Origin: Bacteroidota bacterium
GTDB taxonomy: Bacteria; Bacteroidota; Bacteroidia; Bacteroidales; FEN-979
Assembly: GCA_026391715.1 (NCBI GenBank)
Contig: JAPLDO010000206.1
Location: 1-59,527, forward strand
Length of the DNA: 59,527 nucleotides
Reading direction: 5' to 3'
Made by a program: the position numbers and the translations under genes. Below, one piece after another: positions 1 to 59,527 of the stretch (within the stretch, counting starts at the first letter, position 1; every line of letters begins with the position of its first letter). The notes under the pieces were generated by a model. The model saw only the letters and a list, made by a program, of their open reading frames with translations, ran no database searches and was not told where the DNA came from.

Positions 1-1
1 A

Positions 2-400
2 GAAATAATCCAATTGCCAAAACTTGAAGATCCTCGTGGAAACCTCTCCTTCATTGAGGAGGAGAGGCATGTCCCGTTCAAAATCAACCGGACTTACTGG
101 ATCTATGATGTTCCCGGCGGACAGGTAAGAGGCGGTCACGCTTTCAGAGAGCAGCAGGAATTTATAGTGGCGCTATCGGGTAGCTTTGAAGTTGAGGTGC
201 ATGACGGCGCTAAATATCAGGTGTTTTCGCTCAACCGCTCTTACTACGGACTTTTCATACCCGCCGGATTATGGCGCGGCATGCAGAATTTCTCCACCAA
301 TTCCCTCGCGCTGGTACTAAGTTCAACTCATTTCGACGAGAATGATTATATCAGGAATTTCGACGACTTTTTAACTTTCAGATTAAATGCCGCGAAGTAG
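2..400 (+). CDS. FdtA-like sugar 3,4-ketoisomerase, 5' end outside window
   Basis: A small cupin enzyme of the FdtA/QdtA (WxcM C-terminal) family, which isomerises dTDP-4-keto-6-deoxyglucose between the 3- and 4-keto forms for dTDP-3-amino sugars of surface polysaccharide. The frame is open to the left edge (codons at 2, 5, 8, 11), so the TTG at 14 is probably not the true start. Family signature EDPRGNLSFIE is followed by YDVPGG and RGGHAF. The usual HAH motif reads HAF here, so one of the two conserved histidines is missing, unlike in the next gene. The 3' end overlaps the next start by 14 bases. Family is sure; activity is less so. Confidence 0.85.
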   Translation, partial: EIIQLPKLEDPRGNLSFIEEERHVPFKINRTYWIYDVPGGQVRGGHAFREQQEFIVALSGSFEVEVHDGAKYQVFSLNRSYYGLFIPAGLWRGMQNFSTNSLALVLSSTHFDENDYIRNFDDFLTFRLNAAK

Positions 401-803
401 CGTTTTCGATTGCGGAATTATTCCGCTGAACAAAATACACAACAGGGCTGGGAATATCACAATTCTGGAAGGTCGGAATAACGTGCCTTTTGACATCAGG
501 CGGGTTTATTACCTGTACGATATCCCCGGCGGCGAATCGCGGGGAGGGCATGCCCATAAAGAGCTGACCCAAATGATAGTTGCGGCAAGCGGCGCATTCA
601 ATGTGCTTTTGAACGATGGAAAGAATCAGAAAATAGTAACATTGAACCGCCCCGATTACGGATTATTGGTAACGCCCTGGATTTGGAGAGAGCTGCTCAA
701 TTTTTCTTCGGGAGCTATCTGTCTGGTTTTAGCCTCGCATAAATATGATGAAAACGACTACATGAGGGATTTGAATGATTTCATTGGATTAACCCATGAT
801 TGA
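387..803 (+). CDS. FdtA-like dTDP-4-keto-6-deoxyglucose 3,4-ketoisomerase
   Basis: Second single-domain cupin of the FdtA/QdtA family, 138 residues, which is the normal length. It carries YDIPGG (about residues 44-49) and the intact RGGHAH motif (about 52-57) with both conserved histidines, then the C-terminal SHKYDENDYMRD block. It should make the 3-keto sugar substrate of an FdtB-type aminotransferase, and one lies at 3169. It starts inside the preceding paralogue and overlaps the next gene (ATG at 796), so translation is probably coupled. The tandem arrangement suggests a heteromer or division of labour, which is inference. Confidence 0.87.
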   Translation: MPRSSVFDCGIIPLNKIHNRAGNITILEGRNNVPFDIRRVYYLYDIPGGESRGGHAHKELTQMIVAASGAFNVLLNDGKNQKIVTLNRPDYGLLVTPWIWRELLNFSSGAICLVLASHKYDENDYMRDLNDFIGLTHD

Positions 804-1731
804 ATTAAAAAGGTACCAATCCGGCGACGCCGCTCTTTGGGATCAGTTTCTTTTATCTTCCCGCGCCGACACTTTTCTGTTCCTCCGAAAATACATGGAT
901 TACCATGCCGACCGGTTTTCAGATCATTCTTTTCTCATTTACCGCAAAGGCAAGCTCCATGGAGTTTTACCGGGAAACAGCTTTGGCTCCACTTTTTTCT
1001 CTCATCAGGGACTGACTTATGGCGGCTTGGTTTTGCCAACGGCGGTAACTGCCACTGAAGTCCTTTATATCTTCAATCTTTTAAATGAGAAATTGTCCGA
1101 AGATGGAATTGAAAAGGTAATTTATAAGCCACTGCCATATATCTATCAAAAATTACCCGCGCAGGAAGACGTCTATGCCCTATTTAAACTGGGAGCCGTA
1201 AAAATAGGTTGCAATTTATCTTCAACTATCTATCAGCGTCAGAAAATTCAATTTACAGAATCAAGAAAAAGCGGGATAAGAAAAAGCAAACAAGCAAACA
1301 TCAGTATTGAAACGAGCGTTGATTTCAAGGAGTTCTGGACGATTCTTGAAAATACCCTTCAAAATCGTCATAAAACAAAACCTGCCCATACCGTTGATGA
1401 AATATCGCTTTTGCAAAAACTTTTTCCCGAAAACATCAGGCTCCACGTTGCAATGCATGGCAGCGAAACTGTTGCAGGTTGTGTGATGTACATCATGGAA
1501 CAGGTTGTGCATGTGCAATACATTTCGGCAAATGAGAAAGGTAAACAAACCGGCGCTCTTGACCTGCTTTTCGATAAACTGATCAACGAAGTATATCTGG
1601 ATTTCCCTGTTTTTGACTTCGGCAGTTCAACTGTAGGGCTGGGTGAATTTTTAAACGAAAGTTTAATTTTTCAAAAGGAAGGATTTGGCGGAAGAGGAAC
1701 GCTTTATGAGATTTATCAGTATAGCCTGTGA
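796..1731 (+). CDS. GNAT/FemAB-like acetyltransferase
   Basis: A 311-residue protein resembling the FemAB-like/GNAT-fold (Acetyltransf_6) proteins common in polysaccharide loci. The N-terminal half has a typical WDQFLLSSRADTFLF opening; the C-terminal half (about 200-300) has the acetyltransferase-like core with HVQYISANEKGK and the FDFGSST block. Substrate is unknown; an N-acyl transfer to a dTDP-amino sugar is plausible from its position between ketoisomerases and aminotransferases. It overlaps the preceding gene by 8 bases, and its TGA overlaps the next GTG start. Confidence 0.75.
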   Translation: MIELKRYQSGDAALWDQFLLSSRADTFLFLRKYMDYHADRFSDHSFLIYRKGKLHGVLPGNSFGSTFFSHQGLTYGGLVLPTAVTATEVLYIFNLLNEKLSEDGIEKVIYKPLPYIYQKLPAQEDVYALFKLGAVKIGCNLSSTIYQRQKIQFTESRKSGIRKSKQANISIETSVDFKEFWTILENTLQNRHKTKPAHTVDEISLLQKLFPENIRLHVAMHGSETVAGCVMYIMEQVVHVQYISANEKGKQTGALDLLFDKLINEVYLDFPVFDFGSSTVGLGEFLNESLIFQKEGFGGRGTLYEIYQYSL

Positions 1732-2672
1732 AAGCAACGGTTGTTAACAGATTTGTACTTAATCCATCCGTCGAATTGTTGCCGGATATAAAAATATGTC
1801 CGTTCGCAAACCACGATTTTATAATGAATCGGTCGCTGCCTGATTCGGATATCATTGATCAGTATTTCCAGAGCAGGTTTTCTCCCAATCGCTTTTTCTA
1901 CACCATAAATGGTCGAGCCGCTATCGGTCTTGCGCTTCATCAGTTGAATTTAAACAGGGAAGATGTGGTCGCCATTCTTACCACTTCCGGAAATTCTTAC
2001 ATCAGTCATTGTGTGACCGACGAAATTGAAAAATTTTGCGGCTGGTCCCGAAAAATTGATAAAAACACCAGAGTTATTCTGGTGAATCACGAATTTGGAT
2101 TTCCTTTCGAAGAAATTGCAGATATGAGGAAATACAATCTTCCCATTATCGAAGATTGCGCCCATTCGTTTTTCTCCACAGATCAACAAGGGTTGATCGG
2201 TAAAGTGGGTGATTTTGTAATCTATAGTTTCCCGAAAATCTTCCCGGTTCAAACAGGCGGGCTTTTGGTGTCAAAGAACAGCATTTCCGCGACTGCCGAA
2301 TATATTTGCGACGACAACATCATCCGGTTAATGAAGAATGTTCTTTCTTATCATATTCAGATGAAAGATGAAATCATTGAAAAACGGATAAACAACCATC
2401 GCTATCTGGAAAAAATACTTCAGCCCTTTGGGGTTGATACTCGTTTTGAACTAAAACCGGGGATTGTTCCCGGTGTTTTTTTATTCAGAAGCGCCATGTC
2501 GGAAAATGACCTTCAAAAACTGAAACTTCATTTTTATTCTCACGGCGTACAGTGCAGTGTTTTCTATGGTGAAGAATCATTTTTCCTACCTGTCCACCAG
2601 GCATTGGACGAGCAGGATTTTTTATACTTCCTTGAAGTAATGAAATCATTCATAAAACAGGCTAACTCATGA
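1728..2672 (+). CDS. DegT/DnrJ/EryC1-like aminotransferase-fold protein
   Basis: A 314-residue protein of the DegT/DnrJ/EryC1/StrS fold, shorter than the usual 360-390 residues. Visible are the NGRAAIGLAL helix that binds the PLP phosphate, the IIEDCAHS block with the Asp that pairs with PLP nitrogen, and SFPKIFPVQTGG with Lys about 170 as the probable PLP lysine. The start is GTG, overlapping the upstream stop (GTGA), and the 3' end overlaps the next gene by 4 bases (ATGA). It is divergent from the FdtB-like enzyme at 3169 and could act on another sugar or have lost transaminase activity. Confidence 0.7.
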   Translation: MKATVVNRFVLNPSVELLPDIKICPFANHDFIMNRSLPDSDIIDQYFQSRFSPNRFFYTINGRAAIGLALHQLNLNREDVVAILTTSGNSYISHCVTDEIEKFCGWSRKIDKNTRVILVNHEFGFPFEEIADMRKYNLPIIEDCAHSFFSTDQQGLIGKVGDFVIYSFPKIFPVQTGGLLVSKNSISATAEYICDDNIIRLMKNVLSYHIQMKDEIIEKRINNHRYLEKILQPFGVDTRFELKPGIVPGVFLFRSAMSENDLQKLKLHFYSHGVQCSVFYGEESFFLPVHQALDEQDFLYFLEVMKSFIKQANS

Positions 2673-3172
2673 AATTTGCTAATATCAACTTAGGGTCAGA
2701 TGTGGAAATTGACCCCTCTTCTTCAATAAATAATGTGATTATTGGCGATCGGGTTAAAATCGCCAAAAGGTGCAGCATTTTTGGCGGGTCTGATAACCCT
2801 CTCGAAATCGGGGCAGGTTCAATTATCGCCATGAACAGCATTATAAACGGTTTCGCCGCCAGGGTGAAAATCGGAAAAAATGTTGGGATAGGGCAAAATG
2901 TAAACATAATGGCGGATTCGGGACCAACAAATTCCCCCCAAATGCAAAAAGTTTTCCCCTTAGTAACAGGACCCATCAACATCGGCAACCATTGTTGGAT
3001 TGGAGCAAGCGCCATTATCATGCCGAATGTGTCTTTGGGCGATTATTGCGTGGTGGCTGCCAATAGTTTTGTAAATAAATCGTTCCCTGAATTTTCAATT
3101 ATTGGTGGAAATCCCGCCAAATTGATCAGATTTTTCACAACCGAAGAGATTGAAAAATTGCAAAGTATATGA
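2669..3172 (+). CDS. Hexapeptide-repeat acyltransferase (FdtC/maltose-acetyltransferase-like)
   Basis: A 167-residue left-handed beta-helix acyltransferase. Imperfect hexapeptide repeats run through most of the chain (for example [48 protein letters not shown]) and end in the classic [11 protein letters not shown] motif. Placed directly before an FdtB-like aminotransferase, it is a candidate N-acetyltransferase for the 3-amino sugar, as FdtC is in dTDP-Fuc3NAc synthesis. It overlaps both neighbours by 4 bases, so it belongs to one tight operon. Sugar specificity cannot be read from the sequence. Confidence 0.8.
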
Positions 3173-4323
3173 TTAAATTCCTTGACCTCCAAAAAATAAA
3201 CGCTCAGTATGCAATTGAGCTCAGGCAGGCAGCCAATGAAGTAATTGATTCCGGGTGGTTTCTGCAAGGCGAAAGGCTTAGCCGCTTTGAAAACGACCTT
3301 GCCAACTACATTGGCGTAAAACATGCCATCGGCGTTGCCAATGGATTAGACGCCCTGCGCCTGATCCTGAAAGCCTATATCGAAATGGGAGTTATGCAGG
3401 AAGGCGATGAAGTGATCGTCCCGGCTAATACTTACATAGCCAGCATCCTTGCAATTACCGATAACCGGTTGAAACCAGTCCTGGTTGAACCGGATATCAA
3501 TACATATAACCTTGATATTTCATTGGTTCAAAAACATATTACCCCACGAACCCGCGCCATTATGGTGGTACACCTTTACGGACAGATATGCTGGGGCGAA
3601 GAGCTGGAATCGGTGGCACAACGTTACAACCTTAAAATAATCGAGGATAACGCCCAGGCAATAGGAGCGGTTTACCAACCTTCTTACCCGGAACCATCAG
3701 AATCCGATATAAAAAGATCCGGTTCGCTTGGCAATGCAGCCGGATTCAGCTTTTATCCCGGTAAAAATCTTGGCGCCCTCGGCGATTCAGGCGCCGTTAC
3801 TACAAACGATGATGAACTTGCGCATCTGGTTCGGGCTATTGCCAATTATGGCAGTACGAAAAAATATGTAAACGACTACCAGGGACTCAATAGCCGTCTC
3901 GACGAAATACAAGCCGCATTCCTCGGAATCAAACTCAAATATCTTGACGCCGAAAACCAACGTCGAAGAGAAATAGCTCAATATTATTGCGAGAATATCA
4001 GTAATTCGAAAATCCTTCTTCCATATCCTGCAAATCAGAAATCAGAAATCAGAAATCAGAAATCACACGTCTGGCACCTCTTTATCATCCGAACCGCAAA
4101 CCGCGACAAACTCCAGCAATACCTCGCCGAACACGGCGTCCAAACCCTGATCCATTATCCTATCCCCCCGCACAAACAACTTGCTTATAAACACTGGAAT
4201 GGTATAACCCTTCCTGTCACAGAAAAAATCCACGGCTAGGTATTGAGCTTTCCAATCAGTCCTGTAATGGAAAACCATGATATTGAATTTATTGTTGCCA
4301 CAATTAATAATTATCAGGGTTAA
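3169..4323 (+). pseudogene. FdtB-like sugar aminotransferase with premature in-frame TAG
   Basis: PLP-dependent DegT/DnrJ/EryC1/StrS sugar aminotransferase, expected to convert a dTDP-3-keto-6-deoxyhexose to the 3-amino sugar. Visible are [22 protein letters not shown] (PLP Asp about 160) and the PLP lysine in [17 protein letters not shown] (Lys about 199). The ORF stops at TAG 4237-4239 (residue 356), yet the same frame continues with VLSFPISPVM and further family-like C-terminal sequence to TAA at 4321. One GAG-to-TAG change explains it. The lost part is about 27 residues. A heptanucleotide repeat at 4032-4066 encodes an extra [11 protein letters not shown] loop. The shortened protein might retain some function. 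Confidence 0.82.
4032..4066 (+). repeat. Five tandem 7-bp units (AAATCAG) inside the aminotransferase gene
   Basis: Four exact copies of AAATCAG and a fifth with one change lie in coding sequence. Since 7 is not a multiple of 3, the units cycle through all three frames and give a 7-residue protein period (QKSEIRN). Neither strand reading used here contains a stop, so the array is tolerated inside a gene as a hydrophilic loop between two conserved blocks. Confidence 0.9.
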
Positions 4324-4347
4324 CTTTCTTTCCAGTTAATACTATAA

Positions 4348-5838
4348 ATGTCCGACCAACAAGCCTCCTACCGACAGATTATGAAAGCCACTTCAATTTT
4401 CGGGGGCGTTCAGGTTTTTACGATCATCATTTCAATTATACGATCCAAATTTATTGCCGTCTTGCTTGGTCCTGCCGGGATGGGAATAGCTGGTTTACTT
4501 ACTACAACCACGGGTTTAATTGGTGGATTAACGAATTTTGGGTTGGGTACGAGTTCAGTAAGAAATGTGGCAATGGCAAACGGCGCAGGCAATGAAATAC
4601 GGATCGCCATAATACTAACAGTAATCAGGCGCTTGGTTTGGATTACAGGCGCAACAGGCGCTGTGGTTATGCTGACGCTTTCTCCATGGTTAAGCCAGTT
4701 TACGTTTGGGAATCGTGATTATACATGGGCTTTTATTTGGATTTCAGTTACGCTTTTATTTACCCAACTGAGTACCGGACAATTGGTGGTTCTTCAGGGA
4801 ATGCGCAAATTGCAGTATCTTGCCAAAGCAAGTTTAACCGGTAGCAGTTTGGGTTTAATTATTACTGTTCCACTCTATTACAGGTTTGGCATTGATGGAA
4901 TTGTCCCCTCAATAATAATTGCATCTGTAATTTCTGTACTTGTTGCCTGGTATTTTGGAAAAAAGGTTAAAACTGTACCTGTAAAGGTATCCCGGATCAG
5001 GACATTTGCCGAAGGCAAAAATATGCTTACACTGGGGTTTATGATAAGCATGAGTGGGCTGATTTCGTTGGGAGCAACCTATTTGGTAAGCATTTTTATC
5101 CGCAATACCGGCGGAGTTTCACAAGTTGGTTTGTACACAGCCGGATTTACTATCATTAACGGGTATGTAGGTTTGATCTTTACTGCTATGGGAACCGACT
5201 ATTACCCACGCCTTTCGGCAGTTGCCCACAGCAATAAGTTGTGCAAACAAACCATCAACCAGCAGGCAGAAATTTCCTTGCTGATTATGGCGCCCATCAT
5301 TTTGCTATTTATGGTATTTATCCAATGGGTGGTAATCATTCTTTATTCCGATAAATTTATTGCCGTTGATGCAATGATACACTGGGCAGCGCTGGGGATG
5401 CTGTTTAAAGCTGTCAGTTGGGCAATTGCTTTTATTCTATTGGCAAAAGGAGCTTCAAAACTATTCTTTTGGAGTGAGTTGATTGGAAATTTTTATGCGT
5501 TAGGCTTAAATATACTTGGATATCACTTCATGGGTTTAACAGGCTTGGGTATCTCTTTTATGATAGGTTATTTTCTGTATGTTATTCAGGTTTTCATTAT
5601 TGGCAAACTGAAATACCAATTTTCCTTTGACCCTGCTTGTTTCAGAATTTTTACTCTACAATTTTTACTGACAATTTGTTGTTTCATTGTTGTCAAGTAT
5701 TTGGGAAAGCCATATTCCTATATCACCGGGATAGGTTTTTTAGCTATATCAATCTGGTATTCGTATAATGAGTTAGATAAGCGATTAGGATTAAAGGCAA
5801 TTATTACTGGTTTTAAAGAAAGGCGCTTCAGACAATAA
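4348..5838 (+). CDS. Wzx-type polysaccharide flippase (O-antigen translocase)
   Basis: A 496-residue integral membrane protein of the MATE-like polysaccharide exporter superfamily that flips undecaprenyl-linked repeat units across the inner membrane. About 12-14 hydrophobic segments are visible. The N-terminus (QIMKATSIFGGVQVFTIII, then GPAGMGIAGLL) is typical of the WzxE/O-antigen translocase group, as is MGTDYYPRLSAVA in the middle. It follows the aminotransferase by about 25 bases and is read in the same direction as the rest of the locus. Its presence with a Wzy-like polymerase at 6768 points to Wzx/Wzy-dependent assembly. Confidence 0.87.
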   Translation: MSDQQASYRQIMKATSIFGGVQVFTIIISIIRSKFIAVLLGPAGMGIAGLLTTTTGLIGGLTNFGLGTSSVRNVAMANGAGNEIRIAIILTVIRRLVWITGATGAVVMLTLSPWLSQFTFGNRDYTWAFIWISVTLLFTQLSTGQLVVLQGMRKLQYLAKASLTGSSLGLIITVPLYYRFGIDGIVPSIIIASVISVLVAWYFGKKVKTVPVKVSRIRTFAEGKNMLTLGFMISMSGLISLGATYLVSIFIRNTGGVSQVGLYTAGFTIINGYVGLIFTAMGTDYYPRLSAVAHSNKLCKQTINQQAEISLLIMAPIILLFMVFIQWVVIILYSDKFIAVDAMIHWAALGMLFKAVSWAIAFILLAKGASKLFFWSELIGNFYALGLNILGYHFMGLTGLGISFMIGYFLYVIQVFIIGKLKYQFSFDPACFRIFTLQFLLTICCFIVVKYLGKPYSYITGIGFLAISIWYSYNELDKRLGLKAIITGFKERRFRQ

Positions 5839-5840
5839 CT

Positions 5841-6660
5841 ATGGAGATTGCAAAAAAAAGTGAACAACCGTTGGTTTCAACAATTGTTCCATGTTATAAT
5901 TGATGATGGTTCAAAAGACAATTGTCCGCAAATTCTGAAAGAGTTGCAGGCGAAGTATGGATTTAAGCTGGTTTTTCAGGAAAATCATGGAATTGCTTAT
6001 ACCTTGAATAGGGGAATACTGGAATATTCTCATGGAAAATATTTTTCGGGTTGTTCATCAGATGATTATTGGTTGCCTGATAAAATCGAAAAACAGGTTG
6101 AATTCATGGAATCAAATCGTTTTTACCCTATGTGTTTTGGCAAAACCTACTATGTTGATGAAAATTCTGCCATCGTTAAAAAAATGGATGCCAACAATCG
6201 CCTTTTAAAAGGAGGATGGCTTTTTGACGATATTTTTCTTTTCAAACTGCATCCACCTGTAAATTATATGCTGAGAACAGATATTTATAAAGAAGTCGGG
6301 TTGTATAAGGAAGGAGTTTTCGCCGAAGATTATTATATGAATCTGCAAATTGCAGGAAAATACAGCATTGGCTTTTTAGATGACTATCTGGGCTTTTTTC
6401 GCTATATAGATACCGCCGTCAAAATTGAGCGGTTCGACCGCGACGCCGATTCTCATTTGATGGTTATTGAAGGCTATAAGACACACAAGCTGTACAAAAA
6501 GGCAAAAACATTGGTCTATCTGCGAAAATTTGACTTGTTCTCCGGTTTTACCCTGCATAAGAAAAAAGCATTTTTAAACCTGTTCAAGTCAATTCGACTA
6601 TGGCACAACAGAAGGTTTTTTGTTGCATGTATCAAATTTTTGTTCTATTGGAAAGCGTAG
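5841..6660 (+). pseudogene. Family 2 glycosyltransferase broken by internal deletion/frameshift
   Basis: The ATG at 5841 opens a typical GT2 N-terminus (QPLVSTIVPCYN) that stops after 20 codons. Family sequence resumes in the +1 frame with VIIDDGSKDN and continues to 6660 (DDYW..., FAEDYYMNLQIAG). The roughly 20-25 residues that normally separate the PCYN and DDGS motifs are missing. The bases encoding CYN and VIID overlap at GTTATAAT, as expected after deletion between two copies of a short repeat. The ORF starting with TTG at 5848 is therefore not a natural start. The nucleotide-binding region is damaged, so the product is probably inactive unless this is an assembly error. Confidence 0.78.
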
Positions 6661-6767
6661 TATCGAAGAATGGCATCTGTCAAAGGAGGAAGGATTCCCT
6701 TCAATATGCTCATCATTTTCAAAAGTCATCATTGTTCAACTCTTGAATAATCTTTCAGTCAATTATA

Positions 6768-8048
6768 ATGCTTTCTGACATTCTTAAAAAAGTTGTATTT
6801 TTATTTCTATTGTTCATATACATTTATGGACCCCCATTTGCATTTTTTTCATTTTCATCAGACAAACTGGTTCACCTGCTGTTTTTCTTTTCTCTCTTTT
6901 TCTATCCTGATAAATATGCCAGGTTATTCAAATATCCAATTTTCAGTCTTACCGTAGTAGTTCAGATTATCGTCTCCGTTTATACTTTAATCCTCTATCT
7001 GTTCACTCCAACTGAATATAATTACATATTGCACAATTTGCTGTTACTTACCGAGGTTCTGGTTAGTTCCATGTTTTTTGTTGTTCTGTACCTTGAATGG
7101 TTCCAAAAACAAGATGCCGACACATACAATTTTTTACTTTACAGCATTATCATAATCACAGTAGTTCAAAGTTTGATTTCCATAGTTGGTTTTGTAAACC
7201 CGAAGCTGAACATCTATATAAACAACGTTGTGCTATTTTATCAGAAAACCTACAATTTTGGCATAAATTACCGCGGATTCGGCATGTCCGACGATTACTT
7301 TTTTACTATGCCTGTTGTACAGGGAATTGGAATTGTGTGTTGTCTCTATTTCGCCTTTCAGGAAAAATATTTTTATCTCCTGTTTGTACCATTTCTTTTA
7401 TTATCTATTTCTTTTAATGCGCGAATTGGATTCACGCCGGTTGTGATTTTCGTTCTTTTGTCAGTAATTTTTTTCTTTAAGAAAAGTGAAATAAAAATCA
7501 GGGCAATACTGGCATTTATTGTATTGATCGGACTCTTCATCATCTATTTTAATCCTGACGTTCTATGGAAAAGCAAACTGGAAAAAGGCGTTTCCTTCGG
7601 TTATAGCTTCTTTGACGTGACCGCAAAATTCCTTTTTTCAAACAGGAATGATGAAACGGCGAACTACTCTGTGCTTCGCGAAATGGTATTTTTACCGGAC
7701 AATAATCAGATTTTGTTCGGGTCCGGGGAAAGTATCTTTTACAGCAACAATAAAAATTCGGATGTCGGCTATATCAACCAGATATTTTATGGCGGTATTA
7801 CATATCTGATTCTGCAATTTTCGGTTTTGTTTATTGCCTTTTATCAAACTTTTAAATCATTGAAATTCAATTTTGAAAATCTGAAAATAAAAGTTTTTAT
7901 CGTTGTTGCTTTTCTTACTTTTCTGATATGCAACATCAAAGGATATTTCTTTCTCGTCAAACCTGGGCTGCGACTGGTTTTTCTGATCTTCTTTATTGTT
8001 TATTACACATCGGTTAATATGAAAAACTACAATGACAGAAAGGTCTGA
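6768..8048 (+). CDS. Wzy-like O-antigen/polysaccharide polymerase
   Basis: A 426-residue protein with 10-12 predicted membrane segments and a large polar loop (about residues 270-330) that includes the GSGESIF motif; this topology is that of O-antigen polymerase/ligase (Wzy/WaaL-like) proteins, which vary widely in sequence. It lies between a flippase and glycosyltransferases, which supports a polymerase role in joining repeat units in the periplasm. It overlaps the next gene by 17 bases. The 107 bases before it hold no gene. Specific linkage is unknown, and a ligase is the main alternative. Confidence 0.7.
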   Translation: MLSDILKKVVFLFLLFIYIYGPPFAFFSFSSDKLVHLLFFFSLFFYPDKYARLFKYPIFSLTVVVQIIVSVYTLILYLFTPTEYNYILHNLLLLTEVLVSSMFFVVLYLEWFQKQDADTYNFLLYSIIIITVVQSLISIVGFVNPKLNIYINNVVLFYQKTYNFGINYRGFGMSDDYFFTMPVVQGIGIVCCLYFAFQEKYFYLLFVPFLLLSISFNARIGFTPVVIFVLLSVIFFFKKSEIKIRAILAFIVLIGLFIIYFNPDVLWKSKLEKGVSFGYSFFDVTAKFLFSNRNDETANYSVLREMVFLPDNNQILFGSGESIFYSNNKNSDVGYINQIFYGGITYLILQFSVLFIAFYQTFKSLKFNFENLKIKVFIVVAFLTFLICNIKGYFFLVKPGLRLVFLIFFIVYYTSVNMKNYNDRKV

Positions 8049-8841
8049 GAAACCATTCTTCTCGATTATCACGGTCACATTGAATCCGGGAACTCAGTTG
8101 ACTGATACCGTCCTATCTGTATTAAATCAATCTTTTCAGGATTTTGAAATTATTATCAAGGATGGCGGATCTTCCGATAACTCCTTAAATTCGTTGCCAT
8201 CCGACGTCAGAATTAAAACAATTACAAACTCCGACGATGGCATTTACGACGCCATGAACCAGGCGGTGAAACACGCCTCGGGCGATTATATCCTTTTTCT
8301 AAATGCCGGCGATTCCTTTATCTCCGGCGATGTGCTGCTGAAAATCGCTTCGCTTACCGGAGAGAAAAAACCCGCGCTCATCTACTCCGATTATCTGAAA
8401 GGATCAAATAAATCTCTTATCCGAAGCCCTGAAAAACTGACCTCGTCGTACCTGATGCGCACCATGATTTGCCATCAGGTTTGTTACTTTAAGAAAAGCT
8501 GTTTCGATAGTTTCGGCGGGATTAATCTGAGATATAAAGTTGCCGCCGATTATGAGTTTCTTATCAGAATTATTGTGAAATTTAAACAAGATTCACTCTA
8601 TTATCCCTACCCAACCATCAACTATCGCGGCGGCGGTTATTCTATTAAAAACATGAATCAATCGCTTGAAGAGGTGAAAATGATCCGACGGCAATACTTT
8701 TCACCAATCCGGCTTTTTTTCTTTTATGCCTGGTATCTGCTGACTTTCCCGAAACAGCGTCAATACGTCATCGAAAAATACAATCTTGATTTTTACTATA
8801 AAATTTCCAATTTTATTAAATCAGGGGGAAAAAGCAGATGA
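8032..8841 (+). CDS. Family 2 glycosyltransferase (WcaE-like)
   Basis: A 269-residue GT-A fold transferase. It begins FFSIITVTLNPG, followed by SVLNQSFQDFEIIIKDGGSSD, then DDGIYDAMNQAVKHASGDYILFLNAGD, which is the nucleotide-sugar and metal-binding region of GT2 enzymes related to WcaE. AADYEFLIRI is the likely acceptor-side motif. It acts at the cytoplasmic face, adding one sugar to a lipid-linked repeat unit. It overlaps the genes on both sides (17 and 4 bases). The gene downstream is a paralogue of the same subgroup. Confidence 0.87.
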   Translation: MTERSEKPFFSIITVTLNPGTQLTDTVLSVLNQSFQDFEIIIKDGGSSDNSLNSLPSDVRIKTITNSDDGIYDAMNQAVKHASGDYILFLNAGDSFISGDVLLKIASLTGEKKPALIYSDYLKGSNKSLIRSPEKLTSSYLMRTMICHQVCYFKKSCFDSFGGINLRYKVAADYEFLIRIIVKFKQDSLYYPYPTINYRGGGYSIKNMNQSLEEVKMIRRQYFSPIRLFFFYAWYLLTFPKQRQYVIEKYNLDFYYKISNFIKSGGKSR

Positions 8842-9656
8842 TCTATATCTCAATAATTTCGGTGGCAAAAAACAACCGGGCAGGTATTGAAAAAACTTAT
8901 CAGTCAATAATCAATCAGGATATTGATCTGACCCAGATTGAATGGATAGTAAAGGACGCCGCCTCAACAGATCAAACCATTGAGAAACTTCGTGAAATTG
9001 AAAAGGAGAAACGCCTCGTCAACTTCCGCTGGAATTCTTCCACTGACGCCGGACTTTATGATGGAATGAATATCGGAATGTCATATATGACCGGGCTTTA
9101 CGCTCTATTTTTAAACAGCGGCGACTACTTATATTCAAACGACGTTTTAACAAAAACCGTTGCTGTTATCAGGGAAAATGAATTAAACCTTCCTACATTT
9201 CTTCTCGGCGACGATATTGTAGATAATATTGATGGGAAGTTCATTTTTCGCAAAGCAAGAGTTCTCAGCTATTTATGGCACAGCCTTCCGTGTTCGCATC
9301 AGGCAATATTTTACAACGCCAGCCATATCGGAGAGGTCAGATATAACTTAAAATACAAAATTTGCGCCGACTACCAGTTTACCCTTGAAATTTACAGGAG
9401 CAATTATAAAAGCCATAAACACCTTGGGTTTGTTGTTCCGGTATTTCAGGCAGGCGGTCATGCAATACAAAAACGTTTGCAGTTATGCGAAGATGCATAT
9501 TATATTAAAAAAGATATAGCCGGCACTTCTTTCCCTGTCAGGTCCTTCAGTTTTATTGTCGGCTATTTCAATAATATTCTGATGCACTATTTTCCACGAT
9601 GCTATTTTTTTTACCGCCGTTTGATGGATAAGTATATTGCAAATCCAAACCAATGA
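8838..9656 (+). CDS. Family 2 glycosyltransferase (WcaE-like)
   Basis: A 272-residue GT2 transferase of the same subgroup as its upstream neighbour: ISIISVAKNN, then IEWIVKDAASTD, STDAGLYDGMNIGMSYMTGLYALFLNSGD and CADYQFTLEIY. In the first motif DAAS replaces the more common DGGS. It overlaps the upstream gene by 4 bases (ATGA) and the downstream frame likewise. The two adjacent members probably add successive sugars; donors and acceptors are not predictable. Confidence 0.86.
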   Translation: MIYISIISVAKNNRAGIEKTYQSIINQDIDLTQIEWIVKDAASTDQTIEKLREIEKEKRLVNFRWNSSTDAGLYDGMNIGMSYMTGLYALFLNSGDYLYSNDVLTKTVAVIRENELNLPTFLLGDDIVDNIDGKFIFRKARVLSYLWHSLPCSHQAIFYNASHIGEVRYNLKYKICADYQFTLEIYRSNYKSHKHLGFVVPVFQAGGHAIQKRLQLCEDAYYIKKDIAGTSFPVRSFSFIVGYFNNILMHYFPRCYFFYRRLMDKYIANPNQ

Positions 9657-10999
9657 TTTTGCAGATGAATACTAATGTTTTTGCAATCAAGACGCCTTGC
9701 TACGACTCCGAAGCGATTGCAGCCGGACTTCCTTCTGAATTGTTCGGACAGATTTCTCCCGGCGACACGGTAATTTTGAAACCAAACTGGGTAAAGGAAT
9801 CCCATTTAAGAAAACCGGAGGAATGGGAATACGTAATTACGCATCCGGCGGTAATTTCCGCAGTTTTATCAAAGGTTTGTGAAATTCTCGAGCCTGGCGC
9901 CAAAATAATTATTGCCGACGCGCCTCAAACAGATTCATCTTTCATAAAAATATTGTCGCGTTACCCCGTGGAAGCGTGGCAAAACCAGGTAAAACAAAAA
10001 GGAATAGTATTGGAAATCATTGATCTCAGAGATGATGAATGGATTCAAAAAGACGATGTTGTGGTTAACCGGAAAAAACTGGCAGGCGATCCTCTCGGAA
10101 AAACCGAAGTTAATCTGCTTGATGATGCAAGCGAGTTTTTTGGTCACCAAAAATCGCAAAGAGGCTATTATGGCGCCGATTACAACATCAAAGAAACCAA
10201 CGAAGCGCACGACGGGCGCAACAACCGTTACAGATTGTCGCGGTCGGTAATTGAGGCTGATGTATTCATCAATCTTCCAAAGCTCAAAACGCATAAGAAA
10301 GCCGGAATTACCTGCTGCCTCAAAAATCTGGTTGGAATTAATACCTATAAAAACTTTTTACCGCATCATGCTGAAGGAGGTCCATCTGAATCCGGAGATC
10401 AGTTTCCGCAGAATAGTCTGCAGGCGCAAATCGAAGGACCTTTACTTGCTTTTGTCAAGCAAAAATTTCTTCACAATACAGCAATGGCGAAACTTTTGAA
10501 GCCATTGGGCAAAACTGCCCGGTCGGTTTTCGGAGAAATTGAGTACAACATAAGAAGCGGAAACTGGTACGGCAACGACACTTTGTGGCGCATGACTCTC
10601 GATTTGAACAAGGCATTTTTCTATGCAAATCCTCACGGCGAAATGCGTGATGAAAAGCTGATTAATGCAAAAAAATATATCGGAATTGTGGATGCAGTAT
10701 CAGCGGGCGAAGGAAATGGTCCCCTGTCGCCAAACCCGCGACAGATGGGCTACATCTTTGCAGGAACCAATCCTGTGGCAATTGACGCTGTTTGCGCCGC
10801 AATGATGGGGTTCGACCCAATGAAAATTCCCACTATCAGAAATGCTTTTCAAATAAAGAGATATCCCCTGTGCGATTTCAATTATGCCGATATTCAGGTC
10901 GTCGCCGGGAATGATAAATGGCTTCTTTCGGATTTACCCGAATCAATGGTTATTCCGTTTGAACCTCAGTTTGCCTGGAAAGGTCATATCGAAAATTAA
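9653..10999 (+). CDS. DUF362 domain-containing protein
   Basis: A 448-residue member of the DUF362 family, often found in polysaccharide or anaerobic loci and of unknown biochemical role. Recognisable are VILKPNWV near residue 40, INLPKLKTHKKAGIT with CCLKNLVGIN in the middle, and GEGNGPLSPNPRQMG with NPVAIDAVCAAMMG near the C-terminus. No ferredoxin-type cysteine motif is present, although some family members have one. ATG at 9665 is an equally good start. The position in the operon before a CapK-like protein suggests a modification step on the polysaccharide, but that is inference. Confidence 0.8.
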   Translation: MILQMNTNVFAIKTPCYDSEAIAAGLPSELFGQISPGDTVILKPNWVKESHLRKPEEWEYVITHPAVISAVLSKVCEILEPGAKIIIADAPQTDSSFIKILSRYPVEAWQNQVKQKGIVLEIIDLRDDEWIQKDDVVVNRKKLAGDPLGKTEVNLLDDASEFFGHQKSQRGYYGADYNIKETNEAHDGRNNRYRLSRSVIEADVFINLPKLKTHKKAGITCCLKNLVGINTYKNFLPHHAEGGPSESGDQFPQNSLQAQIEGPLLAFVKQKFLHNTAMAKLLKPLGKTARSVFGEIEYNIRSGNWYGNDTLWRMTLDLNKAFFYANPHGEMRDEKLINAKKYIGIVDAVSAGEGNGPLSPNPRQMGYIFAGTNPVAIDAVCAAMMGFDPMKIPTIRNAFQIKRYPLCDFNYADIQVVAGNDKWLLSDLPESMVIPFEPQFAWKGHIEN

Positions 11000-11011
11000 T
11001 GGTTCCCCGAC

Positions 11012-12373
11012 GTGAAATTCAAGGAAAGACTTTACCGGAACCTGCCGCCTCTGTTTCAGGATATCTCTCTTGCATTCGAGTCGGCAAGAATTGCGCGGCG
11101 GCGGTATTCTGCCGGTTTTCATAAAATATTTCAGGAAATCTCTCAACATGACAAATTAAGCAAAGATGAATTGCAGGCTTTCCTGATAAAGTCGCTCCGG
11201 GATAATCTGATCAATTCTTACGAACATACCGGTTACTATCGTAAACTCTTTGACCGGCTTGGTTTTGACCCGCATAATTTCAACGACGTTGAAGAGTTAT
11301 TAAAGCTGCCTCTACAGGATAAAACCGCCATTAAGGATAATTTCCCCGCTATTATCAACCAATCTTTCAAAGGGAAACAATTTCAGGCGCGTACAAGCGG
11401 AACTACCGGATCGGGATTTGTTTTTCCCGAAACGGTTACGGCGGAACATTATCAATGGGCAACATGGTGGAGATACCGGAAAAACCTGGGGATTGAACTC
11501 AATTCATGGTGTTCGGTTTTCGGTGGGAGAACCATTATTCCGATTCACAAGCAAAAACCGCCATTCTGGAAAATCCTGCCCCGGCTGAATCAGATTTCAT
11601 ACAGCATGTACCACCTGAATTCATCAAATGCGGGGTATTTCATCAAAGATATGAATCAGCGGAAAGTTGAATGGATTCATGGTTATCCATCCACGCTTTC
11701 ATCTCTTGCCTCATTGATGAAAGAACAAAATCTTCACCTTGAATTTCCACTGAAAATTATTACAACAGGCGCCGAAAATCTTCTGGATCATCAGCGGATA
11801 GTGATTTCCGAAGTTTTTGGCGTCGAACCTTACCAGCATTACGGGCTTACCGAACCGGTAGCCAATATTTCAGAATGTGAATACCATAAGTTGCACATTG
11901 ACGAGGATTATTCAATAGTGGAACTTCTTGCCGTTTCCGGTTCCGATAATAAATTCAGGCTGGTTGGCACATCCCTTTCAAATGAGATTCTGCTTTTTCT
12001 CAGGTACGATACCGGCGATATCGTAACCCTTGCCGACGACCAGAGTTGTCCGTGCGGCAGAAACGGCAGGGTTATTGAATCAATTGACGGTCGCCGGGAA
12101 GATTTCATTACTTTGAGCGACGGAACCAGAATCGGTCGTTTGGATCATATTTTCAAAGACCAGACAAATGTTGTTGAAGCGCAGATAAGGCAGGAAAAAT
12201 CGGGAAGGATTGTGTTTTGTATTGTGAAAAGCCAATTATACGCCGCCGACGATGAACGTCGTTTGATCAGTGAAATCAAATCGCGGCTTGGTTTTAGCGC
12301 TTTTGAAATTATCTATTCCGATCGCATTGAAAAAACTTCCACAGGAAAACTCCGATTCGTAATAGCCGAATGA
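11012..12373 (+). CDS. PaaK/CapK-like adenylate-forming enzyme
   Basis: A 453-residue protein of the AMP-binding superfamily, close to phenylacetate-CoA ligase-like (CapK) proteins of capsule loci. The P-loop-like ARTSGTTGSG lies near residue 128, HYGLTEPVANISEC near 278 and RYDTGDIV near 330, followed by SCPCGRNGRVIESIDGRRED and a C-terminal lid ending KTSTGKLRFV. It should activate a carboxylic acid as an acyl-adenylate, perhaps for acylation of a sugar. The start is GTG, 12 bases after the DUF362 gene. It is the last gene before a repeat-filled gap. Confidence 0.82.
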   Translation: MKFKERLYRNLPPLFQDISLAFESARIARRRYSAGFHKIFQEISQHDKLSKDELQAFLIKSLRDNLINSYEHTGYYRKLFDRLGFDPHNFNDVEELLKLPLQDKTAIKDNFPAIINQSFKGKQFQARTSGTTGSGFVFPETVTAEHYQWATWWRYRKNLGIELNSWCSVFGGRTIIPIHKQKPPFWKILPRLNQISYSMYHLNSSNAGYFIKDMNQRKVEWIHGYPSTLSSLASLMKEQNLHLEFPLKIITTGAENLLDHQRIVISEVFGVEPYQHYGLTEPVANISECEYHKLHIDEDYSIVELLAVSGSDNKFRLVGTSLSNEILLFLRYDTGDIVTLADDQSCPCGRNGRVIESIDGRREDFITLSDGTRIGRLDHIFKDQTNVVEAQIRQEKSGRIVFCIVKSQLYAADDERRLISEIKSRLGFSAFEIIYSDRIEKTSTGKLRFVIAE

Positions 12374-12400
12374 CCATCCGCTTGTTTACCAAATAATTAT

Positions 12401-12661
12401 TTAGCTACTCTGCGGCTCTTTGCGGTTTCTTTGCGGTTCTGCGGTAAAAAAAGGTTTAACCGCAGAGAACCGCTGAGTTTTTCCGCAGAGAGCCGCAAAG
12501 CTAAAGTTTGTTAACCAATCTTTTAATTCCTTAAAACGTAAAACATTAAAATTTATCACTAAAAACTCAAGATAAGCGCTTTCAAGCAAACCCGGTCCAA
12601 GCGATTTATGAACCTCAATCGCACAACCGATTATCTTTTCTGAAATCTCATTATCTGTCAT
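12401..12661 (-). pseudogene. GxxExxY-family protein, internally deleted
   Basis: The first 30 residues ([20 protein letters not shown], then LLESAY) are the typical start of GxxExxY proteins, a family linked to PD-(D/E)XK nucleases. The frame then jumps directly to the family's C-terminal [15 protein letters not shown], so about 70 residues, including most of the core, are missing. The remaining tail is translated from the GCGG/CGCAGAG repeat array at 12408-12500 and is not family sequence. It is oriented against the flanking polysaccharide genes. I regard it as a decayed gene whose 3' end merges into repeats. Confidence 0.72.
12408..12500. repeat. Imperfect inverted repeat made of CTTTGCGG / CCGCAGAG words
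   Basis: The left arm (12408-12445) is a run of CTCTGCGG, CTCTTTGCGG and TTCTGCGG words; the right arm (12459-12500) is a run of the complementary CCGCAGAG, ACCGCTGAG and GCCGCAAAG words. The arms pair imperfectly over about 38 bases with a loop of about 13 bases, and form the 3' end of the decayed GxxExxY gene. Confidence 0.8.
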
Positions 12662-13018
12662 AAATAACTTTTTATAAGGTTTCCTTTGTCTATGTATTAA
12701 AACGGATAGTCATAAAATACTTCTGATTGAGCACAATTATACCAGTAAAATTTGACTCTGATGAATCTGACCAGCGCTGACTTGATGGCGATCCACTTGA
12801 TTTCAAACAACAATGTAAATCACAAAGAAGCGCGAAGGAAGTCACAAAGGCGTGAAAGGGGCGACGCCGGTTATAAAAGTCTTTGTGCGACTTCGTGAAT
12901 ACTTTGTGCGACTTTGTGGTTAAATTCTTGAATGCAAGATGTTTAATCATAAAAACAATTGCTGGACAATCATTACTGGTATGATACCGATCAATCAAAA
13001 ATACATTAACACAATTTA
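12662..13018. other. Gene-free spacer with a second word-repeat hairpin
   Basis: A 357-base stretch with no credible gene. Bases 12821-12857 and 12879-12919 form another imperfect inverted repeat, this time from CACAAAG/CTTTGTG words (AGTCACAAAGG versus GTGCGACTTTGTGG). An ORF on the minus strand (12690-13118) is only an open reading through these words and the start of the next gene. No terminator with a T-run was found. Confidence 0.7.
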
Positions 13019-15145
13019 ATGAAACAAATAATTCAGGACTTAAAAAACGGCGCCACATTGCTTGAAGAAGTTCCGGCGCCTTCAATAAAACCGGGACATC
13101 TGCTGATAAAAACAACACGGAGTCTGGTATCGCTGGGAACCGAAAGAATGTTGGTGGAATTTGGAAAGGCGGGTTTTATTGAAAAGGCAAGGCAACAACC
13201 CGACAAGGTCAAACAGGTTTTTGATAAAATCAAAACTGACGGACTTCTTCCAACACTTGAAGCGGTGTTCAATAAACTAAACCAACCTTTGCCGCTGGGT
13301 TACTGCAACGCGGGCGTGGTTGTTGAAGTTGGTTCGGGAACAACCTCCTTTCAGATAGGCGACAGAGTGGCTTCAAATGGCAATCATGCCGAATTTGTTT
13401 GCATTCCGGAGAACCTTGCCGCACATATTCCCGATAATGTTTCCGATGAAGACGCAACATTCACGGTAATCGGAGCAATTGGTTTGCAGGGCGTCAGACT
13501 GTTAAATCCAACATTCGGCGAAACCATTGTCGTAATCGGACTTGGCTTGATCGGACTTATCACCGCTGAACTGCTGATAGCAAACGGATGCCGCGTAATC
13601 GGCATTGATATGGATGAAAACAAAAACCGGATAGCAAAATCAGCAGGAATCTTGGTAATTAACCCCGCCACCGGAGAAAACAGCGTAAGCGCCGTTCAAC
13701 AGTTAACCGGCAATGTTGGCGCGGATGGCGTAATCATTACCGCTTCCTCAAAAAGCGACGAGTTGATTCACGAAGCCGCTGAAATGTCAAGAAAACGCGG
13801 ACGAATCATCCTTGTCGGCGTAATCGGGTTAAACCTGCGACGAGCCGATTTTTTCAACAAAGAACTTACATTCCAGGTTTCCTGCTCTTATGGACCGGGA
13901 AGATATGACGACGATTATGAAGTAAAAGGCAGGGATTATCCGATAGGATTTGTGCGGTGGACTGAAAAACGGAATTTTGAGGCGGTTTTGCAAGCGATGG
14001 CAACCGGCGTTTTGAAAGTAAATCCACTGATTACCGAAAGAATACCGATTGCCGAATATCTCAGGATATATGGCGATATGAAAAAAGTCGGAGTAATTGC
14101 CTCAATACTTGAATATCCTGAAAAACCGGAGGCGATGAAATCGGTTAAACTTTCAACCGCAGGAATTCATGCAACCGCAGGAACGGTGGGTATTATCGGA
14201 GCGGGAAATTTTGCCTCCGCTACTATCATCCCGGCGCTTAAAAAGGCTGGCGCATCAATCAGATATATCGCTTCGGCAAAAGGACTTACCGCCAAAATAC
14301 TTGCCAAAAAAGCACACGCAGAATATGCCACCTCCGATTACCGGGAAATCCTTAACGACAATGAAGTTAAACTCGTAATTATCACTACCCGCCACGATCT
14401 TCATGGACGAATGGTAGTTGAAAGTCTGGTTGCAGGAAAACATGTATTCGTTGAAAAACCGCTGTGTCTGAACGAAACTGAACTAAATGAAATTGTGGCT
14501 GCCTATTCAAAACGCGGAGGTACAAACCCTGCGCTGCTGGCGGTTGGATTTAACAGAAGGTTTGCGCCGCTTGCGGTTAAGATGAAACAGCTTGCCGGCA
14601 ATGGCGCTATGAATATCATTGCCACTATGAATGCCGGATTCATCCCGCCCGCGGTTTGGGTTCACGACCTGGCAACGGGAGGCGGAAGAATAATCGGAGA
14701 AGCCTGCCATTACGTTGATTTATGCGGATTTTTTTCGGGAAGCCTTGTCAAATCTGTATGTATGAACGCCATGGGACAGAATCCACAGGAAAACACCGAC
14801 AACGCTTCGATCCTGCTGAAATTTGAAAACGGCTCAACCGCGGTAATCAACTACTTCTCAAACGGCAGCAAAGCATATTCAAAAGAGAGAATAGAACTCT
14901 ATTCGCAGGAACATACGCTGATCCTTGATAACTGGCGTTCGCTCAAAGGTTATGGAATCAAAGGTTTCAGTGCAATGAAAACCAGGCAGGACAAGGGACA
15001 CCGGGCACAATTTGCCCTATTGACTGAACGTGTAAAAACCGGTGGCGAAGCGATAATACCATTCAATGAAATTGTCAATACAACCAAAGCTACATTCGCT
15101 GCAATTCAAAGTTTGAAGGAAGGACGATGGATTGATGTTTTATAG
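13019..15145 (+). CDS. Bi-domain oxidoreductase (zinc-type ADH fused to Gfo/Idh/MocA)
   Basis: A 708-residue fusion. Residues about 1-365 form a medium-chain alcohol-dehydrogenase-like domain with a Rossmann motif in VVIGLGLIGLITAELL (about 172-187); residues about 385-708 form a Gfo/Idh/MocA domain starting VGIIGAGNFASATIIPAL, with the catalytic-region motif HVFVEKPLCLNE. Fusions of this type are common in exopolysaccharide loci just before heparinase-like genes, as here (9-base gap), and presumably oxidise or epimerise a nucleotide sugar. The substrate is unknown. The gene appears intact. Confidence 0.85.
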   Translation: MKQIIQDLKNGATLLEEVPAPSIKPGHLLIKTTRSLVSLGTERMLVEFGKAGFIEKARQQPDKVKQVFDKIKTDGLLPTLEAVFNKLNQPLPLGYCNAGVVVEVGSGTTSFQIGDRVASNGNHAEFVCIPENLAAHIPDNVSDEDATFTVIGAIGLQGVRLLNPTFGETIVVIGLGLIGLITAELLIANGCRVIGIDMDENKNRIAKSAGILVINPATGENSVSAVQQLTGNVGADGVIITASSKSDELIHEAAEMSRKRGRIILVGVIGLNLRRADFFNKELTFQVSCSYGPGRYDDDYEVKGRDYPIGFVRWTEKRNFEAVLQAMATGVLKVNPLITERIPIAEYLRIYGDMKKVGVIASILEYPEKPEAMKSVKLSTAGIHATAGTVGIIGAGNFASATIIPALKKAGASIRYIASAKGLTAKILAKKAHAEYATSDYREILNDNEVKLVIITTRHDLHGRMVVESLVAGKHVFVEKPLCLNETELNEIVAAYSKRGGTNPALLAVGFNRRFAPLAVKMKQLAGNGAMNIIATMNAGFIPPAVWVHDLATGGGRIIGEACHYVDLCGFFSGSLVKSVCMNAMGQNPQENTDNASILLKFENGSTAVINYFSNGSKAYSKERIELYSQEHTLILDNWRSLKGYGIKGFSAMKTRQDKGHRAQFALLTERVKTGGEAIIPFNEIVNTTKATFAAIQSLKEGRWIDVL

Positions 15146-15153
15146 AAATTCAA

Positions 15154-16476
15154 ATGTTCAATAATCTCATCCTGTATTATCACACCCTGCGACATCTGAA
15201 GCTGATTCAGATCGTTTACCGGACTGTCTATTTTATCAGAAAAAAAACCACTAAAAAAAAGAGACTTTCAGATAAACGAACACCCGAATATCGCTTTCTT
15301 CAACTTACCGCAGGTATTCCATCAAAACCCTCTTATCGTCAGGAAACATTCATATTTATTGGGGTCAGCCATAAGTTCGATAACGGGATTGACTGGGATT
15401 TTCCTCACCATGGCAAATTGTGGACATATAACCTGAACTATTTCGATTTTTTAAACCAGGAGAATTTTAGCAGGGAAGAAGGGATTGCGATGATGCATGA
15501 TTTTATTGGAAATCTCACCACTCTTTCTGTTGGTCTTGAGCCCTACCCAACCTCTGTCAGAGGAATTAACTGGATAAAATTTATCTCAAAACATGAAATC
15601 AGAGACCAGAAAATCGTTGATTCGCTCTATTCGCAATACGATCGTCTGATGAAAAATATTGAATATCATGTGCTTGGCAACCACCTGCTTGAGAATGCCT
15701 TTTCGTTGTTTTATGCCGGATGCTTTTTCAATGAAACCAGGTTTGCCGCGAAGGCAAAGAAAATTCTGATTACAGAACTTGACGAGCAGATTTTATCCGA
15801 CGGCGCTCATTTTGAACTAAGCCCGATGTATCATCAGATTATCCTGCACCGGACGCTCGATTGCCTGAATGTTCAACAAAGCGTTGCCGGTTCGGATAGG
15901 AAATTAACGGAAACTTTCAAATCCAAAGCGGCTGAGATGATTGGCTGGCTTAATAAAGCTACCTGGAGCGACGGCTCTATTCCGAGTGTAAACGACGCAG
16001 CGGCAGGCATAGCGCCATCCACCGAAGAGTTGAATCAATATGCCGGTCTCCTTCAGCTTAATCTTGCCGGTTTCCGGAATACGGTTTTGTCGGACTCAGG
16101 GTATCGCAAATTCAGGAACGGGAATTACGAAATTTTCATTGACGCCGGAAACATTGGACCCGATTACATTCCGGGTCACGCCCATTCCGACACATTCAGT
16201 TTTGAAATGTTCATCGGGAAGAAGCCGTTTATTGTTGATACCGGCGTTTCCACTTACGAAAATAACCAACGAAGATATCTCGAACGGTCAACAAAATCGC
16301 ACAATACGGTGATGTTCAATAACCTGGAACAAACCGAAATCTGGGCAAGCCATCGGGTTGGAAGGCGGGCTAAAGTGAAAATACTGAATGATACCGGAAC
16401 GGAACTATCTGCTCAGCATGACGGTTATCTGCCCTATGGAGTTTTTCATATTTTTTCACTTTTATCCCGGAATTGA
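15154..16476 (+). pseudogene. Heparinase II/III-family protein, frameshifted near the C-terminus
   Basis: Main part (440 codons) of an alginate-lyase/heparinase II/III-like protein: an alpha/alpha-toroid N-terminal region (TYNLNYFDFLNQENF, GNHLLENAFSLFYAG) and a beta-sandwich with IPGHAHSDTFSFEM and TKSHNTVMFN, which carry the usual histidine and tyrosine region. The frame ends at 16476 in unrelated residues after DGYLPYGVFH; the true C-terminus continues in the +1 frame to 16651. Compared with what I know of the family, about 20-25 residues are also missing at the joint, so a deletion rather than a single-base slip is likely. It sits between the fused oxidoreductase and a WbuB-like transferase. 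Confidence 0.77.
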
Positions 16477-16651
16477 ACCGGCGATAAGAAATAAAGAGAT
16501 TATTACTTCTTATGGAAATCTGACTTTTTCTGACAGCGCCAAAATCGCGCTCAAAAATTATCATTATGCCATAGGATTCAATAATCTTACTAAGGCTGTG
16601 GTTGCAGAAATCACTTTTAATTCTCATCTTCAAACAACGATTTCCTATTGA
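16442..16651 (+). pseudogene. C-terminal fragment of the heparinase-like gene
   Basis: Continuation in the +1 frame: FFHFYPGIEPAIRNKEI followed by a beta-strand-rich tail ending at TGA 16649-16651. FHFHPGI-type sequence is typical of the C-terminal sandwich domain in this family, so it belongs to the gene starting at 15154. The end overlaps the TTG start of the next gene. It has no start of its own with a credible ribosome site. Confidence 0.72.
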
Positions 16652-17868
16652 AACTCCTCTTTCTTACCGACAACTTTCCTCCCGAAGTGAATGCCCCGGC
16701 AACGCGTACTTTCGAGCATTGCGTTGAATGGGTAAAGGCGGGAGTAGATGTTACTGTAATTACCTGCGCGCCGAATTTTCCACAGGGAAAACTATATCCG
16801 GGATATAAAAACAAATTGATTCAGCGCGAAACAATTGAAGGAATTAAAGTAATTCGCGTATGGACCTACATAGCCGAAAACAAGGGTTTTTTGAGGAGAA
16901 CCATCGATTATATGAGCTTTATGATGAGTTCGTTTTTTACCGGTCTCACCATTCGCGCCGATGTAATAATAGCCACGTCGCCTCAGTTTTTTACTGTATT
17001 ATCCGGGTTTCTGTTGTCATTTTTCAAAAGAACGCCCTGGGTGATGGAGGTCCGCGACTTATGGCCAGCCTCAATTCTTGAGGTGGAAGCGGTGAAAACC
17101 AAATGGATGCTTTTCTTCTTTTTCTGGCTTGAAAAACGTCTCTATCGCAGCGCCGATATGATTGTTCCGGTAACTGAAACCTTTAAAAGGGAGATTATAA
17201 AAAAAGGTATTGAACCTTCAAAGATCCATGTAATTACCAACGGATCAAACCTCGATCTCTTCTCGCCGCGAAAACCCAATATGGCGCTGAAAAATGAACT
17301 CAGCCTTACCGATCGTTTCGTGGTAAGTTACATCGGCACACATGGATTGGCGCATTGTCTCGAATTTGTTGTTCAGTGCGCTCCCGAACTTGACCGACTA
17401 AACATTTCACTCCTTTTTATCGGCGACGGCGCACGAAAGCGGGTTATCGCCGAGCTTGTGAAAAGTATGAATCTGACAAACGTTATTCTTCTAAATCCTG
17501 CCCCCAAAGAACAGGTGCCGGAATATCTCTCAATATCTGATATTTCTATTATTCCGCTAAAAAAAGCCGATATTTTCACCAAGGTCATTCCATCAAAAAT
17601 TTTTGAATCTGCAGCAATGGAGATACCCATTTTACTTGGGGTTGACGGAGAGTCGAGAAACCTGATAGAAAAATACAACGCAGGTCTTTTTTTTGAACCG
17701 GAGAATAAAACCGATTTTCTGGAAAAGGCGCAGAAATTTGTTCAGGATAAACATTTTTACGAACAATGTAAACTGGGAGGAAGAAAACTTGCATCAGATT
17801 ATGCCCGCAAAAAACTTGCGAGCGATTTCCTCGCCCGAATAACCGAAACAATTGGATTGGTATGCTAA
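16648..17868 (+). CDS. WbuB-like family 4 glycosyltransferase
   Basis: A 406-residue GT-B transferase close to WbuB. N-terminal LFLTDNFPPEVNAPATR and TVITCAPNFPQGKLY are hallmarks of that group; VMEVRDLWPASILE follows near residue 133, and the donor-binding C-terminal half has YIGTHGLAH, IGDGARKR and KIFESAAMEIPILLG. It probably transfers an acetamido sugar to the lipid-linked intermediate. The start is TTG, overlapping the upstream TGA. It is the last gene of the main polysaccharide run; the initiating sugar transferase that often follows is replaced by restriction-modification remnants. Confidence 0.86.
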   Translation: MKLLFLTDNFPPEVNAPATRTFEHCVEWVKAGVDVTVITCAPNFPQGKLYPGYKNKLIQRETIEGIKVIRVWTYIAENKGFLRRTIDYMSFMMSSFFTGLTIRADVIIATSPQFFTVLSGFLLSFFKRTPWVMEVRDLWPASILEVEAVKTKWMLFFFFWLEKRLYRSADMIVPVTETFKREIIKKGIEPSKIHVITNGSNLDLFSPRKPNMALKNELSLTDRFVVSYIGTHGLAHCLEFVVQCAPELDRLNISLLFIGDGARKRVIAELVKSMNLTNVILLNPAPKEQVPEYLSISDISIIPLKKADIFTKVIPSKIFESAAMEIPILLGVDGESRNLIEKYNAGLFFEPENKTDFLEKAQKFVQDKHFYEQCKLGGRKLASDYARKKLASDFLARITETIGLVC

Positions 17869-17920
17869 GATTACCGTTGCGTTAGCGTTCATTGTAAAAA
17901 GACAAACCAGACGACAGTTT

Positions 17921-17937
17921 GCCAACACACGGACTGA
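17921..17937 (+). repeat. Left copy of 17-bp imperfect direct repeat flanking the hsd remnant
   Basis: GCCAACACACGGACTGA here and GCCAACGGACGGACTGA at 21084-21100 match at 15 of 17 positions in the same orientation. They lie outside the first and last restriction-modification fragments. They could be relics of integration or of recombination, or simply related spacer sequence. Confidence 0.5.
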
Positions 17938-17977
17938 TTAACAACAATAGAAGAGTAAATTTGAAGCAAAAATTTTA

Positions 17978-18439
17978 ATGATTAAGGAAGCACAAATTGA
18001 AGAAAGCAAATGTACATTAGGTCAGATGATAAGCCGATACATGGTATTGGTAGCCAGCGAACAAAAATTGATGGTGATGCGACATTACCAAATTTATGCA
18101 GTTAAAGCCATTGTTGATTGCATACATCAAAACAGGGGCAACGGCTACATTTGGCATACTACAGGAAGCGGAAAAACACTTCCTTCTTTCAAAGCATCTA
18201 CCCTGCTCAAAGACAATCCCGACATAGAAAAATGTTTGTTTGTAGTTGACCGCAAAGACCTTGACCGACAAACACGGGAAGAGTTCAATAAATTTCAGGA
18301 AGGTTGTGTAGAGGAAAACACAAATACAGAAACTCTGGTAAGGCGTATGCTTTCGGACGACTATGCAAACAAAGTAATTGTTACCACCATTCAGAAATTG
18401 GGACTGGCATTAGACACGAACAACAAGAACAACTACTGA
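17978..18439 (+). pseudogene. hsdR: Type I restriction subunit HsdR remnant, helicase motif I region
   Basis: A 153-codon fragment that begins in the middle of HsdR. HYQIYAVKAIV and WHTTGSGKT (Walker A) are followed by CLFVVDRKDLDRQT and VTTIQKLGLAL, the SF2 helicase motifs Ia-Ic of the motor. The N-terminal nuclease domain is absent. The frame ends at TGA 18437-18439, but HsdR sequence continues in the same frame immediately after it. The gene is clearly dead as a translocase. Confidence 0.82.
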
Positions 18440-18970
18440 GAACGGTTGCAGTTATTAAGTGACAAACGCATCGTTTTTATATTTGACGAGTGCCACCGTT
18501 CGCAGTTTGGTGAAAACCATACAGCTATTAAAGAGTTTTTTCCGAACGCTCAGTTATTCGGTTTTACTGGAACACCCATTTTTGAGGATAACTCCACCTA
18601 CAAACAAATTGATGGAACAGTTGGCTCTTACATAACAACCAAAGACATTTTCCAACAGCAACTTCACGCCTATACGATCACTCACGCCATTGACGATAGA
18701 AATGTATTGCGTTTTCATATTGACTATTTCAAGCCAGAGCAGTATTTTATTATTGGTAGTACGCAACATAAAACAGCAGTTGCAAATGCTATCATCAAAA
18801 AACATGATGCAACCACACACTCCAGGCGATTTAATGCTTTGCTTGCAACGGCTTCTATCAACGATGCTATTGAATATTACAAACTATTCAAGAACCTACA
18901 GGCAAAAAAAGTTGAAGCGGATGAGAGTTATATCCCTTTAAATATTGCTTGTGTGTTTTCGCCGCCTTGA
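18440..18970 (+). pseudogene. hsdR: HsdR remnant, DECH-box region
   Basis: In-frame continuation after the TGA: RLQLLSDKRIVFIFDECHRS (helicase motif II), LFGFTGTPIF (motif III) and an accessory segment to NIACVFSPP. The reading frame then stops and the rest of the motor (about 200 residues including helicase motifs V-VI) is missing. HsdR sequence resumes only in another frame at 18949. Together with the fragment before it, it shows a nonsense change followed by a deletion. Confidence 0.82.
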
Positions 18971-19263
18971 TTTCAGGCAACAGCAAAGCGAAGCGTACAT
19001 TCCGCAGTTCGTATTTGGAAATTGCCAAACAACTCAAAGACGTTCAGCAAAAAGAGGGCGACAAAGCGCCCGAAAACATTCAACAACTTGAATTTGAATT
19101 TGTGTTGTTTGCTTCAGCATTGATTGACTATGACTACATCATGGGTTTAATTGCCAAATTCACACAGAACAATCCAAGCAAGCAAAAAATGACCCGCGAG
19201 CAGTTGATTAGTATATTAAGTTCGAGCGCCAACCTGATGGAAGAGCGGGAGTTCCTACATTAA
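18949..19263 (+). pseudogene. hsdR: HsdR remnant, C-terminal region
   Basis: A 104-codon piece in a new frame. From KRTFRSSYLEIAKQLKDVQQ onward it matches the C-terminal helical region of HsdR (LEFEFVLFASALIDYDYIMG, then LIAKFTQNNPSKQKMTREQL). It stops at 19263 shortly before the natural end and runs straight into an HsdS fragment in a further frame. The apparent start is inside the preceding fragment and is not natural. Confidence 0.78.
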
Positions 19264-19454
19264 ACAGAAATGATGTTCATCAACATAAAATACCCGTTCC
19301 GCCACTACTACAAGAACACCAAAAAATCGCCTCCTGCCTTTCTTCCTTAGATGAACTAATCGGTGTACAAAGCCAAAAGGTAGAAGCTCTAAAACTCCAC
19401 AAAAAAGGATTATTGCAGGGCTTATTTCCTGACGTTAATACAGTAAACGAATGA
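19260..19454 (+). pseudogene. hsdS: Type I specificity subunit HsdS, C-terminal fragment
   Basis: A frame too short and start-less to stand out: it reads VPPLLQEHQKIASCLSSLDE, then LIGVQSQKVEALKLHKKGLL and QGLFPDVN before TGA 19452-19454. That is the conserved helical end of HsdS. Both target-recognition domains are missing. The stop overlaps the next ATG (ATGA), so the original operon order hsdS-DUF1016 is preserved. Confidence 0.8.
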
Positions 19455-20008
19455 ATGAGTTAGAACAACATACTCCCGGGTTGTACAACGATGTTTGCCA
19501 AATTATTGAGGTTACGCGAAGTCGCCTTGCAACAACCATTAATGCCGAAATTTGCCTCATGCACTGGCATATCGGTAAACGCATTAAAGAAGATGTGCTG
19601 TACAACAAAAGAGCTGAATACGGAAATAAAATTATTAAAAAGTTATCGGTTCAGCTTACAGTACGGTACGGGAAAGGTTGGAGCGACCGAAAGCTTTTGC
19701 ATTGTATACGCGCCGCGTATACTTTTACCGAAGATGAAATTGTATACGCAGTGCGTACACAATTGTCGTGGACACATTTGCGTTCGTTGATGTTTATTGA
19801 AGATGCGCTGAAACGTACCTTTTATATTGAAATGCTCCGTATTGAACATTGGGATACCCGCACTTTAGACGAGAAAATTGACAGTTTGCTTTATGAAAGA
19901 ACTGCGCTGAGCCGAAAACCAGAAGAACTCATAAAACAAGAATTAAAGCTAATAAACAAACCAATGTACTTACTCCCGATGCCGTTTTTCGCAGCAGCTA
20001 TTTTTTAG
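19451..20008 (+). pseudogene. DUF1016/YhcG-like PD-(D/E)XK protein, N-terminal part
   Basis: N-terminal 170 residues of the DUF1016 (YhcG-like) family, which often sits inside type I restriction loci. GLYNDVCQIIEVTRSR, LMHWHIGKRI and YGNKIIKKLSVQL are typical. The frame ends in NKPMYLLPMPFFAAAIF; in the next frame the same bases read LTPDAVFRSSYFLDALGLAD, the true family continuation. A single-base indel near 19950-19965 explains this. Confidence 0.82.
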
Positions 20009-20484
20009 ATGCACTGGGACTTGCTGATACCTACTCTGAAAGAGATTTGGAAGATGCTATTCTGGTGAACCTGCAATCCTTTATCAAAGAAATGGGTAAC
20101 GACTTTGCATTTTTAGATCGCCAAAAACGAATTACCGTTGATGCTGTTGATTATCGGATTGATCTATTGTTTTTCCATCGTGGGCTAAAACGGCTGGTAG
20201 CCATCGACCTGAAACTTGGAAAGTTCAAACCAGAATACGAAGGACAAATGTTGCTTTATCTCCGTTATCTGAATAGAAACGATCGTAAAGAGGGTGAAGG
20301 GTCGCCTATCGGACTTATCCTTTGCAGTCAGGGCAATACAGAACACATTGAATACTTGATGCTCGACGATGGCAACATCAAAGTGGCCCAGTATTTTACA
20401 CAACTTCCTGATAAAAAAATCTTGAGTGAAAAACTAAATAAGGCAATTGCCATAGCTAAAGAAAATTTCAGTTTAAATAAATGA
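20009..20484 (+). pseudogene. DUF1016/YhcG-like protein, nuclease domain part
   Basis: C-terminal part in the shifted frame. It carries the PD-(D/E)XK core: FLDRQKRITVDAVDYRIDLL (active-site Asp), then VAIDLKLGKFKPEYEGQM, where DLK stands in place of the usual ELK. The end (GLILCSQGNTEHIEYLM and on) is complete. Its TGA overlaps the hsdM ATG at 20481. If the upstream frameshift is a sequencing error, the whole protein would be intact and the only possibly functional member of this locus. Confidence 0.82.
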
Positions 20485-20993
20485 CAGCAACCGACCAAAC
20501 CCAACTTGGCAACACCCTTTGGAAAATCGCAGACGAATTGCGTTGAGCAATGAACGCTGACGATTTTCGCGATTATATGCTTTCGTTTCTGTTCTTGCGC
20601 TACTTGAGTGACAATTACGAAACAGCAGCAAAAAAGGAATTAGGTAGAGACTATCCGATTTTGAATGGGAACGGTGGCAAAACACCTTTGTCCTTATGGT
20701 ACTTGCAAAATCCAGATGATGTGCAGGAATTTGAAAAGCAAATGCGTAGGAAAGTCCACTATGTCATTGAACGCAAAGAAGAAATACGCTACTCTCGTAG
20801 GGTATCAATGGACGAAATTGAGAAAAACGAGTTCAACTTGAATATTTCACGCTATGTAAGCGCTTCCTTAGACGAAGAAATCATTGACTTAAATGAAGTA
20901 AATGAGAAACTGGTTGACCTTGAAAAGCAAATAATAAAGGCAAGAAATACACATAATCAATATTTAAAAGAATTGGGACTTCTACCAATATAA
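20481..20993 (+). pseudogene. hsdM: Type I methyltransferase subunit HsdM remnant
   Basis: It opens with QLGNTLWKIADELR, then an in-frame TGA (20544-20546) where the family has Gly, then MNADDFRDYMLSFLFLRYLS. After about 80 residues the sequence jumps to the extreme C-terminus (KEEIRYSRRVSMDEIEKNEF, EIIDLNEVNEKLVDLEKQII). The whole SAM-binding and NPPF catalytic core is missing, so it cannot methylate. It starts with an ATGA overlap with the DUF1016 gene. Confidence 0.82.
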
Positions 20994-21083
20994 CAGAATG
21001 AAAAGCCAGCGCTATTTGCAAGCACATTGCCAAAGCCGCACAAGTCCACCAGCAGTTCAAAACTTTGTCAAAGAGCTTGCAAA

Positions 21084-21100
21084 GCCAACGGACGGACTGA
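21084..21100 (+). repeat. Right copy of 17-bp imperfect direct repeat
   Basis: Partner of the repeat at 17921-17937 (15 of 17 identical). The surrounding 135 bases between hsdM and the exosortase gene contain several CAAAG/GCAAAGCC words but no gene. Confidence 0.5.
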
Positions 21101-21128
21101 GAGACGATGCAGCAAAAATGAAATAAAA

Positions 21129-21770
21129 ATGTCGAGAAGAATAAACACCGAAACGCTAAAAAAGACTATATGCAATTATAGCCGTAATAAGGATCTATAC
21201 GATTTTCTGCTACGAATGGCAATGCTTGTGGTTGCCGGTATAATTATCCTTATGTGGTTAAAGAGTATTCCCGGTTTACAAATGAAAATTGTAAACTCCA
21301 CTCCGGTTTATTATTACAGTAAAACCTTTATTTCATTATGCCATGATCTGATCGGATGGTTTGGCTACGATAGCTCCGCAAGCTACATCAGGATGCCAAA
21401 CATGGAATATGTAGCGAATCTTTGCACCCCGGCGAACGAGTGCCTCTATCTGGCATGGCCTTGTTTCGGAGTAAAGATTACAGGGGTTTTCATTGCGCTT
21501 ATTGTAGTGTTTCCGGGAAAAGCGCTGCATAAATTGTGGTTCATTTCAGCAGGCGTCATTTTAATCCAGATCTTCAATGTCCTTAGATTTAGCGGTTTGG
21601 TGATGATAGTTTTTCATTATCCGATTGCGGTGATTTCAAATTTCAATCTGTTCAATCTTGGAATTGGCTACCATGAAATTTTTAACATGGTTCTTTATCT
21701 TGTAATTTTCGGACTGTTCTTTTTATGGATAAATGTATTTGGTTTACCTCGCAGAAAAATGAAACTATAA
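21129..21770 (+). CDS. Exosortase/archaeosortase family membrane protein
   Basis: A 213-residue membrane protein when started at ATG 21129; the longer frame from 21027 runs into remnant DNA. Exosortase signatures are visible: the active-site Cys in WPCFGVKITGVFIAL, Arg in FNVLRFSGLVMIV and His in GYHEIFNMVLYLV, each in or beside a transmembrane helix. Exosortases are thought to cleave and sort proteins with a C-terminal signal plus membrane helix and Arg-rich tail, usually in organisms making exopolysaccharide. No cognate substrate was recognised in this window. It precedes a WecA-like transferase by about 50 bases. Confidence 0.82.
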   Translation: MSRRINTETLKKTICNYSRNKDLYDFLLRMAMLVVAGIIILMWLKSIPGLQMKIVNSTPVYYYSKTFISLCHDLIGWFGYDSSASYIRMPNMEYVANLCTPANECLYLAWPCFGVKITGVFIALIVVFPGKALHKLWFISAGVILIQIFNVLRFSGLVMIVFHYPIAVISNFNLFNLGIGYHEIFNMVLYLVIFGLFFLWINVFGLPRRKMKL

Positions 21771-21822
21771 TGTTCAAATAATCTTGACTGGTTATCCTAT
21801 TTGAAACCCAAAATCTGAGCTT

Positions 21823-22914
21823 ATGCTACATCTTTCCGTTCTTGATCTGAAAATGGTCCTTTGCTTTGGATTTGCAGCCGGAATGACCTTTTTTCTTATT
21901 CCCTCCATCGTAAAAATGGCAAACATTAAATCGCTGTATGCCGAACCAAATGGGCGAACGTCGCACCCTGCGTCGGTGCCTACACTCGGCGGAATTGCAA
22001 TTTTTATCGGCTTTTTCATCACCTACCTTCTTTTCCTCTTCCCTCAACCGGGTTTTAATTTCCAATTTATTATTGCCAGTTCGCTGCTGATATTTTTTGT
22101 GGGGTTCAAAGATGATATAATTGGCATCTCGCCGTTTAAAAAGTTCTTCGGACAATTGGTTGCAGCCTGGATTGTTATTTCATTTGGTTCGATCAGACTG
22201 ACTAATATGCACGGTTTTTTCGGGCTTATGGGAATTGAACCAGCATTAAGCTATCTGATAACAATCATAGCTATTCTCGGAATAACCAACTGTTTTAATC
22301 TTACCGACGGGGTTGACGGACTTTGCGCGGGAATTGCAATTTTGGCGGGTTTGACTTTCGGAGCCTGGTTTTACTACGCGCAGGACTATAACTGGCTTAT
22401 CTTGTGCATTTCCCTGGTAGGTTCATTATCAGCCTTCTTTTATTATAATGTTTTCGGAAAAAAGAATAAAATATTCATGGGCGACACCGGCTCGCTGATT
22501 ACAGGTTTTATAATCAGTTTGATTGCAATCCGATTCAACGAAACAACCTGCGATCAGAATTCGCCTTTTTTCATTCAGGCAGCGCCATCGGTTGCCATTG
22601 GAATAATCATGATCCCCTTGTTTGACACATTGAGGGTTATGGCTACCAGAATGATTAATATTTCATCTCCTTTTTTGCCCGACAAAACTCACATTCACCA
22701 TTATCTTCTTCAACTTGGTTTCACCCATTTTCAAACCACCCTGATACTTATCGGTTGCAGTGTATTGTTCATCGTAATTTCAATATTAATGAGCGCCCGA
22801 AGTGTGTTACTGCTGCTGGTTGTGCTAATGGCTACTGCGTTTCTTCTGACTTTCCTGGTAATTACTTATGCAAACAAAAAAAAGGAACAGTTTGAAAAAG
22901 CCAAGCCTGATTAA
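21823..22914 (+). CDS. WecA/MraY-family undecaprenyl-phosphate sugar-1-phosphate transferase
   Basis: A 363-residue polytopic membrane protein with about 11 helices. VGFKDDIIGISPFKK carries the metal-binding DD motif, NLTDGVDGLCAG is the signature loop, and FMGDTGSLITG and the HIHHYLLQLG region complete the active site. It should transfer a HexNAc-1-phosphate from UDP to undecaprenyl phosphate and so initiate a glycan, probably the one assembled by the genes at 1-17868. Its 3' end converges with and overlaps the Wzi-like gene by 4 bases. Confidence 0.87.
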   Translation: MLHLSVLDLKMVLCFGFAAGMTFFLIPSIVKMANIKSLYAEPNGRTSHPASVPTLGGIAIFIGFFITYLLFLFPQPGFNFQFIIASSLLIFFVGFKDDIIGISPFKKFFGQLVAAWIVISFGSIRLTNMHGFFGLMGIEPALSYLITIIAILGITNCFNLTDGVDGLCAGIAILAGLTFGAWFYYAQDYNWLILCISLVGSLSAFFYYNVFGKKNKIFMGDTGSLITGFIISLIAIRFNETTCDQNSPFFIQAAPSVAIGIIMIPLFDTLRVMATRMINISSPFLPDKTHIHHYLLQLGFTHFQTTLILIGCSVLFIVISILMSARSVLLLLVVLMATAFLLTFLVITYANKKKEQFEKAKPD

Positions 22915-24641
22915 AATCCGACGTTAATCCCGGTTGATAAAGTATTGGTTTGACCGTGCATAAATTCAGGCTGGAACCCGACGTCACCTTTTCGGTTGCC
23001 GTTGGTAAACTGAATGAAAAAATAGCCGTTGTTAACAAATTCATACCTGGATGAAAACTCAAAAGAGTTATTCTGCCAGGTTTTATTTTTTATAAATGGT
23101 ATCATGTCAACCATATATCCGGCGTTGTAGTTATAAGGAACGTCGTCGCCATGAACAGCGTTTGTCCACGAACCGCTTAAGAGTAATCCTCTTAAAGGAC
23201 GCCATGAAACCATAAAATAAATCTCCTGCGAATTTTCGCGCAGATAGTTCCCGAGCGAATAATCATTTGAGGCAAAGGTTGTGGAAGGAATATAGTGAAG
23301 GTAAGTCATTGGCTGAGTTCGGGTATATTCGGCGGTAACGCTAATATTCTTGTGAAAAAGATCGCTGAAACTAAACCCGGCTTTCAGACTTGTGAAGTTG
23401 TTATAATCAGGTTTTAACAACCGGGAGCTTTTCCATTCATCAATGAACAAGGAAATATAGAGATGCAGGCGCTTGATCTGCCGGCTGCTGATATTGAAAA
23501 ACAGTTGAGAGTTTGAACCTGCATTGTTGCTGTAATTGTTCTTTACGGCGTCGGCGGCATTAAAAAACAAAAACGGGATGAAATAGAGCGGATTCAAATC
23601 GCCATCACTATAAATAATTGAATTTCCAATAGATAGATTTAATCCTTTCCAGGGAATAAAAGTAAACATATTTGCCGCCATGAATTTATTTCTGAAAACC
23701 TCGCGATACTCTCCATTTGTATAATACGACCGGCTACTGTCAATAACATTGGAATTTAGCCATCCATGAATGTAATTGAAATCAAACCATTTCACGGGAT
23801 TCAAATGCAATTGGATATAAGGAAAAGCTGGCGCTTTACCCGAAAAAATGTTGGCTCCGTGATAGTTATCGCCCCATGCAACCCTGTCGAGCATAATTCC
23901 CAGCGAACCCCAGTTAACCGAACCTACTATCCCGCCGCGCATCTCGCTGTAATCAACGCCTCCATCGTCGCGGTATTTATATACGCCGCCCTGCGCCTCG
24001 GTAAAATATTCCGGTTTCGCCATTGGAACCGATTCGTTATTATCGCGCAGGTTGGCATAAAACCCGAAATTACTGCCAATATATCCAAAGATACTTCCTC
24101 CCCACCAACGGTGAAAAGCGCTGCCGTTTTCATTTACCATGTACTGTAATCCGAGAATAGGTCTGAGCGAAAAGGTAAACAGCCGATCGCGGTAATGCAA
24201 CCCAAGCGGATTTAACGCCAGCGCAAGGCTCTGCCGCTTTCGCGATAGCAATTCCAGTTTATATTTATACCCTTCGGCAAGTTGATCCTGCCTCTCCCCT
24301 ACCGCCAAAGTGTCTTTTTCATTTCTTTCCAATTGAAAATCCTGAAGGTAAAACAACAACTCTTTTTTTTGACGGTTGTTTAGCTGGTAAGTTGGTAAGT
24401 TGGTAGGCTGGTAAGTTGGTAAGTTGGTAAGATTGCAGGCTTTTTGGGCTTGGCGTAGTTTTTCGGTAATGAACTTCCTGGAATATGGTTTTACGGCAGA
24501 ATTGAGAGTGATTATTTTCAGGTTTGCAAGTTCGTCGAGAAATTCATAGATTGCGGAATTGTTGATATCTTCATATACGACCTGCCCGAAAGTAATGAAT
24601 GAAAGAAGAGTTAGCGAAATAATAAGTAAAAAACCTTTCAT
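22911..24641 (-). CDS. Wzi-like capsule assembly outer-membrane protein
   Basis: A 576-residue protein with a signal peptide (MKGFLLIISLTLLSFITFG) and many amphipathic beta-strands in the rest, matching the capsule-assembly Wzi family. It probably sits in the outer membrane and anchors or guides surface polysaccharide. An octanucleotide repeat at 24382-24429 adds a spacer reading NLTNLPTYQPTNLPTYQLNN at about residues 70-90, between a small helical N-terminal part and the barrel. A -7 promoter motif lies at 24668-24675. Gene ends converge with the WecA-like gene. Confidence 0.83.
   Translation of the reverse strand: MKGFLLIISLTLLSFITFGQVVYEDINNSAIYEFLDELANLKIITLNSAVKPYSRKFITEKLRQAQKACNLTNLPTYQPTNLPTYQLNNRQKKELLFYLQDFQLERNEKDTLAVGERQDQLAEGYKYKLELLSRKRQSLALALNPLGLHYRDRLFTFSLRPILGLQYMVNENGSAFHRWWGGSIFGYIGSNFGFYANLRDNNESVPMAKPEYFTEAQGGVYKYRDDGGVDYSEMRGGIVGSVNWGSLGIMLDRVAWGDNYHGANIFSGKAPAFPYIQLHLNPVKWFDFNYIHGWLNSNVIDSSRSYYTNGEYREVFRNKFMAANMFTFIPWKGLNLSIGNSIIYSDGDLNPLYFIPFLFFNAADAVKNNYSNNAGSNSQLFFNISSRQIKRLHLYISLFIDEWKSSRLLKPDYNNFTSLKAGFSFSDLFHKNISVTAEYTRTQPMTYLHYIPSTTFASNDYSLGNYLRENSQEIYFMVSWRPLRGLLLSGSWTNAVHGDDVPYNYNAGYMVDMIPFIKNKTWQNNSFEFSSRYEFVNNGYFFIQFTNGNRKGDVGFQPEFMHGQTNTLSTGINVGF
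24382..24429. repeat. Six tandem 8-bp units (AGTTGGTA) inside the Wzi gene
   Basis: Units AGCTGGTA, AGTTGGTA, AGTTGGTA, GGCTGGTA, AGTTGGTA, AGTTGGTA on the plus strand. On the coding strand these give an 8-residue period (NLPTYQPT). The same octamer recurs between genes at 49737-49752. Confidence 0.9.
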
Positions 24642-24667
24642 GTGTGAAATCTGTATGATATTTACAG

Positions 24668-24675
24668 CAAAATTA
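24668..24675 (-). promoter_or_regulatory. Putative -7 box for the Wzi gene
   Basis: Reads TAATTTTG on the minus strand, 27 bases before the ATG, matching the Bacteroidota -7 motif TAnnTTTG. No good TTTG -33 box at the right distance. Confidence 0.45.
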
Positions 24676-24784
24676 GTCGTTTTCTCTGAAAGCAGGCATT
24701 TTGCCAGGCGAAGGTAAAATTTCCGGCATTCAGAATCTTTTTATTTTTATACCTGCATCCAGAATAATCTGAAAAACCAACAAA

Positions 24785-25768
24785 ATGGAAAATGAACAGT
24801 TTAGCGCCGAAGCGCTGAATCAAAACTATCTGATTCTTAAAGAAATTGTTGAAAATGGACTTAATCAGGCTTTTTCCGCCGAAAATCTTCGCGAGGCAAA
24901 AGGAATTCTCATTGAGGTTCAGCAACAGTTCAAGGGGTTAAAACTTTTTCGTGAAGCGCGTGAAGAATTATATAACCGGCTTCAGTTGGCTTTTCAGATA
25001 ATCAATCAGAAAATTGATGATGAAAAGCTGGATTTTGAACTCGAAACACTTGCCAATTATGAAGATCTGAAACCAAGGGTTGAAAAAACTGTCGGGACAG
25101 TTGATCAGCAACATGACTCCAGAGAAATCTGGGCTAAACTAATTGACCTTCAATCGTTGATTAAGTCAAAGAAACTTAAACGCGAACAACGCGAGGAACT
25201 TCTTAAACTTCTTCAGGATGCCTTTACCTTAATAAAATTGAAGCGCGACGACGAGCAAAGAATTTTCGAAAAGGAGGCGGTTACAACTTACGGCAAACTT
25301 AAAACAATGGTTGACGAAGGACTGAAACTTGCTGAAGAAACTCATGAATACAAGGAAACCCGTGAATTTCTAAAAAAAATACAAAGCGAATTCAAAGGCG
25401 CGAAAATGATTAGCGAACAACGGGAGGAGTTGTATTCGAGACTTCAGACGGCTTTCGATGTGCTGGGAAAACGTCTCGATGATTTTTTTCACAACAAGAA
25501 AAAGAATTGGGAAACAAAAATGAATTTTACGGTATCGCGTTTCGAGGCAGATATTTTCGAAATGCAGCAGGCAATAATTAAGGAAAAAGAAGACCTTGAA
25601 GAGCTTCTCGACCAAATGGATATCCTTGAAACTTCCGGGAAAAACGCCATCGGGAAACTGGCGCTTCAATCGAGAATTGGTTCATTGAAACGTAGTATTG
25701 AACAGAAAACCAACCAGATATTTGAATTGCAAACCAATCACGACGAGTTAAAAGCGCGGCTCGAATAA
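24785..25768 (+). CDS. Coiled-coil protein with three DUF349-like repeats
   Basis: A 327-residue cytoplasmic, strongly charged helical protein without signal or membrane helix. Three related blocks can be aligned: EAKGILIEVQQQFKGLKLFR then EAREELYNRLQLAF; LQSLIKSKKLKREQREELLK; and EFLKKIQSEFKGAKMISEQR then EELYSRLQTAFDVLG. They resemble the DUF349 repeat found in large helical proteins of Bacteroidota. The C-terminal 100 residues form a long coiled coil. Function unknown. It is divergent from the Wzi gene and precedes the carboxyltransferase by about 70 bases. Confidence 0.7.
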   Translation: MENEQFSAEALNQNYLILKEIVENGLNQAFSAENLREAKGILIEVQQQFKGLKLFREAREELYNRLQLAFQIINQKIDDEKLDFELETLANYEDLKPRVEKTVGTVDQQHDSREIWAKLIDLQSLIKSKKLKREQREELLKLLQDAFTLIKLKRDDEQRIFEKEAVTTYGKLKTMVDEGLKLAEETHEYKETREFLKKIQSEFKGAKMISEQREELYSRLQTAFDVLGKRLDDFFHNKKKNWETKMNFTVSRFEADIFEMQQAIIKEKEDLEELLDQMDILETSGKNAIGKLALQSRIGSLKRSIEQKTNQIFELQTNHDELKARLE

Positions 25769-25796
25769 TTTGAACCATTCGCTTGCGCGAATTTGC

Positions 25797-25804
25797 TAAT
25801 TTTG
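25797..25804 (+). promoter_or_regulatory. Putative -7 box for the carboxyltransferase gene
   Basis: TAATTTTG, 34 bases before the ATG at 25839; a TTTG at 25769-25772 is 24 bases upstream, a little farther than the usual 19-21. Confidence 0.42.
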
Positions 25805-25838
25805 CGAAACTGTTAAACAATTAACAAACTAATTAACC

Positions 25839-27575
25839 ATGTCGAAAAGATCATTAAAAATCAGAGACCTGACATTACGAGATGGACAGCAGTCGCTTTT
25901 TGCAACACGAATGACCCAGGATCAGGTAAACCGCGTTTTGCCATATTTCAGGGAAGCGCGCTTTTATGCACTTGAAGTTTGGGGCGGAGCCGTTCCCGAT
26001 TCCATAATGCGCTATCTGTCCGAAAATCCCTGGACACGTCTTGAATCAATAAAGGAAGCTATTGGAGACGTCTCCCTGCTGACGGCATTATCGCGGGGAA
26101 GAAATCTTTTCGGCTATAATCCATATCCCGAAGAGGTTATTGAGGGATTTAACCGCAACGCCATAAAATCCGGAATCGGAATTATGCGCATTTTCGACGC
26201 GCTTAACGATGTTGACAACATGAAGTCAACAATAAAGTATGTTAAACAAAGCGGCGGAATTGCCGATTGCGCTATCAGTTTCACGGTAGATCCAAAGTTT
26301 TCAGCAAGGCAGAAATTCCGCTCCTGGATTCATTTCAAGGCGCTTCCCCATGATATTTTCACCATTGACTATTTTGTTGAAAAAGCCCGGCAGATGGAAG
26401 CGCTGGGCGCCGATATGATCTCAATAAAAGATATGGCAGGGTTAATCTCCCCTTCGCAAACCGGAAAACTTATCGGAAGATTAAAAGCCGAAGTTCGCGT
26501 TCCTATTGATTTTCATACCCACTGTACGCCAGGATACGGACTTGCTTCGGTGTTATCTGCAATCGTGAACGGCGTTGATATTGTTGATACAAATATCTGG
26601 AGTTTTGCCGGCGGTCCCGCCGCTCCCGCTTATGAACTGATTCATATTTTTTGTGATAAACTGGGAATTGATACCGGCGTTAATCCCGAAGCAGTTCTCG
26701 CCATTGATAAAGAGCTAAAGGAAATCAGAAAGGAACTGGCTGAATTTGATACTTGCAAACAACCTCCGCTCGATTTTGATTTCATCCACGATAAACTTCC
26801 CAAAGAGATCAACAAACTCTTTGTCAAGGCAATTTATATGGCAAAACACGACAAGGAAGAGGATCTGCTGAAAGCCTGTCTCGAAATTGAGAAGTATTTC
26901 AAATTCCCCGAACCTGACGAAGCCGTGAAAAAAGCCGAAATTCCCGGTGGAATGTACACAAATATGCATGCTCAGCTTAAACAACTTAAACTTGACCATC
27001 TTCTTCCGCGGGTTCTCGAACTGGTTCCGCTTGTTCGTATAAAATCAGGTTGCCCGCCTCTTGTCACACCAACAAGCCAGATTGTTGGAGTTCAGGCTGT
27101 GAATTGCGTTATTGATGAAAATAAAGATCTGCCCTATTTTTCAACCAAATCAATTCAATTTGTAAACCTCGTGAAGGGAATCTACGGACGAACTCCGATC
27201 CCGGTTGATCCCGATTTCAGGGAACAACTCACCGGAGTAAGAGAAGAGACGCCTTACGATACAAAAAATTATAAGAAACAGGAAAATACGGTCTTTGAGG
27301 AATATGGCGAAATGAAACTTGCCGACAATGAAAAGGATGAACTTCTCCTCGAACTTTTTCCTACCGTTGCCCGCGATTTTCTGCAAAAATGCGTAGAAGA
27401 AAAATATACCGAAAATATTCATCAGATCGAAGAAGAAAAACGTCGCAAAGCCCGCGAAGCAAGAGAAGCTTATGAACGGTTAAGCCCTCAGGAAAAACGC
27501 GACCGGCTGATGCAGGGGCTTTACTCGTGGCACGAGCTGTCATTCCCCGAAGAGGAAGACCTGGGGAGGTCGTAG
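25839..27575 (+). CDS. Oxaloacetate decarboxylase alpha / pyruvate carboxylase subunit B-like carboxyltransferase
   Basis: A 578-residue protein with an HMG-CoA-lyase-like TIM barrel (about 5-270: IRDLTLRDGQQSLFATR, DALNDVDNMKSTIKY, SIKDMAGLISPSQ, FHTHCTPGYG with metal-binding histidines) and a PYC/OADA conserved domain (about 290-470: GGMYTNMHAQLKQL, SQIVGVQAVN). The carboxybiotin-dependent transfer onto or from pyruvate is the expected reaction. No C-terminal biotinyl domain (MKM motif) is present, so the biotin carrier must be a separate protein not found in this window. The C-terminus is a charged helix ending beside a tandem repeat. Confidence 0.87.
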   Translation: MSKRSLKIRDLTLRDGQQSLFATRMTQDQVNRVLPYFREARFYALEVWGGAVPDSIMRYLSENPWTRLESIKEAIGDVSLLTALSRGRNLFGYNPYPEEVIEGFNRNAIKSGIGIMRIFDALNDVDNMKSTIKYVKQSGGIADCAISFTVDPKFSARQKFRSWIHFKALPHDIFTIDYFVEKARQMEALGADMISIKDMAGLISPSQTGKLIGRLKAEVRVPIDFHTHCTPGYGLASVLSAIVNGVDIVDTNIWSFAGGPAAPAYELIHIFCDKLGIDTGVNPEAVLAIDKELKEIRKELAEFDTCKQPPLDFDFIHDKLPKEINKLFVKAIYMAKHDKEEDLLKACLEIEKYFKFPEPDEAVKKAEIPGGMYTNMHAQLKQLKLDHLLPRVLELVPLVRIKSGCPPLVTPTSQIVGVQAVNCVIDENKDLPYFSTKSIQFVNLVKGIYGRTPIPVDPDFREQLTGVREETPYDTKNYKKQENTVFEEYGEMKLADNEKDELLLELFPTVARDFLQKCVEEKYTENIHQIEEEKRRKAREAREAYERLSPQEKRDRLMQGLYSWHELSFPEEEDLGRS

Positions 27576-27616
27576 GACGAGGGACGAGGGACGAGGGACG
27601 AGGGACGAAGGACGTG
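27575..27616 (+). repeat. Six tandem 7-bp units (GGACGAG) right after a stop codon
   Basis: Four exact units followed by GGACGAA and GGACGTG. The array starts at the last base of the TAG stop of the carboxyltransferase gene. Confidence 0.9.
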
Positions 27617-27727
27617 GGTCATTATCTTTATCCAATACTTCAATAAATTGACACGTAATTTTCGATATGCACAATTAAACCTATCAAACTTTTTGATCTA
27701 CGGAGTTTTACACTATTCATTTTTCAT

Positions 27728-27735
27728 TAATTTTG
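27728..27735 (+). promoter_or_regulatory. Putative -7 box for the aldehyde oxidoreductase gene
   Basis: TAATTTTG, 39 bases before the ATG at 27775. The nearest TTTG (27692-27695) is too far upstream (32 bases) to be a normal -33 box. Confidence 0.4.
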
Positions 27736-27774
27736 CTTCGTTAAAGATTTCACAAAAACTAAAAAAAATCCGAC

Positions 27775-29934
27775 ATGACCTTCGAGGAATTCAAAAGTTC
27801 GCACAAACTGCTGGCTCAGTTTAAATATCAGTGGGCGCCAATCGAGAAAGGCTATAACAATCGCACCGTATATTTGAATGTGGGCGATTTGACCATCAAA
27901 GAAAAACCGGTGACCCAACAGATGAAAGAAAAATTTATCGGCGGCAAAGGATTCGATCTTCGTCTTCTCTGGGACGCCACTAAACCTGATACGAAGTGGA
28001 ACGACCCGGAAAATGAGATTGTGATTTCCGGCGGTCCCTGCTGCGGAATAACACAATATTCCGGTTCAGGTAAATCAATCTGCTGCACAATAAGCCCTCA
28101 AACCAATATTGTTGTTGATTCAAACGTAGGCGGTTTTTTCGGTCCTTTTTTGAAATTCTGCGGATTCGACGCTCTCGAAATCCAGGGAAAATCGGATAAA
28201 GAGCTCCTTGTGGTGTTTGAAGAAGAGCGTGAAGTGATTGAAATTTATGAAGCCGGCGATCTTCCATCCGACAGTCATGTACTGGCGGAAGAGTTGCACC
28301 ACATGATGGCAGTTCCGGGAAATGAGAAGGATAGATATAATGTCTCTGTTGTCTCCGCAGGAACAGCGGCTGAACATTCCCTGATCGGTATGCTGAACTT
28401 CAGCTTTTATGATATAAAGCGTAAGAAAGTCAGGCTGAAGCAAGCCGGACGCGGCGGTATCGGAACGGTTCTGCGCGATAAAAAAATCAAAGCGATTGTG
28501 GCTCATGTAAAAAACATCGGAGGCAACCGCAACAATGTGGTTAACCTCGAAGCTATCCAGGAACGTGGCAGGACATTCAACAAGGAGATGCGCGAACTGG
28601 ATGACAAACAATGCGAAATGCGTAAAAAGGGAACTGCCCATCTTACGAATGTAATGAACGATTACGACCTTCTGCCGGTCAACAATTTTAAGTATGGCAG
28701 CCACAAGGATGCAGATAAAATCACCGGAGATGTCTGGATGTCGTTCTTTACCCAGAACGTGCCCGACGGCTGCTGGGTTGGCTGCAACATGGCATGTTCC
28801 AAAGGCGTTGACAATTACGAACTCCGAAGCGGACCCTACAAGGGAGATAAAGTTATTGTTGACGGACCTGAATATGAAACCACCTCCTCGCTGGGTTCTA
28901 TTGCAGGCATCTTCAATCCCGACTTCACCATTGAAGCAAACTTCTATTGCGACACTTATGGAATATGCACTATTTCGTGGGGAACTATTCTCGGTTTTGT
29001 AATGGAGTGCTACGAAAACGGAATCCTTAACGAAGAACGTACCGGCGGACTGAAACTGAATTTCGGCAATGCCGATATTGCTATGGAACTGCTTCACAAG
29101 GTATCGCGCGGCGAAGGTTTTGGACTAATAGCCGGGCAGGGCGTCAGAAAAATGAAGGAACTGTTCGCCAGAAATGGCTGGGGCGACGCCGGGTTTATGC
29201 AGGATATTGGCATGGAAAACAAAGGGCTTGAATACTCGCAGTATGTTTCCAAAGAATCGCTGGCACAGCAGGGCGGCTATGCCATGACCAACAAAGGACC
29301 GCAACACGACGAAGCCTGGCTGATTTTCATGGACATGGTGAACAACCAAATCCCCACTTTCGAGAAGAAAGCCGAGGCTCTTCACTATTTTCCAATGTTT
29401 CGCACCTGGTTTGGTCTGGCAGGTTTCTGCAAACTTCCCTGGAATGACGTTGAACCCGAAGATAATGCCCTGCAAACCGAACCGGCAAAAGTTCCACAGC
29501 ATGTTGATAATTATGTGACTATTTTCAATGCGGTAACAGGCTCAAATATTGACAAACAGGAAATTGTCAGACAGTCGGAACGCGTTTATAATTTTCAACG
29601 CATATTCAACATTCGCCGTGGATACGGACTTCGCAAGCACGATGCGCAGCCTTACCGCGCCTGCGGTCCGGTAACGAAGGAAGAATATGAATCGCGCGCT
29701 GAACGCTATGACAAGCAATTACTGGAACAGGTTAACTACGATCCTAAGGATAAAACCACCGAGGAAAAGATGAAAGTTCTTCGTGAATACCGCGAAAATC
29801 GTTACGAACAACTTCTCGATGCAGTTTACGAACGCCGCGGATGGACGAAGAATGGCGTTCCCACAATTGCCCATCTTCAAAAAATCGGAATGGATTTGCC
29901 GGAATTGATTGAGGTGGTTGCGCCGCTGCAATAA
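27775..29934 (+). CDS. Tungsten-type aldehyde:ferredoxin oxidoreductase (AOR family)
   Basis: A 719-residue member of the AOR family, which oxidises aldehydes or reduces carboxylic acids with ferredoxin using a bis-pterin tungsten (or molybdenum) site and a [4Fe-4S] cluster. The N-terminal domain has FIGGKGFDLRLLWD, GPCCGITQYSGSGK and GRGGIGTVLRDKKIKAIV. The cluster ligands are probably in CWVGCNMAC (about 333-341) plus the Cys of CDTYGIC (about 397). It is about 100 residues longer than classical AOR (about 605), with a charged extra C-terminal part. It appears monocistronic with its own terminator. Confidence 0.87.
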   Translation: MTFEEFKSSHKLLAQFKYQWAPIEKGYNNRTVYLNVGDLTIKEKPVTQQMKEKFIGGKGFDLRLLWDATKPDTKWNDPENEIVISGGPCCGITQYSGSGKSICCTISPQTNIVVDSNVGGFFGPFLKFCGFDALEIQGKSDKELLVVFEEEREVIEIYEAGDLPSDSHVLAEELHHMMAVPGNEKDRYNVSVVSAGTAAEHSLIGMLNFSFYDIKRKKVRLKQAGRGGIGTVLRDKKIKAIVAHVKNIGGNRNNVVNLEAIQERGRTFNKEMRELDDKQCEMRKKGTAHLTNVMNDYDLLPVNNFKYGSHKDADKITGDVWMSFFTQNVPDGCWVGCNMACSKGVDNYELRSGPYKGDKVIVDGPEYETTSSLGSIAGIFNPDFTIEANFYCDTYGICTISWGTILGFVMECYENGILNEERTGGLKLNFGNADIAMELLHKVSRGEGFGLIAGQGVRKMKELFARNGWGDAGFMQDIGMENKGLEYSQYVSKESLAQQGGYAMTNKGPQHDEAWLIFMDMVNNQIPTFEKKAEALHYFPMFRTWFGLAGFCKLPWNDVEPEDNALQTEPAKVPQHVDNYVTIFNAVTGSNIDKQEIVRQSERVYNFQRIFNIRRGYGLRKHDAQPYRACGPVTKEEYESRAERYDKQLLEQVNYDPKDKTTEEKMKVLREYRENRYEQLLDAVYERRGWTKNGVPTIAHLQKIGMDLPELIEVVAPLQ

Positions 29935-29939
29935 TGAAC

Positions 29940-29955
29940 TATCGAAATATCGAAA
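29940..29955 (+). repeat. Two tandem 8-bp units (TATCGAAA)
   Basis: Short tandem duplication 6 bases after the AOR stop codon and immediately before the terminator stem. Confidence 0.6.
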
Positions 29956-29957
29956 TT

Positions 29958-29994
29958 AAGCGAAGCGAGGAATTATTGCCGCTTCGCTTTTTTA
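29958..29994 (+). terminator. Rho-independent terminator of the AOR gene
   Basis: Perfect 10-base stem AAGCGAAGCG (29958-29967) with CGCTTCGCTT (29980-29989), a 12-base loop and a following T-run. Confidence 0.85.
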
Positions 29995-30030
29995 TTATTT
30001 TAGCGATGAACCTTCAAAAGAAACTGTAAA

Positions 30031-30657
30031 ATGGAAAACCTGCTGAAAGGAATCGTTGAATTCAGGAATAATGATTTTATGGAACACCGCGACCTGTTCA
30101 ATAAAATAAGCGAAAAGCAGGATCCTCATACCCTTTTTATCGGATGTTCCGACTCCAGGCTGGTTCCGAATCTCATTACCAATACCTTGCCCGGTGAAAT
30201 ATTTGTCGTGCGCAACGTGGCAAACATTGTTCCTGTTTATACCAATGCGGGAAGCTATTTCGGGGTAACGTCGGCTATCGAATATGCAGTTAATATCTTA
30301 AGGGTGGATAACATAGTGGTTTGTGGACATTCCAATTGCGGAGGTTGCGCCGCGCTTTATAAACCTGATGAAGCGCTTGCCAAAATTCCTCATACACGCA
30401 AGTGGCTCGAGCTTGCTCATCCGGTGAGGGATAAAGTACTAAAATTACTTCCAGACATAGATGATTTCGCTGCCCGCGAATGGCTTACCGAACAGATGAA
30501 TGTAGTGGAACAGCTTGAACACCTTCTCTCCTATCCGTTCATCAGGGAGCGTTATTTCCAGAAAACATTGAACCTGGTCGGCTGGCATTACATAATTGAA
30601 ACCGGCGAAATTTTTGGTTACGACCATGAAAAAGGATTTTTTGAACTGATAAATTAA
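30031..30657 (+). CDS. Beta-carbonic anhydrase
   Basis: A 208-residue cytosolic enzyme interconverting CO2 and bicarbonate. Zinc ligands are visible in CSDSRLVPN (Cys with the Asp-Arg dyad, about residue 40) and in CGHSNCGGC (His and Cys, about 99-105). Length and order fit beta-class (Can/CynT-like) enzymes. It lies 11 bases before a Rieske oxygenase gene, which suggests co-transcription. Bicarbonate supply for carboxylating enzymes is a possible role. Confidence 0.92.
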   Translation: MENLLKGIVEFRNNDFMEHRDLFNKISEKQDPHTLFIGCSDSRLVPNLITNTLPGEIFVVRNVANIVPVYTNAGSYFGVTSAIEYAVNILRVDNIVVCGHSNCGGCAALYKPDEALAKIPHTRKWLELAHPVRDKVLKLLPDIDDFAAREWLTEQMNVVEQLEHLLSYPFIRERYFQKTLNLVGWHYIIETGEIFGYDHEKGFFELIN

Positions 30658-30667
30658 ACTGCGCAAA

Positions 30668-31681
30668 ATGATAAAAAACCAATGGTACGTTATTCTTGAA
30701 TCGAAAGAGGTTCCTAAAAATTGCCTCATCGGAGTAAAGCGTTTTGGAGAGAATCTGGTTGCATGGCGCGATTCAGATGGAAAACTCAGCGTTTTCAGAG
30801 ACAAATGCCCTCACCGCGGAATAGAGCTAAGCAAAGGGAAAATCCTCAATAACCATCTGCAATGCCCCTTCCATGGATTTGAGTATGATGCCAGCGGACG
30901 CTGCAAAGTTATTCCAGCCAACGGAAGGGCAACGGCAGTTCCTGATCACATCCGGGCGGTTGCATATCCCTTGCGGGAGGAGCATGATTTTATCTTTATT
31001 TGGTTTACGCCAGATCCGGAGAATACCGGAATGGCTGATAATGCAACTTTGCCGCCTCTGCCCTGGTTTGACGATATTGATGTATCATTGGTTTGGAGCG
31101 GAATGACCGACCACTGGAAAGCCCATTATTCAAGGGCGATAGAGAACCAGCTTGACATTGTGCATGTGCCTTTCATCCATCACAACACCATTGGAAGGGG
31201 AATCGGACCGGTTGTAAATGGGCCGTTTACCAAAATCCTGGAAAACGGACTGAGTTTCTGGCCATCCAATGCAAATGACAGTGGACAGATTCCGCTCCGG
31301 CACGACCAGGTTCCCGAACCAGTCGGGAAAAAGACATATCTTACATTCCTATTCCCGAATCTCTGGCAAAATCACATCATGGATAAAATGCGAATTGTAG
31401 TGGCATTTGTGCCAATTGATGATAAAAATACGCTGTTTTACCTTCGCACATATCAGAGTATTGTACGCATTCCGGTACTCAGAGAAATTTTCTTCATTAT
31501 ATCCAACATCTTCAACCGCATCGTTCTCCATCAGGACCGACGGGTTGTTGAAACTCACCAGCCCCAGGCAACCCAACTTCGTATGGACGAAAACCTCATT
31601 CCCGGCGATTATCCGATCATTCAATACCGTAAGAAAAGGGAGGAGTTGAAATCCAGACTTCCCGACCTGGCAACAGAATAA
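30668..31681 (+). CDS. Rieske-type aromatic-ring-hydroxylating oxygenase, catalytic subunit
   Basis: A 337-residue protein with an N-terminal Rieske domain (CPHRG, about 43-47, and CPFHGFEYD, about 63-71: Cys-X-His...Cys-X2-His) and a C-terminal non-haem iron domain with NQLDIVHVPFIHHN, where the Asp and two His of the 2-His-1-carboxylate site can be seen. It resembles vanillate demethylase/PaO-type Rieske oxygenases. The substrate is unknown. No reductase partner is adjacent. It needs O2, which is at odds with the anaerobe-like neighbours. Confidence 0.86.
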   Translation: MIKNQWYVILESKEVPKNCLIGVKRFGENLVAWRDSDGKLSVFRDKCPHRGIELSKGKILNNHLQCPFHGFEYDASGRCKVIPANGRATAVPDHIRAVAYPLREEHDFIFIWFTPDPENTGMADNATLPPLPWFDDIDVSLVWSGMTDHWKAHYSRAIENQLDIVHVPFIHHNTIGRGIGPVVNGPFTKILENGLSFWPSNANDSGQIPLRHDQVPEPVGKKTYLTFLFPNLWQNHIMDKMRIVVAFVPIDDKNTLFYLRTYQSIVRIPVLREIFFIISNIFNRIVLHQDRRVVETHQPQATQLRMDENLIPGDYPIIQYRKKREELKSRLPDLATE

Positions 31682-31704
31682 TTTTGTCGCCAATTGAAGT
31701 AGAA

Positions 31705-32613
31705 TTATTTTGCGGCTGGAATTATTCCATGTTTTATCATCAGTTCCCTGATTTGCGGCATTACCCGCATAGCTGCAACATACCCCGAATCGTAAGCATC
31801 CTTGTTTCGCGCGCCGCTCATATATGGAATTCCTTTGAGATTTGGGACAATCAGTAAATCTGCTTTTGATATCTTTTCAGCCTTCAACTGACCTGATGCA
31901 ACGACAAGAGCGCGCATGAGCGTTTTAACCATGTTGTCAATCTCCTGTGTGGAATCGCCTAATGCCATAATGTCAACGGCAATGACAACCTCTGCGCCTG
32001 TTTCACGGCAAATATCAGCCGGAACATTGTTTAGCACACCGCCATCAACAAGCAGCTTTCCATACATCTTTACAGGTTCGAAAACGAATGGAATAGCGCA
32101 GGAGGCGTTTATCGAAGGAGCTATCGGACCAGAAGTTAACACGACGCTATGCCCTGAAATCAAGTCGGTAGTAACGGCGGCAAATGGAATTTTCAGATCT
32201 TCAATATTTCGCGCATGACAACTTATTTCGATATACTTCTGAAGTTTTTTCCCGGAAATGAAGCCTTCTTTTGATCTGAACAGCGAAAAATCGAAAATCT
32301 GCCTTGCTTTGGTATTTACAAACCGCATCAGCGAGTCGGCGTTGGGTTGATCGGCATACATGGCTCCAACAAGGCTACCGGCGCTGGCGCCTGCAATAAA
32401 ATCAATAGGAATGTTGTTTTCTTCCAGCGCCTTGATCACGCCTACATGTGCGGGACCATGGAAAGCGCCGCCTCCGAGCGCGAGAGCAACACGAGGTTTT
32501 TTCACCAGAATGTGGGGCGGCGGCATTTTTTCAGGTTTTTCGATTACCATAAACTGATCGGTGCAGGAAATAAAAAGGAATACAAAAATAATGAAAGGCG
32601 GTATCGTTTTCAT
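31705..32613 (-). CDS. Patatin-like phospholipase, lipoprotein
   Basis: A 302-residue protein with a lipoprotein signal (hydrophobic stretch ending LFISC, Cys at about 17). The patatin fold is marked by the oxyanion GGGAFHGPAHVGV, the nucleophile elbow GASAGSLVG (Ser) and the catalytic Asp in VDGGVLNNVP. It probably hydrolyses acyl esters at the membrane, similar to RssA/YlbK-type proteins. It converges with the Rieske gene and lies about 50 bases downstream of the APS kinase gene, with which it may be co-transcribed. Confidence 0.88.
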   Translation of the reverse strand: MKTIPPFIIFVFLFISCTDQFMVIEKPEKMPPPHILVKKPRVALALGGGAFHGPAHVGVIKALEENNIPIDFIAGASAGSLVGAMYADQPNADSLMRFVNTKARQIFDFSLFRSKEGFISGKKLQKYIEISCHARNIEDLKIPFAAVTTDLISGHSVVLTSGPIAPSINASCAIPFVFEPVKMYGKLLVDGGVLNNVPADICRETGAEVVIAVDIMALGDSTQEIDNMVKTLMRALVVASGQLKAEKISKADLLIVPNLKGIPYMSGARNKDAYDSGYVAAMRVMPQIRELMIKHGIIPAAK

Positions 32614-32662
32614 AGTAAAATTTATGAGTGTCCGGTTGTTTACCTAATCTGAATTAATGAAG

Positions 32663-33283
32663 TCATACCTTCTTATCCTGGCGTCTAACTTTCGGAAGAA
32701 TAACTTCCAGCGCCTTTTGTACCGATTCTTCAATGGGAAACAGATCAGTGCGAATCTCCAGATCAATATGTTGCGGCGTTTCAAATGGCGCGGTGATTCC
32801 GGTAAATTCCTTAATTTCCCCCCGGCGGGCTTTTGAATAGAGTCCTTTCACATCCCGCTCTTCACAAACGTTTAGAGGTGCGTTCACATAAATTTCAATA
32901 AAATCATCCTGTCCGATTATTTTGCGCGCCATATCGCGAATCTCTTCAGTAGGACTGATAAAGCAGTTAATGGCAATGATTCCGCAATTCACGAATAGTT
33001 TTGAAACCTCGGCAATCCGGCGGATATTTTCATACCGGTCGGCGTCGGAGAATCCCAAATTGTTGTTGATCCCCGACCTTATGTTATCGCCGTCGAGAAT
33101 CTGCGTAACATAACCCATTACAAAGAGTTCCTGCTCAATGTACTTTGCAAGCGTTGTTTTCCCTGCCCCGGATAAGCCTGTTAGCCAGATTACTCTTGCG
33201 CGCTGTTTCAGAATCGCTTCTTTTTCTTCTCTTCCAAGGATTTGATGAAAAACAGGGAAAATATTTTCGTTTGCATTAGGCAT
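32663..33283 (-). CDS. cysC: Adenylylsulfate (APS) kinase
   Basis: A 206-residue kinase phosphorylating APS to PAPS. The Walker A motif is LTGLSGAGKTTLAKY (about 31-45); DGDNIRSGINNNLGFS and RYENIRRIAEVSKLF are the APS-binding segments, and NCFISPTEEIRDMAR contains the conserved Ser of the family. No ATP sulfurylase (CysD/CysN) is adjacent, which suggests a role in sulfating a polysaccharide or in scattered sulfur-assimilation genes. A TATATTTG -7 motif precedes it. Confidence 0.9.
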   Translation of the reverse strand: MPNANENIFPVFHQILGREEKEAILKQRARVIWLTGLSGAGKTTLAKYIEQELFVMGYVTQILDGDNIRSGINNNLGFSDADRYENIRRIAEVSKLFVNCGIIAINCFISPTEEIRDMARKIIGQDDFIEIYVNAPLNVCEERDVKGLYSKARRGEIKEFTGITAPFETPQHIDLEIRTDLFPIEESVQKALEVILPKVRRQDKKV

Positions 33284-33309
33284 GTCGTAGAGCTTATTGA
33301 ATGAGAATG

Positions 33310-33317
33310 CAAATATA
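33310..33317 (-). promoter_or_regulatory. Putative -7 box for cysC
   Basis: TATATTTG on the minus strand with a TTTG 18 bases upstream (33336-33339). That TTTG lies within the repeat array at 33334-33376. Confidence 0.5.
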
Positions 33318-33333
33318 AACTTTCTGAAGTTTA

Positions 33334-33376
33334 CTCAAACCTCAAACCTGGAACCTGGAACTTTGGAACCTGGAAA
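33334..33376. repeat. Tandem 7-bp word array (CTCAAAC/CTGGAAC) between divergent genes
   Basis: Units CTCAAAC x2, CTGGAAC x2, TTTGGAAC (8 bases) and CTGGAAA. The array contains the TTTG that fits as -33 box for the plus-strand promoter and a CAAA that fits the opposite promoter. Confidence 0.85.
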
Positions 33377-33392
33377 AATGAAAGTACCTTTG
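33362..33392 (+). promoter_or_regulatory. Promoter of the metallophosphoesterase gene
   Basis: TTTG at 33362-33365 and TACCTTTG at 33385-33392 with a 19-base spacer match the Bacteroidota consensus (TTTG-N19-21-TAnnTTTG). The ATG at 33403 implies a very short leader. The -33 box is part of the tandem repeat. Confidence 0.65.
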
Positions 33393-33402
33393 CGGCAAAA
33401 AC

Positions 33403-34491
33403 ATGCGGATTCTGATTGCTATTTGCCTGACAATATTGTTCCAGGCGCACCTGAACGCCAGGATAATCATGCAGCCCTACCTTCAGGCTGTTACTACATC
33501 TTCGGTATTTGTTTTAATTGAATGTGATTCACCTGACACCGTCGAGGTAAAATTCGGAACTTCCAAAACATATAATCAAAGCGCAAAAACCGAACTTATT
33601 GCAACAACAACGGCATCTCCGGTAACTTACGTTCATAAAGTCAAACTCGCCGGGTTGACGCCTGCCACAAATTACCATTACCAGGCAATCCAGGGAAAAT
33701 CAGCCAGTCGCGACGCCACATTCTACACCGCGGTAAGCGCCGGAATGCCTTTCAGGATGGCATGGATGGCAGATTGCCGAACGGGAACGGCGATTTTCGG
33801 AAAAATCAGCGCGTTGATGTTACAGGCAAATCCGATGTTTGCCATCTATGGCGGCGACCTTTGCATAAATTCAGAATATAAGTCCTGGAAAAAACAATTC
33901 TTTATCAAAGACCAGCTTGCATTCGCCTCTTGTGTGCCGTTTTTTAATTCGCCCGGAAATCATGAAGGATGGAAGCAAAACACCAAAGCTTTCACCGAAA
34001 ATCCTGTTTCCGCCTCTGGAACGCAGGATTATTACTCATTCGATTACGGCGATCTGCATATTCTTAGTCTTAATACCGAAGTTCCTTATAAAAAAGGTTC
34101 GCCACAATATGAATTTGCTGCAAGCGATCTCGCCGCCACTAAACAACCCTGGAAAATCGTGATTGCCCATGTGCCTGCCTATTGCCGCGGCGGTCATGGC
34201 GAAAACAAAGCAATGATTGCCATGACGAAAGCCATCTTTGAACCAAACAAGGTGGATATTGTATTAACCGGTCATTCTCATTTTTATCAGCACAACCTGA
34301 TTAACGGGATTCATCACCTTGTAACCGGTTCCGCCGGAGCGCCATTATCCAATCCTGAGAAAGCTGATTATACTCTATTCCAGGCGAAAGAATATCAGTA
34401 TGCGGTAATTGACGTCTCAACAAATAAGCTGAAGTTATACATTTACAATCCGGCAAACGAGATACTGGATTCTTTTCAGTTAGAGAAATAG
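33403..34491 (+). CDS. Exported metallophosphoesterase (purple acid phosphatase-like)
   Basis: A 362-residue exported protein: signal peptide in the first about 20 residues (RILIAICLTILFQAHLNA), an N-terminal fibronectin-III-like purple-acid-phosphatase domain (about 23-110) and a calcineurin-like phosphoesterase domain. Metal-binding motifs are MADCRTG, YGGDLC, GNHEGW, AHVPAY and LTGHSHFYQ. It likely removes phosphate from organic esters in the periplasm or at the cell surface. It is divergent from cysC and appears to have its own promoter in the repeat-containing spacer. Confidence 0.87.
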   Translation: MRILIAICLTILFQAHLNARIIMQPYLQAVTTSSVFVLIECDSPDTVEVKFGTSKTYNQSAKTELIATTTASPVTYVHKVKLAGLTPATNYHYQAIQGKSASRDATFYTAVSAGMPFRMAWMADCRTGTAIFGKISALMLQANPMFAIYGGDLCINSEYKSWKKQFFIKDQLAFASCVPFFNSPGNHEGWKQNTKAFTENPVSASGTQDYYSFDYGDLHILSLNTEVPYKKGSPQYEFAASDLAATKQPWKIVIAHVPAYCRGGHGENKAMIAMTKAIFEPNKVDIVLTGHSHFYQHNLINGIHHLVTGSAGAPLSNPEKADYTLFQAKEYQYAVIDVSTNKLKLYIYNPANEILDSFQLEK

Positions 34492-34534
34492 AAATCTCTA
34501 TTTCATAAAGTTTATAACTTTGCTCTTTCAATTT

Positions 34535-34560
34535 CGCAACTTCTCAACTTCGCTACTTCA
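34535..34560 (+). repeat. Three degenerate 8-bp units (GCAACTTC-like) before gmhA
   Basis: Units GCAACTTC, TCAACTTC and GCTACTTC end 8 bases before the gmhA ATG. A TAACTTTG sequence at 34515-34522 could be a -7 box, but no -33 box is seen. Confidence 0.6.
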
Positions 34561-34566
34561 ATATTT

Positions 34567-35145
34567 ATGCGCATATTAGAATCTATAAACCAATCCATAG
34601 AAGTCAAACAAAAACTTCTTTCCAGCTCGTTTTTGATCAGTGAAATCAGGAAAGTCTCCGTTGCGTGCGTTTCGGCTTATTCACGAGGAAATAAAGTGAT
34701 GTTTTGCGGCAACGGCGGCAGCGCTGCCGACGCGCAGCATCTCGCCGCCGAATTATCCGGTCGGTTTTACTACGACCGCGCTCCTTTACCGGCAGAAGCG
34801 CTCCACGCAAACTCATCTTACATCACAGCGGTTGCCAACGATTATTCATTCGACGATATTTATGCACGAGCGGTTCAAGGATCGGGACGAAAAGGCGATA
34901 TTCTGATCGGAATTTCAACGTCGGGCAATTCAGAAAATATTATCCGCGCCATGAAAGTTGCGAGAGAAATTGGCATCCTTACCGTTGGAATGACTGGTGA
35001 AACCGGCGGTAAAATGAAGGAGTTTTGCGATTACCTGATCAATGTTCCATCAACCGATACTCCCCGGATACAGGAAGCCCATATTTTGATCGGACACATA
35101 ATTTGTGAACTGGTTGAATCTTCGCTTTTTCCAAAAGAGGGTTAA
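34567..35145 (+). CDS. gmhA: Phosphoheptose isomerase (SIS domain)
   Basis: A 192-residue SIS-domain isomerase converting sedoheptulose 7-phosphate to D-glycero-D-manno-heptose 7-phosphate. MFCGNGGSAADAQHLAAELS is the substrate-binding signature, followed by GISTSGNSENII and a C-terminal IQEAHILIGHIICELVE helix with the conserved residues. It heads a tight operon with a heptose nucleotidyltransferase (2-base gap) and a heptose bisphosphate phosphatase. It feeds the heptose of lipopolysaccharide core or S-layer/capsular glycan. Confidence 0.9.
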   Translation: MRILESINQSIEVKQKLLSSSFLISEIRKVSVACVSAYSRGNKVMFCGNGGSAADAQHLAAELSGRFYYDRAPLPAEALHANSSYITAVANDYSFDDIYARAVQGSGRKGDILIGISTSGNSENIIRAMKVAREIGILTVGMTGETGGKMKEFCDYLINVPSTDTPRIQEAHILIGHIICELVESSLFPKEG

Positions 35146-35147
35146 CT

Positions 35148-35849
35148 GTGGAAGCTATCGTTCTTGCCGGTGGATTCGGCACGCGCCTGCAAAGTGTGGT
35201 AAATGACGTACCGAAATCAATGGCTCTTATAAACAATCGTCCTTTTCTTGAATATCTTTTCGACTACCTTATTGGACAGGAAATCCATAAGGTGGTACTT
35301 TCCGTTGGCTACAAGCGCGAAATCATCATCAATCACTTTGCCGACCGGTACAAGTCAATCAGCATCGAATACGCCATTGAAACCGAACCCCTCGGCACAG
35401 GCGGAGGCGTCAGGCTTGCAATGTGGAAAATTGATGAGCCCCGCGCGCTGGTTATGAACGGCGATACAATTTTTAAGGTTGATTTCAAGGCTATGATGGA
35501 TTTTCATCTGAAGAAAAAAGCTGATGCAACACTCGCTCTTTTCCGCACGAAAGATACCGCCAGGTTTGGCACGGTAAAAGTTAACCCTTCACGCCGCATC
35601 ACCGGTTTCATTGAGAAATCGGAAAAAGCTTCTGCCGGCTTGATCAACGGCGGCGTTTATATCATTGAAAAGCATTTTCTTATGGATTCGGAATTCAGAG
35701 GCAGATTTTCAATTGAAAATGGTTGTTTTGAAACCTATTTTGACCGCAGATGGTTTTATGGTTTCATTTCCGACGGCTATTTTCACGATATCGGTATTCC
35801 CGACGATTATCAAAAAGCACAGAATGACTTTGCAACATTTAAAGATTGA
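35148..35849 (+). CDS. Heptose 1-phosphate nucleotidyltransferase (HddC-like)
   Basis: A 233-residue sugar-phosphate nucleotidyltransferase. VLAGGFGTRLQSVVNDVPKS is the nucleotide-binding and signature motif, VMNGDTIFKVD provides the metal-binding Asp, and YFHDIGIPDDYQKA ends the domain. In the gmhA operon it most resembles HddC, the D-glycero-alpha-D-manno-heptose-1-phosphate guanylyltransferase of the GDP-heptose branch. The start is GTG, 2 bases after gmhA. No HddA or HldE kinase gene is in the window. Confidence 0.82.
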   Translation: MEAIVLAGGFGTRLQSVVNDVPKSMALINNRPFLEYLFDYLIGQEIHKVVLSVGYKREIIINHFADRYKSISIEYAIETEPLGTGGGVRLAMWKIDEPRALVMNGDTIFKVDFKAMMDFHLKKKADATLALFRTKDTARFGTVKVNPSRRITGFIEKSEKASAGLINGGVYIIEKHFLMDSEFRGRFSIENGCFETYFDRRWFYGFISDGYFHDIGIPDDYQKAQNDFATFKD

Positions 35850-36378
35850 TAAAACCTGGGCGTTGTTTCTCGACCGCGATGGCGTTATCAACCGGCGGAT
35901 CGTGGGCGATTACGTAAAAACATGGGATCAGCTTGGGTTTCTCCCCGGCGTTACCACTGCTTTGAAACAATTCAACGCCATCTTTGGAACCATCGTAGTT
36001 GTGAGTAATCAGCAGGGAGTCGGTAAAGGGCTGATGACTGAAAAGGATGTGATAGCCATACATGACCGGATGATTATAGAAATAGCCGACAGCGGAGGAA
36101 GACTTGACGCAGTCTATTTTTCGCCTCATTTGCAATCAACCGGATCTTTGATGCGGAAACCAAATATCGGCATGGCGCTGAAAGCGCGGAAACAGTTTCA
36201 GGAAATCAACTTTAAACGATCTTTGATGGTTGGCGATTCACTCTCCGATATGATCTTCGGTAAACGCGTTGGAATGAAAACCGTCATGATCTCTTCCGAT
36301 TCCCAACCCGCAAAACAATATTCCCGCCTGATTGATTTTATCTATCCCGATCTTTTAAAACTATCCTGTGAATTGTAA
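35824..36378 (+). CDS. gmhB: D,D-heptose 1,7-bisphosphate phosphatase (GmhB-like HAD)
   Basis: A 184-residue HAD-IIIA phosphatase. I choose ATG 35824 since family sequence begins at WALFLDRDGVINRR; the longer frame reads through the previous gene. Catalytic Asp residues are in FLDRDGVIN, followed by VVSNQQGVGKG, the RKPNIGM lysine and VGDSLSDM. The zinc-binding Cys-rich loop of classical GmhB is replaced by FSPHLQSTGSLMRKP without cysteines. It overlaps the upstream gene by 26 bases and should dephosphorylate the C7 position before nucleotidyl transfer. Confidence 0.85.
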   Translation: MTLQHLKIDKTWALFLDRDGVINRRIVGDYVKTWDQLGFLPGVTTALKQFNAIFGTIVVVSNQQGVGKGLMTEKDVIAIHDRMIIEIADSGGRLDAVYFSPHLQSTGSLMRKPNIGMALKARKQFQEINFKRSLMVGDSLSDMIFGKRVGMKTVMISSDSQPAKQYSRLIDFIYPDLLKLSCEL

Positions 36379-36400
36379 ATGGCGGCGATAATTAAACACT

Positions 36401-36416
36401 CGCTACCTCGCTACCT
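36401..36416 (+). repeat. Two tandem 8-bp units (CGCTACCT)
   Basis: Short tandem word duplication between gmhB and the symporter gene; same style as the other 7-8 bp arrays. Confidence 0.6.
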
Positions 36417-36431
36417 AAATAAAGCCATCTC

Positions 36432-37877
36432 TTGACTCCAACTATAATCCTTCTCTGTTTCATTGCCTACACGGCGCTGCTGTTTGTAATCACCTGGCTT
36501 ACGTCGAGAAAAGCGACGAACCGGAGTTTCTTTATCGGGAACAAATCGTCTCCCTGGTTTGTGGTTGCTTATGGTATGATCGGCGCCTCAATGTCGGGCG
36601 TTACATTTATGTCGGTGCCGGGATGGGTAGGAACGGCAGGGTTCTCCTACATGATGGTCGTTACCGGTTATGTATTCGGTTATCTTACCATCGCGAATGT
36701 ATTGCTTCCTCTGTATTACCGGATGAACCTGACATCCATCTATAGTTACCTTGAATCAAGATTTGGTTTCTGGTCATACAAAACCGGCGCCTTCTACTTT
36801 CTTCTGTCCCGCACTATCGGCGCGTCATTCAGGATGTTTCTTGTGGTGAATGTACTCCAGATATTCATTTTCGACGCCTGGCATATTCCATTTTTTGTAA
36901 CAGTCATGATTTTCATCATCCTTATCCTGCTTTATACTTTTAAAGGCGGGATAAAAACCATCATCTGGACGGATACCATTCAGACTACTTTCATGCTTAT
37001 GGCGCTTTTCATATCTATATATCTGATTGTTGATTCCATGGGACTCAGTCTCGGCGAGATGATCACAAAAGTTTTTTCCAGTTCCTATTCAAAAATGGTA
37101 TTTATTGACTGGCATGATAAGCGATTTTTCCTCAAGGAACTAATTAGCGGCGCTTTCATCGCTATTGTAATGACCGGGCTGGATCAGGAAATGATGCAGA
37201 AAAACCTCAGTTGCCGGTCATTGCGCGACGCGCAGAAAAACATGTTCACTTTCACGGGGATTATGTTTGTGGTAAATTTTGTGATTCTGTTTCTAGGAGC
37301 AAGTCTCTATATCTTCGTCGCTTATAAAAACATTCAGATTCCCCTGCGAACCGACGAACTTTTCCCGGTAATCGCCATTAACCACCTTGGACCGGTTGCC
37401 GGACTGGTATTCCTTATCGGACTCATTTCCGCTGCATATCCCAGCGCCGATGGAGCTCTCACTTCACTGACAACCTCATTCAGCATAGATTTTCTGGGAA
37501 TTGACAAGCGCGCCGATATTTCGGAGGAGCGGAAAAAGAGTATCAGACAATATGTTCATTTCGCCTTTGCCCTGATTTTGCTCATGGTGATCGTTCTCTT
37601 CAGAGCCATTAACGACAGGGCGGTTATTGATAAACTGTTCACCATTGCAGGTTATACTTACGGACCGTTACTTGGACTTTATGCCTTTGGTCTTTTTACA
37701 AAGTTTCAGGTCAAAGACCGCTGGATACCCTTGGTTGCTCTGTTGTCGCCGCTTATCTGCTACTTTCTGAGCGATTATTCCGTACAACTATTCAACGGCT
37801 ATCGCTTTGGATTTGAACTTCTGATTTTAAATGGATTTATTACTTTTGCAGGATTACTATTGTTCAGACGAAAATAA
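36432..37877 (+). CDS. Sodium:solute symporter (SSS family)
   Basis: A 481-residue inner-membrane protein with about 13 helices, of the sodium:solute symporter family. The first helix is LLCFIAYTALLFVITW, followed by NRSFFIGNKSSPWFVVAYGM and GASMSGVTFMSVPGWVG, the conserved sodium-site region. ISAAYPSADGALTSLTTSFS is the signature of transmembrane segment 8. The start is TTG. The substrate is not predictable; sugars, amino acids or short acids are possible. It lies 14 bases before glnN and may share its transcript. Confidence 0.87.
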   Translation: MTPTIILLCFIAYTALLFVITWLTSRKATNRSFFIGNKSSPWFVVAYGMIGASMSGVTFMSVPGWVGTAGFSYMMVVTGYVFGYLTIANVLLPLYYRMNLTSIYSYLESRFGFWSYKTGAFYFLLSRTIGASFRMFLVVNVLQIFIFDAWHIPFFVTVMIFIILILLYTFKGGIKTIIWTDTIQTTFMLMALFISIYLIVDSMGLSLGEMITKVFSSSYSKMVFIDWHDKRFFLKELISGAFIAIVMTGLDQEMMQKNLSCRSLRDAQKNMFTFTGIMFVVNFVILFLGASLYIFVAYKNIQIPLRTDELFPVIAINHLGPVAGLVFLIGLISAAYPSADGALTSLTTSFSIDFLGIDKRADISEERKKSIRQYVHFAFALILLMVIVLFRAINDRAVIDKLFTIAGYTYGPLLGLYAFGLFTKFQVKDRWIPLVALLSPLICYFLSDYSVQLFNGYRFGFELLILNGFITFAGLLLFRRK

Positions 37878-37891
37878 TTAAATAACTTCTT

Positions 37892-40081
37892 ATGCAAAAT
37901 CTAAGATTTAAAGCGCTTGAAATGGCAATGACCCGGACTCAGCCGGTTGTGGAATATCCGAGACTGAAAGCATCTGAATATTTTGGAGAGCTTACTTTCA
38001 ACAGGGCTGCCATGCGTGAATATCTCACAGAAGAGGCTTATGCGCAGGTGATGAATTCTATTGAAAAAGGAGAGAAGATAGACAGGAAGGTAGCCGACCA
38101 GGTTGCGGCAGGTATAAAATCGTGGGCAATCAATAAAGGAGCAACCCATTATTCACATTGGTTTCTGCCTCTCACCGGCGCTACTGCCGAAAAGCATGAC
38201 GCTTTCATTGACCCGGTTGAAGGCGGCAGAGGCATTGAGAAATTCAGGGGTAATGAACTTTCACAACAGGAACCTGACGCTTCGAGTTTTCCCAGCGGAG
38301 GGATTCGCAGCACATTTGAAGCCCGCGGTTATACCGCCTGGGATCCCACATCGCCGGCATTTATCATGGACAGAACCCTGTGTATTCCAACTGTCTTTGT
38401 TTCATATACAGGCGAAGCCCTCGATTTCAAAACGCCGCTGCTAAAGGCATTGTATGCCCTTGACAAGGCTTCAACCGATGTTTGTCGTTATTTTGATAAC
38501 AGCGTAACCAAAGTTATTGCTACTCTGGGATGGGAACAGGAATATTTTCTGGTTGACACCGCGCTGTTTCTTGCGCGCCCCGATCTTGTGCTTACCGGAA
38601 GAACTCTGTTCGGACATGCTTCGGCAAAGGATCAGCAACTTGAAGATCATTATTTCGGAACCATTCCACACAGGGTGCTGACCTTTATGGAGGAGTTTGA
38701 ATATGAAGCCCACCGCCTGGGAATTCCAGTTAAAACCCGTCATAACGAAGTAGCGCCAAATCAATTTGAATGTGCCCCGGTATATGAGGAGGTGAACCTT
38801 TCCATTGATCATAACCAGCTTATGATGCACCTGCTCGACAAGGTGGCAAAGCGCCATAATCTTACGACGCTGCTACATGAAAAACCATTCAGCGGCGTGA
38901 ATGGTTCGGGCAAACACAACAACTGGTCGCTTGCTACAAATACCCGTGAAAATTTACTTGCGCCCGGCAAAACTCCTGAATCAAACCTGCGCTTTCTGGT
39001 CTTTCTGGTGAACATCCTTAAAGCTGTTCACGAACATGCGGATCAGCTCAGGGCGATGATTGCCTCGCCGGGCAACGATCACCGGCTGGGAGCCAACGAA
39101 GCGCCTCCGGCAATCATGTCGGCATTCATTGGCACACAATTGTCAACAATGCTCGACGCTATTGAAAATTCGGAAGCCCATGTTGCGCTCAAACCCGAAA
39201 CCGATAATGATTTACTAAAGAATCTCCCGAAGATTCCTGAGATATTATTGGATAATACCGACCGAAACCGCACTTCGCCTTTTGCATTCACCGGGAATAA
39301 ATTTGAATTTCGCGCCGTAGGATCTGCTCAAACCTGCGCCGCGCCAATGATTACACTTAACCTGATTGTTGCTGACCAGTTAATCCGGTTCAAATCGGAA
39401 GTGGATGAATTGATAGCAATGAAAGTTTCTACGAATGACGCACTCCTCAAGGTTGTAAGGAAGTATATCAAAGAATCGAAGGCGGTGAGGTTCGAAGGAA
39501 ACAACTATTCCGAGGAATGGGTAAATGAAGCGGCTCGTCGCGGTTTATCAAATCTGCGAACTACTCCGGAAGCGCTGATGGCGATGGCAGATAGCAAAGC
39601 TGTTGATCTTTTCGAGCGTAACAAGGTTCTTACCAGCCGGGAGTTGCATGCCAGGCATGAAATACATCTTGAAAATTATATCAAGAAAATTCAGATCGAA
39701 TCGCGCGTACTTGGAGATCTCGCAGGTAATCACATAATCCCGGTTGCTATTCGTTATCAGAATACTCTGATCGAAAATGTTAAAGGGCTGAAGGAAGTTC
39801 TCGATATGCAGACTTACGGAAAATTGTCGCGAAATCAATTGGACATAATCACCGAAATTTCAGAACACATTGATAAAATCAAATCATTCGTGAACGAAAT
39901 GGTTGAAGCGAGAAAAGTTGCTAACCGACTTGAAAATCCCGAAGAGAAAGCCTTTGTCTATTGCGGCAGCGTTCTGCCGTTTTTTGAGATTGTCCGTTTC
40001 CATGTTGACAAACTTGAGCTGCTGGTTGATGATGAATTATGGCCTTTGCCGAAATACCGCGAATTGTTGTTTACACGATAA
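37892..40081 (+). CDS. glnN: Glutamine synthetase type III
   Basis: A 729-residue enzyme making glutamine from glutamate, ammonia and ATP; the length fits type III (GlnN), the main form in Bacteroidota. Visible are SFPSGGIRSTFEARGYTAWD near residue 130, EQEYFLVD (metal ligands), RHNEVAPNQFECAPVYEE, the ATP-site GSGKHNNWSL, and the PGNDHRLGANEAPPA block. It acts as a dodecamer in the cytoplasm. It is followed within 10 bases by an exported DUF4831-type protein. Confidence 0.94.
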   Translation: MQNLRFKALEMAMTRTQPVVEYPRLKASEYFGELTFNRAAMREYLTEEAYAQVMNSIEKGEKIDRKVADQVAAGIKSWAINKGATHYSHWFLPLTGATAEKHDAFIDPVEGGRGIEKFRGNELSQQEPDASSFPSGGIRSTFEARGYTAWDPTSPAFIMDRTLCIPTVFVSYTGEALDFKTPLLKALYALDKASTDVCRYFDNSVTKVIATLGWEQEYFLVDTALFLARPDLVLTGRTLFGHASAKDQQLEDHYFGTIPHRVLTFMEEFEYEAHRLGIPVKTRHNEVAPNQFECAPVYEEVNLSIDHNQLMMHLLDKVAKRHNLTTLLHEKPFSGVNGSGKHNNWSLATNTRENLLAPGKTPESNLRFLVFLVNILKAVHEHADQLRAMIASPGNDHRLGANEAPPAIMSAFIGTQLSTMLDAIENSEAHVALKPETDNDLLKNLPKIPEILLDNTDRNRTSPFAFTGNKFEFRAVGSAQTCAAPMITLNLIVADQLIRFKSEVDELIAMKVSTNDALLKVVRKYIKESKAVRFEGNNYSEEWVNEAARRGLSNLRTTPEALMAMADSKAVDLFERNKVLTSRELHARHEIHLENYIKKIQIESRVLGDLAGNHIIPVAIRYQNTLIENVKGLKEVLDMQTYGKLSRNQLDIITEISEHIDKIKSFVNEMVEARKVANRLENPEEKAFVYCGSVLPFFEIVRFHVDKLELLVDDELWPLPKYRELLFTR

Positions 40082-40091
40082 AAAATTGAAA

Positions 40092-41270
40092 ATGAAAAGG
40101 AAAATTCCAGGGATACTGATGTTCATCGTCATGATGGCTATTCAGGTTTCAGCCCAGATTAATGTGATGAGAATTGATAACAGCGCCATCCCCGAAACGA
40201 GGGAAGGCATTTTTTATTCGCTGCCCCGCACGGTAGTAAAAATTGATGTTAAGATTGACAGGATTGAGAATTACAAAGGTCCTTATGCCGATTTTGCCAT
40301 GAAGTTTCTCGGCTTGAAAAACGTTATCGCTGCAAACTCGGTTGATTATAAGATCAGTGAGATTACCATCACCACTTATCCTGAACCCGATCCCGACCAG
40401 TATTATTTTATTGAGCCGGGAGAGAAAATTTCAAAGGAGGATAAAGCCGGTATGATTGCTCTCAGCGACGCAGGCGTTATCCTTGGAACAATCCCACAGG
40501 CGATTGACCAGGCTGGAGAGACAATCCGGGTGAAAAACGATGAAACCACAGTTGATGAAAATGAGAAAGATCTCTTTGGCGAACTGTTCAAATATTCAGC
40601 CGATGTGAGTGTTTTCGAAAAAGTTGACACCATAATCCGTAAGATTAACCTCGATACCATTACCGTGGAAAGGCAGTTTTACAAACGGACTGTTGTTGAG
40701 AAATCGCCGGAACAAAAAGCGAGGGAAGCTGGCGATTTTATTTCGAAGATCAAGGAAAACAGGTTTAACCTGATCAGTGGGACACAGGAGGTAAATTATA
40801 ACCGTGAGACTTTGGAATATATGGATGTTCAGTTGAAAACGATGGAAAAGGAATATATGAAACTTTTCACGGGCATCAGCTTGCGCAAAAGTCTCGATTT
40901 CAGTTATAAGTTTATTCCTGTTCCCAATCAGATAAACACTGAAATTCCAATTTTCAAATTTCTTAAATCGCGTGGAATTGTAGATCTGGATGAATCTGGA
41001 GGAAAAATTGTCACCATCAAAATCCAGCGGGTTGGAAATACAAGTCTGGTTTCCGGCTACCTGAATAAAGCTGTAAAGGTTACAAAATTCCAGGGCTTAA
41101 CATACCGTATTCCCGAGGTTGCCAAGGTAACGGTAAAGTACGACGAAACAATTCAGGAAACCCAATGTTTGATCAATCAACTCGGGGTTGTTGCATCTTT
41201 ACCTGCCAGCAAATGGAAAGTGATTTATCACAAGGAAACCGGGGGTATCAAAGGGCTGGAAATTCAGTGA
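40092..41270 (+). CDS. DUF4831-family exported protein
   Basis: A 392-residue protein starting at ATG 40092, with signal peptide KIPGILMFIVMMAIQVSAQ; the longer frame from 39903 only runs through the glnN 3' end. FYSLPRTVVKIDVKI and NYKGPYADFAMKFLG are characteristic of DUF4831 proteins of Bacteroidota. Function is unknown; a periplasmic or surface location is likely. It is co-directional with glnN. No domain with catalytic motifs is seen. Confidence 0.78.
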   Translation: MKRKIPGILMFIVMMAIQVSAQINVMRIDNSAIPETREGIFYSLPRTVVKIDVKIDRIENYKGPYADFAMKFLGLKNVIAANSVDYKISEITITTYPEPDPDQYYFIEPGEKISKEDKAGMIALSDAGVILGTIPQAIDQAGETIRVKNDETTVDENEKDLFGELFKYSADVSVFEKVDTIIRKINLDTITVERQFYKRTVVEKSPEQKAREAGDFISKIKENRFNLISGTQEVNYNRETLEYMDVQLKTMEKEYMKLFTGISLRKSLDFSYKFIPVPNQINTEIPIFKFLKSRGIVDLDESGGKIVTIKIQRVGNTSLVSGYLNKAVKVTKFQGLTYRIPEVAKVTVKYDETIQETQCLINQLGVVASLPASKWKVIYHKETGGIKGLEIQ

Positions 41271-41324
41271 TTTGGCTAAATGTAGTTAATTTCGTCAGCT
41301 ACAAAAACGGCGATTTCAGAAATG

Positions 41325-43724
41325 TCATCCACTTTCTCTTTCTTCCATCTTTCTGATAATTTTTATCGTCTCAACACTAACCGTGCAAACGCGCTGTAGC
41401 AACCCGATTACCTGTTCCTTGTAATCAGAAAACCGGTAGGAATTAAATTTTTCGGCTATTGTCGGATCGGAGGGCTTTTTCTCCTTGTATTGATCCAGCG
41501 CCCATTCCATAGCAGAGCGGTTGCCGAGTTTATATTCCCATGCCGCGGCAGGAATTCCCGAAAGGAATGTAAGCTCGTCAATCTCAATTATGCCGGTGGT
41601 TTTGTCGGCTTTTAGCTTCACCCTGATCTTTGGTTTTCGTGAAAACTCCTCCTTTGGTTCTTCCACCGTGCCGAATGACTCTTTTTGCCTTTTCGCTTCA
41701 GCCTTTATATCAAAATCATGCCGTTCCAGAGGCCAGGGTTCAACCGTTTCGTAGTTGATGTGAAGTTCCATCAGCGCCTTGCCCCAGGCAGCCCATTTCC
41801 GGAAATCTTCGTAAAACGGCAGACGCGGAAATTCGCGTTTAAGGTTCATTTCGTACTTTTTACGGTAGGCGGGGTTGTGAAGGATGGCGTAAGTGTAATG
41901 AAAAATCTCTTCTTTGGTGATTGTAGGGTCGTTGTAGTGATTGGTGAATTGGTGGAGACCCCAGTCGGTGAGGTTATCAATACAGGTGTTTTTTTCATCA
42001 AATCGGTAAAACGGAAAAGAAAATGTGCCACCATTCCCCATTTTTAAATATGCATAATCAAAAATACGATCAGTTCCAAGAGTGACGAAATGTTCTGCTG
42101 AAACACATCTAAATGCTATTATTTTATTGTTTCCTTTAAATAGTTTCGGGAGTTGATATTGCATTTCGTTTAACTGCTTACTGAAATACAATTTCTTTTT
42201 AATAAAAGGGCGATATGAACAATCTTGAATAAGGGAATTATCGAATTTATATTGTTTTCCCTTTGACAAATCGTTTTTGACTGCGCGTGTCCATTTTATT
42301 CCATAATCAACAACATTTTTAATATTTTTCTTTTCTATATGTCCCGAATGTTTTACAACATTAGCATTATAGGCGTCAATAAGAAAATGCACTTTTTGTT
42401 TTAGCCCCTGGTTACTAAAGTCATATACCCATTGATCTCTTGCCGTGACAACGCCATTTGAAAACAATTCAAAAACTGCCTCTTTACTATGTCCCGACTT
42501 CACCTCTTTTGTCGCCAATGGCAATAAACTCTCCCAATCATTATCTTCCGCAAGATTAATCCAGTTGTTATTTTTATCCGGTGTAATACGATCAAAATAG
42601 AAGTATTCTAACTTGCTATCACGCAGGAATTCCAGTTTCTCCTTTGCCGTCTCCATTTCAGGTCGGCGCAAATAATAAATACGACAACCCTGAGCGCTGT
42701 AGTGTTCTATGTCTTTATACAGTACAACCGGATCGCCAATGATATTCAAATCATCTTTGATTTCCCTGAATTCTTCATCCGTCTTCGGTTGCTTGAAATT
42801 GCTCTCCTTGCGCACCAAAATCATGATGGCAACGCCTGTTTGTATCCCAAAAACATTATGCTTCGTCCCTGAAAGCTTAGGATTGGCTCTTACATCGCCG
42901 CCCAAATCAACAATGTAAACAGCATTGAATTCGCTGGCAATTATTTTTCTGAAGCCATCAAAAGTGCGGCTGTCAATAAAACTGCGGTTTGTGATAAATG
43001 CAATGACGCCGTTTTTCTCCATCCTGTCCATCGCGTATCGGTAAAAACGGGAATACATATCGTAAACCTTTGTTTTCTGCGCCGTGCTGTGTTTGATGAA
43101 GGTCTCACTGATCCGCTTGTCAATAAAAGGATACTCGCGGTTTTTGTTGTTTTCGTTCTCGTTTTTCTGGTTCGAATTGTACGGCGGGTTTCCGATGAAT
43201 ACCGAAATTTTTTTGCTGTTCTGCCGGCGAATGCGTTCGGTGTTTTCAGAGGTCATCCCGAACATGTCATGCTGCTTTCCAGAATAGGACAGCGCATTCG
43301 TGTTGTCGAGCGTATCCACGAAACAGAGGTTCCGGAACTCGGCATAGTACTGCATCTTCTGCTTAAAGGTGTACTCAATGTTGAGGTTGGCGATGTAATA
43401 GTGAAGGATGGCCACCTCGTTGGCGTGAATTGTATTCCAACTGATCCTTTGGGATGGCATTTTCGATGATATCGCAGATAAAGGTGGCGGTTCCAGTGGC
43501 TGGGTCGAGAATGTCCACGTTTTTATCGGCAAGGGTTTTCCCAAAATGCTTATACAACAGGTGATTGGTACTCTGTACCATGAATTGTACAATCTCATTG
43601 GGTGTGTAAACCACGCCAAGGCGGTCGGCGGCTTTCGGATTATAAACATTGTAGAAGTTCTCGTATAACACTTTGAGGAACTTCTGTTTCTCGCGATGGT
43701 CGGTAATGGCGGCGGCTGTGGCAT
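41325..43724 (-). pseudogene. Single-chain restriction-modification enzyme, methyltransferase/specificity part
   Basis: C-terminal portion of a type ISP/IIG-like enzyme. Family sequence starts only near 43440 (IHANEVAILHYYIANLNIEY); the upstream 90 codons of this frame are out-of-frame readings of the other part. FIGNPPYNSNQ is adenine-methyltransferase motif IV. The following about 500 residues (SRFYRYAMDRMEKNGVIAFI, TKHNVFGIQTGVAIMI, PFYEDFRKWAAWGKALME) match the target-recognition C-terminal domain. The frame is shifted relative to the N-terminal part, so no full-length protein would be made. Confidence 0.8.
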
Positions 43725-44523
43725 TGATTGCTTCGTAATAGTGTTCGATGCTGTAAAGCAGGTTGCGGCGTTCCGACAGGGAGAAGAGTATCCCGATTAG
43801 TTTTTCCAACTCGGCGGCAATGGTGTTGTGGCGGTGAAAATCCGGGTCGTCGAAGATTCTGTTAAAAATGTCGCTGGTGAGAATGTGCTGGATCATCATT
43901 TCGCGGATATCCTCCAACGAAATGTCGGGGTTGATTTCCGCCCTGCACAATTCAAGGAATATTGATTGCGCTTCCATAAAGTCGCTGTTGGTCTCCCGGC
44001 TTTCATGGATTTTAGTCCGTAGCGTCGCCACAATTACAGGAATATCTGCCTTGAATTTCTCAATCGCTTCCTCGAATTTGTATACCGTTTCGCTTTTAAA
44101 GGTGAAAAATGAAGTGAGAATTTCATGAAGTTTATCGGCATCCCTCACCTTACAACGATCCACTTCAACTCCTCTCTGGAATAAGACCGCCAGATTGCTG
44201 TCCTCAAAAAGGATGTTGGTGAGCGGGTAACCCTTTTTTATCTTGGCGTCAATTTCGGTTTCAATATCATCCTTTTCATCTTTGCTTTCCCACAAGCCAA
44301 TGTCAAGTCCCCACAGGTTTTTCACAGCCCCATCGGGGTTTACCTTTTTTCCCCTGGTTCCCATCACGGCAACCTCCGCAATTACATCATAATTGAATTT
44401 CCGGGCGTATTCAATCAGCAATGCCCAGAAATGGTTGCGGATGCTCTGCTCGTTGCGGCTTTTACCGAATTGCAATGTGCGGTCGAGGTTCTGGTAGTAT
44501 TGTTGGATAAGGATTTTGGACAT
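43375..44523 (-). pseudogene. Single-chain restriction-modification enzyme, N-terminal part
   Basis: N-terminal 355 residues of the same enzyme. NHFWALLIEYARKFNYDVIA and GLDIGLWESKDEKDD form a probable nuclease domain (PDG...D...ESK pattern), and DPATGTATFICDIIEN is SAM-binding motif I. The frame then leaves family sequence at about 43440 (DQLEYNSRQRGGH), where an indel or short deletion has occurred. No helicase motifs lie between nuclease and methylase, unlike in LlaGI-type ISP enzymes, so it is closer to a type IIG layout. The ATG at 44523 is a credible start. Confidence 0.78.
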
Positions 44524-44880
44524 TATTTCCTTAGCGATTCAAATAATTCATTAATAAACTGTTTTTTAAAGATTGAAAGTAATGTAAAGTCCAGTAAAAG
44601 AGTAAATCTTTAACAATAGTATCCGAAACTAACTGTTTGACGATATTCATGTATAATATTGGTTGGTTAGTAGTTGTATTTGTTGGTTGGAAAAGATTTG
44701 CTATACTTTTGGTTCAATCAAAATGGTAAATCATTATTTTTCTCAATATTTATTAACTCTTTTCCGCAATAAACATTTTAAAATGAAAGAACCTTGCATA
44801 AATTTTTTACCTTTGATAGTATTCTATATAATAGAGGAAAACTACCTAATGAATTACCTTTAAACTCTAAGTATGAATCC
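44524..44880. other. AT-rich gene-free stretch
   Basis: About 360 bases upstream of the restriction-modification gene with no credible ORF and no recognisable RNA. Strongly AT-rich compared with the flanking conserved genes. Confidence 0.6.
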
Positions 44881-45021
44881 ACTCCGAAAAGTAATTGGAA
44901 AAATTAAAATTTGGTTAAAACACTGTATATCAGCAACTTGAATTGCCACGACCTTAAGGTCGTGGCAATTGATAAACAGATAGTTACTGGACTTTAGTCC
45001 AAATTGTTTCCTTTTCGGAGT
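44881..45021. repeat. Nested palindromic element, copy 1
   Basis: A perfect 30-base palindrome at 44941-44970 (half-site AATTGCCACGACCTT) is followed by a small hairpin at 44988-45001 (TGGACT-TT-AGTCCA). An 11-base inverted repeat (ACTCCGAAAAG at 44881-44891, complement at 45011-45021) encloses both. A second copy of the palindrome lies at 53371-53402. It resembles REP/MITE-like non-coding elements. Confidence 0.75.
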
Positions 45022-45036
45022 AGGCTCAAGTAACAT

Positions 45037-45936
45037 CTATTTTGCAATGATTCGTTTCTTCTCGTTTTTTTCCTCATAATATCCTTTTACTACTTCTGCT
45101 AAATTTTTAGTAATTTCTGGAAAAATACTCAAAATAGTTTTCGATAATAAATCTGGCTTGATATCCCTAAATGCTGTTGGAAACTCTTTATTCCATTGAA
45201 ATGCCTCTTGAAGTTCACTAAAATCAATATTTCCATGTTTCAAATAAACATACAATCTTCCAAATCTTAATGAATGTCTTTTACTATAGAGTGTGAATCC
45301 TTCATGAAATAATGCCCTTACAATATACGCTAAAAGAACAGCAACACCAATAAAGAAGGCACCTAATGAAATTTTCTTAAACATTAGCAAAGTAAAAGTA
45401 AGACCATCTATTTCAATTGGTTTGCTAAGTGCATCTTTTACAGAAAGATAATCAGAGTTATTATAATTACTCTTAACAAAACCATTTTTCTTTAACTCTA
45501 CGACGTATGATATCTTATAATTATAAATGTCTTCAGCAAAATTTGTTGTTTTAATATAAATACCTATCCAACATAAAATTCCAGCAATGATTGCAGTAAC
45601 AACACCCCCACTCCCAATTAACCACTTTGCACGTCTTGTAATAATTTTTGATGCCTTTTCAACAAAGACATCAGTAGCCGCAAGATTATGAATATCACCT
45701 TTGACATCATGCTTTTCTAAGTCCTTTAATGCAGAAATGAATAAAGTCTTTCTTAGCAATACTTCCTCGCCGATTTCCATCCAACGATTATTATCCTTTT
45801 TATTTTTATTCTCAGGCGATAAACGATCTGCAATCCACAAATTGAGATAAGCAAGCTCAATTTTACTAACTGCTGGATTTGGAGCATTGCATGGTTCATC
45901 TGGTGGTACAGAACTATTGACATTAGATTGTTCCAT
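45037..45936 (-). CDS. Unknown two-helix membrane protein
   Basis: A 299-residue protein I do not recognise. Residues about 1-125 are polar and helical; two hydrophobic segments follow (VVTAIIAGILCWIGIYI and SLGAFFIGVAVLLAYIVRAL) around a loop of about 65 residues, then a cytoplasmic-looking C-terminal part ending in a Lys/Glu-rich tail. Low GC and codon use differ from the conserved genes. It lies downstream of the other membrane gene and upstream of the restriction enzyme on the same strand, so an accessory or defence role is possible but unproven. Confidence 0.6.
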   Translation of the reverse strand: MEQSNVNSSVPPDEPCNAPNPAVSKIELAYLNLWIADRLSPENKNKKDNNRWMEIGEEVLLRKTLFISALKDLEKHDVKGDIHNLAATDVFVEKASKIITRRAKWLIGSGGVVTAIIAGILCWIGIYIKTTNFAEDIYNYKISYVVELKKNGFVKSNYNNSDYLSVKDALSKPIEIDGLTFTLLMFKKISLGAFFIGVAVLLAYIVRALFHEGFTLYSKRHSLRFGRLYVYLKHGNIDFSELQEAFQWNKEFPTAFRDIKPDLLSKTILSIFPEITKNLAEVVKGYYEEKNEKKRIIAK

Positions 45937-46365
45937 AATGTTGTTTTTAAAATTTAATTTATGATTTACAAATTTATTTATAATGGAATGAAAATCATTT
46001 ACTTAATTAAGAACCTGATTGTAAAGTAACCGATTAAAAATCATACTCCTACATAAAACAGGTCATTTAACTTTCATTTGTCATAAAAACCTGACTTTCC
46101 TTCAAACACTTTGTTGATTGAGTCTGGTTCGTCGTACCTTGTTTTTAAATCATTTGAGTAAATCATTTGGATTCTGCTCTTTTAATAGCTTCGATCATCT
46201 TGCTTAACCCTGTTTTCCGGTATAAAGGCTTCCGTTTCGTTATTTGAAATGCAATTTTTCAGATTACATATTCCTCACAAAAATACTAATATAGTTTGGT
46301 GACTTGTAAGTCGTCATCAGCATCTGCGGCTGTTCTTTTTTGAAAATTTTTTCTTCCGTTATTAA
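45937..46365. other. AT-rich spacer without recognisable gene
   Basis: 429 bases. A 30-codon minus-strand frame (MIYSNDLKTRYDEPDSI, then NKVFEGKSGFYDK) near 46075-46165 is too short to support. Nothing else is visible. Confidence 0.5.
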
Positions 46366-47004
46366 CTATAAGACATCATTGGCGATTGGTCTTTCACGTG
46401 TTTCAAAACGAATCTGGTTTTCATCTATTCTATAGCCACTTTGCGCATTAACTTCCTTAGGCAATAAACGTAGTCGAATAAGATAGCCTGGGTATTTACC
46501 ATGAAGTAAAGCGACTATTTGTTCTGCCCAGAGTTTCGCATCAATAGGAGTATCATCCAAATAAAACACATCAATTTTGAAACCGTTTACAGGCATCTCC
46601 GTTTGTTCAACAGTAAATTGATCTATTTTTTGCTGAATTGCAATTAGTTTTTTAGAATTTGTAGATGAAAACAATACTGTTTTTAATTTTTCTCTGAAAA
46701 TGGAATCTTCTTTAAGCATTTCATTTATAACTATTAAGGTTGCTTTTTGAAGCGAAGAATCTTGTTCTTTAATAGCGTTTTTGACTTCATTGTAAATTGT
46801 TAGTTTAAGATTATTTTCAAATTCCTTTTTACGAAGTTCATTATCTATCTGTGTTTATAAATTAATTAACTTTTTTGTGTTCTGCTCAAGTTGGTCACTA
46901 TTTAACTTGAAAATAAAACCATAAACAATGGCTATAATCGCAAACAATGGTGTTACCCATTTTGAATTTAGTTTTTCAAGAAATGATTTATTTTCTGTTA
47001 CCAT
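46366..47004 (-). pseudogene. Unknown single-pass membrane protein interrupted by TAA
   Basis: The frame from ATG 47004 reads MVTENKSFLEKLNSKW, a membrane helix TPLFAIIAIVYGFIFKL and a coiled region, then hits TAA at codon 50 (46857-46855). It continues open in the same frame to 46366 with a helical segment and a C-terminal domain (FKIDVFYLDDTPIDAKLWAE, QIVALLHGKYPGYLIRLRLL). The natural gene therefore seems to be about 212 codons, with one nonsense change. Translation might restart at ATG 46719 to give a soluble C-terminal fragment. I do not recognise the family. Confidence 0.6.
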
Positions 47005-47058
47005 GTTATTTCCTTTTGATTTGCCTTTTCCATTAAACTCAATATTGAACTAAAAAAA

Positions 47059-47931
47059 TCAAATCGCCTTTCTAATCCTTACCAGCTTTTCCAGTAAAGG
47101 TTCAAGCAGATCAAGCCTTAACATATTGGCGCCATCGGATTTTGCCATGGAAGGATCCGGATGGGTTTCGATGAAAATCCCATCGGCGCCAACTGCGATT
47201 GCAGCCTTGGCTATGGTTTCAATAAGATCAGGGCGCCCGCCGGTAACTCCCGATAGCTGATTGGGCTGCTGAAGCGAATGGGTGACGTCCACAATCACTG
47301 GCACATTAAAAGCCTGCATTTCCGGGATATTCCTGAAGTCGACAATCAAATCCTGGTAGCCGAATGTCGTTCCGCGCTCGGTAAGCATGACTTTTGAATT
47401 GCCGGTTTGCAGCGCTTTCTCAACAGCATATTTCATTGACCCGGCTGAGGCAAACTGACCTTTTTTAATATTTACGGTTTTTCCGGTTTTTCCGGCTGCG
47501 ACCAAAAGTTCAGTCTGTCTGCACAAGAATGCAGGAATTTGTAAAATATCAACATATGCTGCGGCAATTTCCGCCTGCGCTTCATTATGAATATCGGTCA
47601 ACACAGGAATTCCCAGATCTTTCCCAACCTGTGCGATCAATTGCAGCGCCTTTTGATTGCCAATTCCGGTAAACGAATCGGTCCGCGACCGGTTTGCCTT
47701 CTGATATGACGCTTTGAATATAAATTGTATTTCAAGACGGTCAGTAATTGATTTAATCTTGCGGGCAATTTCCATCGGCATGAAGTCATTCTCAACCACA
47801 CAGGGACCGGCGATAAGAAAAAACATCCCTGTTTCCCGTCCCAAAAAATTGTTAATCAAAGGATTTATCATCTCTTTTACAATTTTGATTTTCGCTGTTT
47901 CGCTTTTTAATATTTGTATTTTTCCTTCCAC
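47059..47931 (-). CDS. kdsA: 3-deoxy-8-phosphooctulonate (KDO8P) synthase
   Basis: Condenses phosphoenolpyruvate with arabinose 5-phosphate to KDO 8-phosphate for lipopolysaccharide. FFLIAGPCVVE near residue 37 has the Cys typical of metal-dependent class II enzymes; KASYQKANRSRTDSF, GIPVLTDIHN, DILQIPAFLCRQTELL and VDVTHSLQQPN are the TIM-barrel active-site segments. Length from the ORF start is 290; an internal ATG at 47871 gives the more usual about 270 residues. The long form overlaps the end of rarA by 25 bases, consistent with one transcript. Confidence 0.92.
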   Translation of the reverse strand: MEGKIQILKSETAKIKIVKEMINPLINNFLGRETGMFFLIAGPCVVENDFMPMEIARKIKSITDRLEIQFIFKASYQKANRSRTDSFTGIGNQKALQLIAQVGKDLGIPVLTDIHNEAQAEIAAAYVDILQIPAFLCRQTELLVAAGKTGKTVNIKKGQFASAGSMKYAVEKALQTGNSKVMLTERGTTFGYQDLIVDFRNIPEMQAFNVPVIVDVTHSLQQPNQLSGVTGGRPDLIETIAKAAIAVGADGIFIETHPDPSMAKSDGANMLRLDLLEPLLEKLVRIRKAI

Positions 47932-49175
47932 AGGGCTTTCATCCGCAACCGGATTTCATTCTCGCGGGAATTATTCTGTGGATCATAAAATTTTGATCCT
48001 TTGATTTTATCAGGCAAAAATTCGATATTCACAAAATTATTTTCAAAATCATGCGCATACTGGTAATCCTTGCCGTACCCGATTTTTTTCATCAGGCTGG
48101 TCGGCGCATTTCTTAAGTGTAATGGAACCGGCTGATCGCCTGCATCCCTGAATGATTTTTGCGCGCTTCTGATGGCTTTATAACAGGCATTGCTCTTTGG
48201 AGAACATGCCAGATAAATAGCGGTTTGTGACAGAATCAAGTCACATTCGGGATAGCCAATCACATCCACTGCCTGAAAACACGAAGTAGCAAGCAGCAGG
48301 GCATTGGGATTGGCATTTCCGATATCCTCCGACGCAAGTATAAGCATTCGCCGGGCGATGAATTTGGGATCTTCCCCAGCCTGTATCATTCTTGCCAGCC
48401 AGTAAACTGCCGCGTTGGGATCGCTTCCCCGCATTGATTTGATAAAAGCCGAAATAATGTCGTAATGCATCTCCCCGGTTTTATCGTAAAAAGCAAGATT
48501 TTGCTGGATAATACTGACAGTTTGTTCATTTGTTATCATAATTGAAGACCCCTGCCGCGATTCGGTGGTAACGATTAATTCCAGTGCATTCAACAGTTTG
48601 CGGGCGTCTCCGCCTGAGATACGAAGAAGAGCCTGTGGTTCCTCTATATTAACAGCTACATCCAGTCGTTCTTCAAGGTAAGTCCGACCCTGTTCAAGGA
48701 GTTTCAGTAAGTGATGTTCTTCCAGAGGTTTCAGAATGTATATCTGGCAGCGCGATAAAAGCGGTGCGATAACTTCAAAGGAGGGATTTTCAGTAGTTGC
48801 CCCGATAAATGTTACTATTCCTTTTTCGACTGCCCCCAGCAAAGCATCCTGCTGCGATTTACTGAAACGGTGAATTTCATCAATAAACAAAAATGGGCTA
48901 TCATTTGTCTCCTTGGCCATCGCTATCACTTCACGGACTTCCTTAACTCCCGAACTGACTGCGCTGAGAGTGTAAAATTTCCGGTTAAGTTGCTTCGAAA
49001 TGATATAAGCGAGTGTCGTTTTTCCTATTCCCGGCGAGCCCCACAAAATCATTGAAGGAACATTACCCGATTCAATGGCTCTCCTAAGGATGGCGCCTTT
49101 TCCGATCAGATGTTCCTGCCCAAGGTAATCGTTGAGAGTTTCAGGACGTAATTGTTCAGCCAGCGGTATTATCAT
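47907..49175 (-). CDS. rarA: Replication-associated recombination protein A (AAA+ ATPase)
   Basis: A 422-residue AAA+ ATPase (RarA/MgsA) acting at stalled replication forks. PLAEQLRPETLNDYLGQEHL opens the protein; Walker A is WGSPGIGKTTLA (about 45-56), Walker B is FLFIDEIHRFSKSQQDALLG, and sensor 1 is GATTENPSFEV. The C-terminal tetramerisation region has MRGSDPNAAVYWLARM and HLRNAPTSLMKKIGYG. It is first in a two-gene unit with kdsA and has a TATATTTG motif only 5 bases before the start. Confidence 0.93.
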   Translation of the reverse strand: MIIPLAEQLRPETLNDYLGQEHLIGKGAILRRAIESGNVPSMILWGSPGIGKTTLAYIISKQLNRKFYTLSAVSSGVKEVREVIAMAKETNDSPFLFIDEIHRFSKSQQDALLGAVEKGIVTFIGATTENPSFEVIAPLLSRCQIYILKPLEEHHLLKLLEQGRTYLEERLDVAVNIEEPQALLRISGGDARKLLNALELIVTTESRQGSSIMITNEQTVSIIQQNLAFYDKTGEMHYDIISAFIKSMRGSDPNAAVYWLARMIQAGEDPKFIARRMLILASEDIGNANPNALLLATSCFQAVDVIGYPECDLILSQTAIYLACSPKSNACYKAIRSAQKSFRDAGDQPVPLHLRNAPTSLMKKIGYGKDYQYAHDFENNFVNIEFLPDKIKGSKFYDPQNNSRENEIRLRMKALWKEKYKY

Positions 49176-49179
49176 TCAA

Positions 49180-49187
49180 CAAATATA
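49180..49187 (-). promoter_or_regulatory. Putative -7 box for rarA-kdsA
   Basis: TATATTTG on the minus strand, so close to the ATG (49175) that the mRNA would be almost leaderless. No clear TTTG -33 box. Confidence 0.42.
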
Positions 49188-49298
49188 AGATATTAATGAG
49201 TTAACCCTGAATTGCTAATAAATGTTAAAATTATTCTCATTGAATGTCAGTGCATTACGAAATTTGTTAAAAAATGTTAAAAAATAGTGGTCAAAATA

Positions 49299-49331
49299 TT
49301 TGGTTGGTAGTATAATGTTGCTGTATCTTTG
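49299..49331 (+). promoter_or_regulatory. Promoter of the small lipoprotein gene
   Basis: TTTG at 49299-49302 and TATCTTTG at 49324-49331, spacer 21 bases: a full match to the Bacteroidota consensus. ATG follows at 49363. Confidence 0.72.
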
Positions 49332-49362
49332 CAGCATCAATTTAAAATAAAATCGATAGACA

Positions 49363-49668
49363 ATGAAAAAACTTGCAACAGTATTAGTTATCGGAGCAGT
49401 AGCTCTCGTCACATCATGCGGCCCAAGCGCAAAAGAATTAGAAGAAAAAAGAGTTACTGACTCTATTCGCGTTGCTGACTCATTAGCAATGGTACAGGCA
49501 GAACAGCAGAGAATTGCTGACTCAGTTAGCAAAGCTCAGATTGAAGCAGCTCACAAAGATTCAATTGCACAGGGTTGGTTAAAAGAAGATGGCACTCCAT
49601 CTGACAAATTAAAGAAAGAACTGAAGAAAGCTGCAATGCCAGTTAAGGCTCCAGGAAAGAAAAAATAA
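49363..49668 (+). CDS. Small coiled-coil lipoprotein
   Basis: A 101-residue lipoprotein: signal LATVLVIGAVALVTSC with the lipid-attachment Cys at about 19, then a charged helix with repeated DSI/DSL/DSV steps (VTDSIRVADSLAM, RIADSVSKAQIEAAHKDSIA) and a Lys-rich tail ending KKK. It looks like a Lpp-style envelope peptide. Near-perfect promoter, strong terminator and biased codons suggest high expression. No family name is certain. Confidence 0.8.
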   Translation: MKKLATVLVIGAVALVTSCGPSAKELEEKRVTDSIRVADSLAMVQAEQQRIADSVSKAQIEAAHKDSIAQGWLKEDGTPSDKLKKELKKAAMPVKAPGKKK

Positions 49669-49698
49669 ACGTAAAGCCGTTTAACAGTTCTTCAAATG

Positions 49699-49734
49699 AA
49701 AAGGGGGCGTCGTGATGACAGCCCCCTTTTTGTT
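49699..49734 (+). terminator. Rho-independent terminator of the lipoprotein gene
   Basis: Perfect 10-base stem AAAAGGGGGC (49699-49708) with GCCCCCTTTT (49721-49730), 12-base loop, T-rich end. Confidence 0.9.
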
Positions 49735-49736
49735 AT

Positions 49737-49752
49737 AAGTTGGTAAGTTGGT
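49737..49752. repeat. Two 8-bp units (AAGTTGGT) at the 3' end of pntB
   Basis: The same octamer word as in the Wzi gene array, here between the lipoprotein terminator and the pntB stop. Confidence 0.75.
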
Positions 49753-49757
49753 AAGTT

Positions 49758-51230
49758 TTAAAAGTTTTTGATTTCAGAGATGAGTTTCTGCAAGGTTGCC
49801 TTGGCGTCGCCAAATAACATTCGTGATTTAGGAAGGAAGAACAGATTATTTTCAATGGCTGCATATCCTTTAGCCATACTCCGTTTCATAATGATAGTAT
49901 TTTTCGCCTCCCATGCCTTAATTACCGGCATCCCATAAATTGGACTTCCGGGATCATCTTCTGCAGCAGGGTTAACAACATCGTTGGCGCCAACAACTAT
50001 CACAACATCAGTATTGTTCATTTCGTTGTTGGCATCTTCCATTTCCTGCAATTTATCATAAGAAACATCAGCCTCGGCAAGTAAAACGTTCATGTGGCCG
50101 GGCATACGTCCGGCAACCGGGTGAATTCCATATTTTAACTCAACTCCTTTTGAGGCAAGAAGGTTTTCCAGTTCATGGCAAAGATGCTGCGCCTGGGCAA
50201 CAGCCAACCCGTATCCGGGAACAACAAGTACTTTTTGTGAATAACTGAGGAGCGCTGCGGCGTCGCTTAATGAAATCTCCTTTACCGTTTTATCTCCAAT
50301 CTCAGCGCTACCTGCCGCTGAGCCTCCGAAATTTCCTATTATGACGTTCAACAGCGACCGGTTCATGGCTTTGCACATCAGGATTGTTAAAATTGTTCCT
50401 GAAGAACCCACCAGGATTCCGCCAGTGAGCATCGCCTGGTTACTGTAAAGAAATCCACCCATCGCCGCAGCAACTCCGGTGAATGAGTTTAGTAACGAAA
50501 TAACTACCGGCATATCTGCCCCGCCGATAGGCATCACAAAGGTGACTCCATAAATTAGAGCCAGACCGGCAAGAGTATAAATCATCCAGTTTTCGCCGGA
50601 CACAGGTGTTTTGAACATGATAAACAAGACAAACGCCAGTAAAATGAATAAAAACGAGAGGTTGATATAACGAAGTACAGGGCTTTTAAAGTCCCCAATC
50701 CGTTCGTCAAGTTTGCCAAAAGCGATCATACTTCCCGCAAAAGAAACGCCGCCAATTGTCAGTCCAAGTAAAATTGCCAGCGCCTCGCCGTTTAACATGG
50801 TCGTAACTTGTTGCCCGGCAAGATGGTTTTGCATTTTTGGAAATTCCATCAGCGAAATTAGCGCGGCACAGGCGCCTCCCATTCCATTAAAAAGCGACAC
50901 CATCTGCGGCATAGCTGTCATCTTAACTTTTTTTGCTGCAAACCAACCAATAATGGAGCCAATAATAAGGGCTGAAACGATCCAGCCTATATTGTGTATT
51001 CCCTCGAAAGTTCCATCATCCAGGCGGGTTTTATGAAAAAGAATGGTAAACAGAATAGCAAGTCCCATACCTGTGGCAGCCCATAGATTCCCGCTTCTGG
51101 CGGTTTCGGGATGTCCCAGCTTCTTAAGTCCCAGAATGAAAAGGACGGAGGCAAGTAAGTATGATATCTCAAGAATTGAAATATAGCCTGAATAATCGAA
51201 GTTTTTTGTCAGCGTAACAATCGTTTCCAT
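49758..51230 (-). CDS. pntB: NAD(P) transhydrogenase subunit beta
   Basis: A 490-residue subunit of the proton-translocating transhydrogenase, which drives hydride transfer from NADH to NADP+ with the proton gradient. The N-terminal part has about nine membrane helices (domain II); the C-terminal about 180 residues form the NADP(H)-binding domain III, with VVPGYGLAVAQAQH, GIHPVAGRMPGHMNVLLAEA and VVIVGANDVVNPAA. It is the last gene of a three-gene unit pntA1-pntA2-pntB, 9 bases after the previous gene. Confidence 0.94.
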   Translation of the reverse strand: METIVTLTKNFDYSGYISILEISYLLASVLFILGLKKLGHPETARSGNLWAATGMGLAILFTILFHKTRLDDGTFEGIHNIGWIVSALIIGSIIGWFAAKKVKMTAMPQMVSLFNGMGGACAALISLMEFPKMQNHLAGQQVTTMLNGEALAILLGLTIGGVSFAGSMIAFGKLDERIGDFKSPVLRYINLSFLFILLAFVLFIMFKTPVSGENWMIYTLAGLALIYGVTFVMPIGGADMPVVISLLNSFTGVAAAMGGFLYSNQAMLTGGILVGSSGTILTILMCKAMNRSLLNVIIGNFGGSAAGSAEIGDKTVKEISLSDAAALLSYSQKVLVVPGYGLAVAQAQHLCHELENLLASKGVELKYGIHPVAGRMPGHMNVLLAEADVSYDKLQEMEDANNEMNNTDVVIVVGANDVVNPAAEDDPGSPIYGMPVIKAWEAKNTIIMKRSMAKGYAAIENNLFFLPKSRMLFGDAKATLQKLISEIKNF

Positions 51231-51239
51231 GATAAAGAG

Positions 51240-51551
51240 TTATTGCTGTTTTTTCTTTTTTCTGAACATTTCGAGCATGCGATCTGTTACCACAAAACCG
51301 CCAACTACATTTAGTGTGCCAAGTATTACCGCGATGAATCCCAGCGCCATCGAAAGTACATTTGTGGCATGACCCATTACGATGATTGCGCCAATGATTA
51401 CAACCCCGTGAATGGCATTAGCCCCCGACATCAAAGGCGTATGCAAAACCGACGGTACATGTGAAATTACCTCAATTCCCAGGAAAATGGATAAGATAAT
51501 AATGAAAATAGCTTCCCTGTATTCAATAAAAAATTGCAGAATATCATTCAT
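51240..51551 (-). CDS. pntAB: NAD(P) transhydrogenase subunit alpha, membrane part
   Basis: A 103-residue protein with three to four membrane helices, equal to the C-terminal membrane domain of E. coli PntA, here as a separate subunit. PLMSGANAIHGVVIIGAIIV and ALGFIAVILGTLNVVGGFVV are typical; VTDRMLEMFRKKK is the conserved C-terminal end. The split alpha subunit is usual in many bacteria with three pnt genes. Spacing to both neighbours is about 10 bases. Confidence 0.92.
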   Translation of the reverse strand: MNDILQFFIEYREAIFIIILSIFLGIEVISHVPSVLHTPLMSGANAIHGVVIIGAIIVMGHATNVLSMALGFIAVILGTLNVVGGFVVTDRMLEMFRKKKKQQ

Positions 51552-51561
51552 AAGTCAGTAT

Positions 51562-52689
51562 CTAAGGGTTAATGGCTGCTTTTACTCTTTCGTGAACAAC
51601 TTCCTTGTTATGGGTCACACATGTGCCTTTCACAATATCATCTTCCCAGTTGAGTTTGAATTCTCCTTTCGGGCTAATCATCAATTTCAGGAAGTTGATC
51701 ACATTTTTACCGAACATCTTGCTCGCATCGGTAGGCATATCAACTGCAAGGTTGGAATTACCAATAATTCTGACTCCACTATGAAAAATGGTTTCATCAT
51801 TCCGGGTCAATTCGCAGTTCCCACCTGTAGATGCTGCAAGATCAATTATCACAGATCCCGGTTTCATGGACTCAACGGTCTCTTTTTTCAGTAACACCGG
51901 CGCCTTTTTTCCAGGGATTTGTGCAGTACATATTACTACATCCGATTTTACTGCATGGTTATGAACTGCCTCCGCCTGACGCTTTTTAAAATCCTCACCC
52001 TGCTCAACGGCATAGCCGCCGGCGGTTTTATCATCAACAGCGCCTTCCACTTCCACAAATTTACCGCCAAGACCAACTACCTCCTCCTTTACCGCTGCCC
52101 TGACGTCGAAAACCTCAACCACGGCTCCAAGTTTCCGCGAGGTGGCGATGGCTTGCAAACCGGCAACGCCGGCGCCGAGAATTAATACCTTTGCCGGAGT
52201 AATGGTTCCTGCCGCTGTCATAAACATCGGGAAAAATTTTGGCAACGAATTGGCGGCAGTCAGCACAGCTTTATAACCTGCAACAGTAGCCATTGAAGAC
52301 AAAATATCCATTGATTGCGCTCTTGAAGTGCGGGGAATAACGTCGAGGCTAAAGCTGGTAATGTCCTTCTGAACAAGTCGGTAAATCAGGTCTTTGTTGA
52401 AAAAGGGGTTTAGAACAGCCAGTAAAACCGTTTTTTCTTTCATCTGCGCAAGTTCAGCTTCGGTAGGGGGATTGACCTTGATCAGTATGTCGGATTGCCC
52501 GATGACCTCTTCTTTGGTTAAGATTTTAGCGCCTATAGCTTCATAATCGGCGTCAAAAGCAAAAGAGTCATTCCCGGCTCCTTTTTCAACATATACAGTT
52601 ACCATCATTTTAATCAGTGTTGCAACTGATTCGGGGAGCAGGGCAATACGTTTTTCATTCCCTGATTCTTTTAAAATTCCAAGGATCAT
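51562..52689 (-). CDS. pntA: NAD(P) transhydrogenase subunit alpha 1, NAD(H)-binding
   Basis: A 375-residue soluble domain I subunit related to alanine dehydrogenase. IPRTSRAQSMDILSSMATVA precedes the Rossmann motif VLILGAGVAGLQAIATSRKL (about 168-187), then VEVFDVR and VICTAQIPGKKAPVLLKKE. It peripherally binds the membrane subunits encoded downstream. It is first in the pnt unit; a 15-base palindrome lies at 52726-52740, 37 bases upstream. Confidence 0.93.
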   Translation of the reverse strand: MILGILKESGNEKRIALLPESVATLIKMMVTVYVEKGAGNDSFAFDADYEAIGAKILTKEEVIGQSDILIKVNPPTEAELAQMKEKTVLLAVLNPFFNKDLIYRLVQKDITSFSLDVIPRTSRAQSMDILSSMATVAGYKAVLTAANSLPKFFPMFMTAAGTITPAKVLILGAGVAGLQAIATSRKLGAVVEVFDVRAAVKEEVVGLGGKFVEVEGAVDDKTAGGYAVEQGEDFKKRQAEAVHNHAVKSDVVICTAQIPGKKAPVLLKKETVESMKPGSVIIDLAASTGGNCELTRNDETIFHSGVRIIGNSNLAVDMPTDASKMFGKNVINFLKLMISPKGEFKLNWEDDIVKGTCVTHNKEVVHERVKAAINP

Positions 52690-52725
52690 AATTATGGTAT
52701 TGTATAAATATTATCTGTAATGCTG

Positions 52726-52740
52726 GATAAATGATTTATC
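52726..52740. promoter_or_regulatory. Candidate operator upstream of the pnt genes
   Basis: Perfect palindrome GATAAAT-G-ATTTATC in the 72-base spacer between the CDGSH gene end and pntA. No known operator consensus is matched. Confidence 0.35.
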
Positions 52741-52761
52741 ACTGGCAATGCCATGAGAAAA

Positions 52762-53253
52762 CTAATCGGTTGAGCCAACTGTAATATGACTTCCGTCGCA
52801 GAATGGTTTTTTCCTGCTTTGTCCACAGCAGCAAATAGCGGCAATTTCTCCTTCGATTTGGATCTTCTTTTTCATGGCGTCCCGCACAATAAAATTACCG
52901 GTAACCAACGCGGGACCATTTTTGGTGATTTGAATCCTGGCAAATTTCGCTTTCTTTTTCGGGGTTTCGCGAGGTTTGGATGTGACAAATTTTGCACTTT
53001 TCAAATAGGTGATTGCACGCGAGGGACATGTATCAATTACCCTCATGATCTCTTTGCTGTTTGAGGCATGAACATTGATCCATGGTTTCTTTTTCGGATT
53101 AAATACTTCCGGTAATCCAAGAAGACAATTAGCAGAGTGAATGCATTTTTCAGGCTGCCAAAATATTGTTACTTCACCGTTTGAGTACTCAATAATGGTG
53201 TCCTTGGTTTTTTTAACCTCAATAAATTCTGATTTCGTAACTTTGTTTGACAT
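52762..53253 (-). CDS. YjdI-CDGSH fusion iron-sulfur protein
   Basis: I take ATG 53253 (163 residues); an upstream ATG at 53289 would add 12 residues. Residues about 20-80 match the YjdI/Fer4_19 mono-cluster domain (EKCIHSANCLLGLPEVF, then VIDTCPSRAITYLK). Residues about 125-160 are a CDGSH domain, with CCCGQSRKKPFCDGSH giving the three Cys and one His of a [2Fe-2S] site. A linker rich in Lys and Pro joins them. Redox or Fe-S transfer roles are plausible. Its neighbours are pnt genes and the Fe-S cluster at 53459-56857. Confidence 0.85.
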   Translation of the reverse strand: MSNKVTKSEFIEVKKTKDTIIEYSNGEVTIFWQPEKCIHSANCLLGLPEVFNPKKKPWINVHASNSKEIMRVIDTCPSRAITYLKSAKFVTSKPRETPKKKAKFARIQITKNGPALVTGNFIVRDAMKKKIQIEGEIAAICCCGQSRKKPFCDGSHITVGSTD

Positions 53254-53348
53254 GTGAGTGGATGTTAAAATTTTCGTAAAGATAATCATTATTTATTTTT
53301 GGCAAAAAAATGATGCGTTCAGTCTAAAAACTATTGATTTTGGGCTAA

Positions 53349-53423
53349 AGCCCGGTAAACGTTTAATATAGAATTGCCACGACCTTAAGATCGTGGCAAT
53401 TCAAGTTACTGATATACCGGGCT
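53349..53423. repeat. Nested palindromic element, copy 2
   Basis: A 32-base palindrome at 53371-53402 (half-site GAATTGCCACGACCTT, one mismatched pair) is enclosed by a 9-base inverted repeat (AGCCCGGTA at 53349-53357, complement at 53415-53423). A GGGCT-AA-AGCCC hairpin lies at its left edge (53342-53353). Same core as the element at 44941-44970, with different outer arms. Confidence 0.75.
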
Positions 53424-53458
53424 GTAATTGGCGCTATATTTTGGCTCCCAAAGTTCAC

Positions 53459-54148
53459 TTACCCAATGAACAACCCTTCAATTCTGACTTTATAACTGCC
53501 ATCGGGAAGTTTGGTAACAGCGTTAACCAATCCGCTGTGCCTCCATTGCAACATGCATCGGCGTGGCATAAACCAATACCGGCGACCAAGTTCAATTTTC
53601 TCTTTCGATTCTTTGATGATTCCTTCATAACCCTGGGCAATATAGTAACCTATATCAATAAAACCTTCCGATCTGGGTCGGAGCGGACCGGTAACACACC
53701 AGTTGATCACACCGTTTCGCGGATCGGCGTCGGTGACAACGCCGCAATGGGTGATTGGGCAGCCACACGACATGCCCATTGGTCGTCCGATCATTACATC
53801 GCCTTTTTTAACCCCAAGCTCCTTTGTGAGCAGAGGATTGTAGGGCAAAACAGTTTCCCTTGGTCCCGGCTCATTTTCAAAACAATCGAGGATAAAATCA
53901 AAATCGCGCTTCAGGTGATCTTTCCAACCCATTTTTTCACCCATCTGACTGGCGGTTTTACATTCAATGCAGTTTAACATGCTCTTTGTTTCCGAACCGT
54001 TGGTTTTCAGGTGGATGCACATTTTAATTGAAGTCTCTGAGTTGTCCACCGCAAAGCCGAACTCATCACAGGTTTTATAACCGCAAACGCCACAGTTCAG
54101 TTGCGGCAACCGCTCAAATGTTTTACTCTCTTTTACTGCTGTTTCCAT
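53459..54148 (-). CDS. Double-cluster (Fe-S)-binding protein of unknown function
   Basis: A 229-residue cytoplasmic protein. The N-terminal LNCGVCGYKTCDEFGFAV with a fourth Cys in IKMCIHLK is a C-X2-C-X4-C-X16-C motif of the PF04060-type [4Fe-4S] domain seen in corrinoid Fe-S proteins and RnfB. Further cysteines (LNCIECKT, SCGCPITHCGVV, NWC) suggest a second metal site in the C-terminal part, where GRPMGMSCGCP is striking. It is the last gene in a set with cysteine desulfurase, GTPase and ABC ATPase. I do not know its target. Confidence 0.78.
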   Translation of the reverse strand: METAVKESKTFERLPQLNCGVCGYKTCDEFGFAVDNSETSIKMCIHLKTNGSETKSMLNCIECKTASQMGEKMGWKDHLKRDFDFILDCFENEPGPRETVLPYNPLLTKELGVKKGDVMIGRPMGMSCGCPITHCGVVTDADPRNGVINWCVTGPLRPRSEGFIDIGYYIAQGYEGIIKESKEKIELGRRYWFMPRRCMLQWRHSGLVNAVTKLPDGSYKVRIEGLFIG

Positions 54149-54161
54149 AATTTTTGTTGAT

Positions 54162-55340
54162 TTAATGGGTAGATATTGAAAATATTGAAGTCAGGCTGCT
54201 AATTGCCTGTGATAGCGAACTGGTGAAAATATCCAAATCATTTTCAGTGGTAAACCGCCCCATGCTTACCCTGATTGCGCCTCGCGCCTCAAACGGATTA
54301 AGTCCGATTGCCTGCAATACATGCGAAGCATTGTGCGATTTGTCGTTTGAAGAGCATGCAGAGCCGGCTGATACAGCAATTCCCATTTCATCGAGAAGAA
54401 GAAGCAGCCTTATTGTTTCGCCTTCCAGCCCATGAAAACTAAAGCTCAAATGCCCCGGTAACCGTTTATCTGGATGACCATTGATGTAGGCGCTTTCATT
54501 ATTTTTGAAGATGAATCTGACCAGTTTTTCCCTGAGTAAGGATAATCGTTTCCCTTCTCCTTTCATTTCCTGCACACAAAGTTCGGCTGCTTTGGCAAAA
54601 CCAACAATGCCAGGAATGTTTTCGGTGGAGGAACGTAAACCAGCCTCCTGCCCGCCGCCGTGTAAAAGCGGAAATATATTTACTCCTTTTCGTATGTACA
54701 ATGCGCCGACGCCTTTGGGTCCATAAATTTTATGCGCATTGATTGTGAGCAGATCAACATGATCCCGGTTCACATCAACAGGAATTTTTCCAAACGACTG
54801 ACAGGCGTCAGAATGAAAATAAATATCGTGATTTTTACAAATTCTGCCAATCTCTTCAATCGGTTGAATCGTTCCAATTTCGTTGTTTGCATGCATTACA
54901 GAAACCAGGATCGTTTTAGGATTTATAGCTTCCTTCAGCGCTGGAAGGTCAACTATTCCATCGGAATCAACCGGAAGGTAAGTGATAAAAAAACCTTGCT
55001 CCGAAAGTTGGTTGCATGTATTTAAAATGCAGTCATGCTCAATGGCGGAAACGATTATGTGGCGTCCTTTGTGCCGGTTGGCGTCGGCGATACCCCTTAA
55101 AGCCCAGTTATTGGATTCCGTTCCGCCGGAAGTGAAGTACAATTCATCGGAATTCGCCCCAATGCACCGGGCTATTGTAGTTCTCGAATTTTCCAGAACC
55201 GCCTTGGCATGTGCGCCAAAATGATGCAGGCTCGATGCATTTCCATAAACATCAGAAAAACACGGAACCATGACTTTCAACACCCGTTCATCGAGACAGG
55301 TTGTTGCTGCATTGTCTAAATAAATGCTATTATTCATCAT
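54162..55340 (-). CDS. Cysteine desulfurase (NifS/IscS family)
   Basis: A 392-residue PLP enzyme providing persulfide sulfur from cysteine for Fe-S clusters. YLDNAATTCLDERVL at the start, FTSGGTESNNWAL, FHSDACQSFGKIPVDV and the PLP lysine in INAHKIYGPKGVGALY are visible; the active-site Cys is in SAGSACSSNDK (about residue 325). The short loop there places it closer to the NifS/IscS class than to SufS. It lies 13 bases from the Fe-S protein gene and 8 from the GTPase gene, so it is probably dedicated to this operon. Confidence 0.92.
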   Translation of the reverse strand: MMNNSIYLDNAATTCLDERVLKVMVPCFSDVYGNASSLHHFGAHAKAVLENSRTTIARCIGANSDELYFTSGGTESNNWALRGIADANRHKGRHIIVSAIEHDCILNTCNQLSEQGFFITYLPVDSDGIVDLPALKEAINPKTILVSVMHANNEIGTIQPIEEIGRICKNHDIYFHSDACQSFGKIPVDVNRDHVDLLTINAHKIYGPKGVGALYIRKGVNIFPLLHGGGQEAGLRSSTENIPGIVGFAKAAELCVQEMKGEGKRLSLLREKLVRFIFKNNESAYINGHPDKRLPGHLSFSFHGLEGETIRLLLLLDEMGIAVSAGSACSSNDKSHNASHVLQAIGLNPFEARGAIRVSMGRFTTENDLDIFTSSLSQAISSLTSIFSISTH

Positions 55341-55348
55341 AATTATTG

Positions 55349-56050
55349 TTATTCGCCTACATAAAAAAGTTCATGGTCAAGAGTGCGAAGAACGCCGAAA
55401 TGGTTTTTAGCGCCAATCTCTTTTTTGCCTACGCAAATTGTACAGGTTCCAACCGGCGGATTTCCGCGGAGAAACATCGGAAACTCTACATCAGGGGTTT
55501 TAAGTATGTGTTTTACAATAGGATCAATTCCGATTCCATAGAGCGCATTGCTTTCCACCACCGTGATTCCCTTTGCCGATTCAAGTACGCGGTAACGAAA
55601 TACCTCTCGTTCAGCTTGCGAAATGAGATCAATTTTTGTAATTACGCTGATGTCGGCAAGCGTAAGCATCGGACCAATTTTTCTTGGCAGGTTCATGCCG
55701 CTGGTTGCTTCAAGAACAACAATACCGAGCGAGTTTTCCACATAAGGAGAACACCTCAAACACAACCCGGCTGTTTCCACAAAAAGGTAACTGGCGCCCG
55801 ACTTTTCCGCCCATTCCACGGCTTCATCGAGAACTACTACATTGCAATGGTCGGGACACAATTCGCCTGAATAGATTTTTTTAACCGGAATTCCAAACTC
55901 TTTTGCAATGATGCTGTCATCGTCGGCATAAAGAACGTCAATCTTAAGATAGGCGGGTTTAATCTGCCTTGCTATCATTCGCTTCAGTACCTGCCGGATA
56001 ACGGTTGTTTTTCCGCATGTTGGCGGACCGGCAAAAATTACGAGTTTCAT
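55349..56050 (-). CDS. CobW/HypB-like P-loop GTPase
   Basis: A 233-residue SIMIBI-class NTPase. Walker A is FAGPPTCGKTTVIRQ (about 5-19), switch-like residues are in VLDEAVEWAEKSGASYLFVE, and ITKIDLI is the guanine-specificity motif. Cysteine pairs CPDHC, GLCLRC and GTCTIC could bind a metal or cluster, as in UreG, HypB and CobW metallochaperones. It sits between the ABC ATPase and the cysteine desulfurase with 8-9 base gaps. A role in loading a metal or cluster onto a target is inference. Confidence 0.8.
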   Translation of the reverse strand: MKLVIFAGPPTCGKTTVIRQVLKRMIARQIKPAYLKIDVLYADDDSIIAKEFGIPVKKIYSGELCPDHCNVVVLDEAVEWAEKSGASYLFVETAGLCLRCSPYVENSLGIVVLEATSGMNLPRKIGPMLTLADISVITKIDLISQAEREVFRYRVLESAKGITVVESNALYGIGIDPIVKHILKTPDVEFPMFLRGNPPVGTCTICVGKKEIGAKNHFGVLRTLDHELFYVGE

Positions 56051-56059
56051 ATTAGTTAA

Positions 56060-56857
56060 TTAAAAGGTTAATACTTTGAAATTCTCATTGAATAAGGATT
56101 CGGTAAGTTCATCGCCCGATCTGATAATCTGCCTGAAGTCGAGCATCATGTCGTCTATCTGCTTCATTTTCCCAACAACCCTTTTCTCCTCCTGACGGGT
56201 AGAAATCATTTGTTGCATCGCTCCGTTTTTCATAACTATTCTGAAATCCGACATAAGCGCGATGCAGGGATCATGCGTGACAAAGACGAAGATTTTTTTA
56301 TATCTCTTCAGCAGTTCAAGCGCTTTGGTGCGATGAATTCCAGCATTTTCAATTTCATCCAATAATATAATAGGTGAGTTTCCAATAACCACAGCATCGG
56401 CAATAAGCAACGAACGGGTTTGTCCGCCCGATAATTCCGTCATGCCAATGTCTCTCATAATTGCCTCGCCGGTGAGTTCGTTAGCAAAGTTGAGAGTCTC
56501 GGTGATAATTGATTCAACATCTTTGGCTCCACGCACGGTTGCATGAATTGTCAGAAATTCCTCTACCGGAAGATCGCTCAGAAAGTTTGTGTGCTGTGAA
56601 ATCAGCGCAATCGGATGGTTCGACGGATCGAAAATGAAATCCTCCGGAACCGGTTCGTCATTAATGGACACCCGCCTTCCCGACGGAGTGTTTTGATTGG
56701 CAAAAAGTTCGATGTCGTTTATCAGGGTGGTTTTTCCGCAACCGGTAGGTCCCACAATACTTACAATGTCGCCAACTTCCATGCTGAACTCCTTCACTTT
56801 CTCTTCAGAACCGTCTTTTCCATATCCTCCGAAAAGGGTAATTTTATTTACTTCCAT
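56060..56857 (-). CDS. Stand-alone ABC ATPase of a putative Fe-S/metal module
   Basis: A 265-residue ABC nucleotide-binding domain: Walker A GPTGCGKTTLIND (about 34-46), Q-loop ALISQHTNFLSDLP, signature LSGGQTRSLLIADA, Walker B SPIILLDEIENAGI and H-loop FVFVTHDPCIALM. No permease gene is near and the protein has no membrane helix, so it may act as a soluble, SufC- or activase-like ATPase. The C-terminal about 50 residues are an extra helical extension. First gene of the minus-strand set; its promoter region is shared with the Fnr/Crp-type regulator. Confidence 0.82.
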   Translation of the reverse strand: MEVNKITLFGGYGKDGSEEKVKEFSMEVGDIVSIVGPTGCGKTTLINDIELFANQNTPSGRRVSINDEPVPEDFIFDPSNHPIALISQHTNFLSDLPVEEFLTIHATVRGAKDVESIITETLNFANELTGEAIMRDIGMTELSGGQTRSLLIADAVVIGNSPIILLDEIENAGIHRTKALELLKRYKKIFVFVTHDPCIALMSDFRIVMKNGAMQQMISTRQEEKRVVGKMKQIDDMMLDFRQIIRSGDELTESLFNENFKVLTF

Positions 56858-56876
56858 GGGTCAAATATTTTTTTTA

Positions 56877-56916
56877 CAAATATATACACTATGTTCACCG
56901 ATTTAGTGTACATTTG
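56877..56916. promoter_or_regulatory. Divergent promoter pair with central dyad operator
   Basis: The minus-strand -7 box TATATTTG (56877-56884) and the plus-strand -7 box TACATTTG (56909-56916) flank the dyad TACACTA-N12-TAGTGTA (56885-56891 / 56904-56910). Neither direction has a TTTG -33 box; the dyad arms lie where they would be. This suggests one regulator controlling both directions. Confidence 0.6.
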
Positions 56917-56955
56917 CCACGATTATTCAATATTGAGATATTAAATTTTATATAC

Positions 56956-56961
56956 AGGAGG
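56956..56961 (+). promoter_or_regulatory. Strong Shine-Dalgarno for the Fnr/Crp gene
   Basis: AGGAGG, 10 bases before ATG 56972. Such strong sites are uncommon in Bacteroidota and support this start. Confidence 0.6.
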
Positions 56962-56971
56962 ATAAAAAAAT

Positions 56972-57676
56972 ATGGAATCAGTCGGAGACGCCTACAAATT
57001 GTTCAACTGCAAAACTTGCTTTTTAAATACTTTTACCAGCGCATTTCTTAGCGAAGAGGAACGTGGGAGTATATGTGGAAGCGCCGATCAGTTGCATTTC
57101 AAGAAAGGAGAAGTGATTTTGAAACAGGGCGCCAATTCAACAAGTATTGGTTTTCTGCACAAAGGAATCGTAAAATTTACTTATGAGAAGGATGCTAAAA
57201 AGTGTTACATCATGACAATAGTTTCCGGTCCTAAACTGATTGGGCAGGCGAATTTGTTTTTCAGGGAGAAAAATATTTTTTCAATTGTAGCTGTGGAAGA
57301 TTGTGATATTTGCTTTCTCGACAGCCGGAAAGTACTTGGTTTGCTTGAGAATCATGGAAAGTTTTTATTATCGCTTGTTGAACGTTCATCGGATATGTTC
57401 CAGGCTTCCATTTTCAATTTTATCAGCCTCGCGCACAATCATGTATATGGACGTATCGCTGATATTCTAATCTTTCTTTGGGAAAACGTTTACCGGAATT
57501 CGGAATATGAATTTACGCTGTCGCGAAAGGAGATTGCAGAATTTGCTGCATGTTCGCACGAAAATGTGATTTCGGTTCTATCCAAATATAATAAGGAAGG
57601 GCTAATAGCTTTTGAAGGAAAGAAAATTATCATCAAGGATATGAATAAGTTAAAAGAAATCAGTAAAAACGGATAA
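56972..57676 (+). CDS. Crp/Fnr-family transcriptional regulator
   Basis: A 234-residue regulator with an N-terminal cyclic-nucleotide-binding-fold domain (about 35-140: HFKKGEVILKQGANS and IGFLHKGIVKF) and a C-terminal winged helix (about 155-228, with LSRKEIAEFAACSHENVISV as recognition-helix region). N-terminal cysteines in FNCKTCF and another at SICGS could bind a redox-sensitive cluster, though Cys pairs there are common in this group. It is divergent from the ABC ATPase gene and followed 10 bases later by an Rrf2 regulator. Confidence 0.88.
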   Translation: MESVGDAYKLFNCKTCFLNTFTSAFLSEEERGSICGSADQLHFKKGEVILKQGANSTSIGFLHKGIVKFTYEKDAKKCYIMTIVSGPKLIGQANLFFREKNIFSIVAVEDCDICFLDSRKVLGLLENHGKFLLSLVERSSDMFQASIFNFISLAHNHVYGRIADILIFLWENVYRNSEYEFTLSRKEIAEFAACSHENVISVLSKYNKEGLIAFEGKKIIIKDMNKLKEISKNG

Positions 57677-57686
57677 TTGGTTTTAT

Positions 57687-58109
57687 ATGCTCTCAAAAAA
57701 AACAAGATATGCAATGGTTGCGCTTACAAGGCTTGCCCGCGAATACGGAAATGGGATAATTTTGATAAGCGACCTCGCGAATAGCGAAAAACTTCCACAG
57801 AGGTTCCTCGAAAATATTTTACTTGAACTGAAGAAAATGGGCATCCTTGGAAGTAAACTGGGGAAGTCGGGCGGTTATTTCCTTTTACGACACCCCAAAG
57901 ATGTAAACCTCGCCGAAATTGTCCGACAATTTGAAGGACCTATCGCGCTGTTATCATGCGTTTCAGAAAAAGCTTATCAATCGTGTGAATTTTGCAAAGA
58001 TGAGACTGCCTGCAACATTCGGAAAGTGTTTAAGGAAATCAGGGATAATACCTTTGAAATACTGGAAAACACAACGCTGGAAATGTTGATTAAGGAGAAC
58101 ACATCCTGA
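57687..58109 (+). CDS. Rrf2-family (IscR/NsrR-like) regulator
   Basis: A 140-residue Rrf2 protein. The winged-helix N-terminus (MLSKKTRYAMVALTRLA, SEKLPQRFLENILLELKK, GKSGGYFLLRHP) is followed by SCVSEKAYQSCEFCKDETAC, which supplies the cysteines for a [2Fe-2S] or [4Fe-4S] sensor cluster. It likely senses Fe-S status, NO or redox state. Being in one transcript with an Fnr/Crp regulator and opposite an Fe-S gene set, it is a good candidate to control that set. Confidence 0.9.
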   Translation: MLSKKTRYAMVALTRLAREYGNGIILISDLANSEKLPQRFLENILLELKKMGILGSKLGKSGGYFLLRHPKDVNLAEIVRQFEGPIALLSCVSEKAYQSCEFCKDETACNIRKVFKEIRDNTFEILENTTLEMLIKENTS

Positions 58110-58141
58110 ATTCCTTAACCACCGGGTGCTAAAACCACTGA

Positions 58142-58282
58142 TTATCTGTTCGTTTTCTTTTCCCATACTTTGGGATTGCGATCTGTGCTGATTACAGCCA
58201 GCGCTTCTACTTTTTTGGTTTCCTCATTGATGTAGAAATGGATCAGATAAGGGAATTTCCTGACAAAAATACATCTGATTTT
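58142..58282 (-). pseudogene. RelE/ParE-family toxin, C-terminal fragment
   Basis: Residues RCIFVRKFPYLIHFYINEET and VEALAVISTDRNPKVWEKK match the C-terminal half of RelE/ParE-type toxins, including the strand and the RNP motif near the end. The N-terminal half is missing; upstream sequence on this strand is unrelated. No antitoxin is present. It ends up head-to-head with another 5'-truncated gene. Confidence 0.68.
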
Positions 58283-58290
58283 AATGATTA

Positions 58291-59364
58291 TTGCTTTTTC
58301 TGCCTGAATGTGTCGGTTTCGGCGACGTGAACTCACTGGCACACGGCAGCCTCGGAACTGAAAGGATTATTGACGGTCAGATTGTTTCCTCTATGTTATA
58401 TGTCAGCACGACATTTGGCGGACTGGAAACTGTGTTTGGGTTCAATTTTATAGATGGGCGAATTAAGGGATATCCAACTACTTACACTGTTCCGGAATGC
58501 GGAACAGCAAAGCATTTCTATGTATTATATGTTCGCGGCAATGCAGCGTATGGAACAAATCAATTCGTTGACAACGGAAACGGAACAATTACCGATAACG
58601 CTACTGGTTTGATGTGGATGCAAAATGATAACGGGACAGGTGTTTTATGGAAGGAGGCATTGAGTTATGCGGAAAATTTCACCTTTGCAGGATATTCGGA
58701 TTGGCGATTACCCGATACCAAAGAATTGCAAAGTATAATTGACTATACCCGTTCTTCTGCAACAACCGGTTCGGCAGCAATAAACCCAATATTCAACTGC
58801 ACCCAGATTGTGAATGAAGGAGGCGCGGCAGATTATCCCTGGTACTGGAGCGCCACAACTTTTTCTTTGACATCGCTGACAAACGGAGCAAGCGCCACTT
58901 ATGTATGCTTCGGAAGAGCGATGGGCTATTTTACCGGTTTAGGATGGACTGATATACATGGGGCAGGATGTCAGCGAAGCGATCCTAAACCCAGAAGCTT
59001 TTCGGGATACACACATAATGGAAATGGATATTACAATCCTAATGCTCCCCAATGCGATGCCGTCAGGATATACAATTATGTCCGTTTGGTAAGAAGTGGA
59101 TCTTCAACCGGAATCAACGAAAACAAAGACAATCATCTGTTTAATGTTTATCCTAACCCCATTTCCAATGAATTTACGATTGAAATAAAAGGAAACAGGG
59201 AAAACGTTAGCTTTGAACTTTTAAATTCTTTCGGTCAAATCGTGCAAACCGGCAGTTTTATTGAAACAACCGTTTTTAATACCCCCAACCTTGCAACCGG
59301 GGTTTATTTGGTAAAACTTCAAAATGGCAATACCTTTGAGGTGAAAAAGTTAATAAAAGAATAG
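58291..59364 (+). CDS. DUF1566 (Lcl-type) protein with T9SS sorting domain, 5'-truncated
   Basis: A 357-codon frame. DNGNGTITDNATGLMWMQND, then AGYSDWRLPDTKELQSIIDY and DYPWYWSATTFS belong to the DUF1566 domain (about 95-275). The end (NVYPNPISNEF, then ATGVYLVKLQNG and the Lys-rich finish) is a type IX secretion sorting domain. No signal peptide is present: homologous-looking sequence starts abruptly at GDVNSLAHGSLGTE, so the 5' part has been lost and the ATG at 58291 is unlikely to be real. The encoded protein would not be exported as it stands. Confidence 0.75.
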   Translation: MLFLPECVGFGDVNSLAHGSLGTERIIDGQIVSSMLYVSTTFGGLETVFGFNFIDGRIKGYPTTYTVPECGTAKHFYVLYVRGNAAYGTNQFVDNGNGTITDNATGLMWMQNDNGTGVLWKEALSYAENFTFAGYSDWRLPDTKELQSIIDYTRSSATTGSAAINPIFNCTQIVNEGGAADYPWYWSATTFSLTSLTNGASATYVCFGRAMGYFTGLGWTDIHGAGCQRSDPKPRSFSGYTHNGNGYYNPNAPQCDAVRIYNYVRLVRSGSSTGINENKDNHLFNVYPNPISNEFTIEIKGNRENVSFELLNSFGQIVQTGSFIETTVFNTPNLATGVYLVKLQNGNTFEVKKLIKE

Positions 59365-59384
59365 GAAAATCAAATTAATGTCAG

Positions 59385-59527
59385 ATGAAAAGGGAAACAA
59401 GAATATTAATTGGTATCCTCGCATTTATTACTGTTATCAATTTCGCAAATGCTCAAACCAATACTGCTCTCCTAAAGAGCAGTATTCCAATTGAAATGCT
59501 TTTCCCACAGGGTAAATCCAAAGCATT
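59385..59527 (+). CDS. Exported protein, 3' end outside window
   Basis: ATG 59385 opens a frame with a signal peptide (KRETRILIGILAFITVINFA, then NAQTN) that remains open to the window edge: LLKSSIPIEMLFPQGKSKA. It lies 20 bases after the T9SS-protein stop and is probably co-transcribed. Too short to assign to a family. Confidence 0.65.
   Translation, partial: MKRETRILIGILAFITVINFANAQTNTALLKSSIPIEMLFPQGKSKA

Follow-up and report, generated by a model that had tools for sequence, protein, structure and literature searches.

A conserved ABC ATPase, GTPase and Fe-S protein module in bacteria and archaea with an apparent role in sulfur compound biosynthesis

Introduction

In the context of coenzyme M biosynthesis, Chadwick et al. 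(2025; PMC12068725) describe a methanogen ATPase, a GTPase termed Ni2+-binding and a COG2000 Fe-S protein that are encoded beside the biosynthetic genes, and the role of this trio is given there as unknown. Within the literature searched, COG2000 appeared in the relevant sense only in that paper. The passages of PMC12068725 and PMC6286981 on archaeal thiol formation describe both the sulfur species used by the thiol-forming enzymes and the sulfite source for coenzyme M as unclear, so the function of the trio bears on open questions.

Here, we analyze a bacterial relative of the trio in a 59,527-nt stretch of DNA (the window). The original prediction for this locus was a dedicated metalloprotein assembly module that matches no characterized system. 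The latter statement holds for characterized systems, but the archaeal trio was already in print (PMC12068725, in its coenzyme M context). What is new here is a bacterial form that carries NifS and regulator genes; the trio itself was known solely from where its genes lie.

Results

Gene content of the locus

The four minus-strand genes of the set are tightly spaced, with intergenic gaps of 9, 8 and 13 nt, and they face the Crp/Fnr- and Rrf2-type regulator genes (Table 1), just as the open reading frames had been read originally. Inspection of the cluster revealed no permease gene for the ABC ATPase, in agreement with the earlier description of a soluble ATPase. Relatives of the neighboring Fer4_19 and CDGSH protein were found at 5 of 80 related loci (L039–L043), and this gene is probably outside the module core. 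A promoter and terminator scan gave 15 promoter-like sites versus 10.2 (SD 3.7) in shuffled sequences, and terminators were no more common than in the shuffles.

Table 1. Features of the module locus and their positions in the window
Feature	Position	Strand	Profile match
Fer4_19 + CDGSH protein gene, neighbor	52762-53289	-	profile match
Fe-S protein gene (COG2000-type, 229 aa)	53459-54148	-	PF04060 FeS, E 5.5e-10
NifS/IscS-type cysteine desulfurase gene (392 aa)	54162-55340	-	class-V aminotransferase/NifS, TIGR03402 487.1 bits
UreG/HypB/CobW-type GTPase gene (233 aa)	55349-56050	-	CobW/HypB/UreG domain PF02492, 45 bits, E 1.2e-11
Soluble ABC ATPase gene (265 aa), first in the module	56060-56857	-	ABC_tran PF00005, E 6.5e-15
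Divergent intergenic region, ABC gene / Crp/Fnr gene	56858-56971		
Operator-like site, upstream of ABC gene	56890-56907	-	
Crp/Fnr-type regulator gene (234 aa)	56972-57676	+	cNMP_binding + HTH_Crp_2
Rrf2-type regulator gene (140 aa)	57687-58109	+	Rrf2, E 4.5e-33

Conservation of the module

The neighborhood was found at 80 related loci in several phyla, spanning Bacteroidota, Omnitrophota, Acidobacteria, Planctomycetes and methanogens, and this conservation rules out a chance arrangement. The ABC gene is present at 76 of the 80 loci (the other four are cut by contig ends) and the Fe-S gene at 75 (four cut by contig ends, one without it). The NifS gene is found at 60 of the 80 and is missing from 19, although a short remnant persists at two of these. 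We therefore regard the ABC ATPase, GTPase and Fe-S protein as a core trio to which NifS is optional. Considering the 78 bacterial loci separately, ABC is present in 75 (three cut by contig ends), the Fe-S protein in 73 (four cut by contig ends, one without) and NifS in 60, and NifS also occurs at the archaeal locus L179. The bacterial loci share the adjacency and the ABC-GTPase-Fe-S order of the archaeal trio.

Co-occurrence was also assessed in 246 archaeal genomes from the phylum of Methanocella genome G420. The GTPase (E <= 1e-30) was detected in 66 of these and the Fe-S protein (E <= 1e-20) in 61, all of which are among the 66 GTPase-bearing genomes. The order to which the window belongs (198 genomes) contains 18 GTPase-bearing genomes, 13 of them with a GTPase of the trio type. 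Searches of plasmids and viral contigs produced no match to the Fe-S protein. Nine plasmid records matched the GTPase, of which only a Fusobacterium record belongs to the GTPase family by identity.

The Fe-S protein

The COG2000 name for the 229-aa protein is taken from PMC12068725, where it is applied to the archaeal trio, on the grounds that its gene occupies the same position and that its sequence is related to those at the archaeal loci. The protein has an N-terminal PF04060 4Fe-4S motif and a C-terminal, mostly-beta part. Among 99 aligned relatives, the cysteines of the 4Fe-4S motif (C19, C22, C27 and C44) are invariant, as is a second set of residues, C130, H134, C198 and H204; these metal-type residues are retained down to 27% identity. 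The original description of a protein with two clusters was overstated: one 4Fe-4S motif is invariant, and C60 and C63 are kept in just 62% and 64% of the relatives, respectively. A fold search with the structural model of the protein (pLDDT 84) gave no match below E 0.06. The C-terminal part had no recognizable relative among solved structures, and neither sequence nor fold matches assigned a chemistry to it.

The GTPase, ABC ATPase and desulfurase

The GTPase has a CobW/HypB/UreG G domain (PF02492) with a metal-type Cys/His motif, C65-P-D-H68. All 122 aligned relatives keep this motif and two further sites, C97xxC100 and C203xxC206, without exception, which bears out the three cysteine sites picked out originally. 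Solved structures that match over the domain include UreG (4hi0, 5xkt) and HypB (2hf8, 4lps, 2wsm); tandem RecA constructs also rank high, but none of their individual stretches passes by itself. Scores fell under the equivalog cut-offs for HypB (43.5 versus 121.2) and UreG (32 versus 204.2).

The Walker A, LSGGQ, Walker B and H-loop motifs of the ABC ATPase are all intact, and G36, T38, G39, G41, K42, LSGGQ 142–146, D167-E168 and H195 are invariant in 116 sequences. The extra C-terminal extension that had been noted is conserved in the same relatives, with R242, R246 and G248 invariant. In a profile search that gave 142 family matches, no SufC model ranked in the top 25.

The NifS protein scored below the cut-off of the NifS equivalog model TIGR03402 (487.1 versus 530.75 bits) and above that of the IscS subfamily model NF002806 (357.6 versus 304). 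K204, which we take to be the PLP lysine, is invariant; C329, presumably the catalytic cysteine, is present in 54 of 56 sequences, with gaps in the other two. High scores were also obtained with the PADLOC DndA and SspA models, but the protein is below the NCBIfam DndA cut-off (391.6 versus 480), and the PADLOC models probably match IscS-type enzymes generally. If NifS takes its sulfur from cysteine, a role as sulfide donor for making cysteine would be circular, and cluster assembly is then its more likely task.

Regulators and an operator-like site

The Crp/Fnr-type regulator scored 29.4 against the Fnr model NF008365 (cut-off 228), and its cysteines C13, C16, C111 and C114 are kept in 75–93% of 40 sequences. 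The Rrf2-type regulator exceeded the TIGR00738 cut-off (103 versus 73.3 bits) and was below that of IscR (64.8 versus 207.55). Cysteines C91, C100, C103 and C109 are present in 26–28 of 37 Rrf2-type sequences and absent elsewhere, for example in Omnitrophota.

The operator-like site between the module and the regulator genes is the sole exact match in genome G000 and is consistent with the proposed control of the module by its own regulators. Similar sites (<=3 mismatches) were found in 24 of 26 Bacteroidota loci with an Rrf2 gene versus 9 of 24 without one, a count that leaves out the Fusobacterium locus L033. We suggest that the Rrf2-type protein may bind there. The motif had no support in other phyla (3 of 12 versus 2 of 15). 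A regulon search of four genomes with the operator-like pattern (<=1 mismatch) returned 12 sites versus 22 for the reversed control and found no sulfur-gene regulon. The pattern was matched exactly at module promoters alone, and this in three of the four genomes; in the fourth genome the promoter has a single mismatch.

Association with sulfur metabolism genes

Archaeal loci have the gene order ABC-GTPase-FeS in those examined. Of 26 such loci, 15 contain MMP16, 17 cysteate synthase and 15 ComDE, names that were confirmed at one locus, L189 (TIGR03287, TIGR03844 and TIGR03845/TIGR03846, respectively). None of the three had a match (E <= 1e-15) in the window or at the 78 bacterial loci. PF01837 (HcyBio), which we take to cover COG1900, is absent from genome G000. 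It occurs in 7 of 198 genomes of the window's order and in none of the 18 that bear the GTPase, and HcyBio was rejected as a partner of the module.

Cysteine- or methionine-type genes were found near the module at 14 of 51 Bacteroidota loci versus 0 of 40 control stretches (Fisher p 1.8e-4). The control stretches were drawn from 20 genomes in that set, amount to less sequence (475 versus 682 kb) and lie mostly at contig starts; the neighbor categories were chosen after viewing the loci, and the loci are related to one another. No such neighbor was present in the compared sequence of 37 of the 51 Bacteroidota loci and 23 of the 27 other bacterial loci; the four other bacterial loci with cysteine or methionine genes (L095–L097 and L103) all belong to Omnitrophota and are closely related. 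The 59.5 kb of the window contains no cysteine or methionine gene neighbor. Genome G839 has a second trio (L187) with cysE, cysK, a gene for a SAMP1/MoaD-like carrier and a MoeB-like gene within about 6 kb, and the archaeal genome G647 carries a trio of bacterial type, including NifS (L179), with MoeB-like, NifU/IscU and MetY genes within about 8 kb. This gene context points to sulfur compound biosynthesis.

Other neighbors recurred when the loci were inspected by eye: LuxR-type response regulators (8 loci), ABC ATPases (14) and sigma-54-type regulators (8). SsuB-like ABC genes were no more common near the module (6 of 51 loci) than in the control (3 of 40 stretches).

HydE genes lie inside or beside the module at 4 of 51 Bacteroidota loci, and two were confirmed as HydE. 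HydE was rejected as a partner because it is widespread in the order, where 120 of 198 genomes score over the cut-off, including 9 of 13 trio genomes and 111 of 185 others. PF01077 (NIR_SIR, siroheme sulfite reductase) had no match in the eight locus proteins or in genome G000. Its absence from 38 of 51 module genomes might suggest that the module replaces siroheme sulfite reductase, but the family is rare across the window's order (13 of 198 genomes; 1 of 13 with the trio versus 12 of 185 others), and therefore its absence says nothing.

Discussion

The module occurs in both bacteria and archaea, where its apparent task is to support sulfur compound biosynthesis. Our preferred explanation, offered tentatively and as somewhat short of probable, is that it constitutes a self-contained sulfur-assimilation metalloprotein encoded with its own maturation factors. 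The assembly-type parts and the conserved neighborhood agree with the original idea of a dedicated metalloprotein assembly module, but the metalloprotein served is, we infer, most simply the 229-aa protein itself. This protein would be a working enzyme or an electron- or sulfur-transfer protein, with a 4Fe-4S cluster near the N terminus and a putative second metal centre held by C130, H134, C198 and H204. The GTPase could act as UreG and HypB do and load nickel or iron at the second site; the soluble ABC ATPase may be a SufC-like factor for ATP-driven assembly or conformational change; and NifS, where encoded, would give sulfur. The product might be reduced sulfur or a sulfur species passed to thiol-building enzymes. 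In methanogens the recipients would be coenzyme M and cysteate synthase; bacteria would use cysteine synthase and O-acetylhomoserine sulfhydrylase instead. Through the site in the shared promoter, both regulators may adjust expression of the operon to the Fe-S, cysteine or redox state of the cell.

A more specific version, which we consider a long shot, is that the COG2000-type protein, GTPase and ABC ATPase carry out siroheme-free interconversion of sulfite and sulfide (or formation of another sulfur species) at a GTPase-loaded Cys2His2 site. This would explain why the trio lies beside cysteate synthase, MMP16, cysteine synthase and MetY. If true, it would provide the missing sulfite or sulfide source for coenzyme M in methanogens and a sulfide source for cysteine and methionine in anaerobic bacteria.

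The resemblance of all four proteins (a UreG/HypB-like GTPase, NifS, a soluble ABC ATPase and an Fe-S protein) to assembly factors would equally suit a maturation machine for some other, unlinked metalloenzyme, in which the Fe-S protein is a scaffold and the metal-sulfur cofactor is inserted elsewhere. We regard this as unlikely, though the strongest of the alternatives: none of the three candidate clients tested (PF01837, PF01077 and HydE) fits, and the fact that the Fe-S protein is never seen without the GTPase in the 246 archaeal genomes fits the Fe-S protein as client, although a scaffold predicts the same pattern. An ISC- or SUF-like variant under Rrf2 and Fnr-type control, for Fe-S assembly or repair in oxidative, nitrosative or iron stress, is less likely again. 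It would account for NifS, the soluble ABC ATPase, the Rrf2 and Crp/Fnr regulators with their cysteine sets, and the surroundings of the L179 trio, which has a NifU/IscU gene nearby and, as read by eye, another NifS-like gene, but the module has no SufB/SufD-like or IscU-like gene, lacks NifS at 19 of 80 loci, and accompanies coenzyme M genes in 15–17 of 26 archaeal loci.

A device for nickel, zinc or iron homeostasis is suggested by a sister family in which the GTPase and ABC proteins occur with SBP_bac_6. Fifteen sister GTPases form one clade (100/98 support), SBP_bac_6 was present at three of three sister loci tested and DUF1858 at two of three, and the genes next to the Fusobacterium locus L033 resemble, by eye, a zinc-type ABC importer. 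For the module itself we find this improbable, since no transporter was seen in the operon of the trio and sulfur neighbors recur instead. A strictly coenzyme M-specific accessory that serves only the COG1900 aldehyde sulfurtransferases (MMP16 and L-ASST) is very improbable as a general account; MMP16 is co-located in 15 of 26 archaeal loci, and co-location is also in print in the coenzyme M context of PMC12068725, but PF01837, which seven other genomes among the 198 of the window's order have, is lacking in all 18 that bear the GTPase, and this disfavors the idea for bacteria. Hardly credible is an anti-phage defence cluster with a DndA/SspA-like desulfurase and an ATPase. Its sole support is the PADLOC DndA/SspA scores of NifS, which are probably general to IscS-type enzymes and are set against the NCBIfam DndA shortfall; PADLOC models matched neither the Fe-S protein nor the GTPase, and no Dnd or Ssp partner was noticed among the neighbors by eye.

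The trio linked to coenzyme M in the account of PMC12068725 is also present in bacteria that, where tested, do not have the synthase family, and there it occurs beside cysteine and methionine genes. This widens the question beyond coenzyme M, to anaerobic sulfur assimilation in general, and makes it open to test in two kinds of organism.

Compared with known systems, the module GTPase shares the CobW/HypB/UreG domain and the G1 and TKxD motifs with the nickel-loading GTPases HypB and UreG, but it is below both of their cut-offs, carries further CxxC sites and is encoded without a hydrogenase or urease gene. Like SufC, the ABC ATPase is soluble, has no permease and is clustered with a desulfurase; unlike the SUF system, the module has no SufB or SufD. 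Methanosarcina L-ASST (MA1821–MA1822) and MMP16/ComF, as treated in PMC12068725, are similar in that sulfur is incorporated anaerobically with an Fe-S partner, but these COG1900 enzymes are proteins separate from those of the module. The closest counterpart is the archaeal trio as outlined by Chadwick et al., which consists of the same three kinds of protein; the bacterial version differs in that it usually has NifS and often Rrf2, in Bacteroidota also Crp/Fnr, and resides in genomes without PF01837 where tested.

Conservation and distribution of the module

All six open reading frames of the original prediction were found where it had placed them, in the divergent layout it described: four minus-strand genes (the module), spaced by 9, 8 and 13 nt, diverge from the Crp/Fnr-type and Rrf2-type genes, with 114 nt between the two sets. 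Family searches assigned the 229-aa Fe-S protein to PF04060 and the other products to the NifS/IscS-type desulfurase, CobW/HypB/UreG GTPase, ABC ATPase, Crp-type and Rrf2-type families. The genes past the Fe-S gene encode a Fer4_19+CDGSH protein (family search) and transhydrogenase-like proteins (named by eye). The window was also scanned for tRNA genes and Rfam families (gathering threshold), and none were found.

One-genome-per-species contigs were scanned with the GTPase, and the best 80 of 169 relatives were kept (L034-L113), with partner genes assigned by tblastn and position. The ABC gene was upstream of the GTPase in 76 of the 80 loci (the remaining 4 end at contig edges), an Fe-S match was downstream in 75 (3 partial; 4 others cut by contig ends, 1 absent) and NifS was present in 60 (1 cut, 19 absent, of which 2 keep a short remnant). 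By group, ABC, Fe-S and NifS genes were found at 49, 46 and 47 of the 51 Bacteroidota loci (including L044), at 26, 27 and 13 of the 27 loci from other bacteria (Omnitrophota, Acidobacteria, Planctomycetes and others) and at 1, 2 and 0 of the 2 archaeal loci. Relatives of the window's Crp gene lay within 4 kb at 37/51 Bacteroidota and 0/27 other bacterial loci, and those of its Rrf2 gene at 22/51 and 12/27. On these counts, the conserved core is ABC-GTPase-Fe-S (the trio), and NifS and the regulators are common additions; of the four proteins whose co-occurrence was to be checked, NifS is optional.

L044 is titled Alphaproteobacteria, but it is close to the Bacteroidales locus L045 and grouped with it at 100/100 in the GTPase tree; the label is probably a binning or naming error. 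Some loci have a further gene that separates NifS from the Fe-S gene. In L037 this is a DUF6356-type small protein (Pfam), seen by eye at the same position in L042, L043, L052, L053, L073 and L080 and missing from the window. In L057, L071 and L072 it is a HydE-type radical SAM gene, which follows the Fe-S gene in L075 (344 bits in L057 and 338 bits in L075, the two tested; cut-off 254.6).

In an even draw of 395 Bacteroidota genomes, few of them from the window's order, the Fe-S protein was matched in 26, at full length only in the window's genome and by the N-terminal motif only in the other 25. Within the order, 18/198 genomes carried the GTPase family (E <= 1e-30); the trio type accounts for 13 of them and the sister type described below for 5. 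The Fe-S gene was seen in 11 of the 13, and the short loci L122 and L123 stop before its place. G543 was the one further genome of the window's family in this draw; its GTPase was matched as two adjacent pieces, so this copy is either broken or misassembled. Among 246 genomes from the phylum that includes the Methanocella genome G420 (Halobacteriota in GTDB), the GTPase was found in 66 (E <= 1e-30). The Fe-S protein (E <= 1e-20) was found in 61 of these and in none of the other genomes; the five with the GTPase but without an Fe-S match at that threshold were G641, G675, G682, G732 and G823. Of 247 genomes from the phylum to which the Syntrophaceae genome G432 belongs, 12 had the GTPase, by score mostly of sister type.

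Locations of features and sister-type loci
Feature	Location	Remark
Operator-like site	window 56890-56907	in divergent promoter
Lcl_C-domain protein	window 58291-59364 (+)	T9SS-type sorting tail; adjoins Rrf2 gene
DUF6356-type small protein	L037:9961-10278	
GTPase of G543	G543:C43:12293-12806	residues 1-98 and 158-233
Sister-type loci	L033 (NZ_CP084075.1), L129-L133, L203-L207, L210, L213-L215	SBP_bac_6 in three tested, others by eye or position

A sister type and the GTPase tree

The sister type occurs in Fusobacterium (L033) and in some archaea and some genomes of the window's order. Here, the GTPase and ABC genes are accompanied by an SBP_bac_6 protein, with a DUF1858 domain in 2 of the 3 tested, and neither the Fe-S protein nor NifS was matched next to them. 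Since SBP_bac_6 stands in place of the Fe-S protein and NifS, the GTPase and ABC protein look like a common engine fitted with varying third parts. Genes further out in L033 resemble a zinc-type importer (by eye). Its source, a 2.1-Mb Fusobacterium vincentii record with one annotated feature, is filed as a plasmid; the size suggests a chromosome.

The GTPase tree (122 rows) was drawn with a midpoint root, and its bootstrap was not fully settled and long branches were flagged. All 55 Bacteroidota rows fell to the same side of one branch (96/75); the 15 sister-type rows grouped together (100/98). The archaeal rows L088, L104 and L179 are nested in the bacterial part, which suggests transfer from bacteria. 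Under the midpoint root, the archaeal trio-type rows L195, L197, L208, L209, L211 and L212 group with the sister type; therefore, this tree does not unite the archaeal trios in one clade.

Invariant residues and predicted structure

Among 99 Fe-S proteins, with identity to the window's copy down to 27%, C19, C22, C27 and C44 were invariant, as were C130, H134, C198 and H204, along with D77, R122, E224 and several Gly/Pro residues; C128 and C135 occurred in about 75%. Two clusters had been proposed for this protein. The invariant N-terminal cysteines agree with one, whereas C60 and C63, which may have been the source of the second, were present in 62% and 64%. From conservation, C130/H134/C198/H204 form a predicted metal-binding set. 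The AlphaFold model was good (mean pLDDT 84.3) with a mostly beta C-terminal part, and Foldseek against solved structures gave no match below E 0.06. Sequence matches were confined to the N-terminal motif, in corrinoid Fe-S proteins and RnfB. C65-P-D-H68, C97xxC100 and C203xxC206 were invariant in 122 GTPases, and the Walker A residues, Q88, LSGGQ, D167-E168 and H195 in 116 ABC proteins; the C-terminal extension noted originally was borne out, with R242, R246 and G248 invariant within it.

Regulation

Operator-like sites were sought in the 250 bases upstream of the ABC gene, using a pattern built from some of the same, related loci. At <=3 mismatches, they occurred in 24/26 Bacteroidota rows whose locus has an Rrf2 gene versus 9/24 lacking one (p 5.8e-5; reversed-pattern control, 3 and 2 rows); at <=2 mismatches, the counts were 20/26 and 8/24 (p 0.004). 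Other phyla had sites in 3/12 rows with Rrf2 and 2/15 without. In four whole genomes, exact matches lay at the module promoter only, in 3 of the 4, and a regulon search at <=1 mismatch gave 12 sites, fewer than the 22 of the reversed control; the site therefore looks local, with no sign of a wider regulon in these genomes. Fe-S-type Cys sets are present in both regulators in most Bacteroidota copies, and both may bind Fe-S clusters.

Genomic neighbors and a putative role in sulfur assimilation

Cys/Met-type genes (CysK, MetB, MetY, serine acetyltransferase, HesA/MoeB, cysteine-dioxygenase-like; categories chosen after the loci were seen) were compared with 40 control stretches (475 kb), which came from 20 genomes of the same set and in most cases covered the opening 17 kb of a numbered contig. 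At least one was found in 14/51 Bacteroidota loci (682 kb) versus 0/40 control stretches (p 1.8e-4, rows related), and examples were confirmed by NCBIfam. They also occurred in 4/27 loci of other bacteria, all four Omnitrophota; none was found in the window's own 59.5 kb. SsuB-like genes were not clearly commoner (6 loci versus 3 in the control). Other repeated neighbors, by eye, were LuxR-type response regulators (8 loci), ABC ATPases (14) and sigma-54-type regulators (8).

Many archaeal trios lie in gene sets that also encode MMP16, cysteate synthase and ComDE, which are coenzyme M gene products; the names were confirmed at L189 (TIGR03287, 526 bits; TIGR03844, 596; TIGR03845/TIGR03846). Across 26 archaeal loci (L088, L104 and 24 chosen stretches belonging to 21 of the 66 GTPase-bearing genomes; sister-type L210 excluded, sister-type L196 and L198 included), these were present in 15, 17 and 15, respectively. 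A second trio in the archaeal genome G839 (L187) has cysE, cysK, a SAMP1/MoaD-like carrier and a MoeB-like gene on the other strand, within about 6 kb. The bacterial-type trio plus NifS of the archaeal genome G647 (L179) has MoeB-like, NifU/IscU and MetY genes within about 8 kb, as well as a second NifS-like gene (by eye).

Three candidates were rejected as common clients in the window's order. PF01837, presumably the Pfam family covering COG1900 enzymes (MMP16 and L-ASST), was in 7/198 genomes and 0/18 of those bearing the GTPase. PF01077 sulfite reductase was in 13/51 module genomes; within the order it was in 1/13 trio genomes versus 12/185 others. HydE was over cut-off in 9/13 versus 111/185.

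In the simplest account, the Fe-S protein would itself be the working metalloprotein, matured by NifS, the GTPase and the ABC ATPase, and its task would be sulfur assimilation, because those recurrent neighbors whose metabolic role is known either use or produce sulfur at the sulfide level, sulfite or a sulfur carrier. Its candidate reactions are sulfide delivery, sulfur transfer and the interconversion of sulfite and sulfide.

Literature searches combining module parts gave no paper on the bacterial gene set among the matches listed. In a full-text search for COG2000, PMC12068725 was relevant and the remaining match unrelated. There, the putative role of the archaeal ATPase/GTPase/COG2000 set is given as unknown, and the legend of its Fig 2 places the genes of three proteins, an ATPase, a Ni2+-binding GTPase and an Fe-S protein with a COG2000 domain, often beside those of coenzyme M biosynthesis.
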